Positions 1 through 64,000 of a stretch of DNA of 64,000 nt are shown here, in pieces. The first letter of the stretch is position 1, and each line of letters opens with the position of its first letter. The notes below the pieces were generated by a model. It did not search any database. It was given only the letters and a program-made list of their open reading frames with translations, and had not been told where the DNA came from. The translations under genes were made by a program, and so were the position numbers. Source of the DNA: Apilactobacillus apisilvae (GTDB lineage: Bacteria; Bacillota; Bacilli; Lactobacillales; Lactobacillaceae); NCBI RefSeq assembly GCF_023380225.1, contig NZ_CP093362.1, positions 682,001-746,000 of the forward strand, read 5' to 3'.

Positions 1-65
1 ACTACATCTCCACTTTCATATAAAAGTAAGAATTAGTCAAATTATTTTCTCATTATAAAAGATTA

Positions 66-139
66 TCGGGAAGACAGGATTCGAACCTGCGACCCCCTGG
101 TCCCAAACCAGGTGCTCTACCAAGCTGAGCTACTTCCCG
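66..139 (-). tRNA. tRNA-Pro (anticodon TGG)
   Basis: Cloverleaf on the minus strand with a 7-bp acceptor stem (CGGGAAG with CTTCCCG), TTCGAA T-loop and anticodon loop TTTGGGA. Last gene of an eight-tRNA cluster. The 3' CCA is not encoded; the bases after the discriminator A are TAA. Confidence 0.97.
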
Positions 140-150
140 AAATAAAAAAA

Positions 151-224
151 TGCACCCAGTAGGACTCGAACCTACAACCTTCTGATTCGTAGTCAGACAC
201 TCTATCCAGTTGCGCTATGGGTGC
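151..224 (-). tRNA. tRNA-Arg (anticodon ACG)
   Basis: Cloverleaf with acceptor GCACCCA/TGGGTGC and anticodon loop CTACGAA, giving ACG. A34 is normally deaminated to inosine by TadA so that CGU, CGC and CGA are read. CCA is not encoded. Confidence 0.97.
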
Positions 225-245
225 AAAATAATATATTCAATTAAA

Positions 246-331
246 TGCCGAGGACCGGGATCGAACCGGTACGGTTATTACTAACCGCAGGATTTTAAGT
301 CCTGTGCGTCTGCCAATTCCGCCACCCCGGC
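246..331 (-). tRNA. tRNA-Leu (anticodon TAA)
   Basis: Class II tRNA of 86 nt with a long variable arm. Anticodon loop is CTTAAAA (TAA) and the acceptor is GCCGGGG with one G-U pair. CCA is not encoded. Confidence 0.96.
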
Positions 332-351
332 AGGCATTTTACAATATAAAA

Positions 352-423
352 AGCGGAAGACGAGATTCGAACTCGCGACCCCCACCATGGCAAGGTGATG
401 TTCTACCACTGAACTACTTCCGC
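352..423 (-). tRNA. tRNA-Gly (anticodon GCC)
   Basis: Cloverleaf with acceptor GCGGAAG/CTTCCGC and anticodon loop TTGCCAT, giving GCC. Short (72 nt), as is usual for tRNA-Gly. CCA is not encoded. Confidence 0.96.
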
Positions 424-426
424 ATA

Positions 427-500
427 TGCCGACTAGATGATTCGAACACCCGACCTCTTCATTACTAGTGAAGCGCTCTAGCCAACTGAGCTAAGTCGGC
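427..500 (-). tRNA. tRNA-Thr (anticodon AGT)
   Basis: Cloverleaf with acceptor GCCGACT/AGTCGGC, anticodon stem CTTCA/TGAAG and loop CTAGTAA, so the anticodon is AGT. A34 is uncommon in bacterial tRNAs other than Arg(ACG). The T-stem contains two G-U pairs. CCA is not encoded. Confidence 0.95.
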
Positions 501-518
501 AGTATATGCTGTGCATAA

Positions 519-602
519 TGCGGGCGAAGGGATTCGAACCCCCACTTCCATATAGAAACTAGAACCTAAATCTAGCGCGTCTGCCAGTTCCGCCACGCCC
601 GC
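519..602 (-). tRNA. tRNA-Leu (anticodon TAG)
   Basis: Class II tRNA of 84 nt with a long variable arm, acceptor GCGGGCG/CGCCCGC and anticodon loop TTTAGGT (TAG). CCA is not encoded. Confidence 0.96.
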
Positions 603-624
603 AAGTTGCTTTTTTAAATTGTAA

Positions 625-697
625 TGAGCCGTGGCAGGTTCGAACTGCCGACCCTCTGATTAAAAGTCAGATGCTCTACCGGCTGAGCTAACGGCTC
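625..697 (-). tRNA. tRNA-Lys (anticodon TTT)
   Basis: Cloverleaf with acceptor GAGCCGT/ACGGCTC and anticodon loop CTTTTAA, giving TTT. Second gene of the cluster in transcription order. CCA is not encoded. Confidence 0.97.
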
Positions 698-699
698 AA

Positions 700-772
700 T
701 GGAGGATACAGGGCTCGAACCTGTGACCTCCTGCTTGTAAGGCAGATGCTCTCCCAACTGAGCTAATCCTCC
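700..772 (-). tRNA. tRNA-Val (anticodon TAC)
   Basis: Cloverleaf with acceptor GGAGGAT/ATCCTCC and anticodon loop CTTACAA, giving TAC. First gene of the cluster, about 36 nt downstream of the predicted transcription start. In related bacteria Val-Lys-Leu-Thr-Gly-Leu-Arg-Pro often follows 5S rRNA; here there is no rRNA on its upstream side. CCA is not encoded. Confidence 0.97.
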
Positions 773-815
773 ATAAGGTCTTTCCGATAAATTGTCTTAA
801 CAAGACAACTATTTA

Positions 816-844
816 ATAATATCACTTAAGTTTTAGAAAGTCAA
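816..844 (-). promoter_or_regulatory. Promoter of the tRNA cluster
   Basis: On the minus strand a -35 TTGACT (839-844) is followed after exactly 17 bp by a -10 TATTAT (816-821). This is a near-consensus vegetative promoter about 45 nt upstream of tRNA-Val, so the cluster is a stand-alone operon. A small TTGTCTT/AAGACAA hairpin lies between promoter and first tRNA. Confidence 0.75.
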
Positions 845-943
845 TAACTTTTTTAAATTATATTTTTGCATATCTCAAAAACTCAACAAAAAATAGTATA
901 TCTAAAATCAGACCATTTGTCTACCCTATTTTTAAATTTTTTA

Positions 944-973
944 TAAAAAAGAGACAATCATCGAGATTGTCTC
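944..973 (-). terminator. Terminator of serS
   Basis: Stem GAGACAATC/GATTGTCTC with a short loop, followed on the minus strand by a run of T residues, just after the serS stop codon. Confidence 0.85.
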
Positions 974-989
974 AAATTTAAAATAATAA

Positions 990-2273
990 TTAGTCTTCTT
1001 TTGTAATCTTCTTCATACCATGCATATATGGTTGTAATACTTCTGGAATATCAACAGTTCCGTCTTCATTTTGATAATTCTCCAAAATAGCAGCAACTGT
1101 TCTACCAACAGCAAGTCCTGATCCATTTAATGTATGAACATATTGTAATTTACCATTTTCATCACGGTATTGGATATGAGATCTTCTAGCTTGGAAGTCA
1201 GTTGTATTTGAGCAACTTGAAATTTCACGATAGCGACCTTGTGCAGGCATCCATACTTCCAAATCATGAGTCATTGCAGCAGTAAAACTCATATCACTAG
1301 TAGTTAAAGTAATTACATGGTATGGAATCTTTAATAATTTAAGTAATGATTCAGCATGTTCAGTGATACTTTCTAACGCATCCCATGAATCTTCTGGCTT
1401 AGTGAATTGTACCATTTCAACCTTATTAAATTGGTGTAAACGAATTAATCCACGAGTATCACGACCAGCACTACCAGCTTCTGATCTGAATGCAGGTGTT
1501 AAAGCAGTAAACTTAACTGGTAATTTTTCGGTTGGAATAACTTCATCGCGATAGTAATTAACCAATGGCACTTCTGCTGTTGGAATCATTGTCAAATCAC
1601 TGTCAGCAATTTCGAATCCAGCTTTATTTTCTAAGAACTTAGGAAATTGACCAGTTCCATACATTGAGGCTGAATTTACCATGTATGGTGGCAATACTTC
1701 TTTATAACCTGCTTTATCATTTTGATCTAAGTAGAAATTATAAACAGCACGTTCTAGCTTAGCACCAGCACCCATATAGTAAACAAAACGACTACCAGCA
1801 ACTTTAGCACTAGCATCAAAATCTAAAATTCCTAATTTTTCACCAATGTCCCAATGATGTTTGGGTTCGAAGTTGAAATCACGAGTTTTCCCAATTTTAC
1901 GTAATTCAACAGCACCCTCTTCAGTTAAACTAACTGGAACGTCATCTGCAGGAATATTTGGTAAATGAGCTGCCAAATCTTGTTGGTCTTTTTCTACTTT
2001 TTCCAAATCAGCATCTAATTGTTTGATATCAGAACCAACTTGTTTCATTTCATTAATTGCATCAGTTGCATCTTCTTTGTTACGTTTTGCTTCAGCAATT
2101 TTTTTAGATGCCTTATTTTTATCAGCTTTTAAAGTTTCGCTCTTAAGAATTAAATCACGGCGTTTTTCGTCATAACCAATTAATTTATCAATTGTTTCAG
2201 CTTTAATACCTCTAGTAGCTAACTTATCCTTAATAAAATCAGGATTTTGTCTAATCATTTTCATATCTAACAT
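990..2273 (-). CDS. serS: Serine--tRNA ligase
   Basis: Cytoplasmic class II synthetase that charges tRNA-Ser, 427 aa, the usual length. The N-terminal ~110 residues are the charged coiled-coil tRNA-binding arm. The catalytic core follows, with motif 2 ([20 protein letters not shown]), the [14 protein letters not shown] segment, and motif 3 near the C-terminus ([17 protein letters not shown]). The start chosen is the ATG beginning [11 protein letters not shown], 8 nt after a GGAGG; the frame stays open 15 codons further upstream, but that part lies across the ribosome site and the T-box terminator. Expression is controlled by the serine T-box directly upstream. Confidence 0.97.
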
Positions 2274-2289
2274 AATAATAACCTCCCAA

Positions 2290-2535
2290 TGGATAATAAA
2301 AAAGAAGGCCTCATCCATTGGGACGAAGACCTTCTTTTCGCGGTACCACCCAAGTTCTTAGTCAAAAATTAACTAAACACTCGTACAATGATAACGGCCA
2401 TTTACCGTGTAGCATTACCTACCCACTTTTACGTATGTCGGAATTTTCGACTTGTGATTCTCACCAACCATCACATCTCTTAATGTCTACTTAATAAACA
2501 TACTTCGCGTTTAACTCTATAAATTAATAATATTA
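2290..2535 (-). promoter_or_regulatory. Serine-specific T-box leader of serS
   Basis: The minus strand carries the hallmark T-box sequence GGGTGGTACCGCG (about 2340-2353), an upstream stem I with a GGTGAGAATC-type element, and then a GAAGGTCTTC/GAAGGCCTC terminator stem before the serS ribosome site. A TCC triplet (2440-2442) followed by G sits on the 3' side of stem I and is the likely serine specifier. By family knowledge, uncharged tRNA-Ser binds and favours the antiterminator, raising serS transcription. Specifier assignment is by eye. Confidence 0.92.
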
Positions 2536-2555
2536 CATCTAATTTAGATAATCAA

Positions 2556-3197
2556 CTATTTTAAGTTTAATTCTACTAACTTATCATCAACTTGCTTAAT
2601 AACTGCTTTCAAGTCATTTTCATTTTCCATGAAATCATACTTATCACCGTTGATTTGCAACTTGGGTGATTGGTCATAGTTTTTATACCAATCTTCATAA
2701 CGCTCATTTAAGTCTTTGTAGTAATTATACAAACTAGGATCTTTTGCAACTTGTTCAAAACTACGACCACGTTTTTTTATTCGTTTTAACATCGTATCAA
2801 AAGAGATACTAATGTGAATTAATAAATCAGGATTTTTTTGAAATGTTGAGTCAGGTATTTCTTCCATCATGTTAGACAATAATGAATCATAAATATCAGA
2901 TTCAGTTTGAGTGGCACGCTTCATATCAGCATTTAGCCTAAACATTAGTGAATCTTCATAAATAGAGCGATCCATAACACTTAATTTTTCATCTTGAGCT
3001 TTTTCAATATTATCAAAACGTGTATTCAAAAAATAAATTTGTAATAAGAAAGCATATTTTTTAGGATCCTTATAAAACAAAGGTAAAATTTCATTATCAT
3101 CGACTGATTCATAGTAACCAGTTGAATTTAAATGTTGCGATAAAAGCTTTGTTAACGAAGTCTTTCCAGCTCCAATAGTTCCTGCTAGTACTAGCAT
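2556..3197 (-). CDS. Deoxynucleoside kinase (dAdo/dGuo kinase family)
   Basis: Cytoplasmic salvage kinase of 213 aa that phosphorylates deoxynucleosides with ATP. Visible are the P-loop (AGTIGAGKTS, near the N-terminus), the DRSIYED motif that follows the base-recognition region, and an arginine-rich lid (KRIKKRGRSFEQ). Length and motifs fit the dNK/thymidine kinase 2-like family; paired dAK and dGK genes are known in lactobacilli. The ATG at 3197 is chosen because a GGAG lies about 6 nt upstream; the upstream MKENC codons run across that ribosome site. Substrate preference (dA or dG) cannot be read from sequence. Confidence 0.9.
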   Translation of the reverse strand: MLVLAGTIGAGKTSLTKLLSQHLNSTGYYESVDDNEILPLFYKDPKKYAFLLQIYFLNTRFDNIEKAQDEKLSVMDRSIYEDSLMFRLNADMKRATQTESDIYDSLLSNMMEEIPDSTFQKNPDLLIHISISFDTMLKRIKKRGRSFEQVAKDPSLYNYYKDLNERYEDWYKNYDQSPKLQINGDKYDFMENENDLKAVIKQVDDKLVELNLK

Positions 3198-3280
3198 GCA
3201 ATTCTCCTTCAATAAATCAATAATATTTATATTCTAATACATATTTAAATAAGTTACATTAATTATTTTACAACAATAAA

Positions 3281-3308
3281 AAAGATGCTTTTAAATTCAA
3301 AGCATCTC
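3281..3308 (-). terminator. Terminator of the lysine permease gene
   Basis: Stem AGATGCTT/AAGCATCT followed by T6 on the minus strand, just after the permease stop codon. Confidence 0.85.
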
Positions 3309-3315
3309 ATTGATT

Positions 3316-4773
3316 CTATTCTTTATCTCTTAAATCAGTTGGTGAAACATCAACCTTATCTAAAGGAATAATTTTTGTATGATTTTTCCATTTGTAAGCA
3401 AAATATAAAATCAAAACTAATGGAACTGAAATATAAGTAATTCCAATTTGTTCCCAATTAAAGTTGACGAAAGAAGAAATATCTTGACCACAAATTACCA
3501 AAATACAAATAAATAATGTAATTACTGGACCAGTTGGGAACCAAGTGGCATGGTATTTCAACTCATTTAAACTATGGCCTTGCTTGATAAATGCACGTCT
3601 GAACCTAAAGTGAGAAAGTGCAATTCCAACCCAAGCAATAAATCCAGTTAAGCCTGATGCTGCTACTAACCAAACGTAAATTTGTGGACCTGCAATACTA
3701 CTAATAAAAGTTAATAATGAAACAATCGTAGTAGCTCCTAAAGCCATGTAAGGAATTCCTCTTTTATTGGTTTTCCCCATAATTTTAGGTGCATAGCCTT
3801 CATGTGACATTGAATACAACATTCTAGTTGATGCATACATACCAGAATTAGCAGATGAAATAACCGAAGTTAAAATTACTGCATTCATAATAGATGCTGC
3901 AGCTGCTAAACCAGCACGTTTGAAAACAATGGTAAATGGACTAATTGCAACGTCACTAGCACTAGATCCTAATAAGTCAGGACTAGTATATGGAATAATT
4001 GCACCAATCACAAAAATAGCTAAAATATAAAATAAAATAATGCGCCAAAATACATCTTTAATTGCACGAGGAACAGCCTTACTAGGATTATCAGCTTCAC
4101 CAGCCGTAATTCCAACTAACTCAGTTCCTTGGAATGAAAATCCAGCAACCACAAAGACTGCTAAAATCATTGGAATTCCACCAACAAATGGTGCTTGCTT
4201 GTAGTGAAAATTAGATAAGCCAACAGTATGACCACCCATGATTCCAAAGATAGTTAGAACCCCAACACCTAGGAATACAAAAATGGTAATAACTTTAATC
4301 AATGACATCCAAAATTCAGTTTCACCAAAGGCTTTAACCGATAATGCATTAATTAATAAAATCAATGCTAAAGTAATCGCACTAAAGATCCAACTTGGTA
4401 TATTGGGCAACCAGAATTTCATTACCAATGCAGCCGTACTAATATCAACGGCGACTGTAATGGCCCAATTAAACCAATAGTTCCATCCCATCGCAAATCC
4501 TAAAGCCGGATCAACGTACTTAGCTGCATAAACGGAGAATGAACCAGAAACAGGTGTATTAGTGGCCATTTCTCCTAAACTAGTCATTAAAAAGTAAACC
4601 ATTAATCCCATTAAGAAATATGCGACTAATGCCCCACCAGGTCCAGCCTGACTAATAACTGATCCTGATGCAACGAACAATCCGGTTCCAATTGAACCAC
4701 CAAGGGCAATCATTGAGACGTGTCTAGTCTTTAGACGTCTCTTTACCCCTTTATCCTGTGAGTTATCACTCAT
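3316..4773 (-). CDS. lysP: Lysine-specific amino acid permease (APC superfamily)
   Basis: Membrane transporter of 485 aa with about 12 hydrophobic segments. The N-terminal RRLKTRHVSMIALGGSIGTG and GPGGALVAY stretches are typical of the amino acid transporter (AAT) family that includes LysP. Lysine as the substrate is inferred mainly from the lysine riboswitch directly upstream. The start is the ATG of MSDNSQDK, with GAGAGGA as ribosome site; the 24 further codons open upstream overlap the riboswitch terminator and are not counted. Monocistronic, with its own terminator. Another cationic amino acid substrate cannot be excluded from protein sequence alone. Confidence 0.92.
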   Translation of the reverse strand: MSDNSQDKGVKRRLKTRHVSMIALGGSIGTGLFVASGSVISQAGPGGALVAYFLMGLMVYFLMTSLGEMATNTPVSGSFSVYAAKYVDPALGFAMGWNYWFNWAITVAVDISTAALVMKFWLPNIPSWIFSAITLALILLINALSVKAFGETEFWMSLIKVITIFVFLGVGVLTIFGIMGGHTVGLSNFHYKQAPFVGGIPMILAVFVVAGFSFQGTELVGITAGEADNPSKAVPRAIKDVFWRIILFYILAIFVIGAIIPYTSPDLLGSSASDVAISPFTIVFKRAGLAAAASIMNAVILTSVISSANSGMYASTRMLYSMSHEGYAPKIMGKTNKRGIPYMALGATTIVSLLTFISSIAGPQIYVWLVAASGLTGFIAWVGIALSHFRFRRAFIKQGHSLNELKYHATWFPTGPVITLFICILVICGQDISSFVNFNWEQIGITYISVPLVLILYFAYKWKNHTKIIPLDKVDVSPTDLRDKE

Positions 4774-4819
4774 AAATATGTCATCCTCTCTTATGATTCT
4801 AAGAGGTGCCATCAGAAAA

Positions 4820-5045
4820 ATAACTAAAAAAGATCTCCCCATCAAAGAAGAGATCCGTAATTAACAAAGCTTTAATTATTGATCCTAGAAAGCACTCCGT
4901 AGAAAACTACGACAGTCCTCAGCTTATTCAACTGAGCCCCAACTCATAATTAATAAAGTAATTATAAATTTCGGCAAAATCCCCTTTCACAAGTTCTTTT
5001 TAATCACTTTATTGACTAGAACCCGTTAATAATGTCATTTGCGCC
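4820..5045 (-). promoter_or_regulatory. Lysine riboswitch (L-box) with terminator
   Basis: The minus strand shows the conserved L-box blocks in order: GAGGCGCAAATGA, an AACGGGTTCTAGT region, GTGAAAGGGGATTTTGCCGAA, TTGGGGCTC...GAGGACTGTC, and GGAGTGCTTTCT. An intrinsic terminator follows (GATCTCTTC...GGGGAGATC plus T-run, about 4820-4853). By family knowledge, lysine binding favours termination, so the permease is made when lysine is scarce. Confidence 0.95.
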
Positions 5046-5066
5046 TCTTCTTAGATTTACTAGGTC

Positions 5067-5095
5067 ATTATATAACATTAAGCTTAATTAGACAA
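5067..5095 (-). promoter_or_regulatory. Promoter of the lysine riboswitch/permease transcript
   Basis: On the minus strand TTGTCT (5090-5095) is followed after 17 bp by a perfect TATAAT (5067-5072). It ends just upstream of the first conserved riboswitch block. Confidence 0.8.
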
Positions 5096-5101
5096 TAACT
5101 A

Positions 5102-5590
5102 TTATATTTTTAATGAAAAAGTTCTATATCCATCATAATGATCAATTTCTTCAAAGTTTAATTTTTGTAAAACCTTCATTGAAGGTAAATTTTCTTTTTC
5201 AATTGTCGCTTCAATCAATGTATTACCATCGATTAAACTCAATGTTTTCGATAATGCTTTGGTCATATACCCATGTTGTTGATAATTAACGTTAATAAAG
5301 TACCCTAATTCTAGGTTATTATATACTGGTTCAAAATTTTCACCAATTTCTGGAAATAAGTTAATAATTCCAATTAATTTCATAGACTTAGTAATTCTAA
5401 TCGCAACTGTAATATTATCTTGGTTTTCAGATTGAAAAAGCATTTTGGCCTTTTTTTCATCTAGTACTGGTTCAAAGCCAGTCTTTTTAGCAAGTTCACT
5501 ATTTGCTAACATTTCCCAATAATTATTAAAATCTTTGGGATTTAAAGTATTAATCGTAATGTCGCCTAAATCCGCTTTTATATTTTTCAA
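5102..5590 (-). CDS. GNAT-family N-acetyltransferase
   Basis: Predicted cytoplasmic acetyl-CoA-dependent acetyltransferase of 162 aa. The layout matches the RimJ/RimL-like branch: IRITKSMKLIGIINLF, then LGYFINVNYQQHGYMTKALSKTL (acetyl-CoA-binding loop region, in which the usual QxxGxG glycines are only partly kept), then ATIEKENLPSMKVLQKLNFEE. The start appears to be TTG at 5590 with an AAAGG about 10-13 nt upstream; no ATG is available near it. Acceptor substrate unknown. Confidence 0.8.
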   Translation of the reverse strand: MKNIKADLGDITINTLNPKDFNNYWEMLANSELAKKTGFEPVLDEKKAKMLFQSENQDNITVAIRITKSMKLIGIINLFPEIGENFEPVYNNLELGYFINVNYQQHGYMTKALSKTLSLIDGNTLIEATIEKENLPSMKVLQKLNFEEIDHYDGYRTFSLKI

Positions 5591-5653
5591 CAGACATTCA
5601 CGCCTTTCTTGCGTTAGAATAGTATATATAAATTATATATTTGAGGTGTAAAT

Positions 5654-6457
5654 ATGCAAATATTAAAAGAATCTGTTCGTAAAAATTCAAGTGCCTTTAT
5701 GCAAGGGTACCTTAGACCCGCTGATGTTGAAACTAATAATTTCAAACATCCAGCGATTGTAATCATCCCCGGCGGATCTTATACCCACATTCCAATGGTT
5801 CAAGCAGAAAGCATTGCATTAAACTACTCTGCTAAAGGATACCAAAGTTTCTTTCTAAGATATACATTTGAACAAGAAGCTAAGCCTTTGTTACCTAATC
5901 CATTGATTGAACTAGCTAATACAATTAAGCTAATCAGAAAAAATGCGCAAAAGTGGAATATTGATCCGGACCGAATCGTTATCTCTGGTTTTTCAATTGG
6001 TGGTCAGATTGCTAGTCTATATAATGATTTTTATGATAGTAAGTGGCTAATGGATAAAGTTTCAATTAATGATTCTAACATTTTAAAACCAAATGCCGTC
6101 ATTTTAAATTATCCCGTTACTGATCTAACCCTTGGCTTTCCAGACGATAAGAAAAGAGTTAATAATTGGATTGATGATAAGTGTGAATTAAATGCTGCTG
6201 AACATGTAACCGATACAAATGTGCCTACTTTCATTTGGCATACTGCTGATGATCCTGCAGTTCCCGTTACTAATTCACTAAACTATTCACTAGAATTAAA
6301 TCAACACAATATTGATAATGAGTTACACATTTTCCATCATGGTCCTCATGGGATGGCTTTAGCTAATTATGTAACTGCTTGGAAAGATGATGCTAATAAT
6401 TCACATGTAGCTAAATGGTTTGATTTAGCAAATGATTGGTTAAAAGAAATTCTATAA
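5654..6457 (+). CDS. Alpha/beta hydrolase, acetyl-esterase-like
   Basis: Cytoplasmic serine hydrolase of 267 aa with an alpha/beta fold. IPGGSY (38-43) forms the oxyanion region, GFSIGG (112-117) carries the nucleophile Ser114, DDPAVPV supplies the acid and HHGPHGM the histidine. This fits BD-FAE/carboxylesterase-type enzymes that remove acetyl groups from sugars or xylan fragments; the true substrate is unknown. The start has a GAGGTG 9 nt upstream. It is divergent from the GNAT gene. Its downstream terminator was split by the IS element that follows. Confidence 0.85.
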   Translation: MQILKESVRKNSSAFMQGYLRPADVETNNFKHPAIVIIPGGSYTHIPMVQAESIALNYSAKGYQSFFLRYTFEQEAKPLLPNPLIELANTIKLIRKNAQKWNIDPDRIVISGFSIGGQIASLYNDFYDSKWLMDKVSINDSNILKPNAVILNYPVTDLTLGFPDDKKRVNNWIDDKCELNAAEHVTDTNVPTFIWHTADDPAVPVTNSLNYSLELNQHNIDNELHIFHHGPHGMALANYVTAWKDDANNSHVAKWFDLANDWLKEIL

Positions 6458-6481
6458 ACAAAAAAGTCGCTGATATTATCA

Positions 6482-6508
6482 TGAAGTGAACCCCTAAAGT
6501 GAAACAAC
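6482..6508 (+). repeat. Left terminal inverted repeat of the IS
   Basis: Begins TGAAGTGAACCCCTAAAG and matches the reverse complement of the right end at 23 of 27 positions. It overlaps the 5' arm of a 13-bp hairpin (6489-6520). Confidence 0.9.
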
Positions 6509-6520
6509 ACTTTAGGGGTT
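6489..6520 (+). terminator. Terminator-like hairpin at the IS left end, masking the transposase ribosome site
   Basis: AACCCCTAAAGTG (6489-6501) and CACTTTAGGGGTT (6508-6520) are perfectly complementary, with a 6-nt loop and T residues following. The 3' arm contains AGGGG (6514-6518), the ribosome site of the transposase. Read-through RNA from outside should therefore either terminate or hide the transposase ribosome site. Confidence 0.7.
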
Positions 6521-6525
6521 TTTGT

Positions 6526-7866
6526 ATGACAAAATTTAGTTTTGAGTTAAAGAAAAAAATAGTTAAAGAATATTTTTCAGCAGGAATTGGTTCTACTAGT
6601 CTTGCTAAAAAATATAATATTAAAAGCAGAACAACTATTTTAAATTGGATTCATATGTATAATGCCTTCGGCATTAAAGGATTAATTGTCAGGCACCCAA
6701 TCAAAGTATATTCTGGATATTATAAACGAAAAGTGCTGCATTGGATGCACACTAACCACAGTTCGTATCCAGAAACAGCACTTTTCTTCAACATATCAGC
6801 CCCAAGTACCATCTTTGCTTGGGAGCGAAGATTGGAGACTAAAGGCCTAACTGGATTATACACTAATCGTGGCCCTAAAAAAATGAAATCAAATAAAACT
6901 AAAATTAAATCACCTAACAAGTCATTAAGAGAAAAAGTTAATTATTATCTAATCAATTATCGTTATGAACAAATAAAACAAGAATGTGGATCTACTATGG
7001 ATCACATAAAGAAATTGATTACTTTCTTTAAAAGATTTTCTATATCATTCATTTTAAAAAGTATCGGTATAAGTAGAAGTTATTATTATCGACATTTCAA
7101 AGAAGATGATAAAGATGATAACTTAAAAAAGATGATCACTAAAATAAAGCATTTTAATCCTAATTATGGGTATCGCCGTTTAACCTTAGCTTTAAGAAAT
7201 AACAACGTAGTTGTTAATCATAAAAAAGTATTAAGGATAATGAAAACATTAAATTTAACGACCAATCAATATAACAAAAAAAGAAGAAAATATAATTCTT
7301 ATATTGGACAAGTTGGACATATAGCCAAAAATAGGATTCATAGAAAATTTAAAACTGATCGTCCTTATCAAAAATTAACAACTGACGTCAGTGAATTTAG
7401 ATATGGTAATCAAGATATAAATCACAGGGTTTATTTATCACCAATTATGGATCTATTTTCTGATGAAATATTAAATTTTTCCATTAGCGAACATCCAAAT
7501 GTCGACTTTACTATTAAGCCAATGAAAGAATTGATTAAAAAATTACCAAAATTAAGCTATAGAACCACCGTCCATAGTGATCAAGGCTTTCAGTATCAAA
7601 ATAATAAATGGCAAAAATTATTAAAGAATAATCACATCTTTCAATCCATGTCCCGTAAAGGGACATGTCTAGATAATGCACAAATGGAATCATTCTTTCA
7701 TATCATGAAAATAGAAATTATGAGTAATCATTATGAAACAAAGTCTTCATTAATTAAAGCGATGAAAAAATGGATTAAATATTATAATAATTATAGAATT
7801 AAAACAAAACTAGGAGGTAAAGCTCCGAAAGAATATCGGAAACTTTACCTCCTAGAAAATAAATAG
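6526..7866 (+). CDS. IS3-family transposase (IS150-like, single reading frame)
   Basis: DDE transposase of 446 aa. The N-terminal third has two helix-turn-helix segments (ELKKKIVKEYFSAG... and YYKRKVLHWMHTN...), as in OrfA of IS150 relatives. The rest is the OrfB part, with an HTH_21-like region and an rve catalytic core: TTDVSEFRY (first Asp), VHSDQGFQY (second Asp) and CLDNAQMESFFHIMK (Glu). All catalytic residues are present. In most IS150-type elements OrfA and OrfB lie in different frames joined by a -1 shift; here the frame is continuous. ATG at 6526 has AGGGG 7 nt upstream; the earlier in-frame codons lie inside the left-end hairpin. Confidence 0.93.
   Translation: MTKFSFELKKKIVKEYFSAGIGSTSLAKKYNIKSRTTILNWIHMYNAFGIKGLIVRHPIKVYSGYYKRKVLHWMHTNHSSYPETALFFNISAPSTIFAWERRLETKGLTGLYTNRGPKKMKSNKTKIKSPNKSLREKVNYYLINYRYEQIKQECGSTMDHIKKLITFFKRFSISFILKSIGISRSYYYRHFKEDDKDDNLKKMITKIKHFNPNYGYRRLTLALRNNNVVVNHKKVLRIMKTLNLTTNQYNKKRRKYNSYIGQVGHIAKNRIHRKFKTDRPYQKLTTDVSEFRYGNQDINHRVYLSPIMDLFSDEILNFSISEHPNVDFTIKPMKELIKKLPKLSYRTTVHSDQGFQYQNNKWQKLLKNNHIFQSMSRKGTCLDNAQMESFFHIMKIEIMSNHYETKSSLIKAMKKWIKYYNNYRIKTKLGGKAPKEYRKLYLLENK
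7810..7855 (-). terminator. Terminator-like hairpin at the IS right end (inside the transposase gene)
   Basis: CTAGGAGGTAAAG (7810-7822) pairs perfectly with CTTTACCTCCTAG (7843-7855), with an inner TCCG/CGGA. On the minus strand the stem is followed by TTTTGTTTT, so it would stop transcription entering the element from the right. It lies within the last transposase codons. Confidence 0.65.
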
Positions 7867-7892
7867 TTGTTTCGATTTAAGGGTTCACATCA
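7866..7892 (-). repeat. Right terminal inverted repeat of the IS
   Basis: Reverse complement begins TGATGTGAACCCTTAAATCG. The transposase stop codon TAG overlaps its inner edge. Flanked outside by the TCA target duplication. Confidence 0.9.
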
Positions 7893-7909
7893 TCAACGAC
7901 TTTTTATTT

Positions 7910-8578
7910 TTATAAATATGAGCGTTTTACTGGTTTAAAGTGATCTTTTAATGAAGGAGCATACTTTACATAGAAAATTTGAGAAATTTGAACCCAAGTA
8001 TATGCAATAAAAGCAGCACCTAAAGTATCAGTAGGAAAGTGAGCATTTAAATAGATTCTAGACATCATTACTAAAATCAAGAAAATAAATGTCACAATTT
8101 GTATTAGTAGTTGTTTCTTTTTACCCTGAATTAAAGGTAATAATACAATCCAAATGATACTAATGACAATAAAGATTCCAAAAACATGTCCACTAGGAAA
8201 GCTAAATCCTGTATCGGCAGCACTATGTAATGATGGACGTGGTCTTCTTACAATATTTTTAACAATAAATGCAATAACGTCCCCACCAATAATAGTGAAC
8301 AGTGACCAAATAGCGACAATCTTATGTCTAAATCCCCATAAGAAAAAGGCAATAATCAGAATCCAAATAATATCCATTTTGGGACTAGCTAATGTTGTAC
8401 ATAAATGCATTAAGCGGTCTTCAAAACCACCCTGTGACTTTTGCACTGAACTAATAATAACTGAGTCGATAAACTTTAAATATCCAGAATTCATTATGAC
8501 TGAAATGGTCATAAATAAGGATAATATTAATCCCAATGTAATTTTAAAGCCTCTTTTATGATCTTTATCAATTATCAT
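7910..8578 (-). CDS. PAP2-family phosphatase, membrane-bound
   Basis: Integral membrane phosphatase of 222 aa with about six hydrophobic segments. The three PAP2 signature pieces are present: KNIVRRPRPS, FSFPSGHVFG and SRIYLNAHFPTD, giving the Lys-Arg-Pro, Ser-Gly-His and Arg...His...Asp catalytic set. Members dephosphorylate lipid phosphates such as undecaprenyl pyrophosphate, phosphatidate or phosphatidylglycerophosphate; which one applies is not visible. The start has AGGAGG about 12 nt upstream. It converges on the esterase, and its terminator was disrupted by the IS. Confidence 0.9.
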   Translation of the reverse strand: MIIDKDHKRGFKITLGLILSLFMTISVIMNSGYLKFIDSVIISSVQKSQGGFEDRLMHLCTTLASPKMDIIWILIIAFFLWGFRHKIVAIWSLFTIIGGDVIAFIVKNIVRRPRPSLHSAADTGFSFPSGHVFGIFIVISIIWIVLLPLIQGKKKQLLIQIVTFIFLILVMMSRIYLNAHFPTDTLGAAFIAYTWVQISQIFYVKYAPSLKDHFKPVKRSYL

Positions 8579-8732
8579 AAAATCTTAATCCTCCTAAAAG
8601 TTTTAAATTCAGTATAACATAGCAAATAAAAATGGCTTTAATTTTCCAAAAAATTTAATATAATCGTTTTTAATGACTTTAATATAATAGTTGTTATAAT
8701 AAAATCAATTGAATATATAAGGAGGAAACATC

Positions 8733-9566
8733 ATGATTGGCACAGTCCTATTAATGATTGTGATTGGTATATTTGCTGGAATTGCCGGAGCTATCTTGGG
8801 ATTAGGCGGTGGCATTATTGTAACCCCCATTTTGACGTTAGCTTGTAATTTAGACATTAAATATGCAATTGGAGCTAGTGTAGTCGTTGTTATCGCTACT
8901 AGTTCTGGTTCAACAATCGCTTATTTGAAAGATGAAGTGTTAAATTTAAGAGTTGCGATGTTCCTTGAAATTGCTACTACAATTGGAGCAGTATCTGGAG
9001 CACTATTAACTGGTATTTTAAAGCCTCAATATCTTTACATATTATTCGGTCTGCTATTATTATTCTCATCATTTAATATGATTCGTAAGCTTTTAAATAA
9101 AAATTCGTCTAATTTAAGTCATAAAAATGATCCGTTAGCTGAAAAACTAAGGTTAAATAGCAGCTATTATGATAAAGCTGAAAATAAAAAAATTGATTAT
9201 CAAGTAGAAAACATTCCGGGAGGATTATCAGTTATGTTTGGTGCTGGTTTAGCATCTGGATTACTAGGGATTGGTTCTGGAGCATTCAAAGTTATCGCAA
9301 TGGATACTTTTATGAAGATGCCCTTAAAACCATCAAGTGCTACCAGTAATCTAATGATGGGAGTGACTGCAGCTGCATCAGCTACCGTTTATTTCTTTAA
9401 TGGATCAATTTTGCCATATATTGCGGTACCATTAGCCCTTGGAATTTTAGTTGGTGCAACTTTAGGATCACGAATTATGCAAAGATTGCCTGCTAGATGG
9501 ATTCGTATTTGTTTCGTCCCAGTATTATTTTATATTGGATTAAACATGTTAATCAAAGGATTTTAG
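8733..9566 (+). CDS. TauE/SafE-family membrane exporter
   Basis: Integral membrane protein of 277 aa with about eight hydrophobic segments and the internal repeat typical of TauE/SafE (IAGAILGLGGGIIVTPIL near the N-terminus, GLASGLLGIGSGAFKVIAMD in the second half). Family members are proposed to export sulfite, sulfoacetate or other organic acids. A strong AAGGAGG ribosome site precedes it. It is followed after 7 bp by a DUF1634 gene, a common pairing that suggests the two proteins act together. Confidence 0.88.
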   Translation: MIGTVLLMIVIGIFAGIAGAILGLGGGIIVTPILTLACNLDIKYAIGASVVVVIATSSGSTIAYLKDEVLNLRVAMFLEIATTIGAVSGALLTGILKPQYLYILFGLLLLFSSFNMIRKLLNKNSSNLSHKNDPLAEKLRLNSSYYDKAENKKIDYQVENIPGGLSVMFGAGLASGLLGIGSGAFKVIAMDTFMKMPLKPSSATSNLMMGVTAAASATVYFFNGSILPYIAVPLALGILVGATLGSRIMQRLPARWIRICFVPVLFYIGLNMLIKGF

Positions 9567-9573
9567 GAGGTAA

Positions 9574-9948
9574 GTGATGAATAATTCTAAACAAACTACT
9601 AAAGAAGAAATGAATCAAATTGAATTAGTAATTGGTAAAATTCTTCGAATTGGTGTGATTATTTCAGCTACAATTATGATGATTGGTTTATTAATTTTTA
9701 TTTTAACTGGTAAATCCGGATATAGTGGAAATTATCATCCTAGTTCTTTTAAAGAAATTTTCACTGGAGTGACTCAACTAAAATCTTATGCAATTATGAT
9801 GGTTGGAATTTTTTGTTTAATTTTAACCCCCGTATTAAGAGTTATTGTTTCAATTTATTCATTTTATAAAGAACACGATATGTTATATGTATATATAACA
9901 ACTTTCGTATTATTAGTATTAATTTTTAGTTTCTTTTTAGGTCAATAA
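9574..9948 (+). CDS. DUF1634 family membrane protein
   Basis: Small membrane protein of 124 aa with three hydrophobic segments (about residues 28-47, 70-92 and 101-122) and the DUF1634 core IVGKILRIGVIISATIMMIG. Its ribosome site AGGAGG overlaps the end of the TauE/SafE gene, so the two are co-transcribed. DUF1634 genes usually neighbour TauE/SafE exporters; an accessory subunit role is inferred. Confidence 0.85.
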   Translation: MMNNSKQTTKEEMNQIELVIGKILRIGVIISATIMMIGLLIFILTGKSGYSGNYHPSSFKEIFTGVTQLKSYAIMMVGIFCLILTPVLRVIVSIYSFYKEHDMLYVYITTFVLLVLIFSFFLGQ

Positions 9949-9949
9949 A

Positions 9950-9984
9950 AAGAGGAGTAATGAGTGAAATCATTACCCCTTTTT
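9950..9984. terminator. Bidirectional terminator between DUF1634 and threonine/serine exporter genes
   Basis: GGAGTAATGA/TCATTACCCC stem (one mismatch) with flanking A-rich and T-rich runs between two convergent genes. Confidence 0.8.
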
Positions 9985-10428
9985 TTGATTGGCCTTTTTA
10001 ATTCGCCAACGGATATACAATTGATTCAAAAATTCTGAAAACAAGAAACCAGAGGCAATCGCTCCAGCAATAAAAACCATCTGAATTAAATTAGTTTTGG
10101 CCAAAGCATAATTACTAATAGCCAAAGATTTCATAACTTGATAGGCTTGGCCACCTGGGACTAATGGAACCAAAGCTGGAATATTAAAAATAATAACCGG
10201 CATTTTTTTATAACGAGAAGCTAAAATGCTTAACAATCCAACCACAAAAGTCCCAAAAAGATTAGCGAAAACATATCCACTAATATAAGTATTAATATAA
10301 TAATAGACTAGCCAACCAGAAACACTAACTAATCCGCCCATATTTAAGGCTCTTTTAGGAACATTTACTAATAGTCCAAAACCAATTGTTGCTAAATATA
10401 CACAAAAGATATTAACTAATAATAGCAA
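9973..10428 (-). CDS. Threonine/serine exporter, ThrE_2 (DUF3815) subunit
   Basis: Membrane protein of 151 aa with four to five hydrophobic segments, ending in a basic tail. It contains PALVPLVPGGQAYQVMKS, matching the LVPGxxxxxA signature shared by both halves of split ThrE-type exporters. By family it pairs with the DUF1212 protein encoded just upstream to export threonine, serine or other small metabolites. The start codon appears to be TTG at 10428 with GAGGTGA upstream, overlapping the partner's stop codon, so the two are translationally coupled. Confidence 0.88.
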   Translation of the reverse strand: MLLLVNIFCVYLATIGFGLLVNVPKRALNMGGLVSVSGWLVYYYINTYISGYVFANLFGTFVVGLLSILASRYKKMPVIIFNIPALVPLVPGGQAYQVMKSLAISNYALAKTNLIQMVFIAGAIASGFLFSEFLNQLYIRWRIKKANQKKG

Positions 10429-10437
10429 TTAATCACC

Positions 10438-11202
10438 TCATCCCATTATTTTAATTGCCATCGCAACTCCAAAACCTAATGCACAGGCACTCATAATTGC
10501 TTCAACTCCACGTGAAGGACCTGAAATTAAATTACCAGACAATACATCACGAACCGCATTAGTAATTGGCACTCCGGGTACTAACGGCATTAGGCCACCA
10601 GTTATCAAATCATCGGCACTGCTAACCAAATGGAGTCTAAACATAATAATTGCTGAAAAGCCAATTGCAATAGCTGATATAAATTCACTCAAAAATCGAA
10701 TGGATGTGTAACGCTCAGTAATACTATAAATGACCCAGCCTAATACCCCGATTAAAGCAGCAGCCCAAAAATCGACATAATTTTTTCTGAATACAACTTC
10801 TAAAGCACCACTAACCACAGCAGCGCCAAGTAATTCAATCCAGAATGGATATCTAGTAACATGTTTATCCATGTGTTTTAAAGAATGATAAAATTGCCCC
10901 AGGGTGATTAATCCTGACTGAAATTGTCGAGAGTAATCATTGACCACTGAAACTTTTTCTAAGTCAAAACTTCGCTTATCAATTGAAATAACTTGCGATC
11001 CCATATTTGGATTAACCGTCATAATAATCCCTGTTAATGTTACATACGAACGATTATCCGAAAAACCCGCATTATGACATATTCGATCAATCGTGTCATT
11101 AACTCTAACCATTTCAGATCCATTTTCAATCATTATCTTTCCTGCAAGTAAACAAGTTTCAACAACTAACTTACTTTTTCTTTTTTCGTTCAAACATTTC
11201 AC
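10438..11202 (-). CDS. Threonine/serine exporter, ThrE (DUF1212) subunit
   Basis: Protein of up to 254 aa: a cytoplasmic N-terminal half (DUF1212; ETCLLAGKIMIENGSEMVRVNDTIDRIC) followed by about five membrane segments, with LMPLVPGVPITNAVRDVLSGN matching the partner's signature. Split ThrE exporters are two-gene versions of the Corynebacterium ThrE protein. Start is uncertain: GTG at 11202 or, with a better AGGTGA spacing, TTG at 11193 (MNEKRKSK). The partner subunit follows immediately. Confidence 0.88.
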   Translation of the reverse strand: MKCLNEKRKSKLVVETCLLAGKIMIENGSEMVRVNDTIDRICHNAGFSDNRSYVTLTGIIMTVNPNMGSQVISIDKRSFDLEKVSVVNDYSRQFQSGLITLGQFYHSLKHMDKHVTRYPFWIELLGAAVVSGALEVVFRKNYVDFWAAALIGVLGWVIYSITERYTSIRFLSEFISAIAIGFSAIIMFRLHLVSSADDLITGGLMPLVPGVPITNAVRDVLSGNLISGPSRGVEAIMSACALGFGVAMAIKIMG

Positions 11203-11267
11203 CTACCATGATAAAACAATAATAATTAGTAAAAGTATAACATGAATAATTATCGTTTAAATAAAAA

Positions 11268-11302
11268 CGAGTTTTAAGTTAAATTACTTAAAACTCGTTT
11301 AT
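11268..11302 (-). terminator. Terminator of the MntR-like regulator gene
   Basis: ACGAGTTTTAAG/CTTAAAACTCGT stem followed by T5 on the minus strand, right after the regulator's stop codon. Confidence 0.85.
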
Positions 11303-11303
11303 T

Positions 11304-11963
11304 TTATTCATTAATATTTTTAATAAAAATATAATGTGAAGCTTTATAACTGATGGCATTTTCTTGCTTATCAGTTAAATTTTGAACTGTAATGGGGCCT
11401 TCAAAAGGTGAATGCTTAATAACTTTTAATTTATCACCAATATCTAGTTGTATATCACCTAAATAAGTCAATAAATCATGGTTGTCGATAAAACGATCAA
11501 CTACAACAGTATCGCCATCTTTAGCATCATTCAATAAGACATGACTATCTTCTTTATAATGACCATTAGTATTAGGAATAACACCTCCGTGCGGACAATG
11601 AGTAGGCTTGCCTAGCTTTTCGTACATCGCTTGTAATAAACGATCACTAGTGACATGTTCCAAAACTTCAGCTTCATTATCTAAATCAGGAAGTGGGTAA
11701 TTTAATTCATTAACCAAAAAGCTTTCCCAAATACGGTGCTTTCTAACTAAAACTTCAGCTAATTTTACACCCTTTTCTGTTAAATAAACTCCTGAATAGG
11801 GTTCGTGATAAACTAGTCCCTCACCCAATAACTTATTTATCATTTCAGTGACAGAGGCCGCAGCTATATCTAAACTGATTGCGATTCTTTTATTGGAAAC
11901 TTTATCTTTAGTTCCACCTAGTTCAAATATAATTTTTAAATAGTCCTCTTTTTTTGGGGTCAT
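11304..11963 (-). CDS. DtxR/MntR-family metal-dependent transcriptional regulator
   Basis: Cytoplasmic DNA-binding protein of 219 aa. The N-terminal winged helix (KEDYLKIIFELGG...ISLDIAAASVTEMINKL) is followed by the dimerisation and metal-binding domain (RKHRIWESFLVNEL, EAEVLEHVTSDRLLQAMYEKLGKPTHCPHGGVIP) and a C-terminal SH3/FeoA-like domain (LGDIQLDIGDKLKVIKHSPFEGP). The E-x2-H and C-P-H-G pieces are typical of the family. Such proteins repress Mn2+ or Fe2+ uptake genes when metal is plentiful; no such uptake gene lies nearby. Monocistronic. Confidence 0.92.
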   Translation of the reverse strand: MTPKKEDYLKIIFELGGTKDKVSNKRIAISLDIAAASVTEMINKLLGEGLVYHEPYSGVYLTEKGVKLAEVLVRKHRIWESFLVNELNYPLPDLDNEAEVLEHVTSDRLLQAMYEKLGKPTHCPHGGVIPNTNGHYKEDSHVLLNDAKDGDTVVVDRFIDNHDLLTYLGDIQLDIGDKLKVIKHSPFEGPITVQNLTDKQENAISYKASHYIFIKNINE

Positions 11964-12130
11964 TATTATCAGCGTCTCCTAAATAAATTCTAATTACATC
12001 AATTTTTAATAATCAATGTTACAGCATTTAATATAATTTTACCATTTTTATTTAACTTTTTTTAATAAAAAATATATAATTAAACTGTAATGGTAATGAT
12101 ATCATTAATTAAGAAACTGGAGATGGAAAT

Positions 12131-12475
12131 ATGAGTAAAAAGTTACTTAAGTTCAATCAACTCAATGAACAATCTCAATTAAACAGTGTCAAAGGTTTCA
12201 GTCAATTCTTTGTCAAAATGTATCGAGATCGTAACATGGAAATAATTAGTGCAGATATTGATAACTCATTCTTATGGGATATTGATCGTGAAGTATATCG
12301 CAATCGATTTGAATCTATTGATCATGCTGCAAAAGACACAGTGAAGTATTGTATGAATAATTATCGTGCAATTATAAATGATTTGAATGTTTCATTCTTA
12401 GCTAATGGTACTCCTGAATTACCTTGGGAAGAATGGTATCAAAATAAATATAATCAAACCCCTGAGGGACTATAA
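12131..12475 (+). CDS. Hypothetical protein, 114 aa
   Basis: I do not recognise this protein. It is soluble, acidic near its end (PELPWEEWYQNKY) and has no signal peptide or membrane segment. It has a convincing ribosome site (CTGGAGATG), an ATG start, its own upstream AT-rich promoter region divergent from the MntR-like gene, and a terminator, so it is very probably expressed. The SADIDNSFLWDIDREVYRNRF and EWYQNKY segments look conserved in character, but no function can be given. Confidence 0.75.
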   Translation: MSKKLLKFNQLNEQSQLNSVKGFSQFFVKMYRDRNMEIISADIDNSFLWDIDREVYRNRFESIDHAAKDTVKYCMNNYRAIINDLNVSFLANGTPELPWEEWYQNKYNQTPEGL

Positions 12476-12485
12476 TAACAATATA

Positions 12486-12520
12486 AAGAAGCTTCCATAA
12501 AAATTATGGAAGCTTCTTTA
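12486..12520. terminator. Bidirectional terminator
   Basis: AAGAAGCTTCCATAA/TTATGGAAGCTTCTT, a near-perfect 15-bp stem between convergent genes, with T-runs on both sides. Confidence 0.85.
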
Positions 12521-13429
12521 TTTAATATCAGTACCACTATCGTAAAATAAATCTTCTTTCTTGCCATGTTCAACTTCAGCTTGTAAAGTTACGTGTTCAA
12601 CATGGTATTTATCATGCAATATTTTAGCAATTGGATCATATATCTTTTCAGCATCACTAATTAACATGTCTTTCATATTAATATGAGCAGAAAACATAAT
12701 ACTATTCTCATCGACTAACCAAATATGAACATGATGAACTCCAGTTACTCCGTTGATATTAAGTAAATCTTTTTGAATATCATAACAATTAATATGTGGT
12801 GCACCCTGCATCAAAATCTTAATTGTTTTTTTAATAATTGGGAATGTTTCCGAAATAATATATAAAGCAACAATAATTGTCACTAGTGGATCAATAATAT
12901 TCCAACCAAACAGCTTAATTAAAAGACCACCAATAATAATTCCAATTGATGCTAAAGTATCACTTAATAAATGAAGATATGTAGCTCGAATATTTAAATT
13001 ATTCTTAGATCCGTGACTTAACATAAGTGTTGAAATCAGATTGGCAACTGTTGAAACCACAGCAACGATTAACATCAGATTTCCATTAATTTGTTCTGGT
13101 TTAAACAGTTTAGGAACCGCTTCAAAAATCAAAACAGCTGAAAGCATCAATAAGAAAATTGAATTTAAGAAAGCAGAAATAATTTGTGCTCTTTTATAGC
13201 CAAACGTATTAAATTTATTTTGTGGACGTTCGCTAATTCGATGTGCATAATAACTACCTACAACTGAAGCTGAATCACCTAAGTTATGAAAAGCGTCAGA
13301 TATTAAAGACAAACTTCCCGAAAGAATCCCCCCTAAAAATTCAACAATCGTAATTGTCGAATTTAGTACTGTCACAAAGAAAAATCGGCGACCAGTCATT
13401 TGACTTTTTTCATGGTTATGTTCATGCAT
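12518..13429 (-). CDS. Cation diffusion facilitator, probable zinc exporter
   Basis: Six-segment membrane antiporter of 303 aa. Helices 2 and 5 carry the metal-site residues as SDAFHNLGDSASV and ATYLHLLSDTLASIG; the His/Asp arrangement in both is characteristic of zinc-type CDF proteins (CzcD/ZitB), whereas manganese types have Asn/Asp. The N-terminus MHEHNHEKS is histidine-rich and the C-terminal cytoplasmic domain (VTGVHHVHIWLVDENSIMFSAHINM) is typical. It would export Zn2+ (perhaps Cd2+ or Co2+) in exchange for protons. Confidence 0.93.
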   Translation of the reverse strand: MHEHNHEKSQMTGRRFFFVTVLNSTITIVEFLGGILSGSLSLISDAFHNLGDSASVVGSYYAHRISERPQNKFNTFGYKRAQIISAFLNSIFLLMLSAVLIFEAVPKLFKPEQINGNLMLIVAVVSTVANLISTLMLSHGSKNNLNIRATYLHLLSDTLASIGIIIGGLLIKLFGWNIIDPLVTIIVALYIISETFPIIKKTIKILMQGAPHINCYDIQKDLLNINGVTGVHHVHIWLVDENSIMFSAHINMKDMLISDAEKIYDPIAKILHDKYHVEHVTLQAEVEHGKKEDLFYDSGTDIK

Positions 13430-13477
13430 TTTAACCCCTCCTATCTATATTTATTATACAATAAAATTACATAACAA

Positions 13478-13506
13478 AAAAAGCCGCTTTCGTTGAAAGC
13501 AGCTTT
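13478..13506 (-). terminator. Terminator of the second GNAT gene
   Basis: Stem AAAGCTGCTTTC/GAAAGCGGCTTT with one G-U pair, followed by T-run on the minus strand. Confidence 0.8.
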
Positions 13507-13510
13507 AATT

Positions 13511-14047
13511 TTAAACTAATAGTGGTTGTTTAATTAAGCGTTCATAAGCATAATTTCTAATTTTAGTATTTTGGGTAGCTGAGATAGGTACTACCTTGCC
13601 AGTTTCAATAAAACCAGCCTTCTTAATTACATGTTGCATCCCTAAGTTATCAGGATTGGTATCAACACGAATACTATTAATACCATTAACATTTTTAACA
13701 ACATCATAAATAGCTTCAAATAATTTTTGTGATAAGCCACGTCCATGGTGATGATTAGATACGGCTACCCGATGAATTGAAACATAGGGGCCATTTGATA
13801 ACCATATTCCGTCTAAGTTTTCATAACTGTCATCAGTTCCTGGAATTACAGCTGCTGTTCCCAAAATTTCACCATTTTCTTCTAAAACAACGGTCCATTG
13901 ATTACGAATATCGTTAATTAATGAGTCAGTATTTGGGTAACCATCTTGCCATTGATTAACCCCTTGTTTAGAAAGCAATTCCTTCCCTTCGAAAATAATT
14001 TGTTTAATTGCATTCAAATCTTCGATGTGTGCTCTTCTCATTAACAT
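13511..14047 (-). CDS. GNAT-family N-acetyltransferase
   Basis: Cytoplasmic acetyltransferase of 178 aa. Motif A is clear: VSIHRVAVSNHHHGRGLSQKLFEAIYD contains the acetyl-CoA-binding Q/R-x-x-G-x-G type loop (HGRGLS), followed by the IRVDTNPDNLGMQHVIKKAGFIETG segment. The MRRAHIEDLNAIKQIIFEGK beginning is typical of this group. An A-GGGGGGG-C run forms the ribosome site; the ATG two codons later is an alternative start. Substrate unknown. Confidence 0.87.
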   Translation of the reverse strand: MLMRRAHIEDLNAIKQIIFEGKELLSKQGVNQWQDGYPNTDSLINDIRNQWTVVLEENGEILGTAAVIPGTDDSYENLDGIWLSNGPYVSIHRVAVSNHHHGRGLSQKLFEAIYDVVKNVNGINSIRVDTNPDNLGMQHVIKKAGFIETGKVVPISATQNTKIRNYAYERLIKQPLLV

Positions 14048-14145
14048 GATTAAGCCCCCCCTTTTTCAATTTCATTATTTAAAACTCAATTTAAAGATAA
14101 TAACACCTTTCTAAAAATATGCAAAGAATTTTATTTTATTTTTTT

Positions 14146-14181
14146 AAAAAAAGGTATTCCAATTAATGGAATACCTTTTAC
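14146..14181 (-). terminator. Terminator of the 132-aa hypothetical gene
   Basis: AAAGGTATTCCA/TGGAATACCTTT stem with TTAA loop and T7 on the minus strand. Confidence 0.88.
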
Positions 14182-14182
14182 A

Positions 14183-14581
14183 TTATTCTTCTAACATGCG
14201 CCAATTACCTTCGGCAGCTTTTGAAATTTGATTTAAGAAGTGTAGAACTGAAGTTGCACGTTTTTCATCATGTTCATTTAACTTATTTAATCCCTTACCT
14301 GAGGCCATCGGTTGACCTAATGAAAAATCATTTTCTTTTAAATGACCTTCTGAGAAGGCAACGACAGTTTCACCAGATTCGATTTTGGTAATGATAAAGA
14401 ACAATGAAAAATCATCATTTTCTTTCATATATGCAGGCATTGCCCAAACATCTTCAGCAATTTGTTGCATTTCTTCATTCATAAAACGATAGTATTTATG
14501 ATTGGCTTCAGTTACTGGTGTATTTAAAACAAACATCATCTTGCTAAAAGCTGGTGCACCAATTTTAATATTGTCTTCCAT
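14183..14581 (-). CDS. Hypothetical protein, 132 aa
   Basis: I do not recognise a named family. The protein is soluble, about 15 kDa and acidic, with no signal peptide. Hydrophobic strand-like segments alternate with polar loops (FSKMMFVLNTP, FSLFFIITKIESGETVVAFSEGH), suggesting a small alpha/beta fold. It lies 17 bp downstream of the DUF1003 gene on the same strand with an AGGAG ribosome site, so rluD-type gene, DUF1003 gene and this gene probably form one operon ending at the terminator that follows. Confidence 0.78.
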   Translation of the reverse strand: MEDNIKIGAPAFSKMMFVLNTPVTEANHKYYRFMNEEMQQIAEDVWAMPAYMKENDDFSLFFIITKIESGETVVAFSEGHLKENDFSLGQPMASGKGLNKLNEHDEKRATSVLHFLNQISKAAEGNWRMLEE

Positions 14582-14598
14582 TAATAATTCTCCTCTAA

Positions 14599-15357
14599 CT
14601 AGTTAGATTGCTTTAATTTTTCTTTTAATTTAATGTTTTCATTTCTTAAATTAGTTAACTCAGCACGAACCTCACCCAAAATTTGTAGTTGTAATTTTTC
14701 AATCTCTAAATCATGGGGCATCTGATTTTGAGTTAAATGGTCTAACTTAGCATGTAAAATTCTTAATTCATGTTCTGATTTTAAATTAACATGAAAATCA
14801 TTTTCAGCATCTAGTCGATCACGTTGAGCTGAACGATTCTGACTCATCATAATGATAGGTGCTTGAATTGCTGAGAAACAACTTAAGAATAGATTTAATA
14901 GAATATATGGATAAGGATCAAAGTGAATACCAAAAATTGCTAAACCATTTATAAGCATCCATATTACCAGAATTGAGACAAAAATAAAAATAAAAGTCCA
15001 ACTACCACCAAATTTAGCTACTGCATCCGATACTTTTTGGCCAAAAGTCGTGCTTTTGCTTAATGAAACGTTCACATCGGTAATCTCATAATTATCATCC
15101 CTCAAAGCGCGGGTTAATTTACGATTAATTTTTTGACTCTGCCTTAAATCTGAATTAATTAATGAGTCTACTCGATTCATTCGATATTCCAACAAATGAT
15201 TAGCACAAATAAAGCTAGTCATTTTAGCTTTAGGATAGTCTTGCTTAATTGCATTGGATATCGGTTGCGCTAATTCTTTTAAAGTAATCCCTTCATCTCT
15301 TAAGTAAGTTTTACCATCAACCACACACTTTACTTCTTGCTGTGAATCTTTATTCAT
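14599..15357 (-). CDS. DUF1003 family membrane protein
   Basis: Protein of 252 aa. A soluble N-terminal part (~115 residues) precedes two membrane segments (WTFIFIFVSILVIWMLINGLAI and PYILLNLFLSCFSAIQAPIIMM), joined by the FDPYPYILLNL stretch diagnostic of DUF1003. The conserved SQNRSAQRDR follows, then a C-terminal coiled coil with heptad leucines (HELRILHAKLDHL..., LTNLRNENIKLKEKL). Function unknown. ATG at 15357 is taken as start because GGAGG lies 8 nt upstream; the frame is open back to a GTG at 15372, across that site. The gene begins right after the pseudouridine synthase stop codon. Confidence 0.87.
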   Translation of the reverse strand: MNKDSQQEVKCVVDGKTYLRDEGITLKELAQPISNAIKQDYPKAKMTSFICANHLLEYRMNRVDSLINSDLRQSQKINRKLTRALRDDNYEITDVNVSLSKSTTFGQKVSDAVAKFGGSWTFIFIFVSILVIWMLINGLAIFGIHFDPYPYILLNLFLSCFSAIQAPIIMMSQNRSAQRDRLDAENDFHVNLKSEHELRILHAKLDHLTQNQMPHDLEIEKLQLQILGEVRAELTNLRNENIKLKEKLKQSN

Positions 15358-15371
15358 TTTTCCATCCTCCA

Positions 15372-16250
15372 CTATAAAATTGCTTTCATATCGGCTGGTA
15401 AATCTAACTTAAATTCACGGTCGACATCAGATAAATCATCATGAAATTTTAAATAATAAGCATGCAAAGCTTGGCGCTCAATCCCTTCATTTAATGGTCC
15501 ATCATATAATTGATCACCTAATAAAGGATGCCCTAAAGCAGTCATATGAACTCTAATTTGGTGCGTCCGACCTGTATGTAGCTTAATTTTTGCTAATGTT
15601 TTATCATTCAAACTGCTAACTACCAAATATTCAGTAATTGCATTCTTACCATCAGGCGTAACTTCACGCCGAAAATTATCACCGATTCTACCAATTGGTT
15701 GATCAATAATGGAATGCTCATCAGAGAGTTTTCCTTCCACAATTGCATAGTAATATTTTTCAATTTGATGCTTTGCTACTCGTTGATTAGCTAGGCTATT
15801 AGCTAATCGGTTTTTAGCGACTAATACCAATCCAGAAGTAAAACGATCTAACCTTGTAATTAGATGTGGTTTTAAATCATGACTGCCATTTTTTCTCAAA
15901 TAACCTTTAATTCGGTTAACTAAAGTATCCTCGCGATTAGCTGGTCCCGGGACGCTCGTTAATCCAGCTGACTTATTAATAACTAGCCAGTTATTATCTT
16001 CATAGACCACATTAATTGGTTGATCACTAAAAGCAACCTCATCGTCACTTTGTTCATCGGGAAAAACGACTGTTAGAGAATCACTGGGTTCTACTTGAGC
16101 ATCAAACTTAGTTTTATGGTGATTTAGCATAATTGAGCCATCATGTTTTAAATCATTATACATTCGATGACTAACACCTTTGCTTGCTAAAAATTTTTTA
16201 ATTCCGTATTCAATTTTATCATTATTTACCCAAGTGAATTCCAAAGTCAT
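15372..16250 (-). CDS. RluA/RluD-family pseudouridine synthase
   Basis: RNA-modifying enzyme of 292 aa that isomerises uridine to pseudouridine in rRNA or tRNA. An S4-like N-terminal region (KFLASKGVSHRMYNDLKHDGSIMLNH) is followed by the catalytic domain with INKSAGLTSVPGP and HLITRLDRFTSGLVLVAKN; Asp135 in RLDRFTSG is the expected nucleophile. Downstream LHTGRTHQIRVHMTALGHPLLGD is the second family hallmark. Length fits the RluD-like group in lactobacilli. Which uridine is modified is not evident. First gene of a probable operon with the DUF1003 and 132-aa genes. Confidence 0.92.
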   Translation of the reverse strand: MTLEFTWVNNDKIEYGIKKFLASKGVSHRMYNDLKHDGSIMLNHHKTKFDAQVEPSDSLTVVFPDEQSDDEVAFSDQPINVVYEDNNWLVINKSAGLTSVPGPANREDTLVNRIKGYLRKNGSHDLKPHLITRLDRFTSGLVLVAKNRLANSLANQRVAKHQIEKYYYAIVEGKLSDEHSIIDQPIGRIGDNFRREVTPDGKNAITEYLVVSSLNDKTLAKIKLHTGRTHQIRVHMTALGHPLLGDQLYDGPLNEGIERQALHAYYLKFHDDLSDVDREFKLDLPADMKAIL

Positions 16251-16332
16251 GTTCCTCCAGTTTATTTTATATGTATGTTATATTAACATATTAATTAGAG
16301 GAACTCATAAATTCATAGAAAGAAGATATCAA

Positions 16333-16968
16333 ATGTTAAATTATAATGATCAAAAAAATTGGCCTAACAATTTTGGTAATCTACAATCACCAATTAATTT
16401 ATCAACCAATGATAATCAAGCTTTTAATGATTTTCTGCCCATCAACGTCGATGATTTTTATCAACTAAACAATGAAATTGATGATCAAACTACCATTAGA
16501 CTAACCGGAATGGGCAATGCAACCATCTTTAATCGTGAATTTGCCTTTCAACAAGTTCATTTTCATACACCAGCTGAACACTTAGTAGACAATCAACAAG
16601 CGCCCTTTGAAATTCATTTAGTACATAAGGATAACATTGGACAAACTGTCGTTGTCGCATTACTTTTAAAAATAGGTAATGCCAATTCGGCAATTCAAGA
16701 AATTATCAACAATTTTAAAGTAGGCGCTGAAAATAACGTCTCAATTAAACTTAGTGAATGGGTGCCTAATTTAGCTAAAGGATTTCATTATGCTGGGTCT
16801 TTAACTACCCCACCATTAACAGAAAACGTTGAATGGGTAGTTATTACTAATCCTGAAATTACAGTTAGCCAAAATCAAGTTAATTGGTTTATGCAACAAT
16901 TTGGTGGAAATAATCGTGAGTGCCAGCCTTTAAATGAAAGAAATATCGAATATTATGCTAATAAATAA
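16333..16968 (+). CDS. Alpha-type carbonic anhydrase, no signal peptide
   Basis: Enzyme of 211 aa that interconverts CO2 and bicarbonate. QSPINL near the N-terminus, FQQVHFHTPAEH (zinc ligands His76 and His78, then Glu82/His83) and EIHLVHKD (third ligand His95) are the alpha-class signature; FHYAGSLTTPPLTENVEWVV is the conserved C-terminal part. No export signal follows the chosen ATG, so it should be cytoplasmic, whereas many bacterial alpha-class enzymes are secreted. The frame is open about 50 codons upstream, but that region overlaps the divergent gene's start and has no ribosome site. Likely supports bicarbonate supply for carboxylation reactions. Confidence 0.92.
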   Translation: MLNYNDQKNWPNNFGNLQSPINLSTNDNQAFNDFLPINVDDFYQLNNEIDDQTTIRLTGMGNATIFNREFAFQQVHFHTPAEHLVDNQQAPFEIHLVHKDNIGQTVVVALLLKIGNANSAIQEIINNFKVGAENNVSIKLSEWVPNLAKGFHYAGSLTTPPLTENVEWVVITNPEITVSQNQVNWFMQQFGGNNRECQPLNERNIEYYANK

Positions 16969-17005
16969 AAGCCAGAATTCTCAATCAGAGCATTCTGGCT
17001 TTTTT
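16967..17005. terminator. Bidirectional terminator
   Basis: AAAAGCCAGAAT/ATTCTGGCTTTT stem between the convergent carbonic anhydrase and uvrA-like genes, with a T-run on either strand. Confidence 0.88.
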
Positions 17006-17006
17006 A

Positions 17007-19532
17007 TTATAAATTAAATTTTTTAAAATGATCATTCAAATATTGCAAAGTCAATCCTTTAGGATGTTTAACTAATTCGGCTGGATTACCGGTCGCCATA
17101 ATCTTACCACCAGCATTACCACCTTTAGGACCTAAGTCAATCATATAATCAGCATTGGCCATTAAGTCTAAATCATGTGTAATTAAAATAACGGTAGCAC
17201 CTTTCGCCTTTAATTGGTTAATAACGCCTAACAGAGTTTGGACATCAGCAGGATGCAAACCAACGGAAGGCTCATCAAAGACAAACATTGTATTGTCTTG
17301 ATTATTCTTTAAATGCTTAACTAATTTTAATCGTTGAGCTTCCCCACCAGATAAACTAGGCGTACTTTCACCTAAGTGTAAATAATTTAAACCAATTTCA
17401 TTTAAAATCTGTAGTTGGCTTTCAATTGATGGGACATTTTTAAGAATTGGTAACGCATCTTTAACTGATAATTTTAATAAATCAACAATACTATAACCAT
17501 GCCATTTTATTTCTTGAATTGTTGGATTAAAACGATCACCGTGACAAGTCGGACAAATTTCTTCAATATCGGGTAAGTATTGAACATCTAAATGAATAGT
17601 TCCTAGGCCCCCACAAGTTGGACATGCACCTTGTTTATTATTATATGAAAATGCGCCAATCCCATATTTATGTTGTTTTGCAGCTGGTAATTTAGCAAAC
17701 ATATGGCGTAAATGATCCATGATCATAGTGTAAGTAGCCAAAGTAGACCGTTCATTTTTACCCACCGGTTTAGCATCCACACTAATAACATTTTTTATGC
17801 CAGTCTGAAATTGAGCAACTTGTTTAGGCAACTTATCATGTGGATAACCATTAATTGCTGGGACTAAACTATTTAAGATGAAGCTCGTTTTACCAGCACC
17901 TGAAAAACCAGTGATAGCAGTAATTTGACCACTAGGAATGGTGGCTTGAACATTATGCAAATTATAGTAATCATTAATTTTAATCTTTGTATCTGCACAA
18001 TCAGTGTTAGATGAAACTTTGGAATGCATAATATTAGCCTGTCCGTCGATAAATGGACCGATTAATGAACTTTTATTATGGGTTAATTGTTTAGGTGTAC
18101 CTTGTGCAATTACCCTTCCACCTTCATCACCTGAACCGGGGCCAATTTCAATGACCCAATCCGCAGCACTAATGATGTCCACTTCATGATCAACTACCAC
18201 CAATGAATTACCTTGTGCAATTAATGCTCGAAAAATGTGAATCAAGCCTTTAATATTATCAGGATGTAAGCCAACCGATGGCTCATCTAGTACATATAAG
18301 ACTCCAGTCGTTTCTGTTCGTAATGTCTTAGCTAATTGAATTCTTTGTAGTTCACCGATTGATAAAGTATTACCACTTCTAGAAAGTGTTAAATAATCTA
18401 AGCCTAACTCCAACAATGGGCTAAGATTATCATCCAAATTTTCAAATAAAATATCAGCCATGTGCTGCATATTTTTTGGTAAAGATTTTTTAGTTTCAAC
18501 TTCCCAATCTTTTAATTGCCCCAGTGTTAGATCAGTAACTTCGGCAATATTTTTATTAGCTACTAATTGATTTAATAAATCAGGATTCAACCGTGACCCA
18601 TGGCAAACTGGGCACGTTGAAAAATGAAAGAATTTACTAATCCGATTGAAGGCGCGAGAACTTTTAGCCTTTTTCATTGAACCGTAGACTGATTCATAAG
18701 CGTTCTCATACAAAGCATTGTCAGAATGAAACACTCTTCCTGTCGACGTGTGAAAATCAACTGGATATTGTTTCTTTTCACCATGCAAAACAATTTGTTT
18801 TTCTTTATCGGTTAAATTTTTATATGGAACATCAGTCCGCACACCTAATGATTGAGCAATTGATGCCATAAAATTACGTCCTGGCAAATGCCATGGTGCA
18901 ATCGCCCCTTCATTAATCGATTCATTATCATCTTCAATAATTGTATCTGGATCTAAAGTGCTAATTTGACCAGTACCTTCACATTTAGGACAAGCACCAC
19001 CAGCATTAAAAGCAAAGTCTTCCGATGATTTAGCTTCAAACTTAATTCCACAAGTAGGACACTGAATCATCCCCATGCCACTTTTGCCATCATTAGGTAA
19101 ATCCATCGCTTGAGCAATTTTTAAACTGGGCACAACTCGATGTCCATTTGGACAAACTGGTGAACCTAATCGTGAAAAAATCAAACGAACAATATTAAAT
19201 ATTTCGCTCATAGAACCAACGGTTGAACGTTCAGAAGGAACATTGGGCCGTTGCTTTAAGGCAATTGCCGATGGAATATGGCGAACTTCACGGACATTGG
19301 TATGAGTACTTTGGCCAATTCGACGTCTGGTATATGTAGATAGTGCTTCCAGGTAACGTCTAGATCCTTCTGCATATAGGATTCCCATCGCTAATGAACT
19401 TTTTCCCGAACCAGAAGGCCCTGAAATTGCGACGAATTGGTTTAATGGTATATCAACATCAATATTTTTAAGATTATGAACATTGCCGCCACGTACTTCA
19501 ATTTGGGTTGGTAAAACATTTTTATTAACCAT
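17007..19532 (-). CDS. UvrA-like ABC ATPase (UvrA2 type)
   Basis: Double ABC ATPase of 841 aa, about 100 residues shorter than housekeeping UvrA (~940-950). It has two Walker A motifs (GPSGSGKSS near residue 40, GFSGAGKTS near 540), two signature motifs (LSIGELQRI, LSGGEAQRL), two DEPSVGLH Walker B regions, and CxxC zinc sites (CPTCG/CPKC, CPVCHG, CPTCGG/CPTCHG). The shortening suggests a class II UvrA that may lack the UvrB-binding region; such paralogues are linked to tolerance of DNA-binding drugs or DNA damage. No uvrB is adjacent. Not the primary uvrA by this reading. Confidence 0.88.
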   Translation of the reverse strand: MVNKNVLPTQIEVRGGNVHNLKNIDVDIPLNQFVAISGPSGSGKSSLAMGILYAEGSRRYLEALSTYTRRRIGQSTHTNVREVRHIPSAIALKQRPNVPSERSTVGSMSEIFNIVRLIFSRLGSPVCPNGHRVVPSLKIAQAMDLPNDGKSGMGMIQCPTCGIKFEAKSSEDFAFNAGGACPKCEGTGQISTLDPDTIIEDDNESINEGAIAPWHLPGRNFMASIAQSLGVRTDVPYKNLTDKEKQIVLHGEKKQYPVDFHTSTGRVFHSDNALYENAYESVYGSMKKAKSSRAFNRISKFFHFSTCPVCHGSRLNPDLLNQLVANKNIAEVTDLTLGQLKDWEVETKKSLPKNMQHMADILFENLDDNLSPLLELGLDYLTLSRSGNTLSIGELQRIQLAKTLRTETTGVLYVLDEPSVGLHPDNIKGLIHIFRALIAQGNSLVVVDHEVDIISAADWVIEIGPGSGDEGGRVIAQGTPKQLTHNKSSLIGPFIDGQANIMHSKVSSNTDCADTKIKINDYYNLHNVQATIPSGQITAITGFSGAGKTSFILNSLVPAINGYPHDKLPKQVAQFQTGIKNVISVDAKPVGKNERSTLATYTMIMDHLRHMFAKLPAAKQHKYGIGAFSYNNKQGACPTCGGLGTIHLDVQYLPDIEEICPTCHGDRFNPTIQEIKWHGYSIVDLLKLSVKDALPILKNVPSIESQLQILNEIGLNYLHLGESTPSLSGGEAQRLKLVKHLKNNQDNTMFVFDEPSVGLHPADVQTLLGVINQLKAKGATVILITHDLDLMANADYMIDLGPKGGNAGGKIMATGNPAELVKHPKGLTLQYLNDHFKKFNL

Positions 19533-19562
19533 TATAAATTTTCCTTTCTTAAATTTATGCTA

Positions 19563-19592
19563 AAAAAGTGCCGATTTATATCAGCACTTTAA
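19563..19592 (-). terminator. Terminator of the 117-aa membrane protein gene
   Basis: AAAGTGCTGAT/ATCGGCACTTT stem with a 4-nt loop and T6 on the minus strand. Confidence 0.8.
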
Positions 19593-19946
19593 TTACTTTT
19601 TATCGATTTGATCTAGTAAATCATGAATTTGCTGAAGATCTTCTTTAGAAAGATCATTGTGGTCTTTCAAAATTTCATAAATTTGTTGACCAGAATCAAT
19701 AATATCTTCTAGACGAGAGTCTAAATTATTAAATAACACGTTGGTTAACATTGAACGTAAATGTTCGACCCCATCTTTATCACCATTAATAGCTCTTTCA
19801 GTCATTTTTTTTATAACAATTTTCACATTGCGACGTTTTAGTTTCTTTTCTTTATGACTATTGTAATAAGGTAAGAATAGTGCTACTACAACTGATAATG
19901 ATTCAGCAATTGCAGCTACCCACTCAGCCATTTCTCCACTATGCAT
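19593..19946 (-). CDS. Hypothetical protein with one membrane segment, 117 aa
   Basis: I do not recognise a named family. The N-terminus (MHSGEMAEWVAAIAESLSVVVALFLPYY) holds one membrane segment, followed by a strongly basic stretch (HKEKKLKRRNVKIVIKK) and an amphipathic C-terminal domain rich in DLxxIxDLLDQI helices. N-out/C-in topology would follow from the positive-inside rule. ATG at 19946 is preferred (AGGAGATG upstream); the 19 extra upstream codons cross the ribosome site and the terminator of the neighbouring gene. Similar small one-pass proteins are common in lactic acid bacteria. Confidence 0.72.
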   Translation of the reverse strand: MHSGEMAEWVAAIAESLSVVVALFLPYYNSHKEKKLKRRNVKIVIKKMTERAINGDKDGVEHLRSMLTNVLFNNLDSRLEDIIDSGQQIYEILKDHNDLSKEDLQQIHDLLDQIDKK

Positions 19947-19979
19947 ATGTAATTCATCTCCTAAAAATATTTTAGCAGA

Positions 19980-20012
19980 CAAAAAGCTTTGCCCAAAGAA
20001 CAATGCTTTTTA
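19980..20012 (-). terminator. Terminator of the 140-aa membrane protein gene
   Basis: AAAAAGCATTG/CAAAGCTTTTT imperfect stem followed by T residues on the minus strand; overlaps the stop codon of the gene it ends. Confidence 0.65.
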
Positions 20013-20432
20013 AAACTTTCTTAACTTAGATACAGAAGATAAATTCCAAAAAGAAAAGAATGATATAACGATAGGTAACATTAAAATTCCCATAAGAATC
20101 ATTGGAATATCTGTATTAACACTAATCATTAATATCATTCCATAAATACCAGAAATAATATTAACAATCATTTCCCAATATGCACCCTTTAATCGATAAC
20201 CATTATTTTTACCCTGCTTAAATAATAGATAATGAATGAAAAATCCTATTAATCCAACTAGAAAAACTAAATTTCTAATTAATATGACTGACATTGGAAT
20301 TTGGGCATCCATAAAAGCAAATAATACAAAATAACTTACTGGAAGAAACATCGCCATAACTAACCCATATAAAGCATCCCAGATTTTACATATAATTCTT
20401 ATAGTGTTCATTTTAACCTGAATATAAAACAT
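20010..20432 (-). CDS. Hypothetical four-segment membrane protein, 140 aa
   Basis: No family recognised. Four hydrophobic segments (about residues 20-40, 45-68, 87-105 and 109-128) separated by short loops. ATG at 20411 (MNTIRIICK, AGG 5 nt upstream) is an alternative to the ATG at 20432, whose upstream AAAGG is too close. It neighbours other small membrane proteins of unknown role. Confidence 0.65.
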   Translation of the reverse strand: MFYIQVKMNTIRIICKIWDALYGLVMAMFLPVSYFVLFAFMDAQIPMSVILIRNLVFLVGLIGFFIHYLLFKQGKNNGYRLKGAYWEMIVNIISGIYGMILMISVNTDIPMILMGILMLPIVISFFSFWNLSSVSKLRKF

Positions 20433-20533
20433 CCTTTCAACAACATAACTAATATATTATTATCGCATATTTAATTTCTAAAAAAAATATGCATGATAAA
20501 ATCAATATAGAATGAAAACTGGAGGAAGAATAT

Positions 20534-20905
20534 ATCTATAAAATAAAAATATTTACAGCCATTGCTAATATTATAATGCCGATTATTACATTGATTGGTA
20601 TACCTGTCTTTATCTTTGTAGGATTAGCAGATAATAATAATATTTTTCAAACATTATTATTTATATTTATAACTTTGATAGGAATTACACTAATTGCTAA
20701 CATTATTAATTTATTCACACCTAAACATAAAATTCAAAATCTAATTATTAATTCAATCAGTATATTAGGAATTACCTTAATGATCATTTCTTTGTTTACA
20801 GCATTCTTTAGTAGCAATATCCGAATAATAATATTATTAATATCATGGTTATTATTATTTTCATCTGGATGGTTATTAATATTTCAAATAAATAAAAAGT
20901 CTTAA
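20534..20905 (+). CDS. Hypothetical small membrane protein; possible ATC start
   Basis: No family recognised. About four hydrophobic segments. The first ATG in frame is at 20576 but has no ribosome site. A strong GGAGG (20521-20525) lies 8 nt before an in-frame ATC (20534), and the 14 codons between (IYKIKIFTAIANII) complete a natural first membrane segment. Either translation starts at ATC, a rare near-cognate codon, or an original ATG has been lost by one substitution and the protein is now poorly made. From ATC the length is 123 aa; from the ATG it is 109 aa. Confidence 0.6.
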   Translation: MYKIKIFTAIANIIMPIITLIGIPVFIFVGLADNNNIFQTLLFIFITLIGITLIANIINLFTPKHKIQNLIINSISILGITLMIISLFTAFFSSNIRIIILLISWLLLFSSGWLLIFQINKKS

Positions 20906-20936
20906 GCTATTAATTAGCTTAAGACTTTTTATTACT
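20905..20936. terminator. Bidirectional terminator
   Basis: CTTAAGCTAATTAATAGCTTAAG-type 9-bp stem with T5 on the plus side, between convergent genes. Confidence 0.82.
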
Positions 20937-20937
20937 T

Positions 20938-22326
20938 CTAACTAATATATTTAAATACCTGTTGGCCTGCTTGGCGACCAAAGATCACAGTTTCAGCAAT
21001 TGAATTACCACCAATGCGATTATCACCATGTAATCCACCGGCAACTTCTCCACCAGCAAATAATCCTTTTACTGGAGTATCATCATCACTTAAAACTTGG
21101 GTTTCAGCATTAACTTTAATCCCGCCCATCGTGTAATGAACTGCTGGGGCAATATGAATTGCGAAGTATGGACCAGCACTAATATCACGATCCATCCCAG
21201 TTGTTCGACCATAGTCTGAATCATCATGCTTTTCTACAGTTTGATTCCATTTTGCTAATGTATTGGATAATTCATTAGCATCAACATCAATCTTGGATGC
21301 TAATGCATCAATCGAATCTCCATGAATAACTAAACCAATGGAATCGTAAAAATTAATGGCACCCACATGTTCACGAATCCCCTGATTTAAAATCAAATAA
21401 GCTGACTTTTTAGGTAATTGATTAATCGCATTGGTTACATTCTTACGAGTATCTAATTCATTTACAAAACGGTGTCCTTGTTGATCAACTAAAATGGCCC
21501 CTTCACCACGGACAGCTTCACCAATTAAGAAAGCATGATCATTGTCTTGTTGGACAGTGGGATGCACTTGAATTTTATCCATATCAACTAAGCCAGCTCC
21601 TGCATCAGTAGCTAATTTTAAGCCATCGCCAGTAGCTCCTGGTTGATTAGTAGTTCGATAATGAGTTAAATCACTGCGGTATTTACCAATAATTTCTTTA
21701 CTAGCACCAAAACCACCAGTTGCTAAAATAACTGCTTTGGCGTGAATTGATTGTTTGTTACCATATGCTAATTTCACATCAACACCAGTAACCTCATTAT
21801 CTTCCTTTATGATTTTATCAACATCAATATTATTAAAAACTGGAATCTGGTCTTTTTCAACAATTTTAAGAAAGTTAGTAACTAAGAAGGCTCCAATGGG
21901 GGCTCCAGAACTAGGACGATGCGTTCTTTTAGTATGCATACCACCAGTAATAGTTAAATCATCTAAATCAATACCGTGATCAGCTAACCAATCAACTGAT
22001 AATGCGGAATGACTAGTAAAGTAATCAAGCATTTCTGGGTTATTTTGTTTATCACCACCGATAAAAGTATCATTATAAAAAGCCTTAAAACTATCAATAA
22101 TATGATACTTTAATTGTGTTTCAGTTTCAGCAGCATTCATCCCTGAAGATGCACGCGTGGAATTACCACCTAATTTATCCATTTTTTCTAATATCACTGG
22201 TTTTAATCCCAATTCATAAGCTTGAATCGCACTAACTAAACCTGTTGAACCAGAACCAACAATTACTACATCATAATTATCCTTTAATTTATTGATGGCA
22301 GTTGGTTGAAATACATACTTACCCAT
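20938..22326 (-). CDS. FAD-dependent fumarate reductase-like flavoprotein (flavocytochrome c family)
   Basis: Soluble flavoprotein of 462 aa. The N-terminal dinucleotide-binding motif (VVIVGSGSTGLVSAIQA) binds FAD, KLGGNSTRASSGMNAA and GLKLATDAGAGLVDMDKIQVHPT are FrdA/SdhA-type segments, and GLFAGGEVAGGLHGDNRIGGNSIAETVIFGRQAG is the C-terminal FAD-binding region. RHGE-like catalytic pieces (GEAVRGEGAILVDQ) are present. No haem or FMN-attachment domain is visible. In lactic acid bacteria such enzymes reduce fumarate or related enoates to reoxidise NADH. Single gene with its own AAGGGGTG ribosome site. Confidence 0.88.
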   Translation of the reverse strand: MGKYVFQPTAINKLKDNYDVVIVGSGSTGLVSAIQAYELGLKPVILEKMDKLGGNSTRASSGMNAAETETQLKYHIIDSFKAFYNDTFIGGDKQNNPEMLDYFTSHSALSVDWLADHGIDLDDLTITGGMHTKRTHRPSSGAPIGAFLVTNFLKIVEKDQIPVFNNIDVDKIIKEDNEVTGVDVKLAYGNKQSIHAKAVILATGGFGASKEIIGKYRSDLTHYRTTNQPGATGDGLKLATDAGAGLVDMDKIQVHPTVQQDNDHAFLIGEAVRGEGAILVDQQGHRFVNELDTRKNVTNAINQLPKKSAYLILNQGIREHVGAINFYDSIGLVIHGDSIDALASKIDVDANELSNTLAKWNQTVEKHDDSDYGRTTGMDRDISAGPYFAIHIAPAVHYTMGGIKVNAETQVLSDDDTPVKGLFAGGEVAGGLHGDNRIGGNSIAETVIFGRQAGQQVFKYIS

Positions 22327-22371
22327 TATTCACACCCCTTAATATTTAACTAATACGTTTATTTTATTACA

Positions 22372-22396
22372 AAAAAAGCATTGTCTAAAGAACAAT
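22372..22396 (-). terminator. Terminator of the DUF2971 gene
   Basis: GCATTGT/ACAATGC stem followed by T7 on the minus strand. Confidence 0.85.
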
Positions 22397-22398
22397 GC

Positions 22399-23328
22399 TC
22401 AATAAGGTAAATCGGTAATCTTCACTTTAGTCTTAGCAAAACCATTATCATTTAATATATCTTTAACTTCCTGCTTACGACTTTCTGAATTTCGACTTAA
22501 AATCACTTCACGTAAAATATTAGGATTAATTTTCGCTAATGAAATAGGCCGATCACTAACTAATGCTGATGCATCAAAATGATTACTTTTAGGCTTTACA
22601 ATCACATAGCGAATTTCTTCTTCTTGCCATAAAATCTGGCGTTTGAAACATAAGGATAATAAAAATAATGAACTTAAACATTTATTTTGAATATCGCGAG
22701 CTACTGAATTCCAAATCCCATTTAAACCACGATACGAATTTAACCATTCTTGAATAATTGGTTGAATAAACTCTTGGTGGACATTTTGATCATATTCAAC
22801 CTTCAAAGGAAAGACATATCCATACCCTTCTTCCATACGTTTAAAATTTGGACAAGTGTATTGATCTGATAATTTCTTTTGAATCTTTTGACTATCAAAA
22901 CCTAAAGCGACATCGCCATAATTGGCTAACGCTTGTGAATTACGGTTTGGCGAGAAACTCCAAACATAGCTATCGTAATTAATATTTTGATAATCATTAA
23001 TGAAAATTTTGATTTCATCTTTCGTCGCACCCAGTTGTTGTAAATATTTAATCGCAACTCGATAAGTATAACGAACCTCAAGTGGATCATTCATTGAGTG
23101 AATGTATCCAACATAAAATAGCTTTGTTTTTACAATGTTTTTTAAAGCACCAATGCTAGTGTAATGATAGATTTCACCAATATCATGGGCATTAATATAA
23201 AAATGCTTATAGATATGGTCATGGGAATGTTTTTGATAATCGGAGTTTTCATCAGTAATTGAATTCAATGCTGACTTACCATATTGGTTCAAAGAATCAT
23301 ATATTTTATGAAATTCAGTCGGTGTCAT
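22399..23328 (-). CDS. DUF2971 domain protein, 309 aa
   Basis: Soluble protein. The segment IYHYTSIGALKNIVKTKLFYVGYIHSMNDPLEVRY matches the DUF2971 pattern (YHYTS...L..I...L......MNDP.E); later pieces ALANYGDVALGFD and LCFKRQILWQEEEIRYVIV are also typical (W-x-x-E-x-E-x-R region). DUF2971 proteins resemble ADP-ribosyltransferase-like folds in some analyses and are often found among mobile or defence genes, but no activity is established here. Start ATG has GAGGAG upstream. Single gene. Confidence 0.83.
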   Translation of the reverse strand: MTPTEFHKIYDSLNQYGKSALNSITDENSDYQKHSHDHIYKHFYINAHDIGEIYHYTSIGALKNIVKTKLFYVGYIHSMNDPLEVRYTYRVAIKYLQQLGATKDEIKIFINDYQNINYDSYVWSFSPNRNSQALANYGDVALGFDSQKIQKKLSDQYTCPNFKRMEEGYGYVFPLKVEYDQNVHQEFIQPIIQEWLNSYRGLNGIWNSVARDIQNKCLSSLFLLSLCFKRQILWQEEEIRYVIVKPKSNHFDASALVSDRPISLAKINPNILREVILSRNSESRKQEVKDILNDNGFAKTKVKITDLPY

Positions 23329-23391
23329 GATTCAATTCATCTCCTCAGATTTCAAGATTTGATTTTATTATATAACAATTTTAATGGTATG

Positions 23392-23418
23392 AAAAAAGCA
23401 TCGCCTATTCGACGATGC
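23392..23418 (-). terminator. Terminator of the 101-aa membrane protein gene
   Basis: AGCATCG/CGATGCT stem followed by T6 on the minus strand. Confidence 0.8.
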
Positions 23419-23422
23419 TAAT

Positions 23423-23728
23423 TTATAAGTGAATAATTCCATTTAATACTAATAATGCTAAACAGACAAATGTGAAAAAGATAACGTGAACAATACACAT
23501 AACCTTATAGTATCTATGTATATCATGCCAATTTGATGTAATTAGATAAGTAATAAAAACAAATATATTAAATAAGTTAACAATGCCAATTATTAATAAT
23601 CCAAAATCAATTAATACATCCGGATGAAATGGATTCCCCTTTGCTAAATCAATTGATCCACAAATGACCAAATATACTGGTAAAGCAAGAATACAAACTT
23701 GAATGATTAGACTCTTTATATATTGCAT
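23423..23728 (-). CDS. Hypothetical three-segment membrane protein, 101 aa
   Basis: No family recognised. Three hydrophobic segments (about residues 7-25, 40-63 and 77-97) make up most of the protein. A good AAGGAG ribosome site lies about 7 nt before the ATG. It has its own terminator, divergent from the secreted-protein gene at 23813. Confidence 0.7.
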   Translation of the reverse strand: MQYIKSLIIQVCILALPVYLVICGSIDLAKGNPFHPDVLIDFGLLIIGIVNLFNIFVFITYLITSNWHDIHRYYKVMCIVHVIFFTFVCLALLVLNGIIHL

Positions 23729-23812
23729 AGAGCTCCTTATTAGTTTTTGAATAATTTATACTAATTTTATCATAATATAATAGTATAATTAATATTATTA
23801 GGAGGTGTTATT

Positions 23813-24154
23813 ATGAAAATCAAGAAAGTAATACCAGTGATTTTGCCATTATTAATACTATTCTTTACTTTTAGTACTAATGCTAGTGCTATTTCTGCAC
23901 ATGAATATGGTTCAACTGCTAAAACCAGTGTGAAAACTACTAAAAACGTTAAAGTTTATAAAGTAACTGCTGGTAAATTTGAGGCAGCTAATAAATTTAC
24001 ATATACTGGTCATATTAAAAAAGGTACTCATCTAAAAGTTTCAAATTACTTTATGTCGACTGGTGGTTATGTTATCAAAAATAAGCACTATCGAGTAACC
24101 CATAAAACTTTTTACTTAGTGCCTGAAATGAACGGACATTGGTATAAGAAATAA
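23813..24154 (+). CDS. Small secreted protein, 113 aa
   Basis: A clear signal peptide (MKIKKVIPVILPLLILFFTFSTNASA, cleavage expected after ASA) precedes a basic mature part of about 87 residues rich in Lys, Thr and Tyr, with YTGHIKKGTHLKVSNYFMSTGGYVIKNKHYRVTHKTFY resembling the SH3-like or cell-surface-binding repeats of lactobacilli. Mature charge is strongly positive, so attachment to the negatively charged wall is plausible. Preceded by AGGAGGTG and followed by a terminator. Function unknown. Confidence 0.78.
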   Translation: MKIKKVIPVILPLLILFFTFSTNASAISAHEYGSTAKTSVKTTKNVKVYKVTAGKFEAANKFTYTGHIKKGTHLKVSNYFMSTGGYVIKNKHYRVTHKTFYLVPEMNGHWYKK

Positions 24155-24155
24155 C

Positions 24156-24192
24156 AAAAAGGTAGCCTATTAATTTAGGACTACCTTTTTAG
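24156..24192. terminator. Bidirectional terminator
   Basis: AAAAAGGTAG-CCTA/TAGG-A-CTACCTTTTT stem between convergent genes; closely similar to the hairpin at 24899-24937. Confidence 0.82.
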
Positions 24193-24198
24193 TTTAAT

Positions 24199-24833
24199 TT
24201 AATATTCTTTATTAAAATGTTGTTTAGCTTGGCTAGGATTAGAATAATAATTGTAAGCTAAGGTAATTTCATTTGATAAATGACTATTAGATGAAACATT
24301 GGGATAGCTCATTGTTAACTTTCCCTTTTGATTATTAATGTACATTAAGCCAAAACCACCGACACCATTGTTTTCATTTTGATAAGCATAAATTGGCTGT
24401 TGCATTGATTTATTTATACCAAATTTACGATTTGCTTTAACGCGAACTTTTGCTTTAGCAAATCTCAATGAACTATGGTTAATAGTTTGATTTTTAAAAC
24501 TTTTAGCATAGTTTAAAGGACGGTGAGTATCATAGTTATTATTTGCGCCATAAAAATTACTTTGTTTAATCAAATATTATTAATACTCATTTTACTCAAC
24601 TTAATGGAACTCTTAGGAGTTTCCTTGTAAGCATAATACCAAATGCCATGATATGTTTGGGGGATTTTACGATTATCAAATTTAAAATGATTAAGTTGTG
24701 CTTTATTTAAAACTGTAACTGGACCTTGTGCATGTGCTGTTACTATATTAAGTGCTTGATAACCACCCAATAGTAATGCAATCGATGCCATTGATACACC
24801 AGTTAATTTTTTCATTCTTTTACTAATCTTCAT
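24199..24833 (-). pseudogene. Frameshifted secreted-protein gene
   Basis: Two overlapping frames on the minus strand look like one broken gene. The first (24570-24833, 87 codons) has an N-terminal signal peptide (MKISKRMKKLTGVSMASIALLLGGYQALNIVTAHA) and the segment IPQTYHGIWYYAY, which resembles TEIRGNWYQWDN in the intact secreted protein at 26056-26463. It stops at TGA in an A/T-rich run (AATATTTGA). The second (24199-24573, 124 codons) continues in the -1 frame, has no signal peptide, and could only start at a TTG overlapping that stop. Adding one T in the TTT run would join them into about 211 codons (...SINNILIKQSNFYG...). Translational coupling is a less likely alternative. Confidence 0.7.
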
Positions 24834-24898
24834 ATGTAAATACCTTCTTTTGTGAATATAATTAAATTTTAGTTCTATCTACTAAAGTTTTCAAATAA

Positions 24899-24937
24899 TA
24901 AAAAGGTAGTCCTATTGATTTAGGGCTATCTTTTACT
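24899..24937 (-). terminator. Terminator of the secreted nuclease gene
   Basis: AAAGATAGCCCTA/TAGGACTACCTTT stem followed by T residues on the minus strand. Confidence 0.78.
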
Positions 24938-24939
24938 GT

Positions 24940-25989
24940 TTAAAAGAAATGATGGCGCCTATGATATCCATAGAAATGACGATGATATGGATGATAATAA
25001 TGACGTTCATATTTTCTTTGATAATGACGCTTAATATAGTGATGAGCTGCTCCAGCAATCACCGCATCCCTAACATAATGATGACGATGATAGTGTTCAC
25101 CATTATAATTACGATGTTCACTAAAACTAGGTGCCCCTGCTGGCGTTGGTACATTCATATTATGATCAATCTTAGAAGTTCCATCCGCATAGTTAAATTG
25201 AACTCCTGGTTGCACATTATATAAATATACATTGAAATCTAAAGTATTATCAGTAGATAATGCTTGCAGATGCACTCCACGTGCCATTAAGTCGCTGCCT
25301 TTAAAGACAGGTGTAACTTGATAAATTACTTTCTTCCCAGCACGTAAAGCATCACGAACTTTACTTTCGTAAATGGTTTGTACTTTTTGATTACTAAAAG
25401 CAGTTTGGGTAAATAAGTTTTTCAAATTATTTTGATCACCAGATTGTAAATTAGGTTCATAATTACCATTCACACTAATACCTTTAGAAAGACTATAAGC
25501 AATTTCATGACCACGATTAATGATGGCTTCACGATTGATAAATTTTTGATGCCAACCAGTTGGTTTAACATCTTGAGTGGAACGTAAACTATCATTAGCA
25601 ACGTTTAGTGATTCTAAATAAGCGGTGTTGCCAGCTGAAGTTCGATTCAAATTATCTAAATTGCTGTAAATAACATGATTGTATTTCCAATCAGTCGTCT
25701 TTAAATTGGCATGATCATTATTTACATAAGTAAAGGATTGATCACCAGAAGTATAATTTAAATCAGCTAGTTCATTATCACTTTGAACATGTTTTTTAGT
25801 ATCCTTAGCTTGCTTTTTAGCAACATGTTTATCACTATGCGATGAACTACTGTCACTACTTTGCATACTAGAACTTTGTGATGAACTTGAATTACTATTA
25901 TTTTTTAAGGAATCTTTGCCACCCATACAACTACCTAATAAGGCTAGTAGTAAAAAGGTAACAATTCCTCCAGTTAATATTTTTTTCAT
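24940..25989 (-). CDS. Secreted DNA/RNA non-specific endonuclease, lipoprotein, with His-rich tail
   Basis: Exported nuclease of 349 aa. It has a lipoprotein signal (MKKILTGGIVTFLLLALLGSC, lipobox LGSC) and a Ser-rich linker (~30-60). The beta-beta-alpha-metal nuclease domain follows, with INRGHEIAYSL as the catalytic His motif (usually DRGH in EndA-type enzymes) and a later QNNLKNLFTQTAFSNQ segment carrying the metal-binding Asn. After it comes an unusual tail (last ~50 residues) with about 16 His among Tyr and Arg. The family includes competence nuclease EndA and nutritional nucleases. AGGAG lies before the ATG. Anchored outside the cell, it would degrade extracellular nucleic acid. Confidence 0.87.
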   Translation of the reverse strand: MKKILTGGIVTFLLLALLGSCMGGKDSLKNNSNSSSSQSSSMQSSDSSSSHSDKHVAKKQAKDTKKHVQSDNELADLNYTSGDQSFTYVNNDHANLKTTDWKYNHVIYSNLDNLNRTSAGNTAYLESLNVANDSLRSTQDVKPTGWHQKFINREAIINRGHEIAYSLSKGISVNGNYEPNLQSGDQNNLKNLFTQTAFSNQKVQTIYESKVRDALRAGKKVIYQVTPVFKGSDLMARGVHLQALSTDNTLDFNVYLYNVQPGVQFNYADGTSKIDHNMNVPTPAGAPSFSEHRNYNGEHYHRHHYVRDAVIAGAAHHYIKRHYQRKYERHYYHPYHRHFYGYHRRHHFF

Positions 25990-26055
25990 GTTATCTCCTA
26001 TGAATTATGTAATATATATTTTCATATTAAAGATCAAAAATTATTGTAATCAATA

Positions 26056-26463
26056 TTAATGTGAAATGTAAGTATGTTTAATATTATTTCTGATCCAATA
26101 AGCTGCATCTCCACCACCAGTAAACAAAGCTTTTTTACCGTGAATCTTTTTATTAGTTAATCTATATAATGGTATATCTCCATTTTTAAAATTGTATAAA
26201 TTATATTCATGCTTAAAAGGCATAACAATATTCAACTTTTCTTTATTCTTTTTACCATTTACATAAATACTCTTTTTATAAATATTCATATGTGTCATCT
26301 TATGTTCATAATTGTCCCATTGATACCAATTTCCTCTAATTTCAGTAGGCGTTTGATGATGTCCCATATACTTAGCGTGCGCTTGTGTTCCATAACAAGT
26401 GGACATGATTGAAACCATTCCAATTGTAATTAATGAATACTTTACAAAATTATGTATTTTCAT
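26056..26463 (-). CDS. Small secreted protein, 135 aa
   Basis: Signal peptide MKIHNFVKYSLITIGMVSIMSTCYGTQAHA (cleavage after AHA) followed by a ~105-residue basic mature domain rich in His, Tyr and Lys. TEIRGNWYQWDNYEHKMTHMNIYKKSIYVNGK suggests a small lipocalin-like or beta-strand domain seen in many secreted proteins of lactobacilli, and a related stretch occurs in the broken gene at 24570-24833. It has AAGGAGA before the ATG. Function unknown. Confidence 0.78.
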   Translation of the reverse strand: MKIHNFVKYSLITIGMVSIMSTCYGTQAHAKYMGHHQTPTEIRGNWYQWDNYEHKMTHMNIYKKSIYVNGKKNKEKLNIVMPFKHEYNLYNFKNGDIPLYRLTNKKIHGKKALFTGGGDAAYWIRNNIKHTYISH

Positions 26464-26530
26464 ATGTATATCTCCTTCATTTATAAATACATTACTTTTT
26501 AATAATAATTCTTTAAATTATTTTTGGCAA

Positions 26531-26563
26531 ACTAAAAAAGCATTGCTATGAAAGCAATACTTT
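26531..26563 (-). terminator. Terminator of the restriction-modification gene
   Basis: AGTATTGCT/AGCAATGCT stem followed by T6 on the minus strand. Confidence 0.8.
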
Positions 26564-26570
26564 AATAATT

Positions 26571-29500
26571 TTATTCATCAATTTCAAATTTAGGTAGTTG
26601 ATTTACTAAATCAACTGTTTGTACTGATACATTAATAATTCTTAATAATAAATTAAAAATATATTTAGTATCATCACTATATTCATTAGGATCATCAATT
26701 ATACCTGATTTTTTATCAGTTTTAATTTGATATTGATCCATAATCCATTCAATAGCAGATTTACCATTAACAACATATTCATAAGCTTTAGATGGAATAT
26801 CACTAATAGTAATATCATCATTAAAAATTATAGTAGATTTATCTTTAACTGAATTACCATTTTCATCTCTAACTTTATCAAATTTCATTTTATTTACTAC
26901 ATAGTTATTACTTTCACTTTCAACATCGACATCTTTATATGTTGGAACTTCTTCATAATTAAGATGTAAAGTAGATAATTTTTTACCAATTTCTACATAT
27001 TTCATTTTATTTTTTACTATAGGAATTTGAGGAACATCTTTGGTTAAATCATTATGATAAAATGACAAGTACCCTTTGGAATTTAATAATGAATATATAT
27101 AATAAAAAGTGTCTTCTGCATTTAAACGTATTTTATTTAAAAAATATAGTGAAATATTATATTTTTCATCAATTAATTCGTTATAATCAATATTGCTATA
27201 AAGCATACAAGATTTTCCATTCATTAATGTTTGGAAATCCGTATAATCACTAGTAATAAATGAAGAAAAACCTTTACTAGAACCACTTCCAGATATATTT
27301 ATACTCAAATTTGTTTTGCCCCATAATTTATCAAAACCACCTGGAACTTCATTTAAATAATTGTCATAATATAACCATTTCTTAACAAAGGGTCTATACA
27401 TAGCTTTAACAAATGTTTCACTTTTATTTATATGTTTTCCTTTTTGTAAAATGTTTTTTAGTTTCCTACTCCATTTTATTTTAGTATTATCGTTAGTAAC
27501 ATTACGATTACTAAATTTTACATCTAAATTATTTATTTTATCTAGTTGTAAATTATAAGTATTAATAAATGTATTTATATTATTATTAACACTTTTTTTA
27601 TCAAATCCATATACCCATTTATCCCTGCTAGTAACTATTCCAGGTGAAAACTTATTAAATACGCTTTTACCATTATCACCTATAATTTTTGTATAGTTAG
27701 TATTAGCTCTTTTATTAATCCAATCATTATTAATGTCCGGCTTTACATTTTCCCAATTAATATTATTAATCGTTTTAAACTTATTAATAACTTCAAATTT
27801 ATCCTTACGACTTAAATAATCACCTATATCATGATAATGAATTTCATGTTTATCTGAACCATCTTTTATCAATATACTGATTGCAACAGGGGTACGACTT
27901 CCCGATCCAAATATTTTTCCACCTTCTTTACGTGATGTCTCACCACTAGTCCTTTGATTTCCACGTAAATTAAAAATATAAAGATGATTAAATTCATTGT
28001 ATAAAGAATACCTAAATCCATCGCTAGTACCACTAGTTATAAAACTTCCATTAGTAACGAATCCTATAACTCCATTATTGCCAATTCTATCGCTAGCCCA
28101 TCTAAATGCTTTAACATAGCTATCATAATTACCCTTACTCAACTTGGAATTACTGTTTTTTACATAAATTTTATTTATTTGCGTTTCTAGATTCGGATAA
28201 CTAATGTTTTGATTATCATCATTAGAACTTCTTTGTCCTACTGAATAAGGCGGATTAGAAATAATTGCAGTTATGGGTTGTTCTTGTTGTTTTTTCAAAC
28301 GTTCATTATTTTGACCAAGTAAGTCATCCATAAATGAGTCTTTACGTTCGGTACTCTCAAATGTATCAGTTAAAACAATTCCATTGAATGGTTCGTATCC
28401 TCGATTAGGACCGTTTACTTCATCAAATACTGATTCAATATTAATAGCGGCAATATAATAACTTAATAAAACAATTTCATTTGCATGCAATTCATGCATA
28501 TATTTATATAAAATATCGTCAAAAGTAATTTTTCCAGCATCCATTTCTTGTTTGAGATACTGTAAAGTTCTAGTTATAAAAGTACCGGTACCAGTAAATG
28601 GATCTAAAATATGCACACCTTTGTCAGCTAAACCCTTACCAAAATATTTATGCATAGCATCATCAACTGAATGAATGATAAAATCAACAACTTCTGTTGG
28701 AGTGAAAACAATTCCCAATTGTTCAGTAGTTTCTTTAAAACCTTTTTTAAAGAAATTATCATACAAAGACAAAATTAATTTTTGTTTACCTTCTGCATTA
28801 TCAATACCAGAAGCTCTTAATTTAATAGAGTCATAAAATGGTTTTAAACTTTCTTGCTCCTTAGCAAAACCAAATACTTTAAAAGCAGAGATAACATCAT
28901 TCATTGATTTTGATACAACATTATTTTTAACAAAACTATATTCACCAAATAGAGCATCAAAAATAGGTTCGGTAATAAGATGTTGAGCTAACATTTCAAC
29001 AGTTTGTTCTTTTGAAATAGAATCATTAATATTATGTTTTAAACTAGTATGGAAGTTATCAAATGCCATTTTGGCACCATCATTGCTATCAATTAAGTCA
29101 TTAATTCTTCTGATATATTTTTTAGCAATATCAGAAACATCTTTAGACCAATCTTCTAGATATCGACGGTCACCAACATGTTGAACTACCTTTCCATAGA
29201 AAGCACTACGCATTTCTTGAAAGTCTAATGGCAGCTCCATTTGTTTATTATTAGCTTCTTCTTTTTTAGAAGTATTTTCATTAACTTCATTATCAGGACT
29301 AGAATCTACCCCAATAAAATTAACCCTACCATCTTTTTTCTTGTTAAGATCTAACTTATTAACTTCAGCATCAAATCTTTCATCAGTTGATCTCAATGCA
29401 TTTAGAACTTGCCATATTTCTTTATACTTAGAGTTATTATCTAAGGCTGTATGTGGATCAACTCCATCAGCTACAACGATTGGCAAGATAATGTAACCAT

Positions 29501-31268
29501 ATTCTTTATTTTCAGCACGACGCATAATACGACCAACGGCTTGTACAATATCAACTTGTGATTTTTTAGGGCTAAAGAAAATTATTCCATCAAGGTTAGG
29601 AACATCAATTCCTTCAGTTAAAAATCTGACATTAGATAATACTCTAGAATGATTTTCTTTAATGTTCTTATCGCCTAACCAATCAATTTCATCTTTTTTT
29701 TGTAATGCATTTAGTCCACCATCAACGTGATGAACATCTACTTGGAAGCTTCCAGTTGCTTTAGCATCAAGATATTGATTAACAACTGTTTCAAATTCTT
29801 TAGAAATGGTTTTAGAATGTTTAATTGTGTCAGTAAAAGCAATTGCTCTTTTCATTGGTGAACCTTTGATTTCACCAGTGATTCCATCACGCTTAACCAT
29901 TGCATTCCAGACACCAATTATTTTACCAATATCGTCCACTTTAAGTTGATTATCAGCAGCTAAAAGTTTTTGCATATCTTTATTAATATAGGATTCATTA
30001 ACTGCCAAAACTGTAACTTTATAATCTGTAAGATACCCTTGTGATACAGCATCACCAAAACCTAGTCTAAATATTTCTTTACCATATTTATTTTCATCAT
30101 CCATTGAAGAAACTATGATACTGTTTTCTTTAGCCTTTTTCTTAGCATTAGCATCATAAAGTTTAGGCGTTGCTGTTTGATAAAGTCTTAGTTTACCCTT
30201 TACATTAGTATTAGAATGAACCTCAGTAAAGACACTGTCCTCATTTAATTTTGTAGCACCTGTAGTTCTATGAGCTTCATCAGCAATAATCAAATCAAAT
30301 TCTGGATAACCCTTTTTCTGAGCTTCATGAATAACATCAATTGACTGATAAGTTGAAAACACAACTGTCATATTATTATCTATATTCAACTTTTTAATTT
30401 GATTAAAGTTATTGATTAATTCTGTTACATCAGTTGTTGCAGGGAACCCAATGTCTTTTGCTCCCAAGTCATCTTTACCATACGATTTTTTATTTGCTTT
30501 TCGATCAGACACAACAGAAAATGAAGTCATATGTATGTTATCAGATTTATCATCATTCCAATTAAATAAGGTTTGTGACAACAATTGAATACTTGGAACT
30601 AAGTAAAGAACATTAAAATTGTTCTTTTTTTGATCATGCATTAAAGCTTCAGCAATCTTTAAACTAGTGAAGGTTTTTCCAGTTCCTGGAGCCATAATTA
30701 ATTTTCCACGATCATTATCCTTAAAATACTCTAAAGAATTTTCAATTGCTTCTTTTTGATATGGTCTTAACTTTTTGGGGGTGCTTAAAGATAAATCTTG
30801 ATTTGGTTTTCCAAAAGAAAATTTTTGCCAATTAATTTTTGCATGTTTCAATTGTGATAAACCAATTCTTCCAAATGGTTTAGAATTATTTTCCAATGCA
30901 CTTTCAGCATTTTTATTCCATTCATCAGTAGTAGATACTATTAGTCCAGCATCATAATAATCTTTACCAGCTTCAGCAATAAAGGAATTAATAGTGTCTT
31001 TACCAACTTTACCCTTATAAAATTTAGCTTGAACAGCAGTTAATTTACCATCATACCCTTCAGCAACAATGTCAACTCCTGTGTCTTTTTTGGGAATTTG
31101 ATATTGTTCAGGAACGTCTTTTAACATCCAAATGTTATTATATTTTTGTTTATATGTAGGTTCATTTTTTAAATAAGAAACTACCATTTCTTCAAAAGCA
31201 GTTCCACGATCCCTTTGATTGTCTAGATTGGAATCTACTTGATCAACCAACTCTTCAAATGTAGCCAT
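26571..31268 (-). CDS. Type ISP-like single-chain restriction-modification enzyme (LlaGI/LlaBIII type)
   Basis: A 1565-aa protein that combines cutting, DNA translocation and methylation. Order of domains: N-terminal Mrr/PD-(D/E)xK nuclease (DTGVDIV near residue 65, QAK near 82); superfamily 2 helicase with Walker A APGTGKT (~195), DEAH box IIADEAH (~330) and QAVGRIMRR (~575); coupler; gamma-type N6-adenine methyltransferase with ILDPFTGTGTF (SAM motif I) and SNPPYSVGQ (motif IV, ~1010); then a C-terminal target-recognition region. Size and order match LlaGI (about 1.57 kb residues) of Lactococcus. All key motifs look intact. The second of two adjacent ATGs is chosen (GGAG 7 nt upstream). Recognition sequence cannot be inferred. 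Confidence 0.92.
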   Translation of the reverse strand: MATFEELVDQVDSNLDNQRDRGTAFEEMVVSYLKNEPTYKQKYNNIWMLKDVPEQYQIPKKDTGVDIVAEGYDGKLTAVQAKFYKGKVGKDTINSFIAEAGKDYYDAGLIVSTTDEWNKNAESALENNSKPFGRIGLSQLKHAKINWQKFSFGKPNQDLSLSTPKKLRPYQKEAIENSLEYFKDNDRGKLIMAPGTGKTFTSLKIAEALMHDQKKNNFNVLYLVPSIQLLSQTLFNWNDDKSDNIHMTSFSVVSDRKANKKSYGKDDLGAKDIGFPATTDVTELINNFNQIKKLNIDNNMTVVFSTYQSIDVIHEAQKKGYPEFDLIIADEAHRTTGATKLNEDSVFTEVHSNTNVKGKLRLYQTATPKLYDANAKKKAKENSIIVSSMDDENKYGKEIFRLGFGDAVSQGYLTDYKVTVLAVNESYINKDMQKLLAADNQLKVDDIGKIIGVWNAMVKRDGITGEIKGSPMKRAIAFTDTIKHSKTISKEFETVVNQYLDAKATGSFQVDVHHVDGGLNALQKKDEIDWLGDKNIKENHSRVLSNVRFLTEGIDVPNLDGIIFFSPKKSQVDIVQAVGRIMRRAENKEYGYIILPIVVADGVDPHTALDNNSKYKEIWQVLNALRSTDERFDAEVNKLDLNKKKDGRVNFIGVDSSPDNEVNENTSKKEEANNKQMELPLDFQEMRSAFYGKVVQHVGDRRYLEDWSKDVSDIAKKYIRRINDLIDSNDGAKMAFDNFHTSLKHNINDSISKEQTVEMLAQHLITEPIFDALFGEYSFVKNNVVSKSMNDVISAFKVFGFAKEQESLKPFYDSIKLRASGIDNAEGKQKLILSLYDNFFKKGFKETTEQLGIVFTPTEVVDFIIHSVDDAMHKYFGKGLADKGVHILDPFTGTGTFITRTLQYLKQEMDAGKITFDDILYKYMHELHANEIVLLSYYIAAINIESVFDEVNGPNRGYEPFNGIVLTDTFESTERKDSFMDDLLGQNNERLKKQQEQPITAIISNPPYSVGQRSSNDDNQNISYPNLETQINKIYVKNSNSKLSKGNYDSYVKAFRWASDRIGNNGVIGFVTNGSFITSGTSDGFRYSLYNEFNHLYIFNLRGNQRTSGETSRKEGGKIFGSGSRTPVAISILIKDGSDKHEIHYHDIGDYLSRKDKFEVINKFKTINNINWENVKPDINNDWINKRANTNYTKIIGDNGKSVFNKFSPGIVTSRDKWVYGFDKKSVNNNINTFINTYNLQLDKINNLDVKFSNRNVTNDNTKIKWSRKLKNILQKGKHINKSETFVKAMYRPFVKKWLYYDNYLNEVPGGFDKLWGKTNLSINISGSGSSKGFSSFITSDYTDFQTLMNGKSCMLYSNIDYNELIDEKYNISLYFLNKIRLNAEDTFYYIYSLLNSKGYLSFYHNDLTKDVPQIPIVKNKMKYVEIGKKLSTLHLNYEEVPTYKDVDVESESNNYVVNKMKFDKVRDENGNSVKDKSTIIFNDDITISDIPSKAYEYVVNGKSAIEWIMDQYQIKTDKKSGIIDDPNEYSDDTKYIFNLLLRIINVSVQTVDLVNQLPKFEIDE

Positions 31269-31370
31269 CATTATTCTCCTATCAAATATTAATTAATATT
31301 GTTAATTATCTAATATTTTTTTGATTAGAACAACACATATACGAAAGTTATTAAATAATATTTTATTGAA

Positions 31371-32132
31371 TCATAAATTTCTATTTACATTTTTAACTGA
31401 TTGTATAGATTTCATACAATCTTTCATTTTGGTATCAATTTCATTTAAGTATTTACCATATTTTATATATTCTTTGATTTCATGTTTAATCTTTTTAATT
31501 TTTTCATTATTTTTATTTTCATCAATAAGTTTTAAAAGATAGTAACAATGATTTTCTATACTTCTTTTATTATTTAAAATTTTCTCATTATTATAAGAAA
31601 TGTTGTCAATAACTTTAATTATAATATCACTACCTATGATATCGTTAATTTCTATAGAAAATTTTATTTTCTGACACAAATCATACGTTTTTTGTAACTC
31701 ATCAAATAAATGTTCTAAAACATCTATATCTTTTTCTTTTAATGAAAAAATTTCAATTGATTGATTATTGTTAATATTAATAAAATGCTCGCCAGTAGAT
31801 AAATCAAAACTAAAATAATAATACTGAACATTCCTTATAGATGTTGACAACGATAATAAATCATTACCTACATCAATTATTTTTTCATATTTTTTGGAAT
31901 ATTCATTAACTTTAATTGAAACTCTTTTATTTTCTCTTATTTGTACACCAATATACTTAATTGTAAAGTATTGAACTATAAGTATAGATAAAATTGTTGT
32001 AAAAGATTGTAACCAATCTCCAGAACTAGAATCTTTAAAAAAATTACCCATAATTAAAGCTATAAATAGGAAAGAAAAAGTTAATAAAACAATTATTAAG
32101 GTAATAAAATTATTAAAATATTTTTTAATCAT
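31371..32132 (-). CDS. Hypothetical membrane/coiled-coil protein next to the restriction enzyme
   Basis: No family recognised; 253 aa. Two N-terminal membrane segments (FITLIIVLLTFSFLFIALIM and LQSFTTILSILIVQYFTIKYIG) are followed by a ~185-residue cytoplasmic region rich in Lys, Asn and Glu, predicted helical, with coiled-coil-like stretches (INEYSKKYEKIIDVG..., KNNEKIKKIKHEIKEYIKYGKYLNEIDTKMKDCM). It is very AT-rich. It sits 100 bp upstream of the restriction gene on the same strand, so co-transcription is possible. The ATG at 32132 is preferred; a TTG at 32153 is also open. A role in phage defence is only guilt by association. Confidence 0.7.
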   Translation of the reverse strand: MIKKYFNNFITLIIVLLTFSFLFIALIMGNFFKDSSSGDWLQSFTTILSILIVQYFTIKYIGVQIRENKRVSIKVNEYSKKYEKIIDVGNDLLSLSTSIRNVQYYYFSFDLSTGEHFININNNQSIEIFSLKEKDIDVLEHLFDELQKTYDLCQKIKFSIEINDIIGSDIIIKVIDNISYNNEKILNNKRSIENHCYYLLKLIDENKNNEKIKKIKHEIKEYIKYGKYLNEIDTKMKDCMKSIQSVKNVNRNL

Positions 32133-32167
32133 AAAATGTAATCCAACTTTCAATATTATAATTATAA

Positions 32168-32200
32168 AAAAGAGCTATCCAAAAATAGATAACTCTTTAA
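32168..32200 (-). terminator. Terminator of guaA
   Basis: AAAGAGTTATCTA/TGGATAGCTCTTT stem with T6 on the minus strand, directly after guaA. Confidence 0.85.
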
Positions 32201-32219
32201 AGTTTATAGGAATAAAATA

Positions 32220-33776
32220 TTATTCCCATTCAATTGTCGAAGGTGGCTTACTAGTAATGTCATACACTACGCGGTTAATGCCATCAACTTCATTTGCGAT
32301 TTTGGTTGAAATGTCAGATAAAACATCCCATGGAATTTGTGCAAAGTCAGCCGTCATTCCATCGATTGAGTTTACTGCACGAATTGCGATGGTATAGTCA
32401 TAAGTTCTTTCATCCCCCATGACACCCACACTCTTGAAACCAGGCAAGACCGTGAAGTATTGCCAAATTTCTTTATCTAGACCTGCTTTAGCGATTTCTT
32501 TACGTAAAATAAAGTCACTATCACGCACGATCCTTAATTTTTCTTGAGTAATTTCACCAATGACACGAATTCCTAGACCAGGACCTGGGAATGGTTGACG
32601 CCATACCAAGTTAGCTGGCATCCCCATTTCTTCACCTAAATGTCTAGTTTCATCCTTGAATAGTGAACGCACTGGTTCAATTAATTCAAAATGCATGTCT
32701 TCGGGAAGTCCACCCACGTTGTGATGAGATTTAATAGTTTGAGCAGTATCAGTACCACTTTCAATTACATCTGTGTATAGAGTTCCTTGCGCTAAAAAGT
32801 CAATGTCTTTTAACTTACGAGCTTCATCATTGAAAACTTCGATAAATTCGTTACCGATAATCTTACGTTTTTGTTCCGGATCAGAAACACCCTTCAACTT
32901 ACCTAAGAAACGATCACTTGCATCCACTTGGATGATATTCAAGCCGAATTTACCTTTTAGACTATCCATAACTTCTTCAACTTCGTTCTTACGTAGTAAA
33001 CCATGGTCTACGAAGATACAAGTTAATTGGTCACCAATGGCCTTGTGTAATAAAACTCCAGTTACACTTGAATCAACCCCACCGGATAGACCAAGGATAA
33101 CTTTCTTGTCGCCGACTTCTTCGCGGATTTGTTTAATCTTTAAGTCAATAAAATCATTCATTGACCAGTTTGCTTCTGCGCCACAAACGTTAAACACGAA
33201 GTTCTTTAAGATGTCAGTACCGTATTTGGTATTTCTAACTTCAGCATGGAATTGAATTCCATAGAACTTTCTAGCGGTATCTTGCATTGCAGTAATTGGG
33301 CATCCCTTAGCAGATGCAACATTTTCGAAGCCATCCGGAGCCTTTCTAACAAGGTCTCCATGACTCATCCAAACTGGTTGATTTTTAGGTAAGCCCTTAA
33401 ACAAATCAGCATCATCAGTTGTAATGTCGATATCAGCATGTCCATATTGACCATGATCTTCGCCATCAACTTTTCCCCCGCCTAGGTCATATGCCATCAA
33501 TTGCATTCCATAGCAAATTCCTAGGATTGGAATATTCATTTCAAAAATTTTAGGGTCAACTTTCAAGGCGTCATCAGCATAAACACTGTTAGGTCCACCA
33601 GAGAAAATAATTCCCTTAGGGTTAAAAGCTTTTATCTCTTCGATTGACATATTGTGTGACTTCAACTCAGAGTACACACCAAAATCACGAATACGACGGG
33701 TGATTAATTGGTTGTATTGACTACCAAAATCAAGCACAAGTACTTTATCAAATGAAGATAAATCCATTTCAGCCAA
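32220..33776 (-). CDS. guaA: GMP synthase (glutamine-hydrolysing)
   Basis: Cytoplasmic enzyme of 518 aa that converts XMP to GMP with glutamine and ATP, the last step of guanine nucleotide synthesis. The class I glutamine amidotransferase domain comes first ([17 protein letters not shown], nucleophile Cys in GICYGMQ, FHAEV). The ATP-pyrophosphatase domain has the PP-loop [10 protein letters not shown] and the [10 protein letters not shown] segment, and the C-terminal dimerisation domain ends PPSTIEWE. The likely start is TTG at 33776 ([11 protein letters not shown]), 10 nt after AAGGAG, which gives the length usual in lactobacilli; the GTG at 33785 is too close to that site. No purine riboswitch is visible upstream. 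Confidence 0.97.
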
Positions 33777-33847
33777 ACCATCCACGCTCCTTTTATAAAT
33801 TGCTTTTAATCATACCGAGAAGATAGGAATGTGTCAAATTTTATTAG

Positions 33848-34771
33848 CTAATATTTTCTTAACAAAATATTGTCAATCCGGTGTTCTTCACCTTTATGAA
33901 TAATTAAATCTGCTCTGGTTCTAGTAGGTTTAATATTTTCCTTCAAGTTTGGTAAATTAATTGATTGCCAGACATCTTTCGCCATTTGCACTGCTTTATC
34001 ACGATTGGAATGTGCTAATTCATAATAATGGTTAGAAGGATTTTGAAAGGCGGTATCCATTAATTTTTTAAAACGATCTAGATACCATTTTTCAATTAAA
34101 TCATCAGCTGCATCAATATAAATGGAGAAGTCAGTAAAATCACTTACATAAATTTGTTGATTACTTGGTAATTGAAGCGTATTAATTCCTTCAATAATTA
34201 GAATGTCAGGACGGTCAATAATATCATAACGATTAGGAATAATATCGTAGACTTCATGTGAATAAACTGGTGCTTTCACATTATGTTGACCAGATTTAAC
34301 TTCATTTAAAAAGTTAATTAAGGCCTTCATGTCATAGCTTTCTGGAAAGCCCTTTTGTTGCATAATCCCACGACGTTCTAATTCTTTAGTATTATACAAA
34401 AATCCATCGGTCGTAATTAATTGTACTTTCTTTTCAGGGAAAAAGTGACTTAGTAAAACTTCCAATAAACGAGCAGTCGTTGATTTACCAACCGCTACAC
34501 TTCCAGAAATTCCGATAATAAATGGTACTTTACGATTTTCTTTGTCTAAAAATTGGGTTTTAGTTTTTTGCCATTCATTAAAATTTTGCGTACATAAATC
34601 TAATAAATGAACAATTGGAATATAAACATCTTTAACATCTTGTAATGAAATTTGGTCATTAAAAGCTTTAATTTGTTTTAAACTTTCTTTAGTTAATGGC
34701 ACTGATTTAGTATGATAAAAGTTTTTCCATTCATCTTTTTTAAATGTGTAATAGTTAATTGGATTTGCCAA
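33848..34771 (-). CDS. coaA: Pantothenate kinase, type I
   Basis: Cytoplasmic kinase of 307 aa that phosphorylates pantothenate, the first and controlled step of coenzyme A synthesis. The P-loop GISGSVAVGKSTTARLL lies near residue 90, with TTDGFLYN, SYDMKALINFL and DFSIYIDA further on, all typical of the E. coli CoaA type. Start is TTG (MANPINYY) 7 nt after GGAGGG. The gene is 62 bp upstream of guaA on the same strand with no clear terminator between, so partial co-transcription is possible. Confidence 0.95.
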   Translation of the reverse strand: MANPINYYTFKKDEWKNFYHTKSVPLTKESLKQIKAFNDQISLQDVKDVYIPIVHLLDLCTQNFNEWQKTKTQFLDKENRKVPFIIGISGSVAVGKSTTARLLEVLLSHFFPEKKVQLITTDGFLYNTKELERRGIMQQKGFPESYDMKALINFLNEVKSGQHNVKAPVYSHEVYDIIPNRYDIIDRPDILIIEGINTLQLPSNQQIYVSDFTDFSIYIDAADDLIEKWYLDRFKKLMDTAFQNPSNHYYELAHSNRDKAVQMAKDVWQSINLPNLKENIKPTRTRADLIIHKGEEHRIDNILLRKY

Positions 34772-34837
34772 GGCAATCCCTCCAATAAAATAAATAATTG
34801 TTTTTAATCATAACATTTCTATATTTAGATGTATTAA

Positions 34838-34873
34838 AAAGAGCCTAACTTGCTTAGTTAGGCTCTTTTTGCT
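34838..34873. terminator. Terminator of helD
   Basis: AAAAGAGCCTAACT/AGTTAGGCTCTTTT stem with T-runs; oriented to end helD on the minus strand. Confidence 0.88.
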
Positions 34874-34888
34874 TGTTACTAATATTAA

Positions 34889-37189
34889 TTATTGTAAATC
34901 ATAAAATTGTGCAGGCACACTATCGAAAATTGGTGACAATGTCTTTTCAGCAATGATGGTTAATTCATGCATTGCTCTTGTACAAATTGTATAAACTAAT
35001 TGACGGTCTGCTTCATCACCATATTGTTCAGCAGTAGCATCCCACATCACTACAGAATCAAATTCTAGCCCTTTGGCAAGGTATGAAGGAATAATGAGGG
35101 TACCAGTAGCCAAACGTTGATTTTCAGTTCTAATAAGCGTATTTTTTGCGTCCATTTGGTCTAATTGTTCGGATAATGATTCAGCATCACCTAAAGTTTT
35201 AACAATTATCGCTGTCGTATCATGTTTTTGCTGATCGGCATTAATTTTATCATTTAATTGTTGTAATGCTTCACTATGATTATCGACAAAATTAATCATT
35301 GGTTTATCGCCTTCACGCGCAAATGATTCAATTTCAACACCATCGCCCAATAAATACTTGGTAAAATCAGTAATTTGTTCAGTTGAACGGTATGACTTAG
35401 TTAACTGAACTACATTGGTCTTTTCTGGATCAAACATTGTGCCCAGTTCTTCCAATAATTTGTGACTATTTTCATGGGTAAAGATTGCTTGATTCAAATC
35501 TCCTAGTAAAGTAAAACGAGCACGAGGGAAAGTGAATTTTAAGAATGCCATTTGGAAAGCCGTGTAATCTTGCACTTCATCAATGAATAAATATCTAATA
35601 TCAGTTTTTGCACGTTTACCAGATACTTTATCGAATAAATATAGATAAGCTGACACATCAGAAATTGAGATGTTCCCGGATTTCATTTGTGCAATTGATT
35701 TATCAACACTAGCTTCCCAGGCGTCTTTCGTTAAATCATATTCTTCTAAATTAACTAGATTAGGAATATTTCTTAACATGTGAACGAATTGATTATTAAT
35801 TCTTAAGAAACGAGCATGCACAATTTGTTTACGAACTTTCTTAAAAGCACCAATTACAATGTGTTTAGCTAAGAAATTAAATTCTTTATCTGCGTTTTCA
35901 AATTCATCCGGATGGGTTCTTTGCACTGCTTCAATTTGTTCACGGCCCAAATCTTGAACTGCTTCTTCAACCCATGGTTTCTTCATTTCTGCTTTAACAC
36001 GACGATTTAAAATTTTAATCAAACGTTCTTTTGTTGCAGATAAACGATTTCTTAAATTGTAGTTTTCATTGAAGCTATAGTATATTTCAGCAATTTTTTC
36101 TTTTGAAATAAAAATTTCATCATTGAACTTCAAGTTTTTAAACTTCATATCTTCAGTATTCAAATGGTTAGCATATGCGGTCGCCGCCTTGAAATAATCT
36201 AAACTATTTTTAAGATTATTAATTTTGCGAATTTGACCATCTTCGGAGTTATCCTCTTCAAAACGTTCTGACAAAGTTTCAACATTCATATGTGGTACTC
36301 GTAAACTACTGTATTGGTAATAAGTCATTTGAACCATGTTTTGTTCACCCAATTCAGGCAAAACTTGATTAACATAATCATTAAATAATTGGTTAGGTGA
36401 GAACAAGATTACTTGCCCAGAATGTAATTTCCCACGGTATTGATATAGTAAGAACGCAATTCTTTGTAAAACAGCAGCTGTTTTACCAGAACCAGCAGCA
36501 CCTTGCACAAATAATAAGTCTGAATCAGTATCACGGATAATCTTATTTTGTTCAGATTGAATGGTGGTAACAATACTCTTCATCTTAGTGCTAGATTTAC
36601 CATTTAAGTTATCTAACAACATTTGATCGCCAACGACTTGATCAGTATCAAAGATGGTATCAATTTCACCATCTTTAATTTGAAATTGACGTTTTAAAGT
36701 TACATTAACTGTTTGTGTTCCCATTGGAGTATTGTAAGTTAATTTACCAATTTTACTATCATAATAAATACTAGAAATTGGTGCACGCCAATCATAGATT
36801 AAATAATGATCAGGTGTATCGGCAAAAGAACCTAGACCAATATAGATTGTTTCAGGTTGACCTTCGCCTGCTTCTTCAAAGTCCAGACGTGCAAAGTATG
36901 GACGTGCTTGCATTTTATTTAATTTATCATATTCTTTAGTTGCGTGTTTCCAGCTATTTTCACGTTCTTCTAGCATTTGTTGCTGTTGACGAATTGAAAC
37001 TGATGTTTCCATCATTCCACTATAAGTATTAGTTTTTAAACGGACATCATTGTAAAAATTTTTGTTAATTGCACTTTCATCTTTTTCAGCACGGTTAATT
37101 TTTTGTGCAGCTTCTGTCTTGGCTACACCGATTTTGCCCAAAACATTTTTTAAATGTTTGGTTTCATATTCTCTAATTGAGTCAGTCAT
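34889..37189 (-). CDS. helD: HelD-type UvrD/Rep-like helicase
   Basis: Cytoplasmic superfamily 1 ATPase of 766 aa. The N-terminal ~90 residues form a helical coiled-coil arm, then YIGLGSFADTPDHYLIYDWRAPISSIYYD is a HelD hallmark. Walker A is GAAGSGKTAAVLQRIA (230-238), YLFIDEVQDYTAFQ is Walker B, LLGDLNQAIFTHEN follows, and the C-terminal LATGTLIIPSYLAKGLEFDSVVMWDA is motif V. In Bacillus subtilis HelD removes stalled RNA polymerase from DNA and nucleic acid so it can be reused. Single gene with its own ribosome site (GGGGGAAA) and terminator. Confidence 0.92.
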   Translation of the reverse strand: MTDSIREYETKHLKNVLGKIGVAKTEAAQKINRAEKDESAINKNFYNDVRLKTNTYSGMMETSVSIRQQQQMLEERENSWKHATKEYDKLNKMQARPYFARLDFEEAGEGQPETIYIGLGSFADTPDHYLIYDWRAPISSIYYDSKIGKLTYNTPMGTQTVNVTLKRQFQIKDGEIDTIFDTDQVVGDQMLLDNLNGKSSTKMKSIVTTIQSEQNKIIRDTDSDLLFVQGAAGSGKTAAVLQRIAFLLYQYRGKLHSGQVILFSPNQLFNDYVNQVLPELGEQNMVQMTYYQYSSLRVPHMNVETLSERFEEDNSEDGQIRKINNLKNSLDYFKAATAYANHLNTEDMKFKNLKFNDEIFISKEKIAEIYYSFNENYNLRNRLSATKERLIKILNRRVKAEMKKPWVEEAVQDLGREQIEAVQRTHPDEFENADKEFNFLAKHIVIGAFKKVRKQIVHARFLRINNQFVHMLRNIPNLVNLEEYDLTKDAWEASVDKSIAQMKSGNISISDVSAYLYLFDKVSGKRAKTDIRYLFIDEVQDYTAFQMAFLKFTFPRARFTLLGDLNQAIFTHENSHKLLEELGTMFDPEKTNVVQLTKSYRSTEQITDFTKYLLGDGVEIESFAREGDKPMINFVDNHSEALQQLNDKINADQQKHDTTAIIVKTLGDAESLSEQLDQMDAKNTLIRTENQRLATGTLIIPSYLAKGLEFDSVVMWDATAEQYGDEADRQLVYTICTRAMHELTIIAEKTLSPIFDSVPAQFYDLQ

Positions 37190-37348
37190 TTAGACATTTC
37201 CCCCATTCAAAAAGTTGATTAATAATTCTAGCACATTTTTTTTACAATTCAAAGCGTTTAAATTGAGTGACATCTTTTTAACCTAGTGATTTTATATGAT
37301 AAAATGAATTTATAAAGTATGTGTTTTTAAAAACAAGGAGGTTTTTTT

Positions 37349-38011
37349 ATGATTAATATTTATCTAGTACGTCATGGACAAACTTATTTAAACAAATATT
37401 TCCGTATTCAAGGTTTATCAAATGCACCTTTAACCGTTAAGGGTGTAGCTGATGCTGTTGATGCTGGAAAAAGACTAAGTGGAATTAAGTTTGATCACGC
37501 CTACTCAAGTGATATGCCACGTGCATATGATACTGGTAAATATATTTTGCAACAAAACCCTTCAGACATTAAAGAACCAACTATGGATACTGCTTTCCGT
37601 GAAGAAAACTTTGGTTACTTTGAAGGAAACGATAGCGAACAAGCTTGGCACCAAATTGGTGGCCCTAAAGGTATGGGAAGCTATGGCGAAATGATTGATA
37701 AGTTAGGTATGGGTGGTACTGCTGATTTAATCGCAGAAGCTGATCCATATGGCGATGCTGAAACTGACGATGACATTCGCGCTCGCTTTATGCCTGGACT
37801 TAAAAAAGCCATTCAAAATGCTAAAGATGGTGAAAATGTATTAATTGCTGCACATGGTACTATTATCAGATGGGCAATTTCTCAATTTGCTGACAGCAGT
37901 ATTGATGTTTCAGAATCCATTTTAAATGGTAGTGTTTCAAAATTAACTGCAGAACCAGATGGCACTAACATTAAAGTTGAATATTATAACCGTAAAGATG
38001 AAAATGTATAA
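37349..38011 (+). CDS. Histidine phosphatase (phosphoglycerate mutase-like) family protein
   Basis: Cytoplasmic protein of 220 aa. IYLVRHGQTYLN holds the catalytic Arg-His-Gly motif at the N-terminus, SSDMPRAYDTG the second Arg, FREENFGYFEG the Glu, and LIAAHGTIIRW the second His. This pattern marks a phosphatase or cofactor-dependent mutase of the HP superfamily; in lactobacilli several such paralogues exist and the substrate is usually unknown. Strong AAGGAGG ribosome site. Divergent from helD and followed by a clear terminator. Confidence 0.9.
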   Translation: MINIYLVRHGQTYLNKYFRIQGLSNAPLTVKGVADAVDAGKRLSGIKFDHAYSSDMPRAYDTGKYILQQNPSDIKEPTMDTAFREENFGYFEGNDSEQAWHQIGGPKGMGSYGEMIDKLGMGGTADLIAEADPYGDAETDDDIRARFMPGLKKAIQNAKDGENVLIAAHGTIIRWAISQFADSSIDVSESILNGSVSKLTAEPDGTNIKVEYYNRKDENV

Positions 38012-38022
38012 TTAAGTAAATT

Positions 38023-38057
38023 AAAAGAGTCGTTATCATTAAGATAACGGCTCTTTT
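38023..38057. terminator. Bidirectional terminator
   Basis: AAAAGAGTCGTTATC/GATAACGGCTCTTTT stem, one G-U pair, T6 on the plus side; between convergent genes. Confidence 0.87.
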
Positions 38058-38321
38058 TTATCCCCAGCTATATTTTCCTAAGAAATAATGGGTAATCCAC
38101 CAGGCGGAATAGAATTGAAAAAAGAAAATAAAAAGTTCTAGTCCTCCTTGTAAAATATTAATGTAAGGAAAATTAATAAAATAAAAAAATATGTCAAGAA
38201 CATATGACAAAATATTAGATGATAAAACAAGCATCACGATATAAACACATATCCACGATACTTTATGTCCAATCATCGCATGGCGGCGTTCTTTAAATTC
38301 TTCATCTTCTTTATAACTCAT
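38058..38321 (-). CDS. Hypothetical two-segment membrane protein, 87 aa
   Basis: No family recognised. A charged N-terminus (MSYKEDEEFKERRHAMIGHK) precedes two hydrophobic segments (about residues 27-50 and 54-78). AGGAG lies about 13 nt before the ATG. It is a single gene between the phosphatase and the Opp operon end. Real, given the ribosome site and defined flanks, but unnamed. Confidence 0.68.
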   Translation of the reverse strand: MSYKEDEEFKERRHAMIGHKVSWICVYIVMLVLSSNILSYVLDIFFYFINFPYINILQGGLELFIFFFQFYSAWWITHYFLGKYSWG

Positions 38322-38370
38322 TAAAATAAAAAACTCCTAAATATAATCTATTAGTATTGTAGCAAAAAAG

Positions 38371-38402
38371 CCACTGAAATTTAATGTTCCAGCGGCTTTA
38401 TT
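38371..38402 (-). terminator. Terminator of the opp operon
   Basis: AAAGCCGCTGGAA/TTTCAGTGGCTTT stem followed by T6 on the minus strand, just after oppF. Confidence 0.85.
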
Positions 38403-39353
38403 TTATTTATCACTGTCTTTTAAACGTTCTTTATACATAGCAATTTCATCATCGGCAGCACGAACATAATGGTTAGGTGCAATTTCAACTAACTTACGTT
38501 CTTTATCATCGTCTTCTTGACTAGGATCATAATCGACAATCTCACGACTGCGTTCGTAATCTGGATCAGGAACTGGAACCGCTGATAATAAACTTCTTGT
38601 ATAATCATGCAATGGATTTTTGTATAATTCATCGGCATCAGCAATTTCTAACATTCGACCATAATGCATAACACCAATTCGATCACTAATGTATTTCACC
38701 ATGGACAAGTCATGGGCAATAAATAAGTATGTTAACTTACGTTTCTTTTGTAAGTCTTTTAACAAATTAACTACTTGAGCTTGAATAGAAACATCCAAAG
38801 CAGAAATAGGTTCATCAGCGATAATAAATTTTGGCTTAACCGCTAAAGCACGTGCAATTCCGATACGTTGTCTTTGACCACCAGAAAATTCATGTGGATA
38901 ACGGTTAGCATGTTCTTTATTTAAACCAACAGTTTCAAGTAAATCTTCAACTTGATGATTACGATCTTCATTATCCTTAGCCAAATGATTAATATCAATT
39001 CCTTCAGCGATAATGTCCTTAACCTTCATTCGAGGATTTAAAGAAGCATATGGATCTTGGAAAATTGTTTGAATATTACTTCTGAATTGTTGTTTTTGTT
39101 GTTTGTGTTTTAATTTAGAAACATCTTCACCATCAAAAACAATTTTACCAGCAGTAGGTTCATATAAATGACTAATAGCACGACCAGTTGTGGTTTTACC
39201 AGAACCGGATTCACCTACTAAACCAAATGTTTCACCCTTATAAACAGTAAATGAAATATCATCTACCGCTTTAACTTCATCTGCTTTCCCAACGTTGAAG
39301 TATTGTTTTAAGCCTTCTACTTCTAAAATCTTAGGAGCATTTTTGTCTAACAT
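38403..39353 (-). CDS. oppF: Oligopeptide ABC transporter ATP-binding protein OppF
   Basis: Cytoplasmic ATPase of 316 aa that powers peptide import together with OppD. Walker A GLVGESGSGKTTTGRAI, QDPYASLNPRMKV (Q-loop), signature FSGGQRQRIGIARALA, Walker B FIIADEPISALDVS and switch FIAHDLSMVKY are all present. The C-terminal oligopeptide-type extension (NPLHDYTRSLLSAVPVPDP) is specific for peptide/nickel ABC ATPases. Last gene of the opp operon, 18 bp after oppD. Confidence 0.96.
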   Translation of the reverse strand: MLDKNAPKILEVEGLKQYFNVGKADEVKAVDDISFTVYKGETFGLVGESGSGKTTTGRAISHLYEPTAGKIVFDGEDVSKLKHKQQKQQFRSNIQTIFQDPYASLNPRMKVKDIIAEGIDINHLAKDNEDRNHQVEDLLETVGLNKEHANRYPHEFSGGQRQRIGIARALAVKPKFIIADEPISALDVSIQAQVVNLLKDLQKKRKLTYLFIAHDLSMVKYISDRIGVMHYGRMLEIADADELYKNPLHDYTRSLLSAVPVPDPDYERSREIVDYDPSQEDDDKERKLVEIAPNHYVRAADDEIAMYKERLKDSDK

Positions 39354-39371
39354 AATTCCACCACCTAAATA

Positions 39372-40418
39372 TTATTTATTACGTGTTTTTTTAAAGTATT
39401 CTTGACGCTTGGTAATGTCAGCTGGTGGAGTCACCTTAGGTGCTCTTTCATCTAACAACCAAGTTGCAGCATAATGAGTATTTGAAACTTTAAAAAATGG
39501 TGGTTGCTGTATTGTATCAGCTTTTAATGCATACTTATTTCTAGCAGCGAAAGCGTCACCAACTGGAGGTTCCAACAAATCAGGAGGTGTTCCTGGAATT
39601 GATGGTAATACTTCAGCATCAGTATCAAGGGTAGGCATTGAACCTAATAGTCCCCATGTATATGGATGTTTAGCATTGTAGAAAATTTCATCAACTTTTC
39701 CATATTCAACAATCTTACCAGCATACATAACCGCTACACGGTCAGCCATACCAGCAACAACTCCTAAATCATGGGTGATAAAGATAATTGAAGTATTAAT
39801 CTTAGTTTGTAATTCTTTCATCAAATTAAGAATTTTGGATTGAATTGTAACATCCAAAGCTGTTGTTGGTTCATCAGCAATTAGAACTTGAGGATAGTTA
39901 ACCAAAGCAATTGCAATCACAATTCTTTGACGCATCCCACCTGAGAATTGGTATGGATAATCATTAATACGTTCTTTCGCATGTGTTATACCCACTAATT
40001 TCATCATTTCTAAAGCTTTTTTCATGGCTTTATCTTTGCTCATTCCTTGATGAACACGCAATGGTTCAGCAATTTGTTTTCCAACTTTCATGGTTGGATC
40101 CAATGAAGTCATTGGATCTTGGAAAATTTCAGCAATACTTTTACCACGAATTTTACTTAATTGTTTTTCATTTTTGTCTAAAATTTCTTCATCTTTAAAC
40201 TTAATGCTACCGCCAGCAATTTCAGCGTTAGGTGCATTCAATCCCATAATGCTTCGAGTAGTAACTGATTTACCAGAACCAGATTCACCCACAATTGCTA
40301 GGGTTTCACCTTTCTTCAAATCAAAACTAATATCACGAATGGCTTGAACTGTACCTGCATAAGTTTTGAAATTAATTTTTAAATTTCTAACTTCTAAGAT
40401 ATCGTCTTTGTTTTCCAT
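39372..40418 (-). CDS. oppD: Oligopeptide ABC transporter ATP-binding protein OppD
   Basis: Partner ATPase of OppF, 348 aa. Walker A AIVGESGSGKSVTTRSI, Q-loop FQDPMTSLDPTMKVG, signature FSGGMRQRIVIAIAL, Walker B VLIADEPTTALDVT and FITHDLGVVAG are intact. The C-terminal AKHPYTWGLLGSMPTLD piece is the oligopeptide-transporter domain; the family's usual iron-sulphur-type cysteines are not present in the tail, as in other lactobacilli. Ten bp after oppC. Confidence 0.96.
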   Translation of the reverse strand: MENKDDILEVRNLKINFKTYAGTVQAIRDISFDLKKGETLAIVGESGSGKSVTTRSIMGLNAPNAEIAGGSIKFKDEEILDKNEKQLSKIRGKSIAEIFQDPMTSLDPTMKVGKQIAEPLRVHQGMSKDKAMKKALEMMKLVGITHAKERINDYPYQFSGGMRQRIVIAIALVNYPQVLIADEPTTALDVTIQSKILNLMKELQTKINTSIIFITHDLGVVAGMADRVAVMYAGKIVEYGKVDEIFYNAKHPYTWGLLGSMPTLDTDAEVLPSIPGTPPDLLEPPVGDAFAARNKYALKADTIQQPPFFKVSNTHYAATWLLDERAPKVTPPADITKRQEYFKKTRNK

Positions 40419-40428
40419 TCTTAGTCAC

Positions 40429-41448
40429 CTACTCTCTTGATTTTGGATCAAATGCATCACGTAATCCATCACCTAAAATGTTAAATGCAATCATTAATAA
40501 TGATAGAACAACTGCAGGAACCCACATTTGGTAAGGTAAGAATTGGAATGATTTTTGACCGTTACTAATTAAAGTACCTAATGAAGCAGCTGGAGCTGGA
40601 ACTCCAATTCCGATAAATGATAGGAATGCTTCGAAGAAGATAGCATTAGGAATTGTAAACATAGTGTTGATGATAATAACACTAGTTAAGTTAGGTAGTA
40701 GATGTTTAAATGAAATCTTCCATGGACTTTCACCTAAAGATCTAGCTGCCAATACGAATTCTTGATTCTTTAATTCAAGAGTTTGAGCACGAACTAAACG
40801 CGCCATATTAATCCAACTAGTAAATGCAATTGCAATAATAATTGCAGGAATCCCTGGTTTTAAGATTAATAGTAGTAAAACCATAACAATTAAGTTAGGA
40901 ATTGATAGCATGATTTCAATTACACGTTGCATGAATGTATCAATCTTGCCACCTTTCCAACCGGAAATAATTCCGTAGGCAACTCCAATTGTTAAATCAA
41001 AGAATGTTGCGACAACGGCAATGATTAGTGAAATTCTAGTTCCGTAAAGGGTTCTAGCCAATAAATCACGACCTAAGTAATCACTACCTAACCAAAAGTA
41101 ATGGTTAGCAGCAGCACCAGTATAAGCATTCACTCTTTGACCACCTTGAACTAAAGTTCCGTTAAAACCAGGAATATCAATTCCTGGAATTCTTGGTGGT
41201 AAGTTATTTAAGTTTGGATTAGTAGTAATATTGCTCATTGAAGGTACTAAAGCAGAACCAAATGCAACAACAAACAATATAATCAAAATAACTAATGAAA
41301 CCATTGCAGCTTTGTTTTTCTTTAGTCGACGCCAAGAATCTCGTAAGAAAGTTAATGACGGAGCGGCAATTTTTTCATTATCTAGATGTGAACCATCTGA
41401 TAGTGGTTCAAAAGCATCTTTTGGTAATTCTTTTGCTTTATCTGCCAT
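40429..41448 (-). CDS. oppC: Oligopeptide ABC transporter permease OppC
   Basis: Membrane permease of 339 aa with about six segments. The N-terminal cytoplasmic region (SLTFLRDSWRRLKKNKAAMVSLVILIILF) is the OppC_N domain. The EAA loop ARLVRAQTLELKNQEFVLAARSLGESPWKISFKHLLPNL, which contacts the ATPases, is clear. An extracytoplasmic loop between segments 1 and 2 is long (GAAANHYFWLGSDYLGRDLLAR). It forms the pore with OppB. Confidence 0.95.
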   Translation of the reverse strand: MADKAKELPKDAFEPLSDGSHLDNEKIAAPSLTFLRDSWRRLKKNKAAMVSLVILIILFVVAFGSALVPSMSNITTNPNLNNLPPRIPGIDIPGFNGTLVQGGQRVNAYTGAAANHYFWLGSDYLGRDLLARTLYGTRISLIIAVVATFFDLTIGVAYGIISGWKGGKIDTFMQRVIEIMLSIPNLIVMVLLLLILKPGIPAIIIAIAFTSWINMARLVRAQTLELKNQEFVLAARSLGESPWKISFKHLLPNLTSVIIINTMFTIPNAIFFEAFLSFIGIGVPAPAASLGTLISNGQKSFQFLPYQMWVPAVVLSLLMIAFNILGDGLRDAFDPKSRE

Positions 41449-41452
41449 ATGA

Positions 41453-42382
41453 TTAACCCTTCTTTCCTGTAATTCTGATTCTTGGATCGATTAATCCGTA
41501 AACAATATCTGTAATTAATAAAACAACACATAACATGAAGCAATACAAAATTGTTAGTCCCATAATGGTTGGGTAATCATTAGTTACAATTGAGTTAACG
41601 AATTGTTCACCGATACCAGGAATAGCAAAAATATTTTCAACAACTAGTGAACCGGTCATAATATTAACGGCTAATGGTCCAACAATTGTTACCAATGGAA
41701 TCAAACTATTTCTTAAAGCATGATGGTAGATAATTCCAAATTTACTTAGCCCTTTAGCACGAGCTAATTCAATGTAATCGTCACTTAATACATCAACCAT
41801 TTCAGTTCTAACGAAACGAGCTGATTCAGCAAATGGCAAAGCGGCCAACGCCAGCGTTGGTAAGATCGTATAAGCAAATCCACTCCAACCAGCAATTGGT
41901 AACATTCCCCATTTTAATGCAACGAAATATTGCAATAAAATTGAAAGAACAAATGAAGGAATTGAAATTCCTAAAATTGAAATAATGGTTGTTGTCGTAT
42001 CAACCCATGTTCCCTTTTTAATAGCTCCAATTGAACCAAAAACAATTCCACCGAAGACACCAAGAATAATTGCTTGCAATCCTAGTAATAATGATGGTCC
42101 AATTCTGCTAGAAATTAGGTAAGAAACTGGTTGATCACTAAATTGGAAAGAAGTTCCAAAATTACCATGAACAGCATTAACAATATAACTAATATATTGT
42201 TGCCAAACCGGTTTATTCAAACCATATTGCTGTAAAACAATATTTCTTTCTGAAGGTGATAACTTCGCTTCATTAGTTAATGGTGTTCCTGGCATTATCT
42301 TCATAAGGAAGAATGTAACTGTCGTTACAATAAATAATGTCAAGATCAAATAAAATATTCGTCTTGCCAGATATCTTACCAT
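41453..42382 (-). CDS. oppB: Oligopeptide ABC transporter permease OppB
   Basis: Membrane permease of 309 aa with about six segments. N-terminal MVRYLARRIFYLILTLFIVTTVTFFLMKIMPGTPL is characteristic, and the EAA loop VRTEMVDVLSDDYIELARAKGLSKFGIIYHHALRNSLIP is intact. Its stop lies 4 bp before oppC, so the two are tightly coupled. It is preceded by a 12-bp hairpin (42441-42483) after the first oppA gene. Confidence 0.95.
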   Translation of the reverse strand: MVRYLARRIFYLILTLFIVTTVTFFLMKIMPGTPLTNEAKLSPSERNIVLQQYGLNKPVWQQYISYIVNAVHGNFGTSFQFSDQPVSYLISSRIGPSLLLGLQAIILGVFGGIVFGSIGAIKKGTWVDTTTTIISILGISIPSFVLSILLQYFVALKWGMLPIAGWSGFAYTILPTLALAALPFAESARFVRTEMVDVLSDDYIELARAKGLSKFGIIYHHALRNSLIPLVTIVGPLAVNIMTGSLVVENIFAIPGIGEQFVNSIVTNDYPTIMGLTILYCFMLCVVLLITDIVYGLIDPRIRITGKKG

Positions 42383-42440
42383 AGATGAATCCCCACAATC
42401 TTTTTAAAATTTATACTAAACAATGTTCAATATGTATGGA

Positions 42441-42483
42441 AAGAGTTAAATATTTACATACAATTAGTAAGTATTTAACTCTT
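42441..42483 (-). promoter_or_regulatory. Intergenic hairpin between oppA and oppB
   Basis: AAGAGTTAAATA and TATTTAACTCTT are perfectly complementary, with a further TTAC/GTAA inside. Only a short TTTCC follows on the minus strand, so it is more likely a partial terminator or an mRNA-stabilising 3' structure than a full stop. Confidence 0.6.
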
Positions 42484-42529
42484 CTCCATTATAAGCTATT
42501 TAATTATAAAATCTCAAATAACTTGTGTA

Positions 42530-44158
42530 CTATTTATTTGATAAAGTAATATCTCTAAGGTTATATGGTGAACCTGTTGGGAAGAATTGAATTCCGTGAA
42601 CTCTTGGTTTAATAACTCTTGGAACTACTTGATGGTAGATAGGAATAATTCCTTGATCCGACATCAAAATCTTTTCAGCGTTTACTAAATCATCCCAACG
42701 TTTGCTTGCATTATTAGCATCAGCATTTTCAGCATTGTTTACTAAAGCATCGTATTCCTTGTTGCTCCAATCACCATTGTTGTATGAACCACCAGAAGTG
42801 AATAGTGACAAGAATGAAATTGGATCAGGGAAGTCAGCACCCCAAGCAGTTATAACCATGTCAAATTGGCCATTTTGTGAACGACTTAATCTTGACTTGA
42901 ATGGAATGTTTTGAGAAGTAACTTTCAAATTAGGAAGTTTTTGTAATGCGGTTTGTAAGAATTCAGTTGTACTCTTACCAGCAGCAGTATCGTCAGACAA
43001 TAATGATACGTTTAAAGACTTTTTACCAGTTTCTTTTAGACCTTTAGCCCATAACTTTTTAGCTTCTGCTAAGTTGTAACTTACACCAGTCTTAGTTCCA
43101 GCAGCTTCAGTAAAGTCTTTACCGTTACGTTTTGACATACCAGGAGCAACATATCCGACAGCTGGAGTTGATCCGTCACCTAAAACATCTTGAGTCAATT
43201 GATTACGGTCAATAGCCATGGAAATGGCTCTCCTAATATTAGTATTCTTGAATGCTGGATTAGATTTTTCATTCATTTCAATAAAGAAAGTAGTAGCAGC
43301 TTTTTGACTGTTCAATTCTTTACTATTCTTAAATTCATTAACTTGTTGTTTACCAGAAAGTGTATCGACATCCAATGAACCAGTTTGATATTGGTTCAAA
43401 GCAGTATTTGGATCTTTTTGAACGTTGAATTTAACACCATCAAATTTAATGTTTTTAGCGTTCCAGTAATCATTGTTCTTAACAAGTTTCCAACTATCAT
43501 TAGTACCAGTCCAACCAGTAACTTTAAATGGACCGTTGTAAATCATATTATTACTGTTAGTTCCATAAGAACTACCATATTTGTTAACAATTGATTCATT
43601 TTGTGGATAGAATGGAGCCATTGCAACTAAGTATTTGAAGTATGTTTGTGGTTTAGTTAGATTTACAACTAACTTATAATCACCATCAGCTTTAACACCA
43701 AGTGAAGAAAGTGGTGCTTTATTTTTACCAATTTCGGTCGCATTTTGAACGTGATCGAATAGGTATGAATATTGAGAAGCAGTCTTTGGATTAACTGTAC
43801 GTTGCCAACCATAAACGAAGTCTTTGGCAGTAACTGGTTTACCATTACTCCATTTAGAATGTCTCAAATTAAATGTATAAGTCTTACCATCTTTAGAAAC
43901 ATTGTAACTTTCAGCAACACCAGGCTTAACAGTATTGTTTTCACCTGACATTAATAGACCTTCATTACTATTATTTAATGTCCCAAAAGCAGTATTATCA
44001 GTTGCCTTTGATGCATCCAAAGTAGTTAAGTTAGCAGATTGTTGCCAATTAACCAACTTACTAGTTGATTCTTTACCACTATTATTACCACAAGCGGCTA
44101 ATAGAATCGCAGATGCCGCACCAACGGCACCTAACTTAACAACAGACTTTAATTTCAT
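42530..44158 (-). CDS. oppA: Oligopeptide-binding lipoprotein OppA (copy nearest oppB)
   Basis: Extracellular lipid-anchored receptor of 542 aa that hands peptides to OppBC. Lipoprotein signal MKLKSVVKLGAVGAASAILLAACGNN (lipobox LAAC). SBP_bac_5 features: YTFNLRHSKWSNGKPVTAKDFVYGWQRTVNP, YNGPFKVTGW, RRAISMAIDRNQLTQ, and PISFLSLFTSGGSYN near the C-terminus. The ATG at 44158 is chosen, 8 nt after GGGGG; the eight codons before it lack a ribosome site of their own. Very similar to the next two genes, with which it forms a tandem family. Confidence 0.94.
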   Translation of the reverse strand: MKLKSVVKLGAVGAASAILLAACGNNSGKESTSKLVNWQQSANLTTLDASKATDNTAFGTLNNSNEGLLMSGENNTVKPGVAESYNVSKDGKTYTFNLRHSKWSNGKPVTAKDFVYGWQRTVNPKTASQYSYLFDHVQNATEIGKNKAPLSSLGVKADGDYKLVVNLTKPQTYFKYLVAMAPFYPQNESIVNKYGSSYGTNSNNMIYNGPFKVTGWTGTNDSWKLVKNNDYWNAKNIKFDGVKFNVQKDPNTALNQYQTGSLDVDTLSGKQQVNEFKNSKELNSQKAATTFFIEMNEKSNPAFKNTNIRRAISMAIDRNQLTQDVLGDGSTPAVGYVAPGMSKRNGKDFTEAAGTKTGVSYNLAEAKKLWAKGLKETGKKSLNVSLLSDDTAAGKSTTEFLQTALQKLPNLKVTSQNIPFKSRLSRSQNGQFDMVITAWGADFPDPISFLSLFTSGGSYNNGDWSNKEYDALVNNAENADANNASKRWDDLVNAEKILMSDQGIIPIYHQVVPRVIKPRVHGIQFFPTGSPYNLRDITLSNK

Positions 44159-44315
44159 ATCCTTTACCCCCAATTCATACATCCATTCGCGAAATAGATT
44201 ACACTTCTTTTAAAAGGATTATTAAAATATTAACATTAATTAATTATAAAAAGCAATTAATTTTCTCATTTTATTTTAATTTTCGTATAAAAATCGCTTT
44301 CGATGTCATCTAACA

Positions 44316-45947
44316 TTACATACGCTTGTTATTATCTATATGAATATCTCTAAGATCATATGGTGATCCAGTTGGGAAAAATTGAGTTCCAGTTACTCTA
44401 GGCTTAATTACAACTGGTCTGACCGGATTATAGATTGGAATAATCCCTTGGTCGTACATTAATATTTTTTCGGCATTAATTAAATCATTCCAACGTTTGC
44501 TAGAATTATTAGCATCATTACCTTCAGAATTTTGAATTAATGCGTCATATTTGGCATTGCTCCATTTACCATTGTTGTAAGATGCGCTACTGGTAAATAA
44601 TGATAAAAATGAAATTGGATCTGGAAAGTCAGCAACCCATGAATTAACCACCATATCAAACTGTCCACTCAACGCTCTACTAATTCTAGATTTAACTGGA
44701 ATATTTTGTGATACTACGTTTAAACCAGGTAATTTTTCCAATGCCGTTTGTAGATATTCTGTAGTTGACTTACCACTATCGGTATCATCAGATAATAAAT
44801 TAATGTTTACATTGCTCTTGCCAACTTCTTTTAATCCCTTTTCCCATAACTTCTTGGCTTCGCTTAGATTATAAGAAACGCCTGACTTAGTTCCAGCAGC
44901 AGCAACAAAACTTTTACCATTGTGGTTAGGCATTCCTGGAGAAACATAGCCTTGGGCAGGTGTAGATCCATCCCCTAATATATTTTGAGTGAATTGTTTA
45001 CGATCAATTGCCATTGAAATAGCTTTTCTAATATTTAAGTTTTTAAACATTGCATCTTTTTTCTCATTCATTTCAATATAGAAAGTGGATGCCATATTTA
45101 CACTATGTAGTTCTTTTGAGTTCTTGAATTGACCAACTTGTTGTTTACCAACCAAATTAGTTAAATCTAGCGCATCAGTTGAATATTGATTTAAAGCAGT
45201 GTTGGAATCTTTTTGAACGTTAAATTTAACGCCATCATATTTGATATTTTTAGCATTCCAATAATTATTATTTTTTACTAATTGCCAACTATCGTTAGTT
45301 CCACTCCAACCAGTAACTTTAAATGGTCCATTGTAAAGCATGTCATCACTGTTTGTTCCATATGATTGACCATACTTTTCAACTGTAATTTTATCTTCTG
45401 GATAAAATGGTGCCATTGCTACTAAGTATTTAAAGTAAGTTTGTGGTTTAGTTAAGCTAACAACTAATTTATAATCACCATCTGCTTTGACACCTAATGA
45501 AGAAACAGAAGCTTTATTTTCACTAATTTGTGAAGCATTTTTAACATGATCAAATAAATATGAGTACTGTGAAGCTGTCTTAGGATTTACAGTTCTTTGC
45601 CAACCATAAACAAAATCTTTAGCAGTTACTGGTTTCCCATTGTTCCATTTAGAATGACGTAAATTAAATGTATAAGTTTTACCATCTGGAGAAACTTGAT
45701 AACTATCAGCAACTCCCGGCTTAACAGTATTATTCTTGGCAGACATCATAAGTCCTTCATTACTATTATTTAAAGTACCAAAGGAAACATTATCGGTCGC
45801 CTTTGATGCATCTAAAGTCGTCAAATTCGTAGGTTGTTGCCATTGAACTAATTTGCTACTAGATTGTTCTTTATTACCACATGCCGCAAGTAAGAAAATC
45901 GAGGTCATGCTAACAGCCACAAGTCTTATAGCTGACTTTATTCTCAT
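44316..45947 (-). CDS. oppA: Oligopeptide-binding lipoprotein OppA (middle copy)
   Basis: Lipoprotein of 543 aa (MRIKSAIRLVAVSMTSIFLLAACGNK, lipobox LAAC), the closest relative of the copy nearest oppB: the whole YTFNLRHSKW-NGKPVTAKDFVYGWQRTVNPKTASQYSYLFDHV region is nearly identical. It keeps all receptor landmarks, including RKAISMAIDRKQFTQ and FPDPISFLSLFTSSASYN. GGAGGGA precedes the ATG. The copies differ in the central region, so they may favour different peptides. Separated by 157 bp from the downstream copy. Confidence 0.93.
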   Translation of the reverse strand: MRIKSAIRLVAVSMTSIFLLAACGNKEQSSSKLVQWQQPTNLTTLDASKATDNVSFGTLNNSNEGLMMSAKNNTVKPGVADSYQVSPDGKTYTFNLRHSKWNNGKPVTAKDFVYGWQRTVNPKTASQYSYLFDHVKNASQISENKASVSSLGVKADGDYKLVVSLTKPQTYFKYLVAMAPFYPEDKITVEKYGQSYGTNSDDMLYNGPFKVTGWSGTNDSWQLVKNNNYWNAKNIKYDGVKFNVQKDSNTALNQYSTDALDLTNLVGKQQVGQFKNSKELHSVNMASTFYIEMNEKKDAMFKNLNIRKAISMAIDRKQFTQNILGDGSTPAQGYVSPGMPNHNGKSFVAAAGTKSGVSYNLSEAKKLWEKGLKEVGKSNVNINLLSDDTDSGKSTTEYLQTALEKLPGLNVVSQNIPVKSRISRALSGQFDMVVNSWVADFPDPISFLSLFTSSASYNNGKWSNAKYDALIQNSEGNDANNSSKRWNDLINAEKILMYDQGIIPIYNPVRPVVIKPRVTGTQFFPTGSPYDLRDIHIDNNKRM

Positions 45948-46112
45948 ATATAATTCCCTCCAAAGTGAAAATATCCATGAAACATAATATTAATTTTATG
46001 AATACATTAATAAAATTCTACCATTGCTATATAATTAAGAGCAATGCTTTTTGTAATTTTATTCTAATTTTTAACAAAAATAGAGTTTTTATGTGATATT
46101 TAATGACAAGAA

Positions 46113-46145
46113 AAAATGATGCTCATTATGAACACCATTTTTATG
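46113..46145 (-). terminator. Possible terminator after the first oppA copy
   Basis: AAATGGTGTTCATAATGAGCATCATTTTTT: an imperfect 8-9 bp stem followed by T6 on the minus strand, right after the distal oppA copy. Confidence 0.65.
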
Positions 46146-47795
46146 TTATTTATTCACAAATGTATTTCTAAAATTAATTGGTGAACCAGTAGGCAATAGT
46201 TCATAGTTTTTTACTTTAGGCTGAATAACCATTGGTTGAACTACATATGTCAATGGAACAATTCCTTGTTGATTCATAATTATTTTTTCTGCTTGTACCA
46301 AATCATCCCAACGTTTGTCACCATTATTAGCGTCTACACTTTCAGCTTTATCTAATAATTTGTCATATTGAGTATTACTAAATTTACCGAAGTTATAAAC
46401 TGCTCCAGTCTTAAACAAAGACATAAATGAAATAGGATCTGGGAAGTCAGCAAACCATCCGCCAATTGCGAAATCGAAATCACCGTTTTCAGAACGAGCA
46501 ATCTCTGATTTTTTAGGAATGCTTTGAACTGAAACTGAAGCTCCAGGTAATTTTTCTACTGCCTCTTGAATAAACTCAGCAGTACTTTTGCCATTAGCAG
46601 TATCATCAGTAATTAGAGAAAAGTTAGCATTCTTTTTACCTAGTTGTCTCATTCCTTTTTCCCAATACTTTACAGCCTTATGGGTATCATATTCCACTCC
46701 AGATTTTACATAAGATGCATCAGCAAAGGATTTACCATTGTGTTTACCAATATTGTCAGTGACTATTCCTTTAGCGGGAAGGGAACCATCACCTAAAGTA
46801 TGGTTAGCTAGTTGATTACGAGAAATAGACATTGAAATAGCTTTTCTAATGTTGATGTTACGAAGCATAGGATTCTTAGCATGATTCATTTCCATATAAC
46901 TAGTGCCACCAATTTTATTAGCATGATAATCTCTGGTGCCTGCAAATTGCTTAACCTGTTGAGCTCCTACTAAACTTGTCTTATCTAAATCACCAGTTTG
47001 ATATTCATTTAAACCAGTATTAGCGTCTTTTTCAACAACAAACTTTATTTTGTTCAATTTGATATTCTTTGCATTCCAATATTCATTATTTTTAACTAGG
47101 TTCCAACTGTCATTAACACCAGTCCAACCAGTAACTTTAAATGGTCCATTGTAGATCATTTTATTACTATTAGTTCCATATGCTGAACCATATTTTTTAA
47201 CGGTTTGTTCATTTTGTGGTTCAAATGGCGTCATTGTAAGTAAATATTTAAAATAAGACTGTGGTTTATTCAAGTTAATGGTCAATTTGTATTTACCATT
47301 AGCCTTAATACCTAATGAAGAAAGTGGTGCCTTACCGGTATTAACTTGTGATGCATTCTTAACATTATTAAATATGTAAGAGTATTGTGAAGCCGTCTTT
47401 GGATTTAATGTTCGTTGCCACCCGTAAACAAAGTCCTTTGCTGTAACGGGTTGACCATTACTCCATTTCGAATGCCTCAAATTAAATGTATATATTTTAC
47501 CATCTGATGAAACATGGTAGTTTTTAGCAACTCCTGGAATTACTTTATTATCAGAAGATCCGACTAATAATCCCTCATTACTATTATTCATTGTTCCAGC
47601 ACTAATAGTATCGTTAACTTTAGAAGAATCTAGTGTAATCATATTAGAACTTTCTTGCCAACTAATTGTTTTATTATTTTCAGCGTTTTTATTTCCACAT
47701 GCTGATAAAAGAATTGAAGAAGCTAATCCAATCACCCCGATTTTAATGGCATTATTGATTTTTGAATCTATAATTTTACTTTCATTAAATAACAT
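46146..47795 (-). CDS. oppA: Oligopeptide-binding lipoprotein OppA (copy furthest from oppB)
   Basis: Lipoprotein of about 549 aa, the most divergent of the three, with SKINNAIKIGVIGLASSILLSACGNK as signal and lipobox (LSAC). All receptor landmarks remain (YTFNLRHSKWSNGQPVTAKDFVYGWQRTLNP, RKAISMSISRNQL, FPDPISFMSLFKTGAVYN). The start is odd: the only in-frame ATG (47795) touches its AGGGG, while an ATG with ideal spacing 8 nt further lies in another frame and stops after five codons. The N-terminus is about 10 residues longer than in the paralogues. A start error, a small indel or an unusual start is possible. Confidence 0.9.
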   Translation of the reverse strand: MLFNESKIIDSKINNAIKIGVIGLASSILLSACGNKNAENNKTISWQESSNMITLDSSKVNDTISAGTMNNSNEGLLVGSSDNKVIPGVAKNYHVSSDGKIYTFNLRHSKWSNGQPVTAKDFVYGWQRTLNPKTASQYSYIFNNVKNASQVNTGKAPLSSLGIKANGKYKLTINLNKPQSYFKYLLTMTPFEPQNEQTVKKYGSAYGTNSNKMIYNGPFKVTGWTGVNDSWNLVKNNEYWNAKNIKLNKIKFVVEKDANTGLNEYQTGDLDKTSLVGAQQVKQFAGTRDYHANKIGGTSYMEMNHAKNPMLRNINIRKAISMSISRNQLANHTLGDGSLPAKGIVTDNIGKHNGKSFADASYVKSGVEYDTHKAVKYWEKGMRQLGKKNANFSLITDDTANGKSTAEFIQEAVEKLPGASVSVQSIPKKSEIARSENGDFDFAIGGWFADFPDPISFMSLFKTGAVYNFGKFSNTQYDKLLDKAESVDANNGDKRWDDLVQAEKIIMNQQGIVPLTYVVQPMVIQPKVKNYELLPTGSPINFRNTFVNK

Positions 47796-47939
47796 CCCCT
47801 AAAATTAAAATTGACTACAATTAATAAAGTAACGCTCGAATTAATTGTTTTCAATCCTTTTCTAATCATTTTCTCATTAAAATAATTAATGTTAACATGC
47901 ATAAATGTTATAATGTATCAAATTAAGGAGGATGATTGA

Positions 47940-49208
47940 GTGGACAACATACAAACAACTGCAATCACAATCGGATTGAATTTAGATAATGAAGAGTTTG
48001 CTTATTCAATGCAAGAACTAACCGCACTAGCCAATGCTAATAATATTGAGGTATTAACAACTTTAGTTCAAAAATTAGATCATCCCGATTCGGCAACTTA
48101 TTTTGGTAAAGGAAAAGTTGAAGAATTAGCAACTGATGTCATTGATTATGATGTTGATATGATCATCGTCAATGACGAACTATCACCTAGTCAGTTAAGA
48201 AATTTAGAAAAGAAGACCAATACAAAAGTAATTGATCGGACTGGTTTAATTTTAGAAATCTTTGGTGAACGTGCACAAACCCATGAAGCCAAATTACAGG
48301 TAAACTTAGCTAAGCTACAATATCAACTACCAAGATTACACACCAGCGCTAGTCAAAGACTAGATCAACAAGGTGGTGGTGGATTTACTAACCGTGGTTC
48401 TGGTGAATCACAGATTGAATTAAATCGTCGTGCAATCGAACGTGATGTGACTCATATTCGCAACGAACTAAAATCCATTCAAAAATCTGATAAAACACAA
48501 CGTAAGCAACGTGATTCCAAAAGCATCCCCACAGTTGCATTAGTCGGCTACACTAATGCTGGTAAATCAACTATTATGAATAAACTAGTTGGTCGATATG
48601 GTGAAAATAACGAAAAACAAGTAATGGTTAAAAATATGTTATTTGCAACTTTAAACACTAGTGTTAGAAAATTAGTCTTCCCGGATAATAAAACCATGCT
48701 ACTTTCAGATACAGTTGGTTTTGTTAGTAAGTTACCCCATCAATTAGTTCAGGCCTTTCGTTCAACTTTATCAGAAGCAGCTAATGCTGATTTACTAGTT
48801 CAAGTTGTTGATGAATCTGACAAAAATAAAGACTTAATGATGAAAACTACAAAAGATACGCTAAAAGAAATTGGTGTCGAAAATATTCCAATGATTACTA
48901 TTTTCAATAAAGCTGATATTTTAGACGAACGACGCCCTGAAAGAGTTGGCGATAACTTAATAATTTCTGCTAATGAAGAAGATTCAATTGATGAATTAGT
49001 TAAAGTTATTAAAGAAAATAGTTATTCAAATTATGTTACCGCTGAATTTCTAATTCCATTTAGTAAAGGTGACGTAACTAGTTATTTAAATGACAATACT
49101 AATGTTATAAATACTGAATATGTAGCAGAAGGCACTAAAATTAAAGCTGAATTATCATCCGAACAAATGGATCGCTTAAAAGAATATTTAATTTCAAATG
49201 AAGACTAA
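47940..49208 (+). CDS. hflX: GTPase HflX
   Basis: Cytoplasmic ribosome-associated GTPase of 422 aa. The N-terminal HflX domain includes NVEV-like ANANNIEVLTTLVQKLDHPDSATYFGKGKVEEL and ERAQTHEAKLQVNLAKLQYQLPRL, then a Gly-rich linker (DQQGGGGFTNRGSGE), and the G domain has VALVGYTNAGKST (G1), DTVGF (G3) and FNKAD (G4). HflX can split stalled or hibernating ribosomes under stress. GTG start, 8 nt after AAGGAGG. Divergent from the oppA array; shares a terminator with the convergent exporter gene. Confidence 0.95.
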   Translation: MDNIQTTAITIGLNLDNEEFAYSMQELTALANANNIEVLTTLVQKLDHPDSATYFGKGKVEELATDVIDYDVDMIIVNDELSPSQLRNLEKKTNTKVIDRTGLILEIFGERAQTHEAKLQVNLAKLQYQLPRLHTSASQRLDQQGGGGFTNRGSGESQIELNRRAIERDVTHIRNELKSIQKSDKTQRKQRDSKSIPTVALVGYTNAGKSTIMNKLVGRYGENNEKQVMVKNMLFATLNTSVRKLVFPDNKTMLLSDTVGFVSKLPHQLVQAFRSTLSEAANADLLVQVVDESDKNKDLMMKTTKDTLKEIGVENIPMITIFNKADILDERRPERVGDNLIISANEEDSIDELVKVIKENSYSNYVTAEFLIPFSKGDVTSYLNDNTNVINTEYVAEGTKIKAELSSEQMDRLKEYLISNED

Positions 49209-49244
49209 AAAAAATGCTGCTAATAATTAGCAGCATTTTTATTT
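49207..49244. terminator. Bidirectional terminator
   Basis: AAAAATGCTGCTAA/TTAGCAGCATTTTT stem with flanking A- and T-runs between hflX and the convergent exporter. Confidence 0.88.
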
Positions 49245-50263
49245 TAGAAGAATATTTTACTAACAATAACAACAAAAACAAGTAAGAAAATTGAACTAAT
49301 AAATGAAGCAACCAATGGTTTAACTCCACGACTAAGTAATACTTTAAAGTTCACTGTCATTCCTAAAGCAGCCATTGCCATTCCTAAGAATAAATAAGCA
49401 GCGCTAACTAATGTTGATAGTAAGCTGGCGCTCATCGGAACATAGCTACCAATAATACTAGTAGCAATAAACCCAGCCATAAACCATGGAATTGGTAATT
49501 TACGTTTACCACTAGCTTCACTATTAACAGTGGTCTTTTGATACCAAATACCAATGATCACAGCCGCAGGTGCTAACATTAATACTCGTGATAATTTAGT
49601 GATAATCGCAATGTTCAAAGCAACTGGACCATCAGAACTACCAGTAGCAACCGCATGAGCAATTTCATGTAAGGATCCCCCAGCCATCACACCGAATTGG
49701 TCAGGTGTCATATGTAACAATGGTTTAATTGCAATTTCAATTAAAGTAAATACAGTTCCCATAATGGCAACAATTGCGACTGCAAGCACTTGATCTTCTT
49801 CTTTTTGAGCTTGTTTATCAGCATTTACTTTAATTTGTGGTGATATTCCCATAACTGCGGCAGCTCCACAAATTCCAGTACCACTAGCTGTTAAAATTGA
49901 AAGTTCTTTATTTACACCCAATTTACGGTTTAATAAATAAGTACCTGAGATCGTTCCACAAACTACTAAGATGGCTAATAAAATTGTTTTAACCCCAGAA
50001 GACATCAAGGTATTAAGATTTAACTTAAATCCTAATAAAATAATTCCTAAACGCAAAAATTTATTAGAAATAAACCCTGCTTCTGATTTTAAATTTTTAG
50101 TAATCTTAGGTTGAACTTGGATCAACATTCCAAAAATAAGTGCTAAAACGAGTGAACCGATAATATTTAAATATGGCATTCCTGCTAAATAAGTTCCAGC
50201 AAGAGTACAAATAAAAGTAACAATAATAGCTAACCAAAACTTAGTTGTTAATATTATTCTCAT
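49244..50263 (-). CDS. YeiH/YadS-type putative sulfate exporter family membrane protein (UPF0324)
   Basis: Integral membrane protein of 339 aa with about ten hydrophobic segments. RLGIILLGFKLNLNTL, SILTASGTGICGAAAVMGISPQIK and GVMAGGSLHEIAHAVATGSSDG are UPF0324 landmarks; the two Gly-rich discontinuous-helix motifs and the conserved HEIAHA stretch are present. Substrate is not established; family members are proposed to export sulfur-containing or other organic anions. Divergent from a LysR regulator with a 12-bp inverted repeat between them, the classic arrangement of yeiH and yeiE. Confidence 0.88.
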   Translation of the reverse strand: MRIILTTKFWLAIIVTFICTLAGTYLAGMPYLNIIGSLVLALIFGMLIQVQPKITKNLKSEAGFISNKFLRLGIILLGFKLNLNTLMSSGVKTILLAILVVCGTISGTYLLNRKLGVNKELSILTASGTGICGAAAVMGISPQIKVNADKQAQKEEDQVLAVAIVAIMGTVFTLIEIAIKPLLHMTPDQFGVMAGGSLHEIAHAVATGSSDGPVALNIAIITKLSRVLMLAPAAVIIGIWYQKTTVNSEASGKRKLPIPWFMAGFIATSIIGSYVPMSASLLSTLVSAAYLFLGMAMAALGMTVNFKVLLSRGVKPLVASFISSIFLLVFVVIVSKIFF

Positions 50264-50277
50264 TACTATCTTCCCTT

Positions 50278-50308
50278 CATTAATTTATATATTAAGTATA
50301 AATTAATG
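50278..50308. promoter_or_regulatory. Inverted repeat, candidate LysR operator
   Basis: CATTAATTTATA (50278-50289) and TATAAATTAATG (50297-50308) are perfect inverted copies around a 7-bp centre, lying in the 106-bp space between the divergent exporter and LysR genes. It contains ATTAATTTA-type half sites consistent with a T-N11-A LysR box. Confidence 0.6.
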
Positions 50309-50369
50309 TTATTATAAAATAAAATTATCATTATTAATAACGATATAAAAATAAGTTATGGAGAATAAA

Positions 50370-51242
50370 ATGTTAGACCAAAGATATATTACCTTTAAAA
50401 TTTTGTCAGAAAACAAATCATATACTAAAACGGCAAAACAATTATTCATCACTCAACCAGCAGTTACACAACAAATTAAAAGTTTAGAAAAAGATTTAAA
50501 TTTACAATTAGTTAGTTATAAGCAACCATATCTAAACATTACTGAAGATGGAATCAAGTTAGCCGAATTCATAAATAATATTAATATTCAAAGTGACAAG
50601 TTTATTCATGAACTAAAAGATCACCCCAAACAACGAAATTTAGTTTTTGGTTCTACTCGCTCGGTTGCTCTATTCATGACCCCTGCTATCATTACAAATA
50701 TCGAAAATCAATTTAAAAATATTGAATGTGTTGTAACTAACACTGATAAAATATTAAAAATGATTGATCATGGTGATTTGGATTTTGCAATTTTAGAAGG
50801 TAATTTCGATAAAGATAAATATAGCTATCATGTTATCAAAGAAGAGCAATTTATTTGTGTTACTAGCGTTCACAATCCAATCACCAAATACAAAGAAGTT
50901 AGGATTCAACAATTACTCAAGGAAAACCTGTTACTACGTGAGGTAGGCTCTGGAACTCGTTTCATTTTCGCCAACTGGTTAGAATCATTAAACATTACTG
51001 AAAATGATTTCAATAAAGTCATTAACATCAATGAACCAACAGTTATTAATCATTTACTAGAAGATGATTTAGGCGTGTCTTTTATGTATAAATCACTGGC
51101 TAAAGATGAAATTAATTCCGGTAAACTAAAAGAAATTCATGTAAAAGGATTAGACATCATTCGACCAATCAATTTAGTTGCCATCAAAAGTAATTACTTT
51201 AATGATTTATTAAAATTAATCAAAAATAACGATACCCATTAA
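50370..51242 (+). CDS. LysR-family transcriptional regulator
   Basis: DNA-binding regulator of 290 aa. The N-terminal winged helix is clear (YITFKILSENKSYTKTAKQLFITQPAVTQQIKSLEKDLNLQLVSY), followed by a PBP2-like effector domain (VFGSTRSVALFMTP..., LLREVGSGTRFIFANWLESL). ATG at 50370 is preferred, with GGAG 6 nt upstream; an ATG four codons earlier has no ribosome site. By its position divergent from the YeiH-type exporter it probably controls that gene and itself, as YeiE does in enterobacteria. Ligand unknown. Confidence 0.93.
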   Translation: MLDQRYITFKILSENKSYTKTAKQLFITQPAVTQQIKSLEKDLNLQLVSYKQPYLNITEDGIKLAEFINNINIQSDKFIHELKDHPKQRNLVFGSTRSVALFMTPAIITNIENQFKNIECVVTNTDKILKMIDHGDLDFAILEGNFDKDKYSYHVIKEEQFICVTSVHNPITKYKEVRIQQLLKENLLLREVGSGTRFIFANWLESLNITENDFNKVININEPTVINHLLEDDLGVSFMYKSLAKDEINSGKLKEIHVKGLDIIRPINLVAIKSNYFNDLLKLIKNNDTH

Positions 51243-51262
51243 ATAGGTATCGTTATTTTTTA
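51226..51262 (+). terminator. Terminator of the LysR gene
   Basis: AATAACGATACC/GGTATCGTTATT, a perfect 12-bp stem followed by T6, overlapping the end of the LysR gene. Confidence 0.88.
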
Positions 51263-51820
51263 ACATAATTTATTCACTAAAGCATCAATCGTAGCTTCAG
51301 CATGTTTTAAATCATTATTTTCGATCACATATGCTGATGATTGCAATTCTTTGGGAACTTTTAAGTCGCGTTCATATTCATGACTAGATAAACGTTGCTT
51401 AATTTTATCTTCGCTATCGCCACGTTCAATCATGCGATTTTTTAAAATAACTGGATCATTAACCTCAATAAAAAAGATTAACGCTTGATTGCCTAATTTT
51501 TCATGATAAGTAATAGCTCCTTGAGTATCCAATACAATTACTGCACAATGATTGTTTCGCCAAGCTTTCTCAAGGCCTTCATATGAAGAACCATATTTAG
51601 CCTTAGCATATTGAACATGTTCCAAGAAATGATTTTTAGCAAATGTTTCATCATTTTCAAAATAATAATCAACTTTATCTTGTTCATTTTTACGTGGTGC
51701 TCTAGTTGTATGAGTAACTACCTTGGCAACATGATAATGATTAACCAAATAATCTCTAATTGTGGTTTTGCCACTACCGGTTGCTCCAGTAATTACAATT
51801 AATTTATTTTCTTTTATCAT
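51260..51820 (-). CDS. Guanylate kinase-like P-loop protein
   Basis: Cytoplasmic P-loop NTPase of 186 aa. Walker A is ITGATGSGKTT; VVTHTTRAPRKNEQDKVDYYF matches the guanylate kinase TTRxPRxxExxGxDYxF nucleotide-binding stretch, and EHVQYAKAKYGSSYEGLE the YGT-type loop. It is close to Gmk in layout but differs from housekeeping guanylate kinase in many positions, so it is either a divergent GMP kinase or another small-molecule kinase. Its start codons overlap the end of the Nudix gene; ATG at 51820 or GTG at 51829 could be used. Confidence 0.8.
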   Translation of the reverse strand: MIKENKLIVITGATGSGKTTIRDYLVNHYHVAKVVTHTTRAPRKNEQDKVDYYFENDETFAKNHFLEHVQYAKAKYGSSYEGLEKAWRNNHCAVIVLDTQGAITYHEKLGNQALIFFIEVNDPVILKNRMIERGDSEDKIKQRLSSHEYERDLKVPKELQSSAYVIENNDLKHAEATIDALVNKLC

Positions 51821-51825
51821 TTTAA

Positions 51826-52236
51826 TCACTTACCTACAATGTATTGATTAGCTTTATCCAAAATTACTTTTAGGTTGTCATAAGTAAGTGTATTACGGGA
51901 ATCATCATAGCTTTGCCAAACATAGTCACTAATTTCTTCTTTTTGTAGTGTAATTTTGGGATCATCCACTTGTGAAGTATAAAAAGTAATCACTTTATGG
52001 TGGCCATTTTTCATATCATACTCAGCATCAATACTAAAATCAGTGTCAATTGTTGCATCAATATTAGTTTCTTCCTTAATTTCTCTGATTGCTGCTTGTT
52101 CTAATGATTCATCACCTTCAACGTGGCCTTTAGGAAACCCCCAGAAGTCACTAGTTGCACTTTTTTCTAATAAATATTGCGGTTTACCATCAACCATTTT
52201 ATAAACAATTGCTCCACCATCAATTTCAGTAACCAT
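51826..52236 (-). CDS. Nudix hydrolase (Ap4A-hydrolase-like)
   Basis: Cytoplasmic pyrophosphohydrolase of 136 aa. The Nudix box is GHVEGDESLEQAAIREIKEE (37-56), with the catalytic REIKEE glutamates intact; FWGFPKGHVEGDES is typical of bis(5'-nucleosyl)-tetraphosphatase-like members, which clear Ap4A or oxidised nucleotides. GGAGGGG precedes the ATG. The stop overlaps the start region of the guanylate-kinase-like gene, so the two are translationally coupled. Confidence 0.9.
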   Translation of the reverse strand: MVTEIDGGAIVYKMVDGKPQYLLEKSATSDFWGFPKGHVEGDESLEQAAIREIKEETNIDATIDTDFSIDAEYDMKNGHHKVITFYTSQVDDPKITLQKEEISDYVWQSYDDSRNTLTYDNLKVILDKANQYIVGK

Positions 52237-52374
52237 AATATCCCCTCCATATAATAATTACTTATATTATAGCATTATGTATTTTAAGCTTTAAATGATT
52301 AATAAAGATTTAATCCTCATTTGTTTCTAATTTACGATATAATATAAATTACATATATTTTTAGGAGGACTTTC

Positions 52375-54795
52375 ATGAAAAATCATCAATATGCAATTGC
52401 TGACTACAATTTAAAAATTGCTAAAAAAGAATTAACTGATATTCATTTTTTAGATAAATCAACTGATGACATTAAAAAACCAGCTGAGTTACTAAAAACA
52501 TTTTTACTAAAAGCTTTTTTAGACAGTCAAAGTTTAACAATTAGAGGACAACAAATTGCAGGCATGATGGCTAGTTTCGAAGAAAATGCGTTATCATTTT
52601 TAGATAAAAATGCGCCACTTTCTAAAATTGGCTTCTATAATATTGCACTACAATTACTTCATTTCCAAGTTGGAGAAGATTTTTTAATCGATAATCCCAT
52701 TACTAAAATGAAGGACTTAAATCTTCCAGTTGCTGATGTAAATGATGAAATGAATCTATATGATACCATCTGTGCATGGTATTTACTATTAAACACACAC
52801 AATAAATATGGAACTACTTTCGTTGATGATCTAGCATCTAAAGGCTACTTCGCACAAAATTTAAACAGTTTTAGTAAGCCATTAATTTTTAATGGTAAAA
52901 CAATGCCCGTATATGATACTAATAACTTAATTCGTGAAGTTGTTTACGTTGAAGCAGACCAAGATACTGATAATGACGGCAAATTAGATTTACTAAAAAC
53001 TGAAATCATTAGACCTAAAGAAAGTAATAAAAATAAAGTCCCTGTCATTTTCACCAATAGTCCTTACAATCAAGGTACTAATGATAAAGATGGCAAAGAT
53101 TTAACTCACAATGTCAATATTGGTCTACAACACAAAGAACCCAATAATTATTCATACTCAAATATCAAAGCAAAAAATAATAAAGAAAAGCTACCTGAAC
53201 CAAGAACCGTTGAAGGTAAAACTAGAAAAGCTGAACAAACTTTAGACCGTGAATTATCTTACACATTAAATGATTACTTCTTAGCACGTGGTTTTGCTGT
53301 CGTTTACTCTGCTGGAATCGGTACTTATGAATCAGATGGTTTTAGAACCACTGGTGATTATGATGAAACTTTATCAGCAACTGCTGTTATTGAATGGTTA
53401 ACAGGTAAACGTACTGCTTTCACTAATAAGTTAGATAACAACCAAATTGAAGCTTACTGGTCTAATGGTAATGTTGCAATGTCGGGTCGTTCATATTTAG
53501 GAACCCTACAAATTGCTGCCGCTACAACTGGTGTTGAAGGATTAAAAACTTGTATCGCTGAAGCAGCTATTTCAAATTGGTATGATTACTATCGTGAAAA
53601 TGGTTTGGTATTAGCACCTGGTGGTTTTCAGGGTGAAGATGCTGATGTCCTAGCTGCTGAAACTTATAGTAGGAAACAAAATGCTAGTGAATTTTATAAA
53701 AATGAAGAAGCTTGGCAAAAACAATTAGCAAAAATAACTGAAGGTCAAGAACGTGATACTGGAAACTATAACGAATTCTGGGATGCCCGTAATTACCTTA
53801 AAGATGCTAAAAATATCAAAGCTGATATGTTCTTAATTCACGGTTTGAATGATGACAACGTTAAACCTAAAAATGTGGAACAGATTTGGCAGGCAATCAA
53901 GCCATTAAACATCAACAAAAAATTAATTTTACATCAAGGTAAACATATTTATATCAATGCATTTCAATCAATTGATTTTACTGACATGATTAATTTGTGG
54001 TTAACTTACAAATTACTAGATGTTGATAATAATGCTCCAGAATTAATCCCAAATGTTATTATTCAAGACAATACTAAGGAACAAACTTGGAATGCATTTA
54101 ACGAATGGGAAAATCCAGACAGTATTAAAACACTTCACCCATCACAGAATAATGAATTAATTGATGATTTCGACCATGGTAAAAAGCAATTCAAAGATAG
54201 TGTTGATTCTAAAGACTTTCAAAAATACTGTCTTGATTATAAAAAGTGGCGCAACGATTTAGTATTAGATCGTGAAGACAATCCGTTAAAAGATAACCGG
54301 ATTATTTTTAAAACAGCTCCTGCTAAAGAAGACTTCACTATCGATGGAAAAGTAAAAATACAATTAAATGCTTCAGCATCCCAAAACTTTGGGATGATAA
54401 GTTGTATGTTAGTTGATTATGGAAACGATTATCGTTTAACTGAAACACCTAAGCCATTAGGCCATCGAATTAATGAAGGCTACCTATGGCGTGAAGATTC
54501 ATTACGTGAATTTAAAATGAAAATGCAAAAAACTCCTTATAAGGAAATCGCAGAAGGTCATATCAATATGCAAAATCGTAGTAATAGCTACCAAGTTGAT
54601 GATATGGAAGCTAATGCAGATTATGATATGTCACTAGAATTACAACCTACTTTCTACCACTTATTAGCTGGTCATCAATTAGGCTTAGTTATTTTCGCTA
54701 CTGATTTTGAAAATACCGTTCGTGGTAACCAAGATATTAAATACACCATCAACTTAGCCGAAAGTAACATTCAATTGCCTATTCGTAAGCAATAG
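52375..54795 (+). CDS. pepX: Xaa-Pro dipeptidyl-peptidase
   Basis: Cytoplasmic serine peptidase of 806 aa that removes X-Pro dipeptides from the N-terminus of peptides, important for using casein- or prolamin-type peptides. The N-terminal all-helical PepX_N domain (~150 residues) is followed by the alpha/beta-hydrolase core with nucleophile Ser373 (GRSYLGT), the Asp in FLIHGLNDDNVKP and His in HQGKHIY; a C-terminal beta-sandwich domain ends the protein. Length equals that of lactobacillar PepX. AGGAGG ribosome site. Followed after 37 bp by pepI, giving a proline-peptide-degrading pair. Confidence 0.97.
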   Translation: MKNHQYAIADYNLKIAKKELTDIHFLDKSTDDIKKPAELLKTFLLKAFLDSQSLTIRGQQIAGMMASFEENALSFLDKNAPLSKIGFYNIALQLLHFQVGEDFLIDNPITKMKDLNLPVADVNDEMNLYDTICAWYLLLNTHNKYGTTFVDDLASKGYFAQNLNSFSKPLIFNGKTMPVYDTNNLIREVVYVEADQDTDNDGKLDLLKTEIIRPKESNKNKVPVIFTNSPYNQGTNDKDGKDLTHNVNIGLQHKEPNNYSYSNIKAKNNKEKLPEPRTVEGKTRKAEQTLDRELSYTLNDYFLARGFAVVYSAGIGTYESDGFRTTGDYDETLSATAVIEWLTGKRTAFTNKLDNNQIEAYWSNGNVAMSGRSYLGTLQIAAATTGVEGLKTCIAEAAISNWYDYYRENGLVLAPGGFQGEDADVLAAETYSRKQNASEFYKNEEAWQKQLAKITEGQERDTGNYNEFWDARNYLKDAKNIKADMFLIHGLNDDNVKPKNVEQIWQAIKPLNINKKLILHQGKHIYINAFQSIDFTDMINLWLTYKLLDVDNNAPELIPNVIIQDNTKEQTWNAFNEWENPDSIKTLHPSQNNELIDDFDHGKKQFKDSVDSKDFQKYCLDYKKWRNDLVLDREDNPLKDNRIIFKTAPAKEDFTIDGKVKIQLNASASQNFGMISCMLVDYGNDYRLTETPKPLGHRINEGYLWREDSLREFKMKMQKTPYKEIAEGHINMQNRSNSYQVDDMEANADYDMSLELQPTFYHLLAGHQLGLVIFATDFENTVRGNQDIKYTINLAESNIQLPIRKQ

Positions 54796-54831
54796 TGTTA
54801 GGATATTAATTAAAAGAAATGAGGGATTATC

Positions 54832-55743
54832 ATGAAACAAAAGACTAAAATCATTACTTTAGATAACGGATATCATTTATGGACGCATACCTCAGGTGAA
54901 GGTAAAATCAATTTACTTGCTCTTCATGGTGGCCCTGGTGGTACCCACGAATATTGGGAAAATACAGCTGATGAACTTAAAAAACAAGGCTTAGATGTTT
55001 CCGTTACTTACTATGATCAATTAGGATCATGGTATTCAGATACTCCTGATTTTTCTGACCCAGAAGTTTCTAACAAAGTATTAACCTATGACTATTTCTT
55101 AGATGAAGTTGAAGAAGTTAGACAAAAGCTTGGTTTAGATAACTTTTATTTAATTGGTCAATCTTGGGGTGGATTATTAGTTCAACTATACGCTCAAAAA
55201 TATGGTAAACACCTTAAAGGTGCAATCATTTCATCAATGGTTGATGAAATTGATGATTACACTACTCATTTAGATCAAATTCGTGAAAAAGAATTTTCAC
55301 CTGATGAATTAGCCTTCATGAAAAAATGCGAAGCTAACAATGATTATGATAATGAACGTTATCAAAAAGATGTTGATAAATTAAACAAAGATTATATTGA
55401 TCGTAAACAACCTTCCAAATTAGAACACTTAATTGGTTTATCAAACACTGATATTTACAATGCTTTCCAAGGTGATAATGAATTCGTTATTACTGGTAAA
55501 TTAGGTGAGTGGCATAATACTAAGAACTTAAAAGATAACCATGTTCCTACATTAGTAACTTTTGGTGAACACGAATCAATGCCATTAGAAACTGGTAAAA
55601 GAATGGCTAAAATGATTCCAAATGCTAAATTTGTATCGACTCCAAATGGTGGACATCATCATATGATTGATAATGCCCCCGTTTATTATGATCATTTAGC
55701 AACATTCCTACGTGAAGTTGAAAACGATACTTTTAACAAATAA
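54832..55743 (+). CDS. pepI: Proline iminopeptidase
   Basis: Cytoplasmic serine peptidase of 303 aa that frees N-terminal proline. LHGGPGGTHEYW (32-42) gives the oxyanion hole and GQSWGG (109-114) the nucleophile Ser111; acid and His lie in FGEHESMPLETG and NGGHHHMID. It matches lactobacillar PepI of the S33 family. It has a GAGGGA ribosome site and is in one transcript with pepX, ending at a strong terminator. The two enzymes together digest proline-rich peptides imported by Opp. Confidence 0.93.
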   Translation: MKQKTKIITLDNGYHLWTHTSGEGKINLLALHGGPGGTHEYWENTADELKKQGLDVSVTYYDQLGSWYSDTPDFSDPEVSNKVLTYDYFLDEVEEVRQKLGLDNFYLIGQSWGGLLVQLYAQKYGKHLKGAIISSMVDEIDDYTTHLDQIREKEFSPDELAFMKKCEANNDYDNERYQKDVDKLNKDYIDRKQPSKLEHLIGLSNTDIYNAFQGDNEFVITGKLGEWHNTKNLKDNHVPTLVTFGEHESMPLETGKRMAKMIPNAKFVSTPNGGHHHMIDNAPVYYDHLATFLREVENDTFNK

Positions 55744-55749
55744 TAAATT

Positions 55750-55786
55750 TAAGCCTAGCTGTTAATTATAGCCAGGCTTTTTATTT
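55750..55786 (+). terminator. Terminator of pepX-pepI
   Basis: AAGCCTAGCTGTTAATTATAGCCAGGCTTTTTA: AAGCCT-GCT/AGC-AGGCTT stem followed by T5. Confidence 0.85.
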
Positions 55787-55847
55787 TATGTTTATTTTAA
55801 AGTTTTAGTGGTATAACTATTATTATATATTTAAGGAGTTCTGCAAT

Positions 55848-56660
55848 ATGCAAAATCTATATAATTTAGTTATTAATCGAACTAACAGTAATAGTTCTGA
55901 AAAATTTATTAATCTAATTCGTGAAGCTTCAATTCTATTAGTGGTTTTAGAAATTTTTGGTTACCGAGTCCCTAGTTTCTTATCAACATCCATGAATACA
56001 TTTTTATTAAATGTCTTTTATCTATTAACTGACTACAAAGTACCCTTGCTATTATTTTTAATTTGGCTGGCTCTAACATCTATTTCTAAATTATCCATGA
56101 ACTTTCATTACTTTGAAAACTTACACTATAATTTCTTACATCAGGTTTCTAAAGTGTATAAATTTTATTGGATAATTATATTTATTATTTGTTTACTTGC
56201 TACCAATCTACAAAGTATTATCGATTTTAGTTTTATTATGCAAGTCACTAAACAAACAAATATTGCAACTCAACTTTTGCCCACCCTATTTAGAAACGTC
56301 TTTTCGTTGGGATTATTAATTGCAAATATTTATTGGTGCTTAATGTACTTCTGTAAAACAGATAACATCATTTCAGAAAAACATCCTCGTGAAAGCCATT
56401 TAGATTCAAAAGCATATATTAATTTGGCTAAACGTGAAATTGATTTTGAAAACAAAAAAATTAATTTACAAATTTTCGTAAAAAACAATGAATTAAAACC
56501 ATTAGATGATATCAAAGAATATTTTCTAGTTAAAAAAGTAACTAATAAGACAAATAATCGTCATCGTTCAAAGATAACCATCATTAGTCAATTTCCATCT
56601 TACAATGATGCCAAAAGTTTTATGAATGATTATGCTGATGAACCAAAAAACTTTCAATAA
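55848..56660 (+). CDS. Hypothetical membrane protein, 270 aa
   Basis: No family recognised. Four hydrophobic segments (about residues 24-44, 56-75, 100-120 and 145-165) make up the N-terminal half; the C-terminal ~90 residues are soluble, with a basic end (KKVTNKTNNRHRSKITIISQFPSYNDAKSFMNDYADEP). The FPSYNDAKSFMNDYA ending resembles SPOR-like peptide-binding or phage-protein tails but not enough to name. AAGGAG precedes the ATG. Single gene with its own terminator. Confidence 0.72.
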   Translation: MQNLYNLVINRTNSNSSEKFINLIREASILLVVLEIFGYRVPSFLSTSMNTFLLNVFYLLTDYKVPLLLFLIWLALTSISKLSMNFHYFENLHYNFLHQVSKVYKFYWIIIFIICLLATNLQSIIDFSFIMQVTKQTNIATQLLPTLFRNVFSLGLLIANIYWCLMYFCKTDNIISEKHPRESHLDSKAYINLAKREIDFENKKINLQIFVKNNELKPLDDIKEYFLVKKVTNKTNNRHRSKITIISQFPSYNDAKSFMNDYADEPKNFQ

Positions 56661-56663
56661 AAA

Positions 56664-56706
56664 ATAATCCTCTTTTAGTTTTTAAATTCTAAAAGAGAAT
56701 TATTTT
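56664..56706. terminator. Bidirectional terminator
   Basis: AATAATCCTCTTTTAG/CTAAAAGAGAATTATT, a long stem with one mismatch, between convergent genes. Confidence 0.85.
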
Positions 56707-57005
56707 TATTTTACAGTATCTTTAATAAAATCATCATATCCGCGATTATATTCATCACTTTTTTTATATCGTTTACTTTGATTATACTTAAATAATTTTA
56801 GCATAATTTTATTACTAGTTAAGTATCGTTTGGTGTTGTTATCATAGAAAGCTTTTTGATACCCCTTTTGATAATCATTTACTGGGCTACCTAAATTATA
56901 CATTGTATTCTCATTGTTTTTCTTATAATAATCATATTCTTTTTCATATTGCTTAAATTTACCATTTTTCATAAATTTAAACCAATCATGATAAAATTTT
57001 AACAT
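56706..57005 (-). CDS. Hypothetical basic protein, 99 aa
   Basis: No family recognised. Soluble, very rich in Lys, Tyr and Asn. It contains two related pieces, DYQKGYQKAFYD and EYNRGYDDFIKD, suggesting an internal YxxGY-type repeat. A GGAAG lies before the ATG. It is downstream of the 244-aa gene on the same strand (18 bp apart), so the two probably form an operon. Confidence 0.65.
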   Translation of the reverse strand: MLKFYHDWFKFMKNGKFKQYEKEYDYYKKNNENTMYNLGSPVNDYQKGYQKAFYDNNTKRYLTSNKIMLKLFKYNQSKRYKKSDEYNRGYDDFIKDTVK

Positions 57006-57023
57006 TTAACAGCACTTCCTATT

Positions 57024-57758
57024 TTATTTAATTTTAACAAATCTTATACTTCTTTTAATCTCATTAATAATTCCCTCGGATTCTTCTTTTGTATATAGAT
57101 ATTCGAGGTAAGATATAACAAAATCATTATTTTTGAACGCAGATAGTGCTCGTATTGCTTTCCATTTGCATAGTATGTTTTCTGACTTAGTTTCATTAAC
57201 AATTACTTTCAACAAATTCAAAGTACCTAATAATGAATTATGAAAAATACAGTATTCTAAAACATCTAATGATTCACTTTTTTGCGAATTATTCATATTA
57301 TTTTGTTGAATATTTATATATATTTCAGAAACTGCAATGATATCCATTTTTTGAAGAATTCTTGCACAAATATCACGCGCAATCGGATATGTACTCTTTT
57401 TACTTGTTTTCATTGGAACCTTCAGATATTGATTATTACCAATTTTACCTAGTTCTGATATTAGTAAAATTGCTGTATGTTTTGTCCCAGCAGAAAGTAC
57501 TTTTTGAATTTCAATCTTTGTATATAGTGGACAGCCTTTTTTTAGAATTAGTAATAATTCTTTAGAGAGTGGTTCTTCAAATTTATTAAAGTACTTAATA
57601 CCAATAATTCTCACAATAGCCGTTAATTTACTTTCGTATACATCCTTTCTTTTCAAAAGAAATAACAGATAATCGTATTTATCATTTTTATGATTATTAT
57701 AGTAGCATTTATTAATCTTGCCCCTAACTGAATCAATAAAATTATAACCTTCATACAC
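57024..57758 (-). CDS. Hypothetical HEAT-like helical protein, 244 aa
   Basis: No family recognised with certainty. All-helical, with repeating ~35-residue helix pairs (ILLISELGKIGNNQYL..., ICARILQKMDIIAVSEIYINI, KWKAIRALSAFKNNDFVISYLEYLY) like HEAT repeats, which often bind protein or nucleic acid. The predicted GTG start (57758) has no ribosome site; a TATAAT lies only 6-7 nt upstream, so a leaderless transcript or a truncated 5' end is possible. A GGAGGTG further up belongs to the terminator of the ABC-F gene. Confidence 0.62.
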   Translation of the reverse strand: MYEGYNFIDSVRGKINKCYYNNHKNDKYDYLLFLLKRKDVYESKLTAIVRIIGIKYFNKFEEPLSKELLLILKKGCPLYTKIEIQKVLSAGTKHTAILLISELGKIGNNQYLKVPMKTSKKSTYPIARDICARILQKMDIIAVSEIYINIQQNNMNNSQKSESLDVLEYCIFHNSLLGTLNLLKVIVNETKSENILCKWKAIRALSAFKNNDFVISYLEYLYTKEESEGIINEIKRSIRFVKIK

Positions 57759-57779
57759 GTATTATACGACACATAGTAC

Positions 57780-57845
57780 ATAAAAAAGCACCTCCGAAAA
57801 TTATTATTTTAAAAAATAATAATTTTATCGAAAGTGCTTTTTTCT
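57780..57845 (-). terminator. Terminator of the ABC-F gene
   Basis: AAAAGCACTTTCGATAAAATTATTATTTT folds onto AAAATAATAATTTTCGGAGGTGCTTTT, a long stem with a 4-nt loop and T-run, ending the ABC-F gene. It lies between that gene and the HEAT-like gene. Confidence 0.8.
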
Positions 57846-59424
57846 AATTACTTTGTTCGTTTGCTTTTTCAATTTCATCTTTATCACGTAAACTTAGTTT
57901 TTCAACATTTAAGACTTTGTCTACTAAGCCATTATAAAAACTAGTTTCATGAGACACAATAATCGCATTCCCAGGGAAGTTATTGATTGCTTGTTTTAAA
58001 GATTCCTTAGTTTCATCATCAAGATGATTTGTAGGTTCATCCATGATTAAGAAATTACTTGGTGTAAATTCTAGCATCGCTAACTTAACCTTAGTTTGTT
58101 CCCCACCAGATAATTCCCCGATAGGTTTCATTGCATTCGCAGCATCTAAACCACACTTGGCTAACTTAGTTCTAATTGGTTTTTGTTCCAACTTAGGAAA
58201 TTTATTTTGAATAATTTGCAATGGGGTTTCTTTATCATTGGACCAAATCAAATCTTGACTAAAGTAACTAACTTTTGCCGATGGTGAAAAATCAGCTTTA
58301 CCACCCTTAGGTTTTAGTAGGCCTAAAATTGATTTAATTAGTGTTGATTTACCAACTCCATTAAACCCTTCAAAGCCAACTTTTTCATCAGTATTAACTG
58401 AAAAGCTAACTGGTTTTAACAATGGCTTATCATATCCTACTGATAGTTCATCAACAACCAATGCATTTTGTGAACCTGTATCTTCATATGGAAAGTTAAA
58501 GGAAGCATGAATATTTGTTGAAGGTGGATCAACAACTTCCATATGTGATAGCATTTTTTCACGTGACTTCGCCATCGTTGATCTAGAACCAGCCTTATTT
58601 TTACGAATGAAAGCTTTGGCCTTTTCAATTTCAACCTGTTGCTTATCATATTCTCTTTGTTGAACCTTTTCACGTTCATCACGTTGGCGCATTGCTGATT
58701 GAAAATCACCACGATATTTAGTAATTTTACCAAAGGCAATATTTACGATACAGTTAGTAACTTTTTCTAAAAATTCATAATCATGAGAAATAACCATAAC
58801 AGCACCGTCAAAATTATTTAGATAGTCTTCTAGCCATGAAATATGAGCAGTATCCAAATAGTTAGTTGGTTCATCAAGTAAAATAACATCTGGATCTTCT
58901 AAAATTAATTTAGCTAAAATAATCTTAGAACGTTGTCCACCAGACATATGAGAGATTTGTTGATCACGTTTAACATCATCCAATCCCAGTCCAGTAATAA
59001 CTCGTTCAATTTCTGTTTCGATATCATAAAAATTATTAGCCTCAAGGTTTTCTTGAATTCGACCCGCTTGTTCTAATAATTTATCATCAAAATTTTCAGC
59101 ATATTGTTCATACAATTTAGCCATATGCTTAGATTGGTCATATAAGCCTTGATAAGCAGTATGAAGAAAATCAATTAAATTCATTTTTTCAGGAATGTCA
59201 GCATATTGGTCTAAATAACCAACACTAACGTTGTTTTGCCACTTAACAGAGCCAGAAACTGGTAATTCAACGCCAGTAATAATCTTTATAAGAGTACTTT
59301 TACCAACCCCGTTTTGACCAACAATTCCCATATGTTCGCCCTTGTTTAAAGTAAAACTAGCTTCGTCATATAATTTTTTATCGGCAAAGCCCATACTTAT
59401 ATCTTTAACATCAAGTAAAGCCAC
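57844..59424 (-). CDS. ABC-F family ATPase
   Basis: Cytoplasmic protein of 526 aa with two ABC domains and no membrane part. Walker A motifs are GQNGVGKSTLIKI and GFNGVGKSTLIKSIL; signatures MSGGQRSKIILAKLI and LSGGEQTKVKLAML; Walker B LLDEPTNYLD and IMDEPTNHLD. A charged P-site interaction linker lies between the domains (QQVEIEKAKAFIRKNKAGSRSTMAKSREKML). ABC-F proteins act on the ribosome, either relieving stalls or protecting from antibiotics. This one is closest in layout to YkpA/YbiT housekeeping types. GTG at 59424 is chosen with AAGGAG 8 nt before. Confidence 0.93.
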   Translation of the reverse strand: MALLDVKDISMGFADKKLYDEASFTLNKGEHMGIVGQNGVGKSTLIKIITGVELPVSGSVKWQNNVSVGYLDQYADIPEKMNLIDFLHTAYQGLYDQSKHMAKLYEQYAENFDDKLLEQAGRIQENLEANNFYDIETEIERVITGLGLDDVKRDQQISHMSGGQRSKIILAKLILEDPDVILLDEPTNYLDTAHISWLEDYLNNFDGAVMVISHDYEFLEKVTNCIVNIAFGKITKYRGDFQSAMRQRDEREKVQQREYDKQQVEIEKAKAFIRKNKAGSRSTMAKSREKMLSHMEVVDPPSTNIHASFNFPYEDTGSQNALVVDELSVGYDKPLLKPVSFSVNTDEKVGFEGFNGVGKSTLIKSILGLLKPKGGKADFSPSAKVSYFSQDLIWSNDKETPLQIIQNKFPKLEQKPIRTKLAKCGLDAANAMKPIGELSGGEQTKVKLAMLEFTPSNFLIMDEPTNHLDDETKESLKQAINNFPGNAIIVSHETSFYNGLVDKVLNVEKLSLRDKDEIEKANEQSN

Positions 59425-59582
59425 TATTTTCACTCCTTATAATCATTAAAAAGTCGTACTTATATACATACTCTTAAAAATACCACACTAAAAAACATTT
59501 AGTCAATTTCATTTTAATAAAATTTTGTTTATAATATTAGAGTTAAGCTTAAATATTAATCATTTAGAAAGGACTATAAATA

Positions 59583-59966
59583 ATGAAAGTAAAAGATATT
59601 GATCATATTACAATTTTTGTACGAGATTTAGAAAAAACGATGAGATTCTATCATGAGGTCTTTGATTTACCTATCTTAACGTTTGATGAATCTAAACTAG
59701 AATTTCAATTGGGCAAGCAAAAATTAATTTTCTTAACTATTATTAGTAGTGACAATAACAACCCTAAAAATCCTAGTGCAGGATCCAGCAAATTTTGCAT
59801 TATTGCTAAGGACTCTTTGTCAGATATAACTTCGCATTTAGCTAATTATGGAGTAGAAATTATCGATGGTCCAAAAAAAGTTAGTGGTGCTAATGGTGAA
59901 ATGAACTCAATATATGTTAATGATCCTGAACAAAATGTTATTGAAATTTGCGAATATAAAGATTAA
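59583..59966 (+). CDS. VOC-family (glyoxalase-like) protein
   Basis: Small cytoplasmic protein of 127 aa with the two beta-alpha-beta-beta-beta modules of the vicinal oxygen chelate fold. DHITIFVRDLEKTMRFYHEVFDLPIL and IYVNDPEQNVIEICEY are the N- and C-terminal signatures, with His and Glu metal-site residues. Relatives include glyoxalase I, fosfomycin-resistance enzymes and dioxygenases; the activity is not predictable here. AAAGGA before the ATG. Divergent from the ABC-F gene. Confidence 0.85.
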   Translation: MKVKDIDHITIFVRDLEKTMRFYHEVFDLPILTFDESKLEFQLGKQKLIFLTIISSDNNNPKNPSAGSSKFCIIAKDSLSDITSHLANYGVEIIDGPKKVSGANGEMNSIYVNDPEQNVIEICEYKD

Positions 59967-60137
59967 AAACATTACAAAATTTTAATAATTTTTATTACGG
60001 TTTTAATTATTTGTAAATGCTTAGAAATACTATTATTATAGTAGATGGAAGCATAAAAGCTTATCACACTGGTCTTTTATCATTTTACACTGATAAATAT
60101 TTTTGGTAATATACTTGGAGACCATGAAAGGAGTATT

Positions 60138-61763
60138 ATGAAAAAAAATAATAATTCAGGAAAGATAGGTTTATTTCAGATTGTAATGTTGGGACTTAGT
60201 TCCATTATTGGTTCAGGTTGGTTATTCGGATCTTGGGAAGCTTCCAAGGTTGCTGGACCAGCTGCTATTATATCTTGGATCGTTGGTGCTATTGTTATTG
60301 GTGCTATCGCATTCAACTATGTTGAACTTGGTTCTATGTTCCCAGAAAGTGGTGGAATGAGTAAATACGCTCAATACACCCACGGTTCTTTACTAGGTTT
60401 CATCGCGGCTTGGGCTAATTGGGTATCATTAGTTACATTGATTCCAATTGAAGCCGTTGCTGCGGTTCAATACATGGGTTCTTGGCCATGGAAATGGGCA
60501 CACTGGACACATGGATTCTTGGTAAATGGTGAAATATCCAATACCGGTTTATTTGTCGTTTTTCTTTTCATATTAGTCTTTACATTATTGAACTATTGGT
60601 CTGTTAATTTATTAGCTCGATTCACTAGTTTTATCTCAATTTTTAAATTGGGAATTCCATTACTAACAATTATTATGTTATTAATGTCTGGTTTCCACTC
60701 TGGAAACTTCACTTCTCAAGGATTCATGCCTTATGGTAGTGCTGCTATTTTCTCAGCAACAACAGCTTCAGGTATTATTTTCTCATACAATGCATTCCAA
60801 GTTGTTATTAACATGGGTAAAGAAATTAAAAATCCTAAGAGAAACATCGCTTTAGGAATTACTATTTCCTTAGCAATTAGTATCGTTATTTATGTATTAC
60901 TACAATTCACATTTATCGGTACAATCGTACCTCAAGATTTAGTTAACGGTTGGCACGGTGTTGATTTCCAATCACCATTTGCTGATTTAGCAATCTTGTT
61001 GGGTATTCATTGGTTAGCTGTACTATTATACTTAGATGCTTTTATATCACCATTTGGTACCGGTGTTTCATTCGTTGCCCAAACTGGTCGTACATTAGCA
61101 GCCATGGTACAAAACGAACACATGCCTAAATTCATTGGTAAAATGAATGAACGTTGGGGTGTTCCAAGAATTGCCATGATAGTTAACTTAATTATTAGTG
61201 TGTTACTAGTAGCATTGTTCAGAAGTTGGGGAACACTTGCTAGTGTTATTTCTACTTCTACTCTAATTGCATACTTAACTGGTCCTGTTACAGTAACTGC
61301 ACTAAGAAGAATTGCTCCAAACTTCAAACGTCCTATTCGTTTGAAACTATTAAAAGTTATGGCTCCACTTGCATTTGTTCTTGCTAGCTTAGCAACTTAC
61401 TGGGCAATGTGGCCAACAACTGTTAAAGTTATTCTTGTTATCTTACTAGGTTTACCATTCTACTTCTATTTCGAATGGAAAACTGGTTGGAAGAAAACTA
61501 AGGATCAATTTACAGGTAGTTTCTGGATGATTGGTTACTTAATTTTCATTTCAATTATTTCATACATGGGTTCAACACCATTCGGTGGTCAAAACTGGAT
61601 TCATTATCCATATGATTTCTTAGTTATCATTATTGCTTCACTTGCCTTCTACAGATGGGGGATTTCAAGTGCAATGGTAACCAAAGATTTAAGAAATGCC
61701 AAAGAAGTAAATGATGAAATTAATCTAGAAGATTTTGAAGACGAAAATAAAAAAGACAAATAA
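60138..61763 (+). CDS. APC-family amino acid permease
   Basis: Membrane transporter of 541 aa with about twelve segments and a hydrophilic, acidic C-terminus. The first segment has GLSSIIGSGWLFGSWEASKVAGPAA, the APC family's glycine-rich unwound helix; FSYNAFQVVINMGKEIKNPKRN is the segment 6 region. W-rich loops are notable. Lactobacilli use such permeases for various amino acids or as antiporters; its location upstream of the Trp leader is suggestive, but substrate is unknown. AAAGGAG before the ATG. A terminator follows. Confidence 0.88.
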   Translation: MKKNNNSGKIGLFQIVMLGLSSIIGSGWLFGSWEASKVAGPAAIISWIVGAIVIGAIAFNYVELGSMFPESGGMSKYAQYTHGSLLGFIAAWANWVSLVTLIPIEAVAAVQYMGSWPWKWAHWTHGFLVNGEISNTGLFVVFLFILVFTLLNYWSVNLLARFTSFISIFKLGIPLLTIIMLLMSGFHSGNFTSQGFMPYGSAAIFSATTASGIIFSYNAFQVVINMGKEIKNPKRNIALGITISLAISIVIYVLLQFTFIGTIVPQDLVNGWHGVDFQSPFADLAILLGIHWLAVLLYLDAFISPFGTGVSFVAQTGRTLAAMVQNEHMPKFIGKMNERWGVPRIAMIVNLIISVLLVALFRSWGTLASVISTSTLIAYLTGPVTVTALRRIAPNFKRPIRLKLLKVMAPLAFVLASLATYWAMWPTTVKVILVILLGLPFYFYFEWKTGWKKTKDQFTGSFWMIGYLIFISIISYMGSTPFGGQNWIHYPYDFLVIIIASLAFYRWGISSAMVTKDLRNAKEVNDEINLEDFEDENKKDK

Positions 61764-61772
61764 AATAAATTT

Positions 61773-61807
61773 ATAAAAGAGTGAACTTAATGTTCACTCT
61801 TTTTTGT
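61773..61807 (+). terminator. Terminator of the APC permease gene
   Basis: AAAGAGTGAAC/GTTCACTCTTT stem, TTAAT loop, T6. Confidence 0.88.
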
Positions 61808-61812
61808 TATGC

Positions 61813-61841
61813 TTGACTTTTATATAGGATAAATTTAAAAT
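61813..61841 (+). promoter_or_regulatory. Promoter of the tryptophan-transporter leader
   Basis: TTGACT (61813-61818), 17 bp, TAAAAT (61836-61841). Predicted transcription start near 61848, so the mRNA carries about 310 nt before trpX. Confidence 0.72.
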
Positions 61842-61847
61842 TAAACT

Positions 61848-62112
61848 TAATAAATGAAAGGGGAAAGATCCAATGGAAAATATTTTAAACAACTTATCAA
61901 TAGTTTCTACTTGGCAAAGCTGGTGTTAATAAATCGCATTATAAAATACAGATGCGATTTAATTAGATGTTCCTATTAATTAAGCGCATCTGTACCAGCT
62001 TCTTTCTCACGAATCAATAAAAGCTTGTGCGGATGAAATTCAAACACCACAGGTATGCTATATATGTATTTTAAGCGGATAAACCTGGGATGTTTGGGTT
62101 ATCCGCTTTTTT
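61848..62112 (+). promoter_or_regulatory. Candidate Trp attenuator upstream of trpX
   Basis: Visible pairings: (P1) AAGCTGGT 61917-61924 with ACCAGCTT 61994-62001; (A) AAATCGCAT 61931-61939 with ATGCGATTT 61952-61960; (B) ACAGATGCG 61948-61956 with CGCATCTGT 61985-61993, plus TTAATTA/TAATTAA inside. A and B share bases and exclude each other. (C) TGGTGTT 61921-61927 can instead pair with AACACCA 62043-62049. (T) Terminator AAGCGGATAA 62073-62082 with TTATCCGCTT 62099-62108, then T-run. GCGGAT 62029-62034 can compete for the 3' arm of T. There is no T-box motif. Fills the 395-bp gap before trpX. Confidence 0.62.
61873..61929 (+). CDS. 18-codon leader peptide with two Trp codons
   Basis: ATG at 61873, 9 nt after AAAGGGG, encodes MENILNNLSIVSTWQSWC, then TAA. 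Trp codons are at positions 14 and 17. Trp is the rarest residue in most proteins, so two among the last five codons right before an RNA switch is the classic attenuation layout. The 3' end of the frame (AAGCTGGT, 61917-61924) is also the 5' arm of an RNA stem. Too short to be a functional enzyme; the likely role is to report Trp-tRNA supply by ribosome stalling. Confidence 0.65.
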   Translation: MENILNNLSIVSTWQSWC

Positions 62113-62158
62113 ATTGGAATATTTTATTAAGAACATCAAATAAAGGAGTGCTACATAA

Positions 62159-63154
62159 ATGAAACGTTTATATTCAGTAATTATTGTATTATTTCTAATT
62201 TTAGCGTTTGGTTATTATAAAGAGAAACAACCTGTAAAAATAAGTCGTGATCATATCCCACAAATTGGGATTTTACAACTAACAGAGCATCCCGCTTTGG
62301 ATGCCATCCATCATGGAATTATACAAGGATTAAAAGAATCCGGATTTCAACCTGGTAAAAATATTAAGATTGATTTTCAAAATGCCGAAAACGATCAAAG
62401 TAATCTAAAAACAATGAGTACGAAGTTTGCAAATGAAAATGTCGACTTATCAATTGGTATTGCTACCCCTTCTGCTCAAGTTTTAGCAAATACAGTAAAA
62501 AATAGACCTTTAGTTTTAGGTGCCATTACAGATCCTAAGTCAGCTGGACTAGTAAATTCAAATCAAAAACCAGGTCGAAACACCACCGGAGTTTCAGATC
62601 TTCCACCAATGAAGCAACAACTAGATCTAATAAAACAAATTATGCCAAATATGAAAACTTTGGGCGTTATTTATACTTCTAGTGATGATTCAGCTACTAG
62701 CCAATACAAAAAATTTACGGAAATATGTAAACAAGAAGGAATTAAAGTTAAAGGATACTCAATTGCTAATACAAATGATTTAAATCAAGTTGCTACTCAA
62801 ATGGTCCAAAATGTTGATGCAGTCTATGTACCAAATGATAATACTGTAGCATCAGCAATCCAAACATTAGTCGCAGTGGCCAATAAACGTAACGTCCCTA
62901 TTTTCCCTACAGCATCAAATGTCGTTAAAAATGGCGGAATTGCAACCTATGGCTTAAATCAATTTAAATTAGGTGTGGAAACCGGTAAAGTTACTGCAAA
63001 AATAATACATGGCGAAAATGCATCAGAAATGCCAATTCAAACTTTAAAACATGGTGATTTAGCACTTAACCTCAACCAGGCTAGAAAATTAGGCATTCAT
63101 ATTCCTCAACCATTAATTCAAAAAGCTGAAAGACAAGGAGTGATTTATAAATGA
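62159..63154 (+). CDS. trpX: ABC transporter substrate-binding protein, TrpX type
   Basis: Extracytoplasmic receptor of 331 aa (COG2984-type). The N-terminal MKRLYSVIIVLFLILAFGYY is a signal or anchor without a lipobox Cys. The PBP1-like domain follows: IGILQLTEHPALDAIHHGIIQGLKESGFQPGKNIKIDFQNAENDQSNL, then VLGAITDPKSAGLV and VYVPNDNTVASAIQTL, all typical of TrpX/ABC_sub_bind proteins. In streptococci and lactobacilli TrpX works with TrpY and TrpZ to import tryptophan. The Trp-codon leader upstream supports that substrate. AAGGAG about 10 nt before the ATG. The stop overlaps the start of trpY (ATGA). Confidence 0.87.
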   Translation: MKRLYSVIIVLFLILAFGYYKEKQPVKISRDHIPQIGILQLTEHPALDAIHHGIIQGLKESGFQPGKNIKIDFQNAENDQSNLKTMSTKFANENVDLSIGIATPSAQVLANTVKNRPLVLGAITDPKSAGLVNSNQKPGRNTTGVSDLPPMKQQLDLIKQIMPNMKTLGVIYTSSDDSATSQYKKFTEICKQEGIKVKGYSIANTNDLNQVATQMVQNVDAVYVPNDNTVASAIQTLVAVANKRNVPIFPTASNVVKNGGIATYGLNQFKLGVETGKVTAKIIHGENASEMPIQTLKHGDLALNLNQARKLGIHIPQPLIQKAERQGVIYK

Positions 63155-64000
63155 GTTTAATAATTTCTGCAATTGGCCAAGGCCTATTATGGGCAGTAAT
63201 AGGAGTTGGACTATACCTAACCTTTAGAATTTTAGATTTCCCAGATATGACAGTCGAAGGTACTTTTCCTATGGGAGCTGCAACCGCAGTTACAGCAATT
63301 GCTCATGGATATTCACCAATAATCGCAACGATTATGGCCTTTTTAGTGGGATGCCTCGCTGGTTTAGTAACCGGATTGTTATACACAAAAGCTAAAATTC
63401 CAGTATTATTAGCTGGGATTTTGGTTATGACAGCATCATATTCCATTGATTTGAGAATCATGGGTAAACCCAACCAATCTTTATTAGGTTTACCAACATT
63501 ATTAAATGGCCATTTTTTTCAATCACTACCACCATATTTTGATAGTGTTGCTTTAGGACTTATTATTATTGTAATCGTAACAATTGTATTGGTATATTTC
63601 TTACAAACTGATTTAGGTCAAGCATTTATCGCTACTGGTGATAATGAAAACATGGCTGAATCTTTAGGCATTAATACTGATAATATGAAAATAATGGGTG
63701 TTAGTGTATCAAATGGTTTAATTGCTTTAGGTGGTGCCCTTGTTGCACAAAACAATGGCTACTCAGATGTTAATATGGGAATTGGAATCATTGTTGTTGC
63801 ACTTGCATCCATCATTATTGGTGAAGTCGTATTTGGTGATTTAACAATGGTGCAAAGACTAATCGCCGTTACTATTGGCAGTATCATTTATCGTTTAGTT
63901 TTATTATTGGTATTACAACTAGGATTCAATGCAACCGATCTAAACCTTATTTCATCAGTATTACTAGCTATTTTCATGGGAGTGCCAGCTTTAGAAAAGA
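63151..64000 (+). CDS. trpY: ABC transporter permease, TrpY type (partial)
   Basis: Membrane permease, 283 codons seen, cut by the window end. About eight hydrophobic segments; ILDFPDMTVEGTFPMGAA and DNENMAESLGINTDNMKIMGVSVSNGLIALGGALVAQNNGYSDVNMGIGIIVVALASIIIGE match COG4120-type permeases of the branched-chain-permease family. ATG overlaps the trpX stop codon, with AAGGAG upstream. A trpZ ATPase gene is expected just beyond 64000. Confidence 0.86.
   Translation, partial: MSLIISAIGQGLLWAVIGVGLYLTFRILDFPDMTVEGTFPMGAATAVTAIAHGYSPIIATIMAFLVGCLAGLVTGLLYTKAKIPVLLAGILVMTASYSIDLRIMGKPNQSLLGLPTLLNGHFFQSLPPYFDSVALGLIIIVIVTIVLVYFLQTDLGQAFIATGDNENMAESLGINTDNMKIMGVSVSNGLIALGGALVAQNNGYSDVNMGIGIIVVALASIIIGEVVFGDLTMVQRLIAVTIGSIIYRLVLLLVLQLGFNATDLNLISSVLLAIFMGVPALEK

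Follow-up and report, generated by a model that had tools for sequence, protein, structure and literature searches.

A tryptophan-codon leader peptide appears to control trpX in Apilactobacillus apisilvae by transcription attenuation and probably shares an RNA chassis with RF04312 and RF02863

Introduction

The 3' end of the window, the whole 64,000-nucleotide stretch of Apilactobacillus apisilvae DNA analyzed here, raises the question of what signal decides whether transcription proceeds into a tryptophan importer operon, since a short open reading frame (ORF) with Trp codons, several alternative hairpins, and an intrinsic terminator precede trpX. In the enterobacterial trp and his attenuators, a leader ORF with sensor codons is followed by alternating strands and a terminator, the his system being a multistrand relay. 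Among Gram-positive relatives, a T-box has been placed before trpXYZ of Streptococcus suis (PMC9382623), a His leader has been described in bacilli and leader peptides are said to replace T-boxes in Firmicutes (Naville and Gautheret 2010, PMC2965389), and further His leaders have been reported (PMC9413887), according to the accessible parts of these papers. The "trpB motif" (RF04312), which lies upstream of an uncharacterized ABC transporter of the amino-acid type or, in some cases, of trpB, has been put forward as a strong riboswitch candidate, and in the accessible part of that study its authors did not rule out a classic attenuator (Narunsky et al. 2024, PMC11109978). No Trp leader peptide before trpX in lactobacilli was found by title or abstract start in the open-licence literature, which leaves its absence unproven; in the same literature, the identifier RF04312 was not found and the term "trpB motif" was confined to one paper.

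Results

Organization of the trpX leader

The initial annotation had placed a promoter, a ribosome site, an 18-codon ORF, switching hairpins, and a terminator before a tryptophan-type importer, and all of these were recovered where it had put them (Table 1), as were the two segments ACCAGCTT (61994-62001) and AACACCA (62043-62049) that it had named as freed to re-pair. The importer assignment also held, with the trpX product matching NCBIfam model NF041285 (TrpX) at 446.8 bits (cut-off, 390); its nearest named relatives, from A. micheneri, A. timberlakei, and A. quenuiae, are 91-92% identical. About 50 bp separate the leader terminator from the trpX start; upstream of the leader promoter, an amino-acid permease gene has its terminator at 61775-61803. 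Elsewhere in the window are a lysine riboswitch (RF00168, 107 bits; 4882-5057, minus strand) and a cluster of eight tRNA genes (66-772, minus strand).

Table 1. Features of the trpX leader and operon in the window
Feature	Position	Strand	Basis or partner
Promoter TTGACT-17-TAAAAT	61813-61841	+	motif scan
Shine-Dalgarno region of leader ORF (strand a)	61857-61868	+	can pair with a' (62002-62008)
Leader ORF MENILNNLSIVSTWQSWC, 18 codons plus stop	61873-61929	+	sequence read
First Trp codon, common to relatives	61912-61914	+	
Second Trp codon, 16/16 genomes of the genus, not general	61921-61923	+	
P1b 5' arm AAGCTGGT, last leader codons	61917-61924	+	pairs with 61994-62001
Strand A AAATCGCAT	61931-61939	+	pairs with B (helix P2)
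Strand B ACAGATGCGATTT	61948-61960	+	pairs with A (P2) or C (P2')
Strand C GCGCATCTGTACC	61984-61996	+	pairs with B (P2') or D (antiterminator)
Strand C' ACCAGCTT, 3' arm of P1b	61994-62001	+	covariation
Strand a' CTTTCTC	62002-62008	+	complementary to the leader's own ribosome site
Strand D	62021-62040	+	duplex comparison
CTTGTG within strand D	62024-62029	+	pairs with E
GTGCGGATG within strand D	62027-62035	+	pairs with C
Strand E AAACACCACAGGTAT	62042-62056	+	pairs with D or F
Strand F AAACCTGGGATGTTT, terminator 5' half	62081-62095	+	pairs with E or G
Intrinsic terminator, F:G hairpin (62073-62108) then U tract	62073-62112	+	-16.1 kcal/mol
Subthreshold RF04312 "trpB motif" match	61945-62070	+	30.6 bits (gathering, 59); E = 0.018
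trpX, tryptophan ABC transporter substrate-binding protein	62159-63154	+	NF041285
Permease gene of the same operon, trpY-like, cut by window end	63151-63999	+	BPD_transp_2

Simple promoter and terminator scans were uninformative alone: the promoter motif occurred at 6 sites in the window versus 7.3 +/- 2.5 in shuffled sequences, which is the chance level, and the leader terminator was absent from the output of the terminator scan because its loop exceeds the length that the scan allows. Of 76 captured leaders (the capture missed L022, L023, L025, L034, L039, L044, L047, L133, L142, and L149), 70, that of the window included, had the pattern TTGACN-16..18-TAnnnT no more than 95 nt 5' of their start, compared with 53 of 3800 control stretches taken at these loci. 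The leader of the window folds with an energy of -70.7 kcal/mol versus -49.0 +/- 4.6 kcal/mol for its shuffles (z = -4.8), and 1 of 200 shuffles folded as well. At the Rfam gathering thresholds, nothing matched the leader and a T-box (RF00230) had no match in the window; RF04312 appeared at a permissive threshold only, and no enterobacterial trp or his leader family was among the Rfam matches of the window.

Trp-codon leaders before trpX in Lactobacillaceae and neighboring families

TrpX was detected in 359 of 397 family genomes (E up to 1e-60). A covariance model of the leader end and following hairpins (R1) was built from alignment A1, which comprised 31 leaders hand-picked from 41 remaining rows; left out before these counts were L004, L007, L008, L010, L017 to L019, and L040 as duplicates, and L023, L025, L033, L034, and L044 as lacking a match. 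R1 later matched L023, L025, L040, and L044 and gave no match on L033 and L034. The model matched 250 of the 397 genomes, in 24 of 40 genera. When 23 TrpX-containing genomes from the 147 without an R1 match were re-examined, a Trp-codon leader was seen before a trpX copy in 22 (L142, L143, and L149 were read by eye), with endings of the WW type (WWRR in seven, WWQSH in two, and WWRQ, WWRG, WWRF, WWRS, and WWQSQL) or of other types (WWWLG in two, and WRSR, WQSR, WQSPH, WQSLH, WQSQH, and WQSQQ). The sole genome of the 23 in which no leader was seen (G057, locus L133) counts against an attenuator; in all, 5 of 27 TrpX-like copies in these genomes were without one (L133 to L135, L156, and L157).

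In two other families of the order, Trp leaders preceded trpX at 16 of 17 loci read, with endings such as WQSQDR, WQSQNR, WHNQDR, and WQTWRR; the remaining locus begins at a contig end, so that the place read was not the right one. At gathering, no T-box was found in 20 of the 27 re-examined TrpX-like loci or in 18 further loci (17 outside the family and one inside). Trp leader peptides had initially been regarded as unusual in Lactobacillales, an expectation that did not hold for trpX in the families read. If the leaders act as proposed below, they would carry classical control of tryptophan genes by leader peptides into a large group of lactic acid bacteria in which T-boxes are expected. The streptococcal trpXYZ T-box serves the same operon and likewise attenuates transcription in response to tRNA, but there, as far as the accessible part of the report goes, tRNA binds the RNA directly, unlike in a ribosome-mediated leader (PMC9382623). 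The Firmicutes His leaders, in the accessible parts of their descriptions, resemble the trpX leader in being leader-peptide control in place of a T-box, with histidine instead of Trp as the amino acid. In six loci of another family of the order (L168, L171, L172, L174, L181, and L183), a second Trp-codon mini-ORF (e.g., MRQWTSQRWQSK) was observed after the terminators, close before trpX.

R1 copies were also present before oligopeptide-binding-type proteins, at L085 to L087 (ending TWQSW; among these proteins, L086 alone was scanned), L128 (WQSWQS), and L124, and at L125 one lies some 480 bases 5' of an ORF for an aldo/keto reductase. The L124 leader, before a peptide-binding protein, has CUG for UGG and reads NIRLRSR, an observation compatible with either re-targeting to Leu or decay.

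A conserved reading frame with one general Trp codon

Among 89 distinct R1 leaders, 87 had a start codon and ribosome site in the expected frame that remained open to the UGG codon, versus 1 and 1 in the other two frames, so that the initially proposed reading frame was kept in homologous leaders. The exceptions, L047 (CTG at the expected start) and L124, speak against the attenuator, as does the three-Trp ORF of L142 and L143, which is without a clear ribosome site. Matches to R1, which starts at UGG, are biased in favor of this codon, a bias that does not enter the frame test or the ORF test on RF04312 loci (below). In the window, judged from sequence features, a short ORF with a ribosome site lies near the transcript 5' end and, like its relatives, carries codons for the amino acid of its operon (TGG at 61912 and 61921).

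Only the first Trp codon is general across leaders. Of the pair initially emphasized, the second codon is a feature of the genus, and two Trp codons are found in 23 of 87 leaders; a single Trp codon in the other 64 is a point against an attenuator. The distance from Trp to stop was 4 codons in 51 leaders, 5 in 18 (in the window, the stop lies 5 codons beyond the first UGG), 6 in 11, 8 in 5, and 3 in 2. That many leaders place a single Trp a constant few codons before the stop would suit nascent-peptide arrest of the TnaC kind, in which a translated Trp peptide responds to free tryptophan and blocks release. However, the residues between Trp and stop differ among WQSR, WQNR, WQGWQY, WHIR, WQSQQ, WWRR, WWRG, WWQSH, and WWWLG, and the stop codon itself varies (TAA in 60, TAG in 23, and TGA in 4). 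Since Trp is kept and the residues 3' of it are variable, the codon rather than the peptide appears to be sensed. Moreover, relatives carry Phe/Tyr or His codons with matching genes (below), and arrest of this type would presumably switch an importer on at high Trp, which is the wrong direction. We therefore regard TnaC-like arrest as highly unlikely and favor sensing of the Trp codon.

Helix covariation and cognate strand pairing

The initial annotation described a stem whose 5' arm overlaps the last leader codons and a pair of mutually exclusive hairpins. These helices were evaluated in alignment A2, in which 94 of 96 loci (85 distinct sequences) were aligned to the R1 structure, L136 and L140 falling below the threshold (24 bits). 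In P1b, the stem overlapping the last codons, 95.5% of cells were paired and 5 of 7 pairs had changed on both sides; in P2 (A:B), the values were 89.1% and 11 of 11. Taken jointly, P1b and P2 were paired in 91.7% of cells, with two-sided changes in 16 of their 18 pairs and in 189 cells versus 46 in shuffles; slid partners gave at most 40.0% pairing. P2' (B:C), which shares strand B with P2 and lies outside the fitted R1 model, was paired in 95.4% of cells; two-sided changes were seen in 8 of its 10 pairs, amounting to 105 cells versus 33 in shuffles, with at most 53.5% pairing for slid partners. The shuffle control may be inflated by related sequences; the slid-partner control preserves relatedness. 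By these comparative data, P1b, P2, and P2' covary over 85 distinct sequences, and P2 and P2' are mutually exclusive, so that the covariation sought in the initially described stems was found in a set of alternative helices that includes the ORF end. In an uncontrolled count over the 14 WW-type leaders, the two best complementary stretches included the expected A:B pairing in all 14, P1b in 10, and the B:C pairing in 9. In L146 and L149, strand C lies almost directly 3' of the stop and no A or B was seen, which may represent a minimal version.

The downstream strands are more variable; for these, the energy of each cognate duplex was set against that of duplexes formed across representatives (2000 permutations; 27 representatives of 51 leaders). 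Strands were cut from 55 of the 76 leaders, and 51 of the 55 entered the comparison, L029, L101, and L131 being omitted for want of a second hairpin and L045 for want of a terminator; some cut segments (e.g., L020 and L021) look mis-cut. Cognate pairing was stronger for C:D (-14.86 versus -12.60 kcal/mol), D:E (-17.86 versus -10.95), E:F (-12.13 versus -9.35), and a:a', the pairing of the ribosome site with the stretch 3' of C' (-7.38 versus -6.10), each equaled in 0 of 2000 permutations. The corresponding counts for control pairings were 697 for C:F, 1436 for D:F, 865 for C:E, and 285 for a':D. Strands with cognate antiterminator complementarity thus accompany the intrinsic terminator, with which they would compete. 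In many relatives the D:E hairpin is followed by U residues, so that two terminators would stand in series there; the D:E hairpin of the window has no U tract.

Proposed attenuation mechanism

Masked equilibrium folding was applied to the window leader and to 34 sequences hand-picked from 51. With the window transcript extended up to D, a mask at UGG gave 7.5 (A:B), 0.5 (B:C), and 12.2 (C:D) expected pairs, whereas a mask at the stop gave 0.0, 9.8, and 0.2. Over the 34 sequences, masking at UGG lowered B:C in 23, raised it in 0, and left it nearly unchanged in 11, and C:D was higher in 14, lower in 2, and nearly unchanged in 18. Masked folding thus supports the choice between A:B and B:C and partly that of C:D. 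It did not reproduce the later steps D:E, E:F, and F:G, which counts against the attenuator: in the window transcript ending after F, E:F had 12.1 pairs and D:E almost none in both masked states; mean values for the 34 sequences were nearly equal between states (D:E, 9.16 versus 9.35; E:F, 2.60 versus 2.53); and the full transcript formed the terminator in every state (F:G, 12.2), with no antiterminator competition at equilibrium. A purely thermodynamic switch is opposed by these results, in which the later steps were not discriminated, and folding during transcription would have to decide them.

Taken with the comparative evidence, we consider it very probable that the leader is a ribosome-mediated transcription attenuator that senses the charging of Trp-tRNA and controls trpX. 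The footprint of a ribosome reaches about 12 nt 3' of the first nucleotide of its A-site codon. When charged Trp-tRNA is scarce, a ribosome would wait with the UGG at 61912 in its A site, covering the RNA up to roughly where the P1b 5' arm ends and leaving strand A free; A:B would form, B would be unavailable to C, and C:D would pair, whereupon E:F would pair, block the terminator F:G, and leave trpX on. When Trp is plentiful, the ribosome would reach the stop codon and cover strand A, so that B:C, D:E, and F:G would form and trpX would be off. After release, P1b and a:a' could close over the ORF and ribosome site, which may limit further rounds of leader translation. The proposed key switch is A:B versus B:C, followed by C:D versus D:E and E:F versus F:G; we infer the stalling, the footprint, the later steps with their order, and the direction of the response.

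This scheme modifies the initial suggestion that stalling frees ACCAGCTT and AACACCA to re-pair. Both segments are present, but the former is the 3' arm of the helix closing on the last leader codons, the latter is part of strand E, for which pairing with the 5' portion of the terminator is supported, and the switching steps are those given above. The ORF, sensor codons, alternating strands, and terminator are shared with the enterobacterial trp and his attenuators, and the multistrand relay with that of his; the trpX leader differs from these in usually having one Trp codon close to the stop, in an extra strand A that would give a ribosome at the stop codon its off role, and in the complementarity to its own ribosome site.

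Probable kinship with RF04312 and RF02863 and natural exchange of sensor codons

The RF04312 score of the window is below both the gathering cut-off and that of a likely chance match in the same genome with no leader seen (L207, 33.8 bits), so that the link to RF04312 depends on intermediates. One is L101, which belongs to the same family and is matched by R1 at 50.5 bits (leader ending VWQSR); it scored 60.1 bits with RF04312 at an overlapping place. L195 and L197 were matched by both models (R1, 51.2 and 51.1 bits; RF04312, 47.2 and 46.7 bits), and R1 matched RF04312 loci outside the family (e.g., L179 at 40.9 and L188 at 39.9 bits). In structure, the first hairpin of RF04312 corresponds to B:C (P2') of the window and its right shoulder to strand C, followed by the terminator, while the accessible part of the published description mentions no ORF or strand A, unlike the trpX leader (PMC11109978). 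Pairing of the right shoulder of a hairpin into the next hairpin or the terminator, a property of RF04312, is seen in the trpX leader as B:C, C:D, and D:E.

Since RF04312 starts downstream of the ORF, the content of the ORF is an independent test. An upstream Trp-codon ORF was found at 42 of the 46 RF04312 loci read (E up to 0.001), the other four having Phe/Tyr codons (two), four His codons (one), or none (one). A class-level search contributed 16 of the loci, in 14 of 299 genomes, with Trp codons at 12, Phe/Tyr codons at L196 and L198 (endings YYFSYFR and FYFSYFR, respectively), four His codons at L194, and no sensor-codon ORF seen at L199 (39.4 bits). In a further family of the order, RF04312 matched 58 places in 46 of 76 genomes; 30 were read together, all with a UGG ORF ending (that of L239 was read by eye, with no start discerned), and one more (G400) was read as L198. 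One of these UGG-ORF leaders, L221, sits before trpB (TIGR00263, 617 bits). A phylum-wide search gave 20 mostly weak places in 19 of 299 genomes, one genome over the cut-off; six of the 20 places were read, L188 in the earlier set and L202, L203, L204, L207, and L220 in addition. Of the five weaker places, L202, L203, L204, and L207 were without a leader, and L220 had the ending YYFSYFR before the shikimate dehydrogenase gene aroE (TIGR00507, 248 bits). Searches of the orders around G508 and G528 (1 and 5 genomes) gave nothing new, and the control genome of Lactococcus lactis gave an RF04312 match below the cut-off. All RF04312 loci examined were within Bacillota. At L187 and L191, Trp leaders (TWQNWHR and TWQNWQI) with a terminator had no sizeable same-strand gene in the roughly 1.5 kb read downstream; they may be orphan attenuators or have an unseen target.

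The four non-Trp leaders were found before correspondingly different genes. The His leader L194 (RF04312, 54.5 bits; cut-off, 59) precedes a hisZ-like gene (TIGR00443, 218 bits, below the cut-off of 272) and then hisG (TIGR00070, 198 bits); the Phe/Tyr leader of L220 precedes aroE, as noted; and those of L198 and L196 precede TrpX-like proteins that score 269 and 384 bits, below the TrpX cut-off of 390, compatible with other aromatic substrates. That sensor codons follow the downstream genes fits attenuation and not an aptamer.

A metabolite-sensing riboswitch, with the ORF incidental or merely modulatory, was the reading implied by the published classification of RF04312 (PMC11109978) and the alternative raised by the initial annotation, and the strong, covarying structure would suit it. 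Nevertheless, pairing is preserved between strands whose sequences vary, conservation extends to the frame of the ORF and to its sensor codon, and codon identity tracks the gene for Trp, Phe/Tyr, and His, albeit in few non-Trp cases; we rate a riboswitch as slightly less likely than TnaC-like arrest. Least likely of all is a leader bound by a TRAP-like or other protein that controls the terminator: although compatible with sequence alone, it is opposed by conservation that sits in the pairing and the ORF and by codons that track genes. The preference for a Trp-codon attenuator over a metabolite-binding RNA, already expressed in the initial annotation, is thereby strengthened, through codon-gene exchanges in few non-Trp cases. 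A leader-peptide switch appears to explain RF04312, which would give a specific, testable identity to an orphan riboswitch candidate with over 900 representatives.

RF02863 ("Enterococcus sRNA 2410"), which is listed as a small RNA gene and differs from the trpX leader in its codons, matches the Phe/Tyr forms: L198 and L220 scored 69.7 and 70.1 bits (gathering, 61), and L196 scored 47.4 bits with each of RF02863 and RF04312, below both cut-offs. With a consensus that opens in leader codons reading FSYFR, RF02863 resembles a leader attenuator more than an sRNA, and this suggests a role as the 5' leader of aromatic genes for a family catalogued among small RNAs. We judge it likely that RF04312, RF02863, and the trpX leaders of Lactobacillaceae belong to a single superfamily of leader-peptide attenuators that share a multistrand RNA chassis and are re-targeted by sensor-codon swaps. 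Such a superfamily would use Trp codons for trpX and trpB, Phe/Tyr for aroE and aromatic importers, His for hisZ-hisG, and perhaps Leu or Trp for peptide importers, with a single sensor codon often read from the 12-18 nt by which the ribosome position at this codon differs from that at the stop. Sensor codons exchanged in nature on one chassis would constitute an unusually clean test of attenuation, and such a chassis would offer a ready design for amino-acid sensors.
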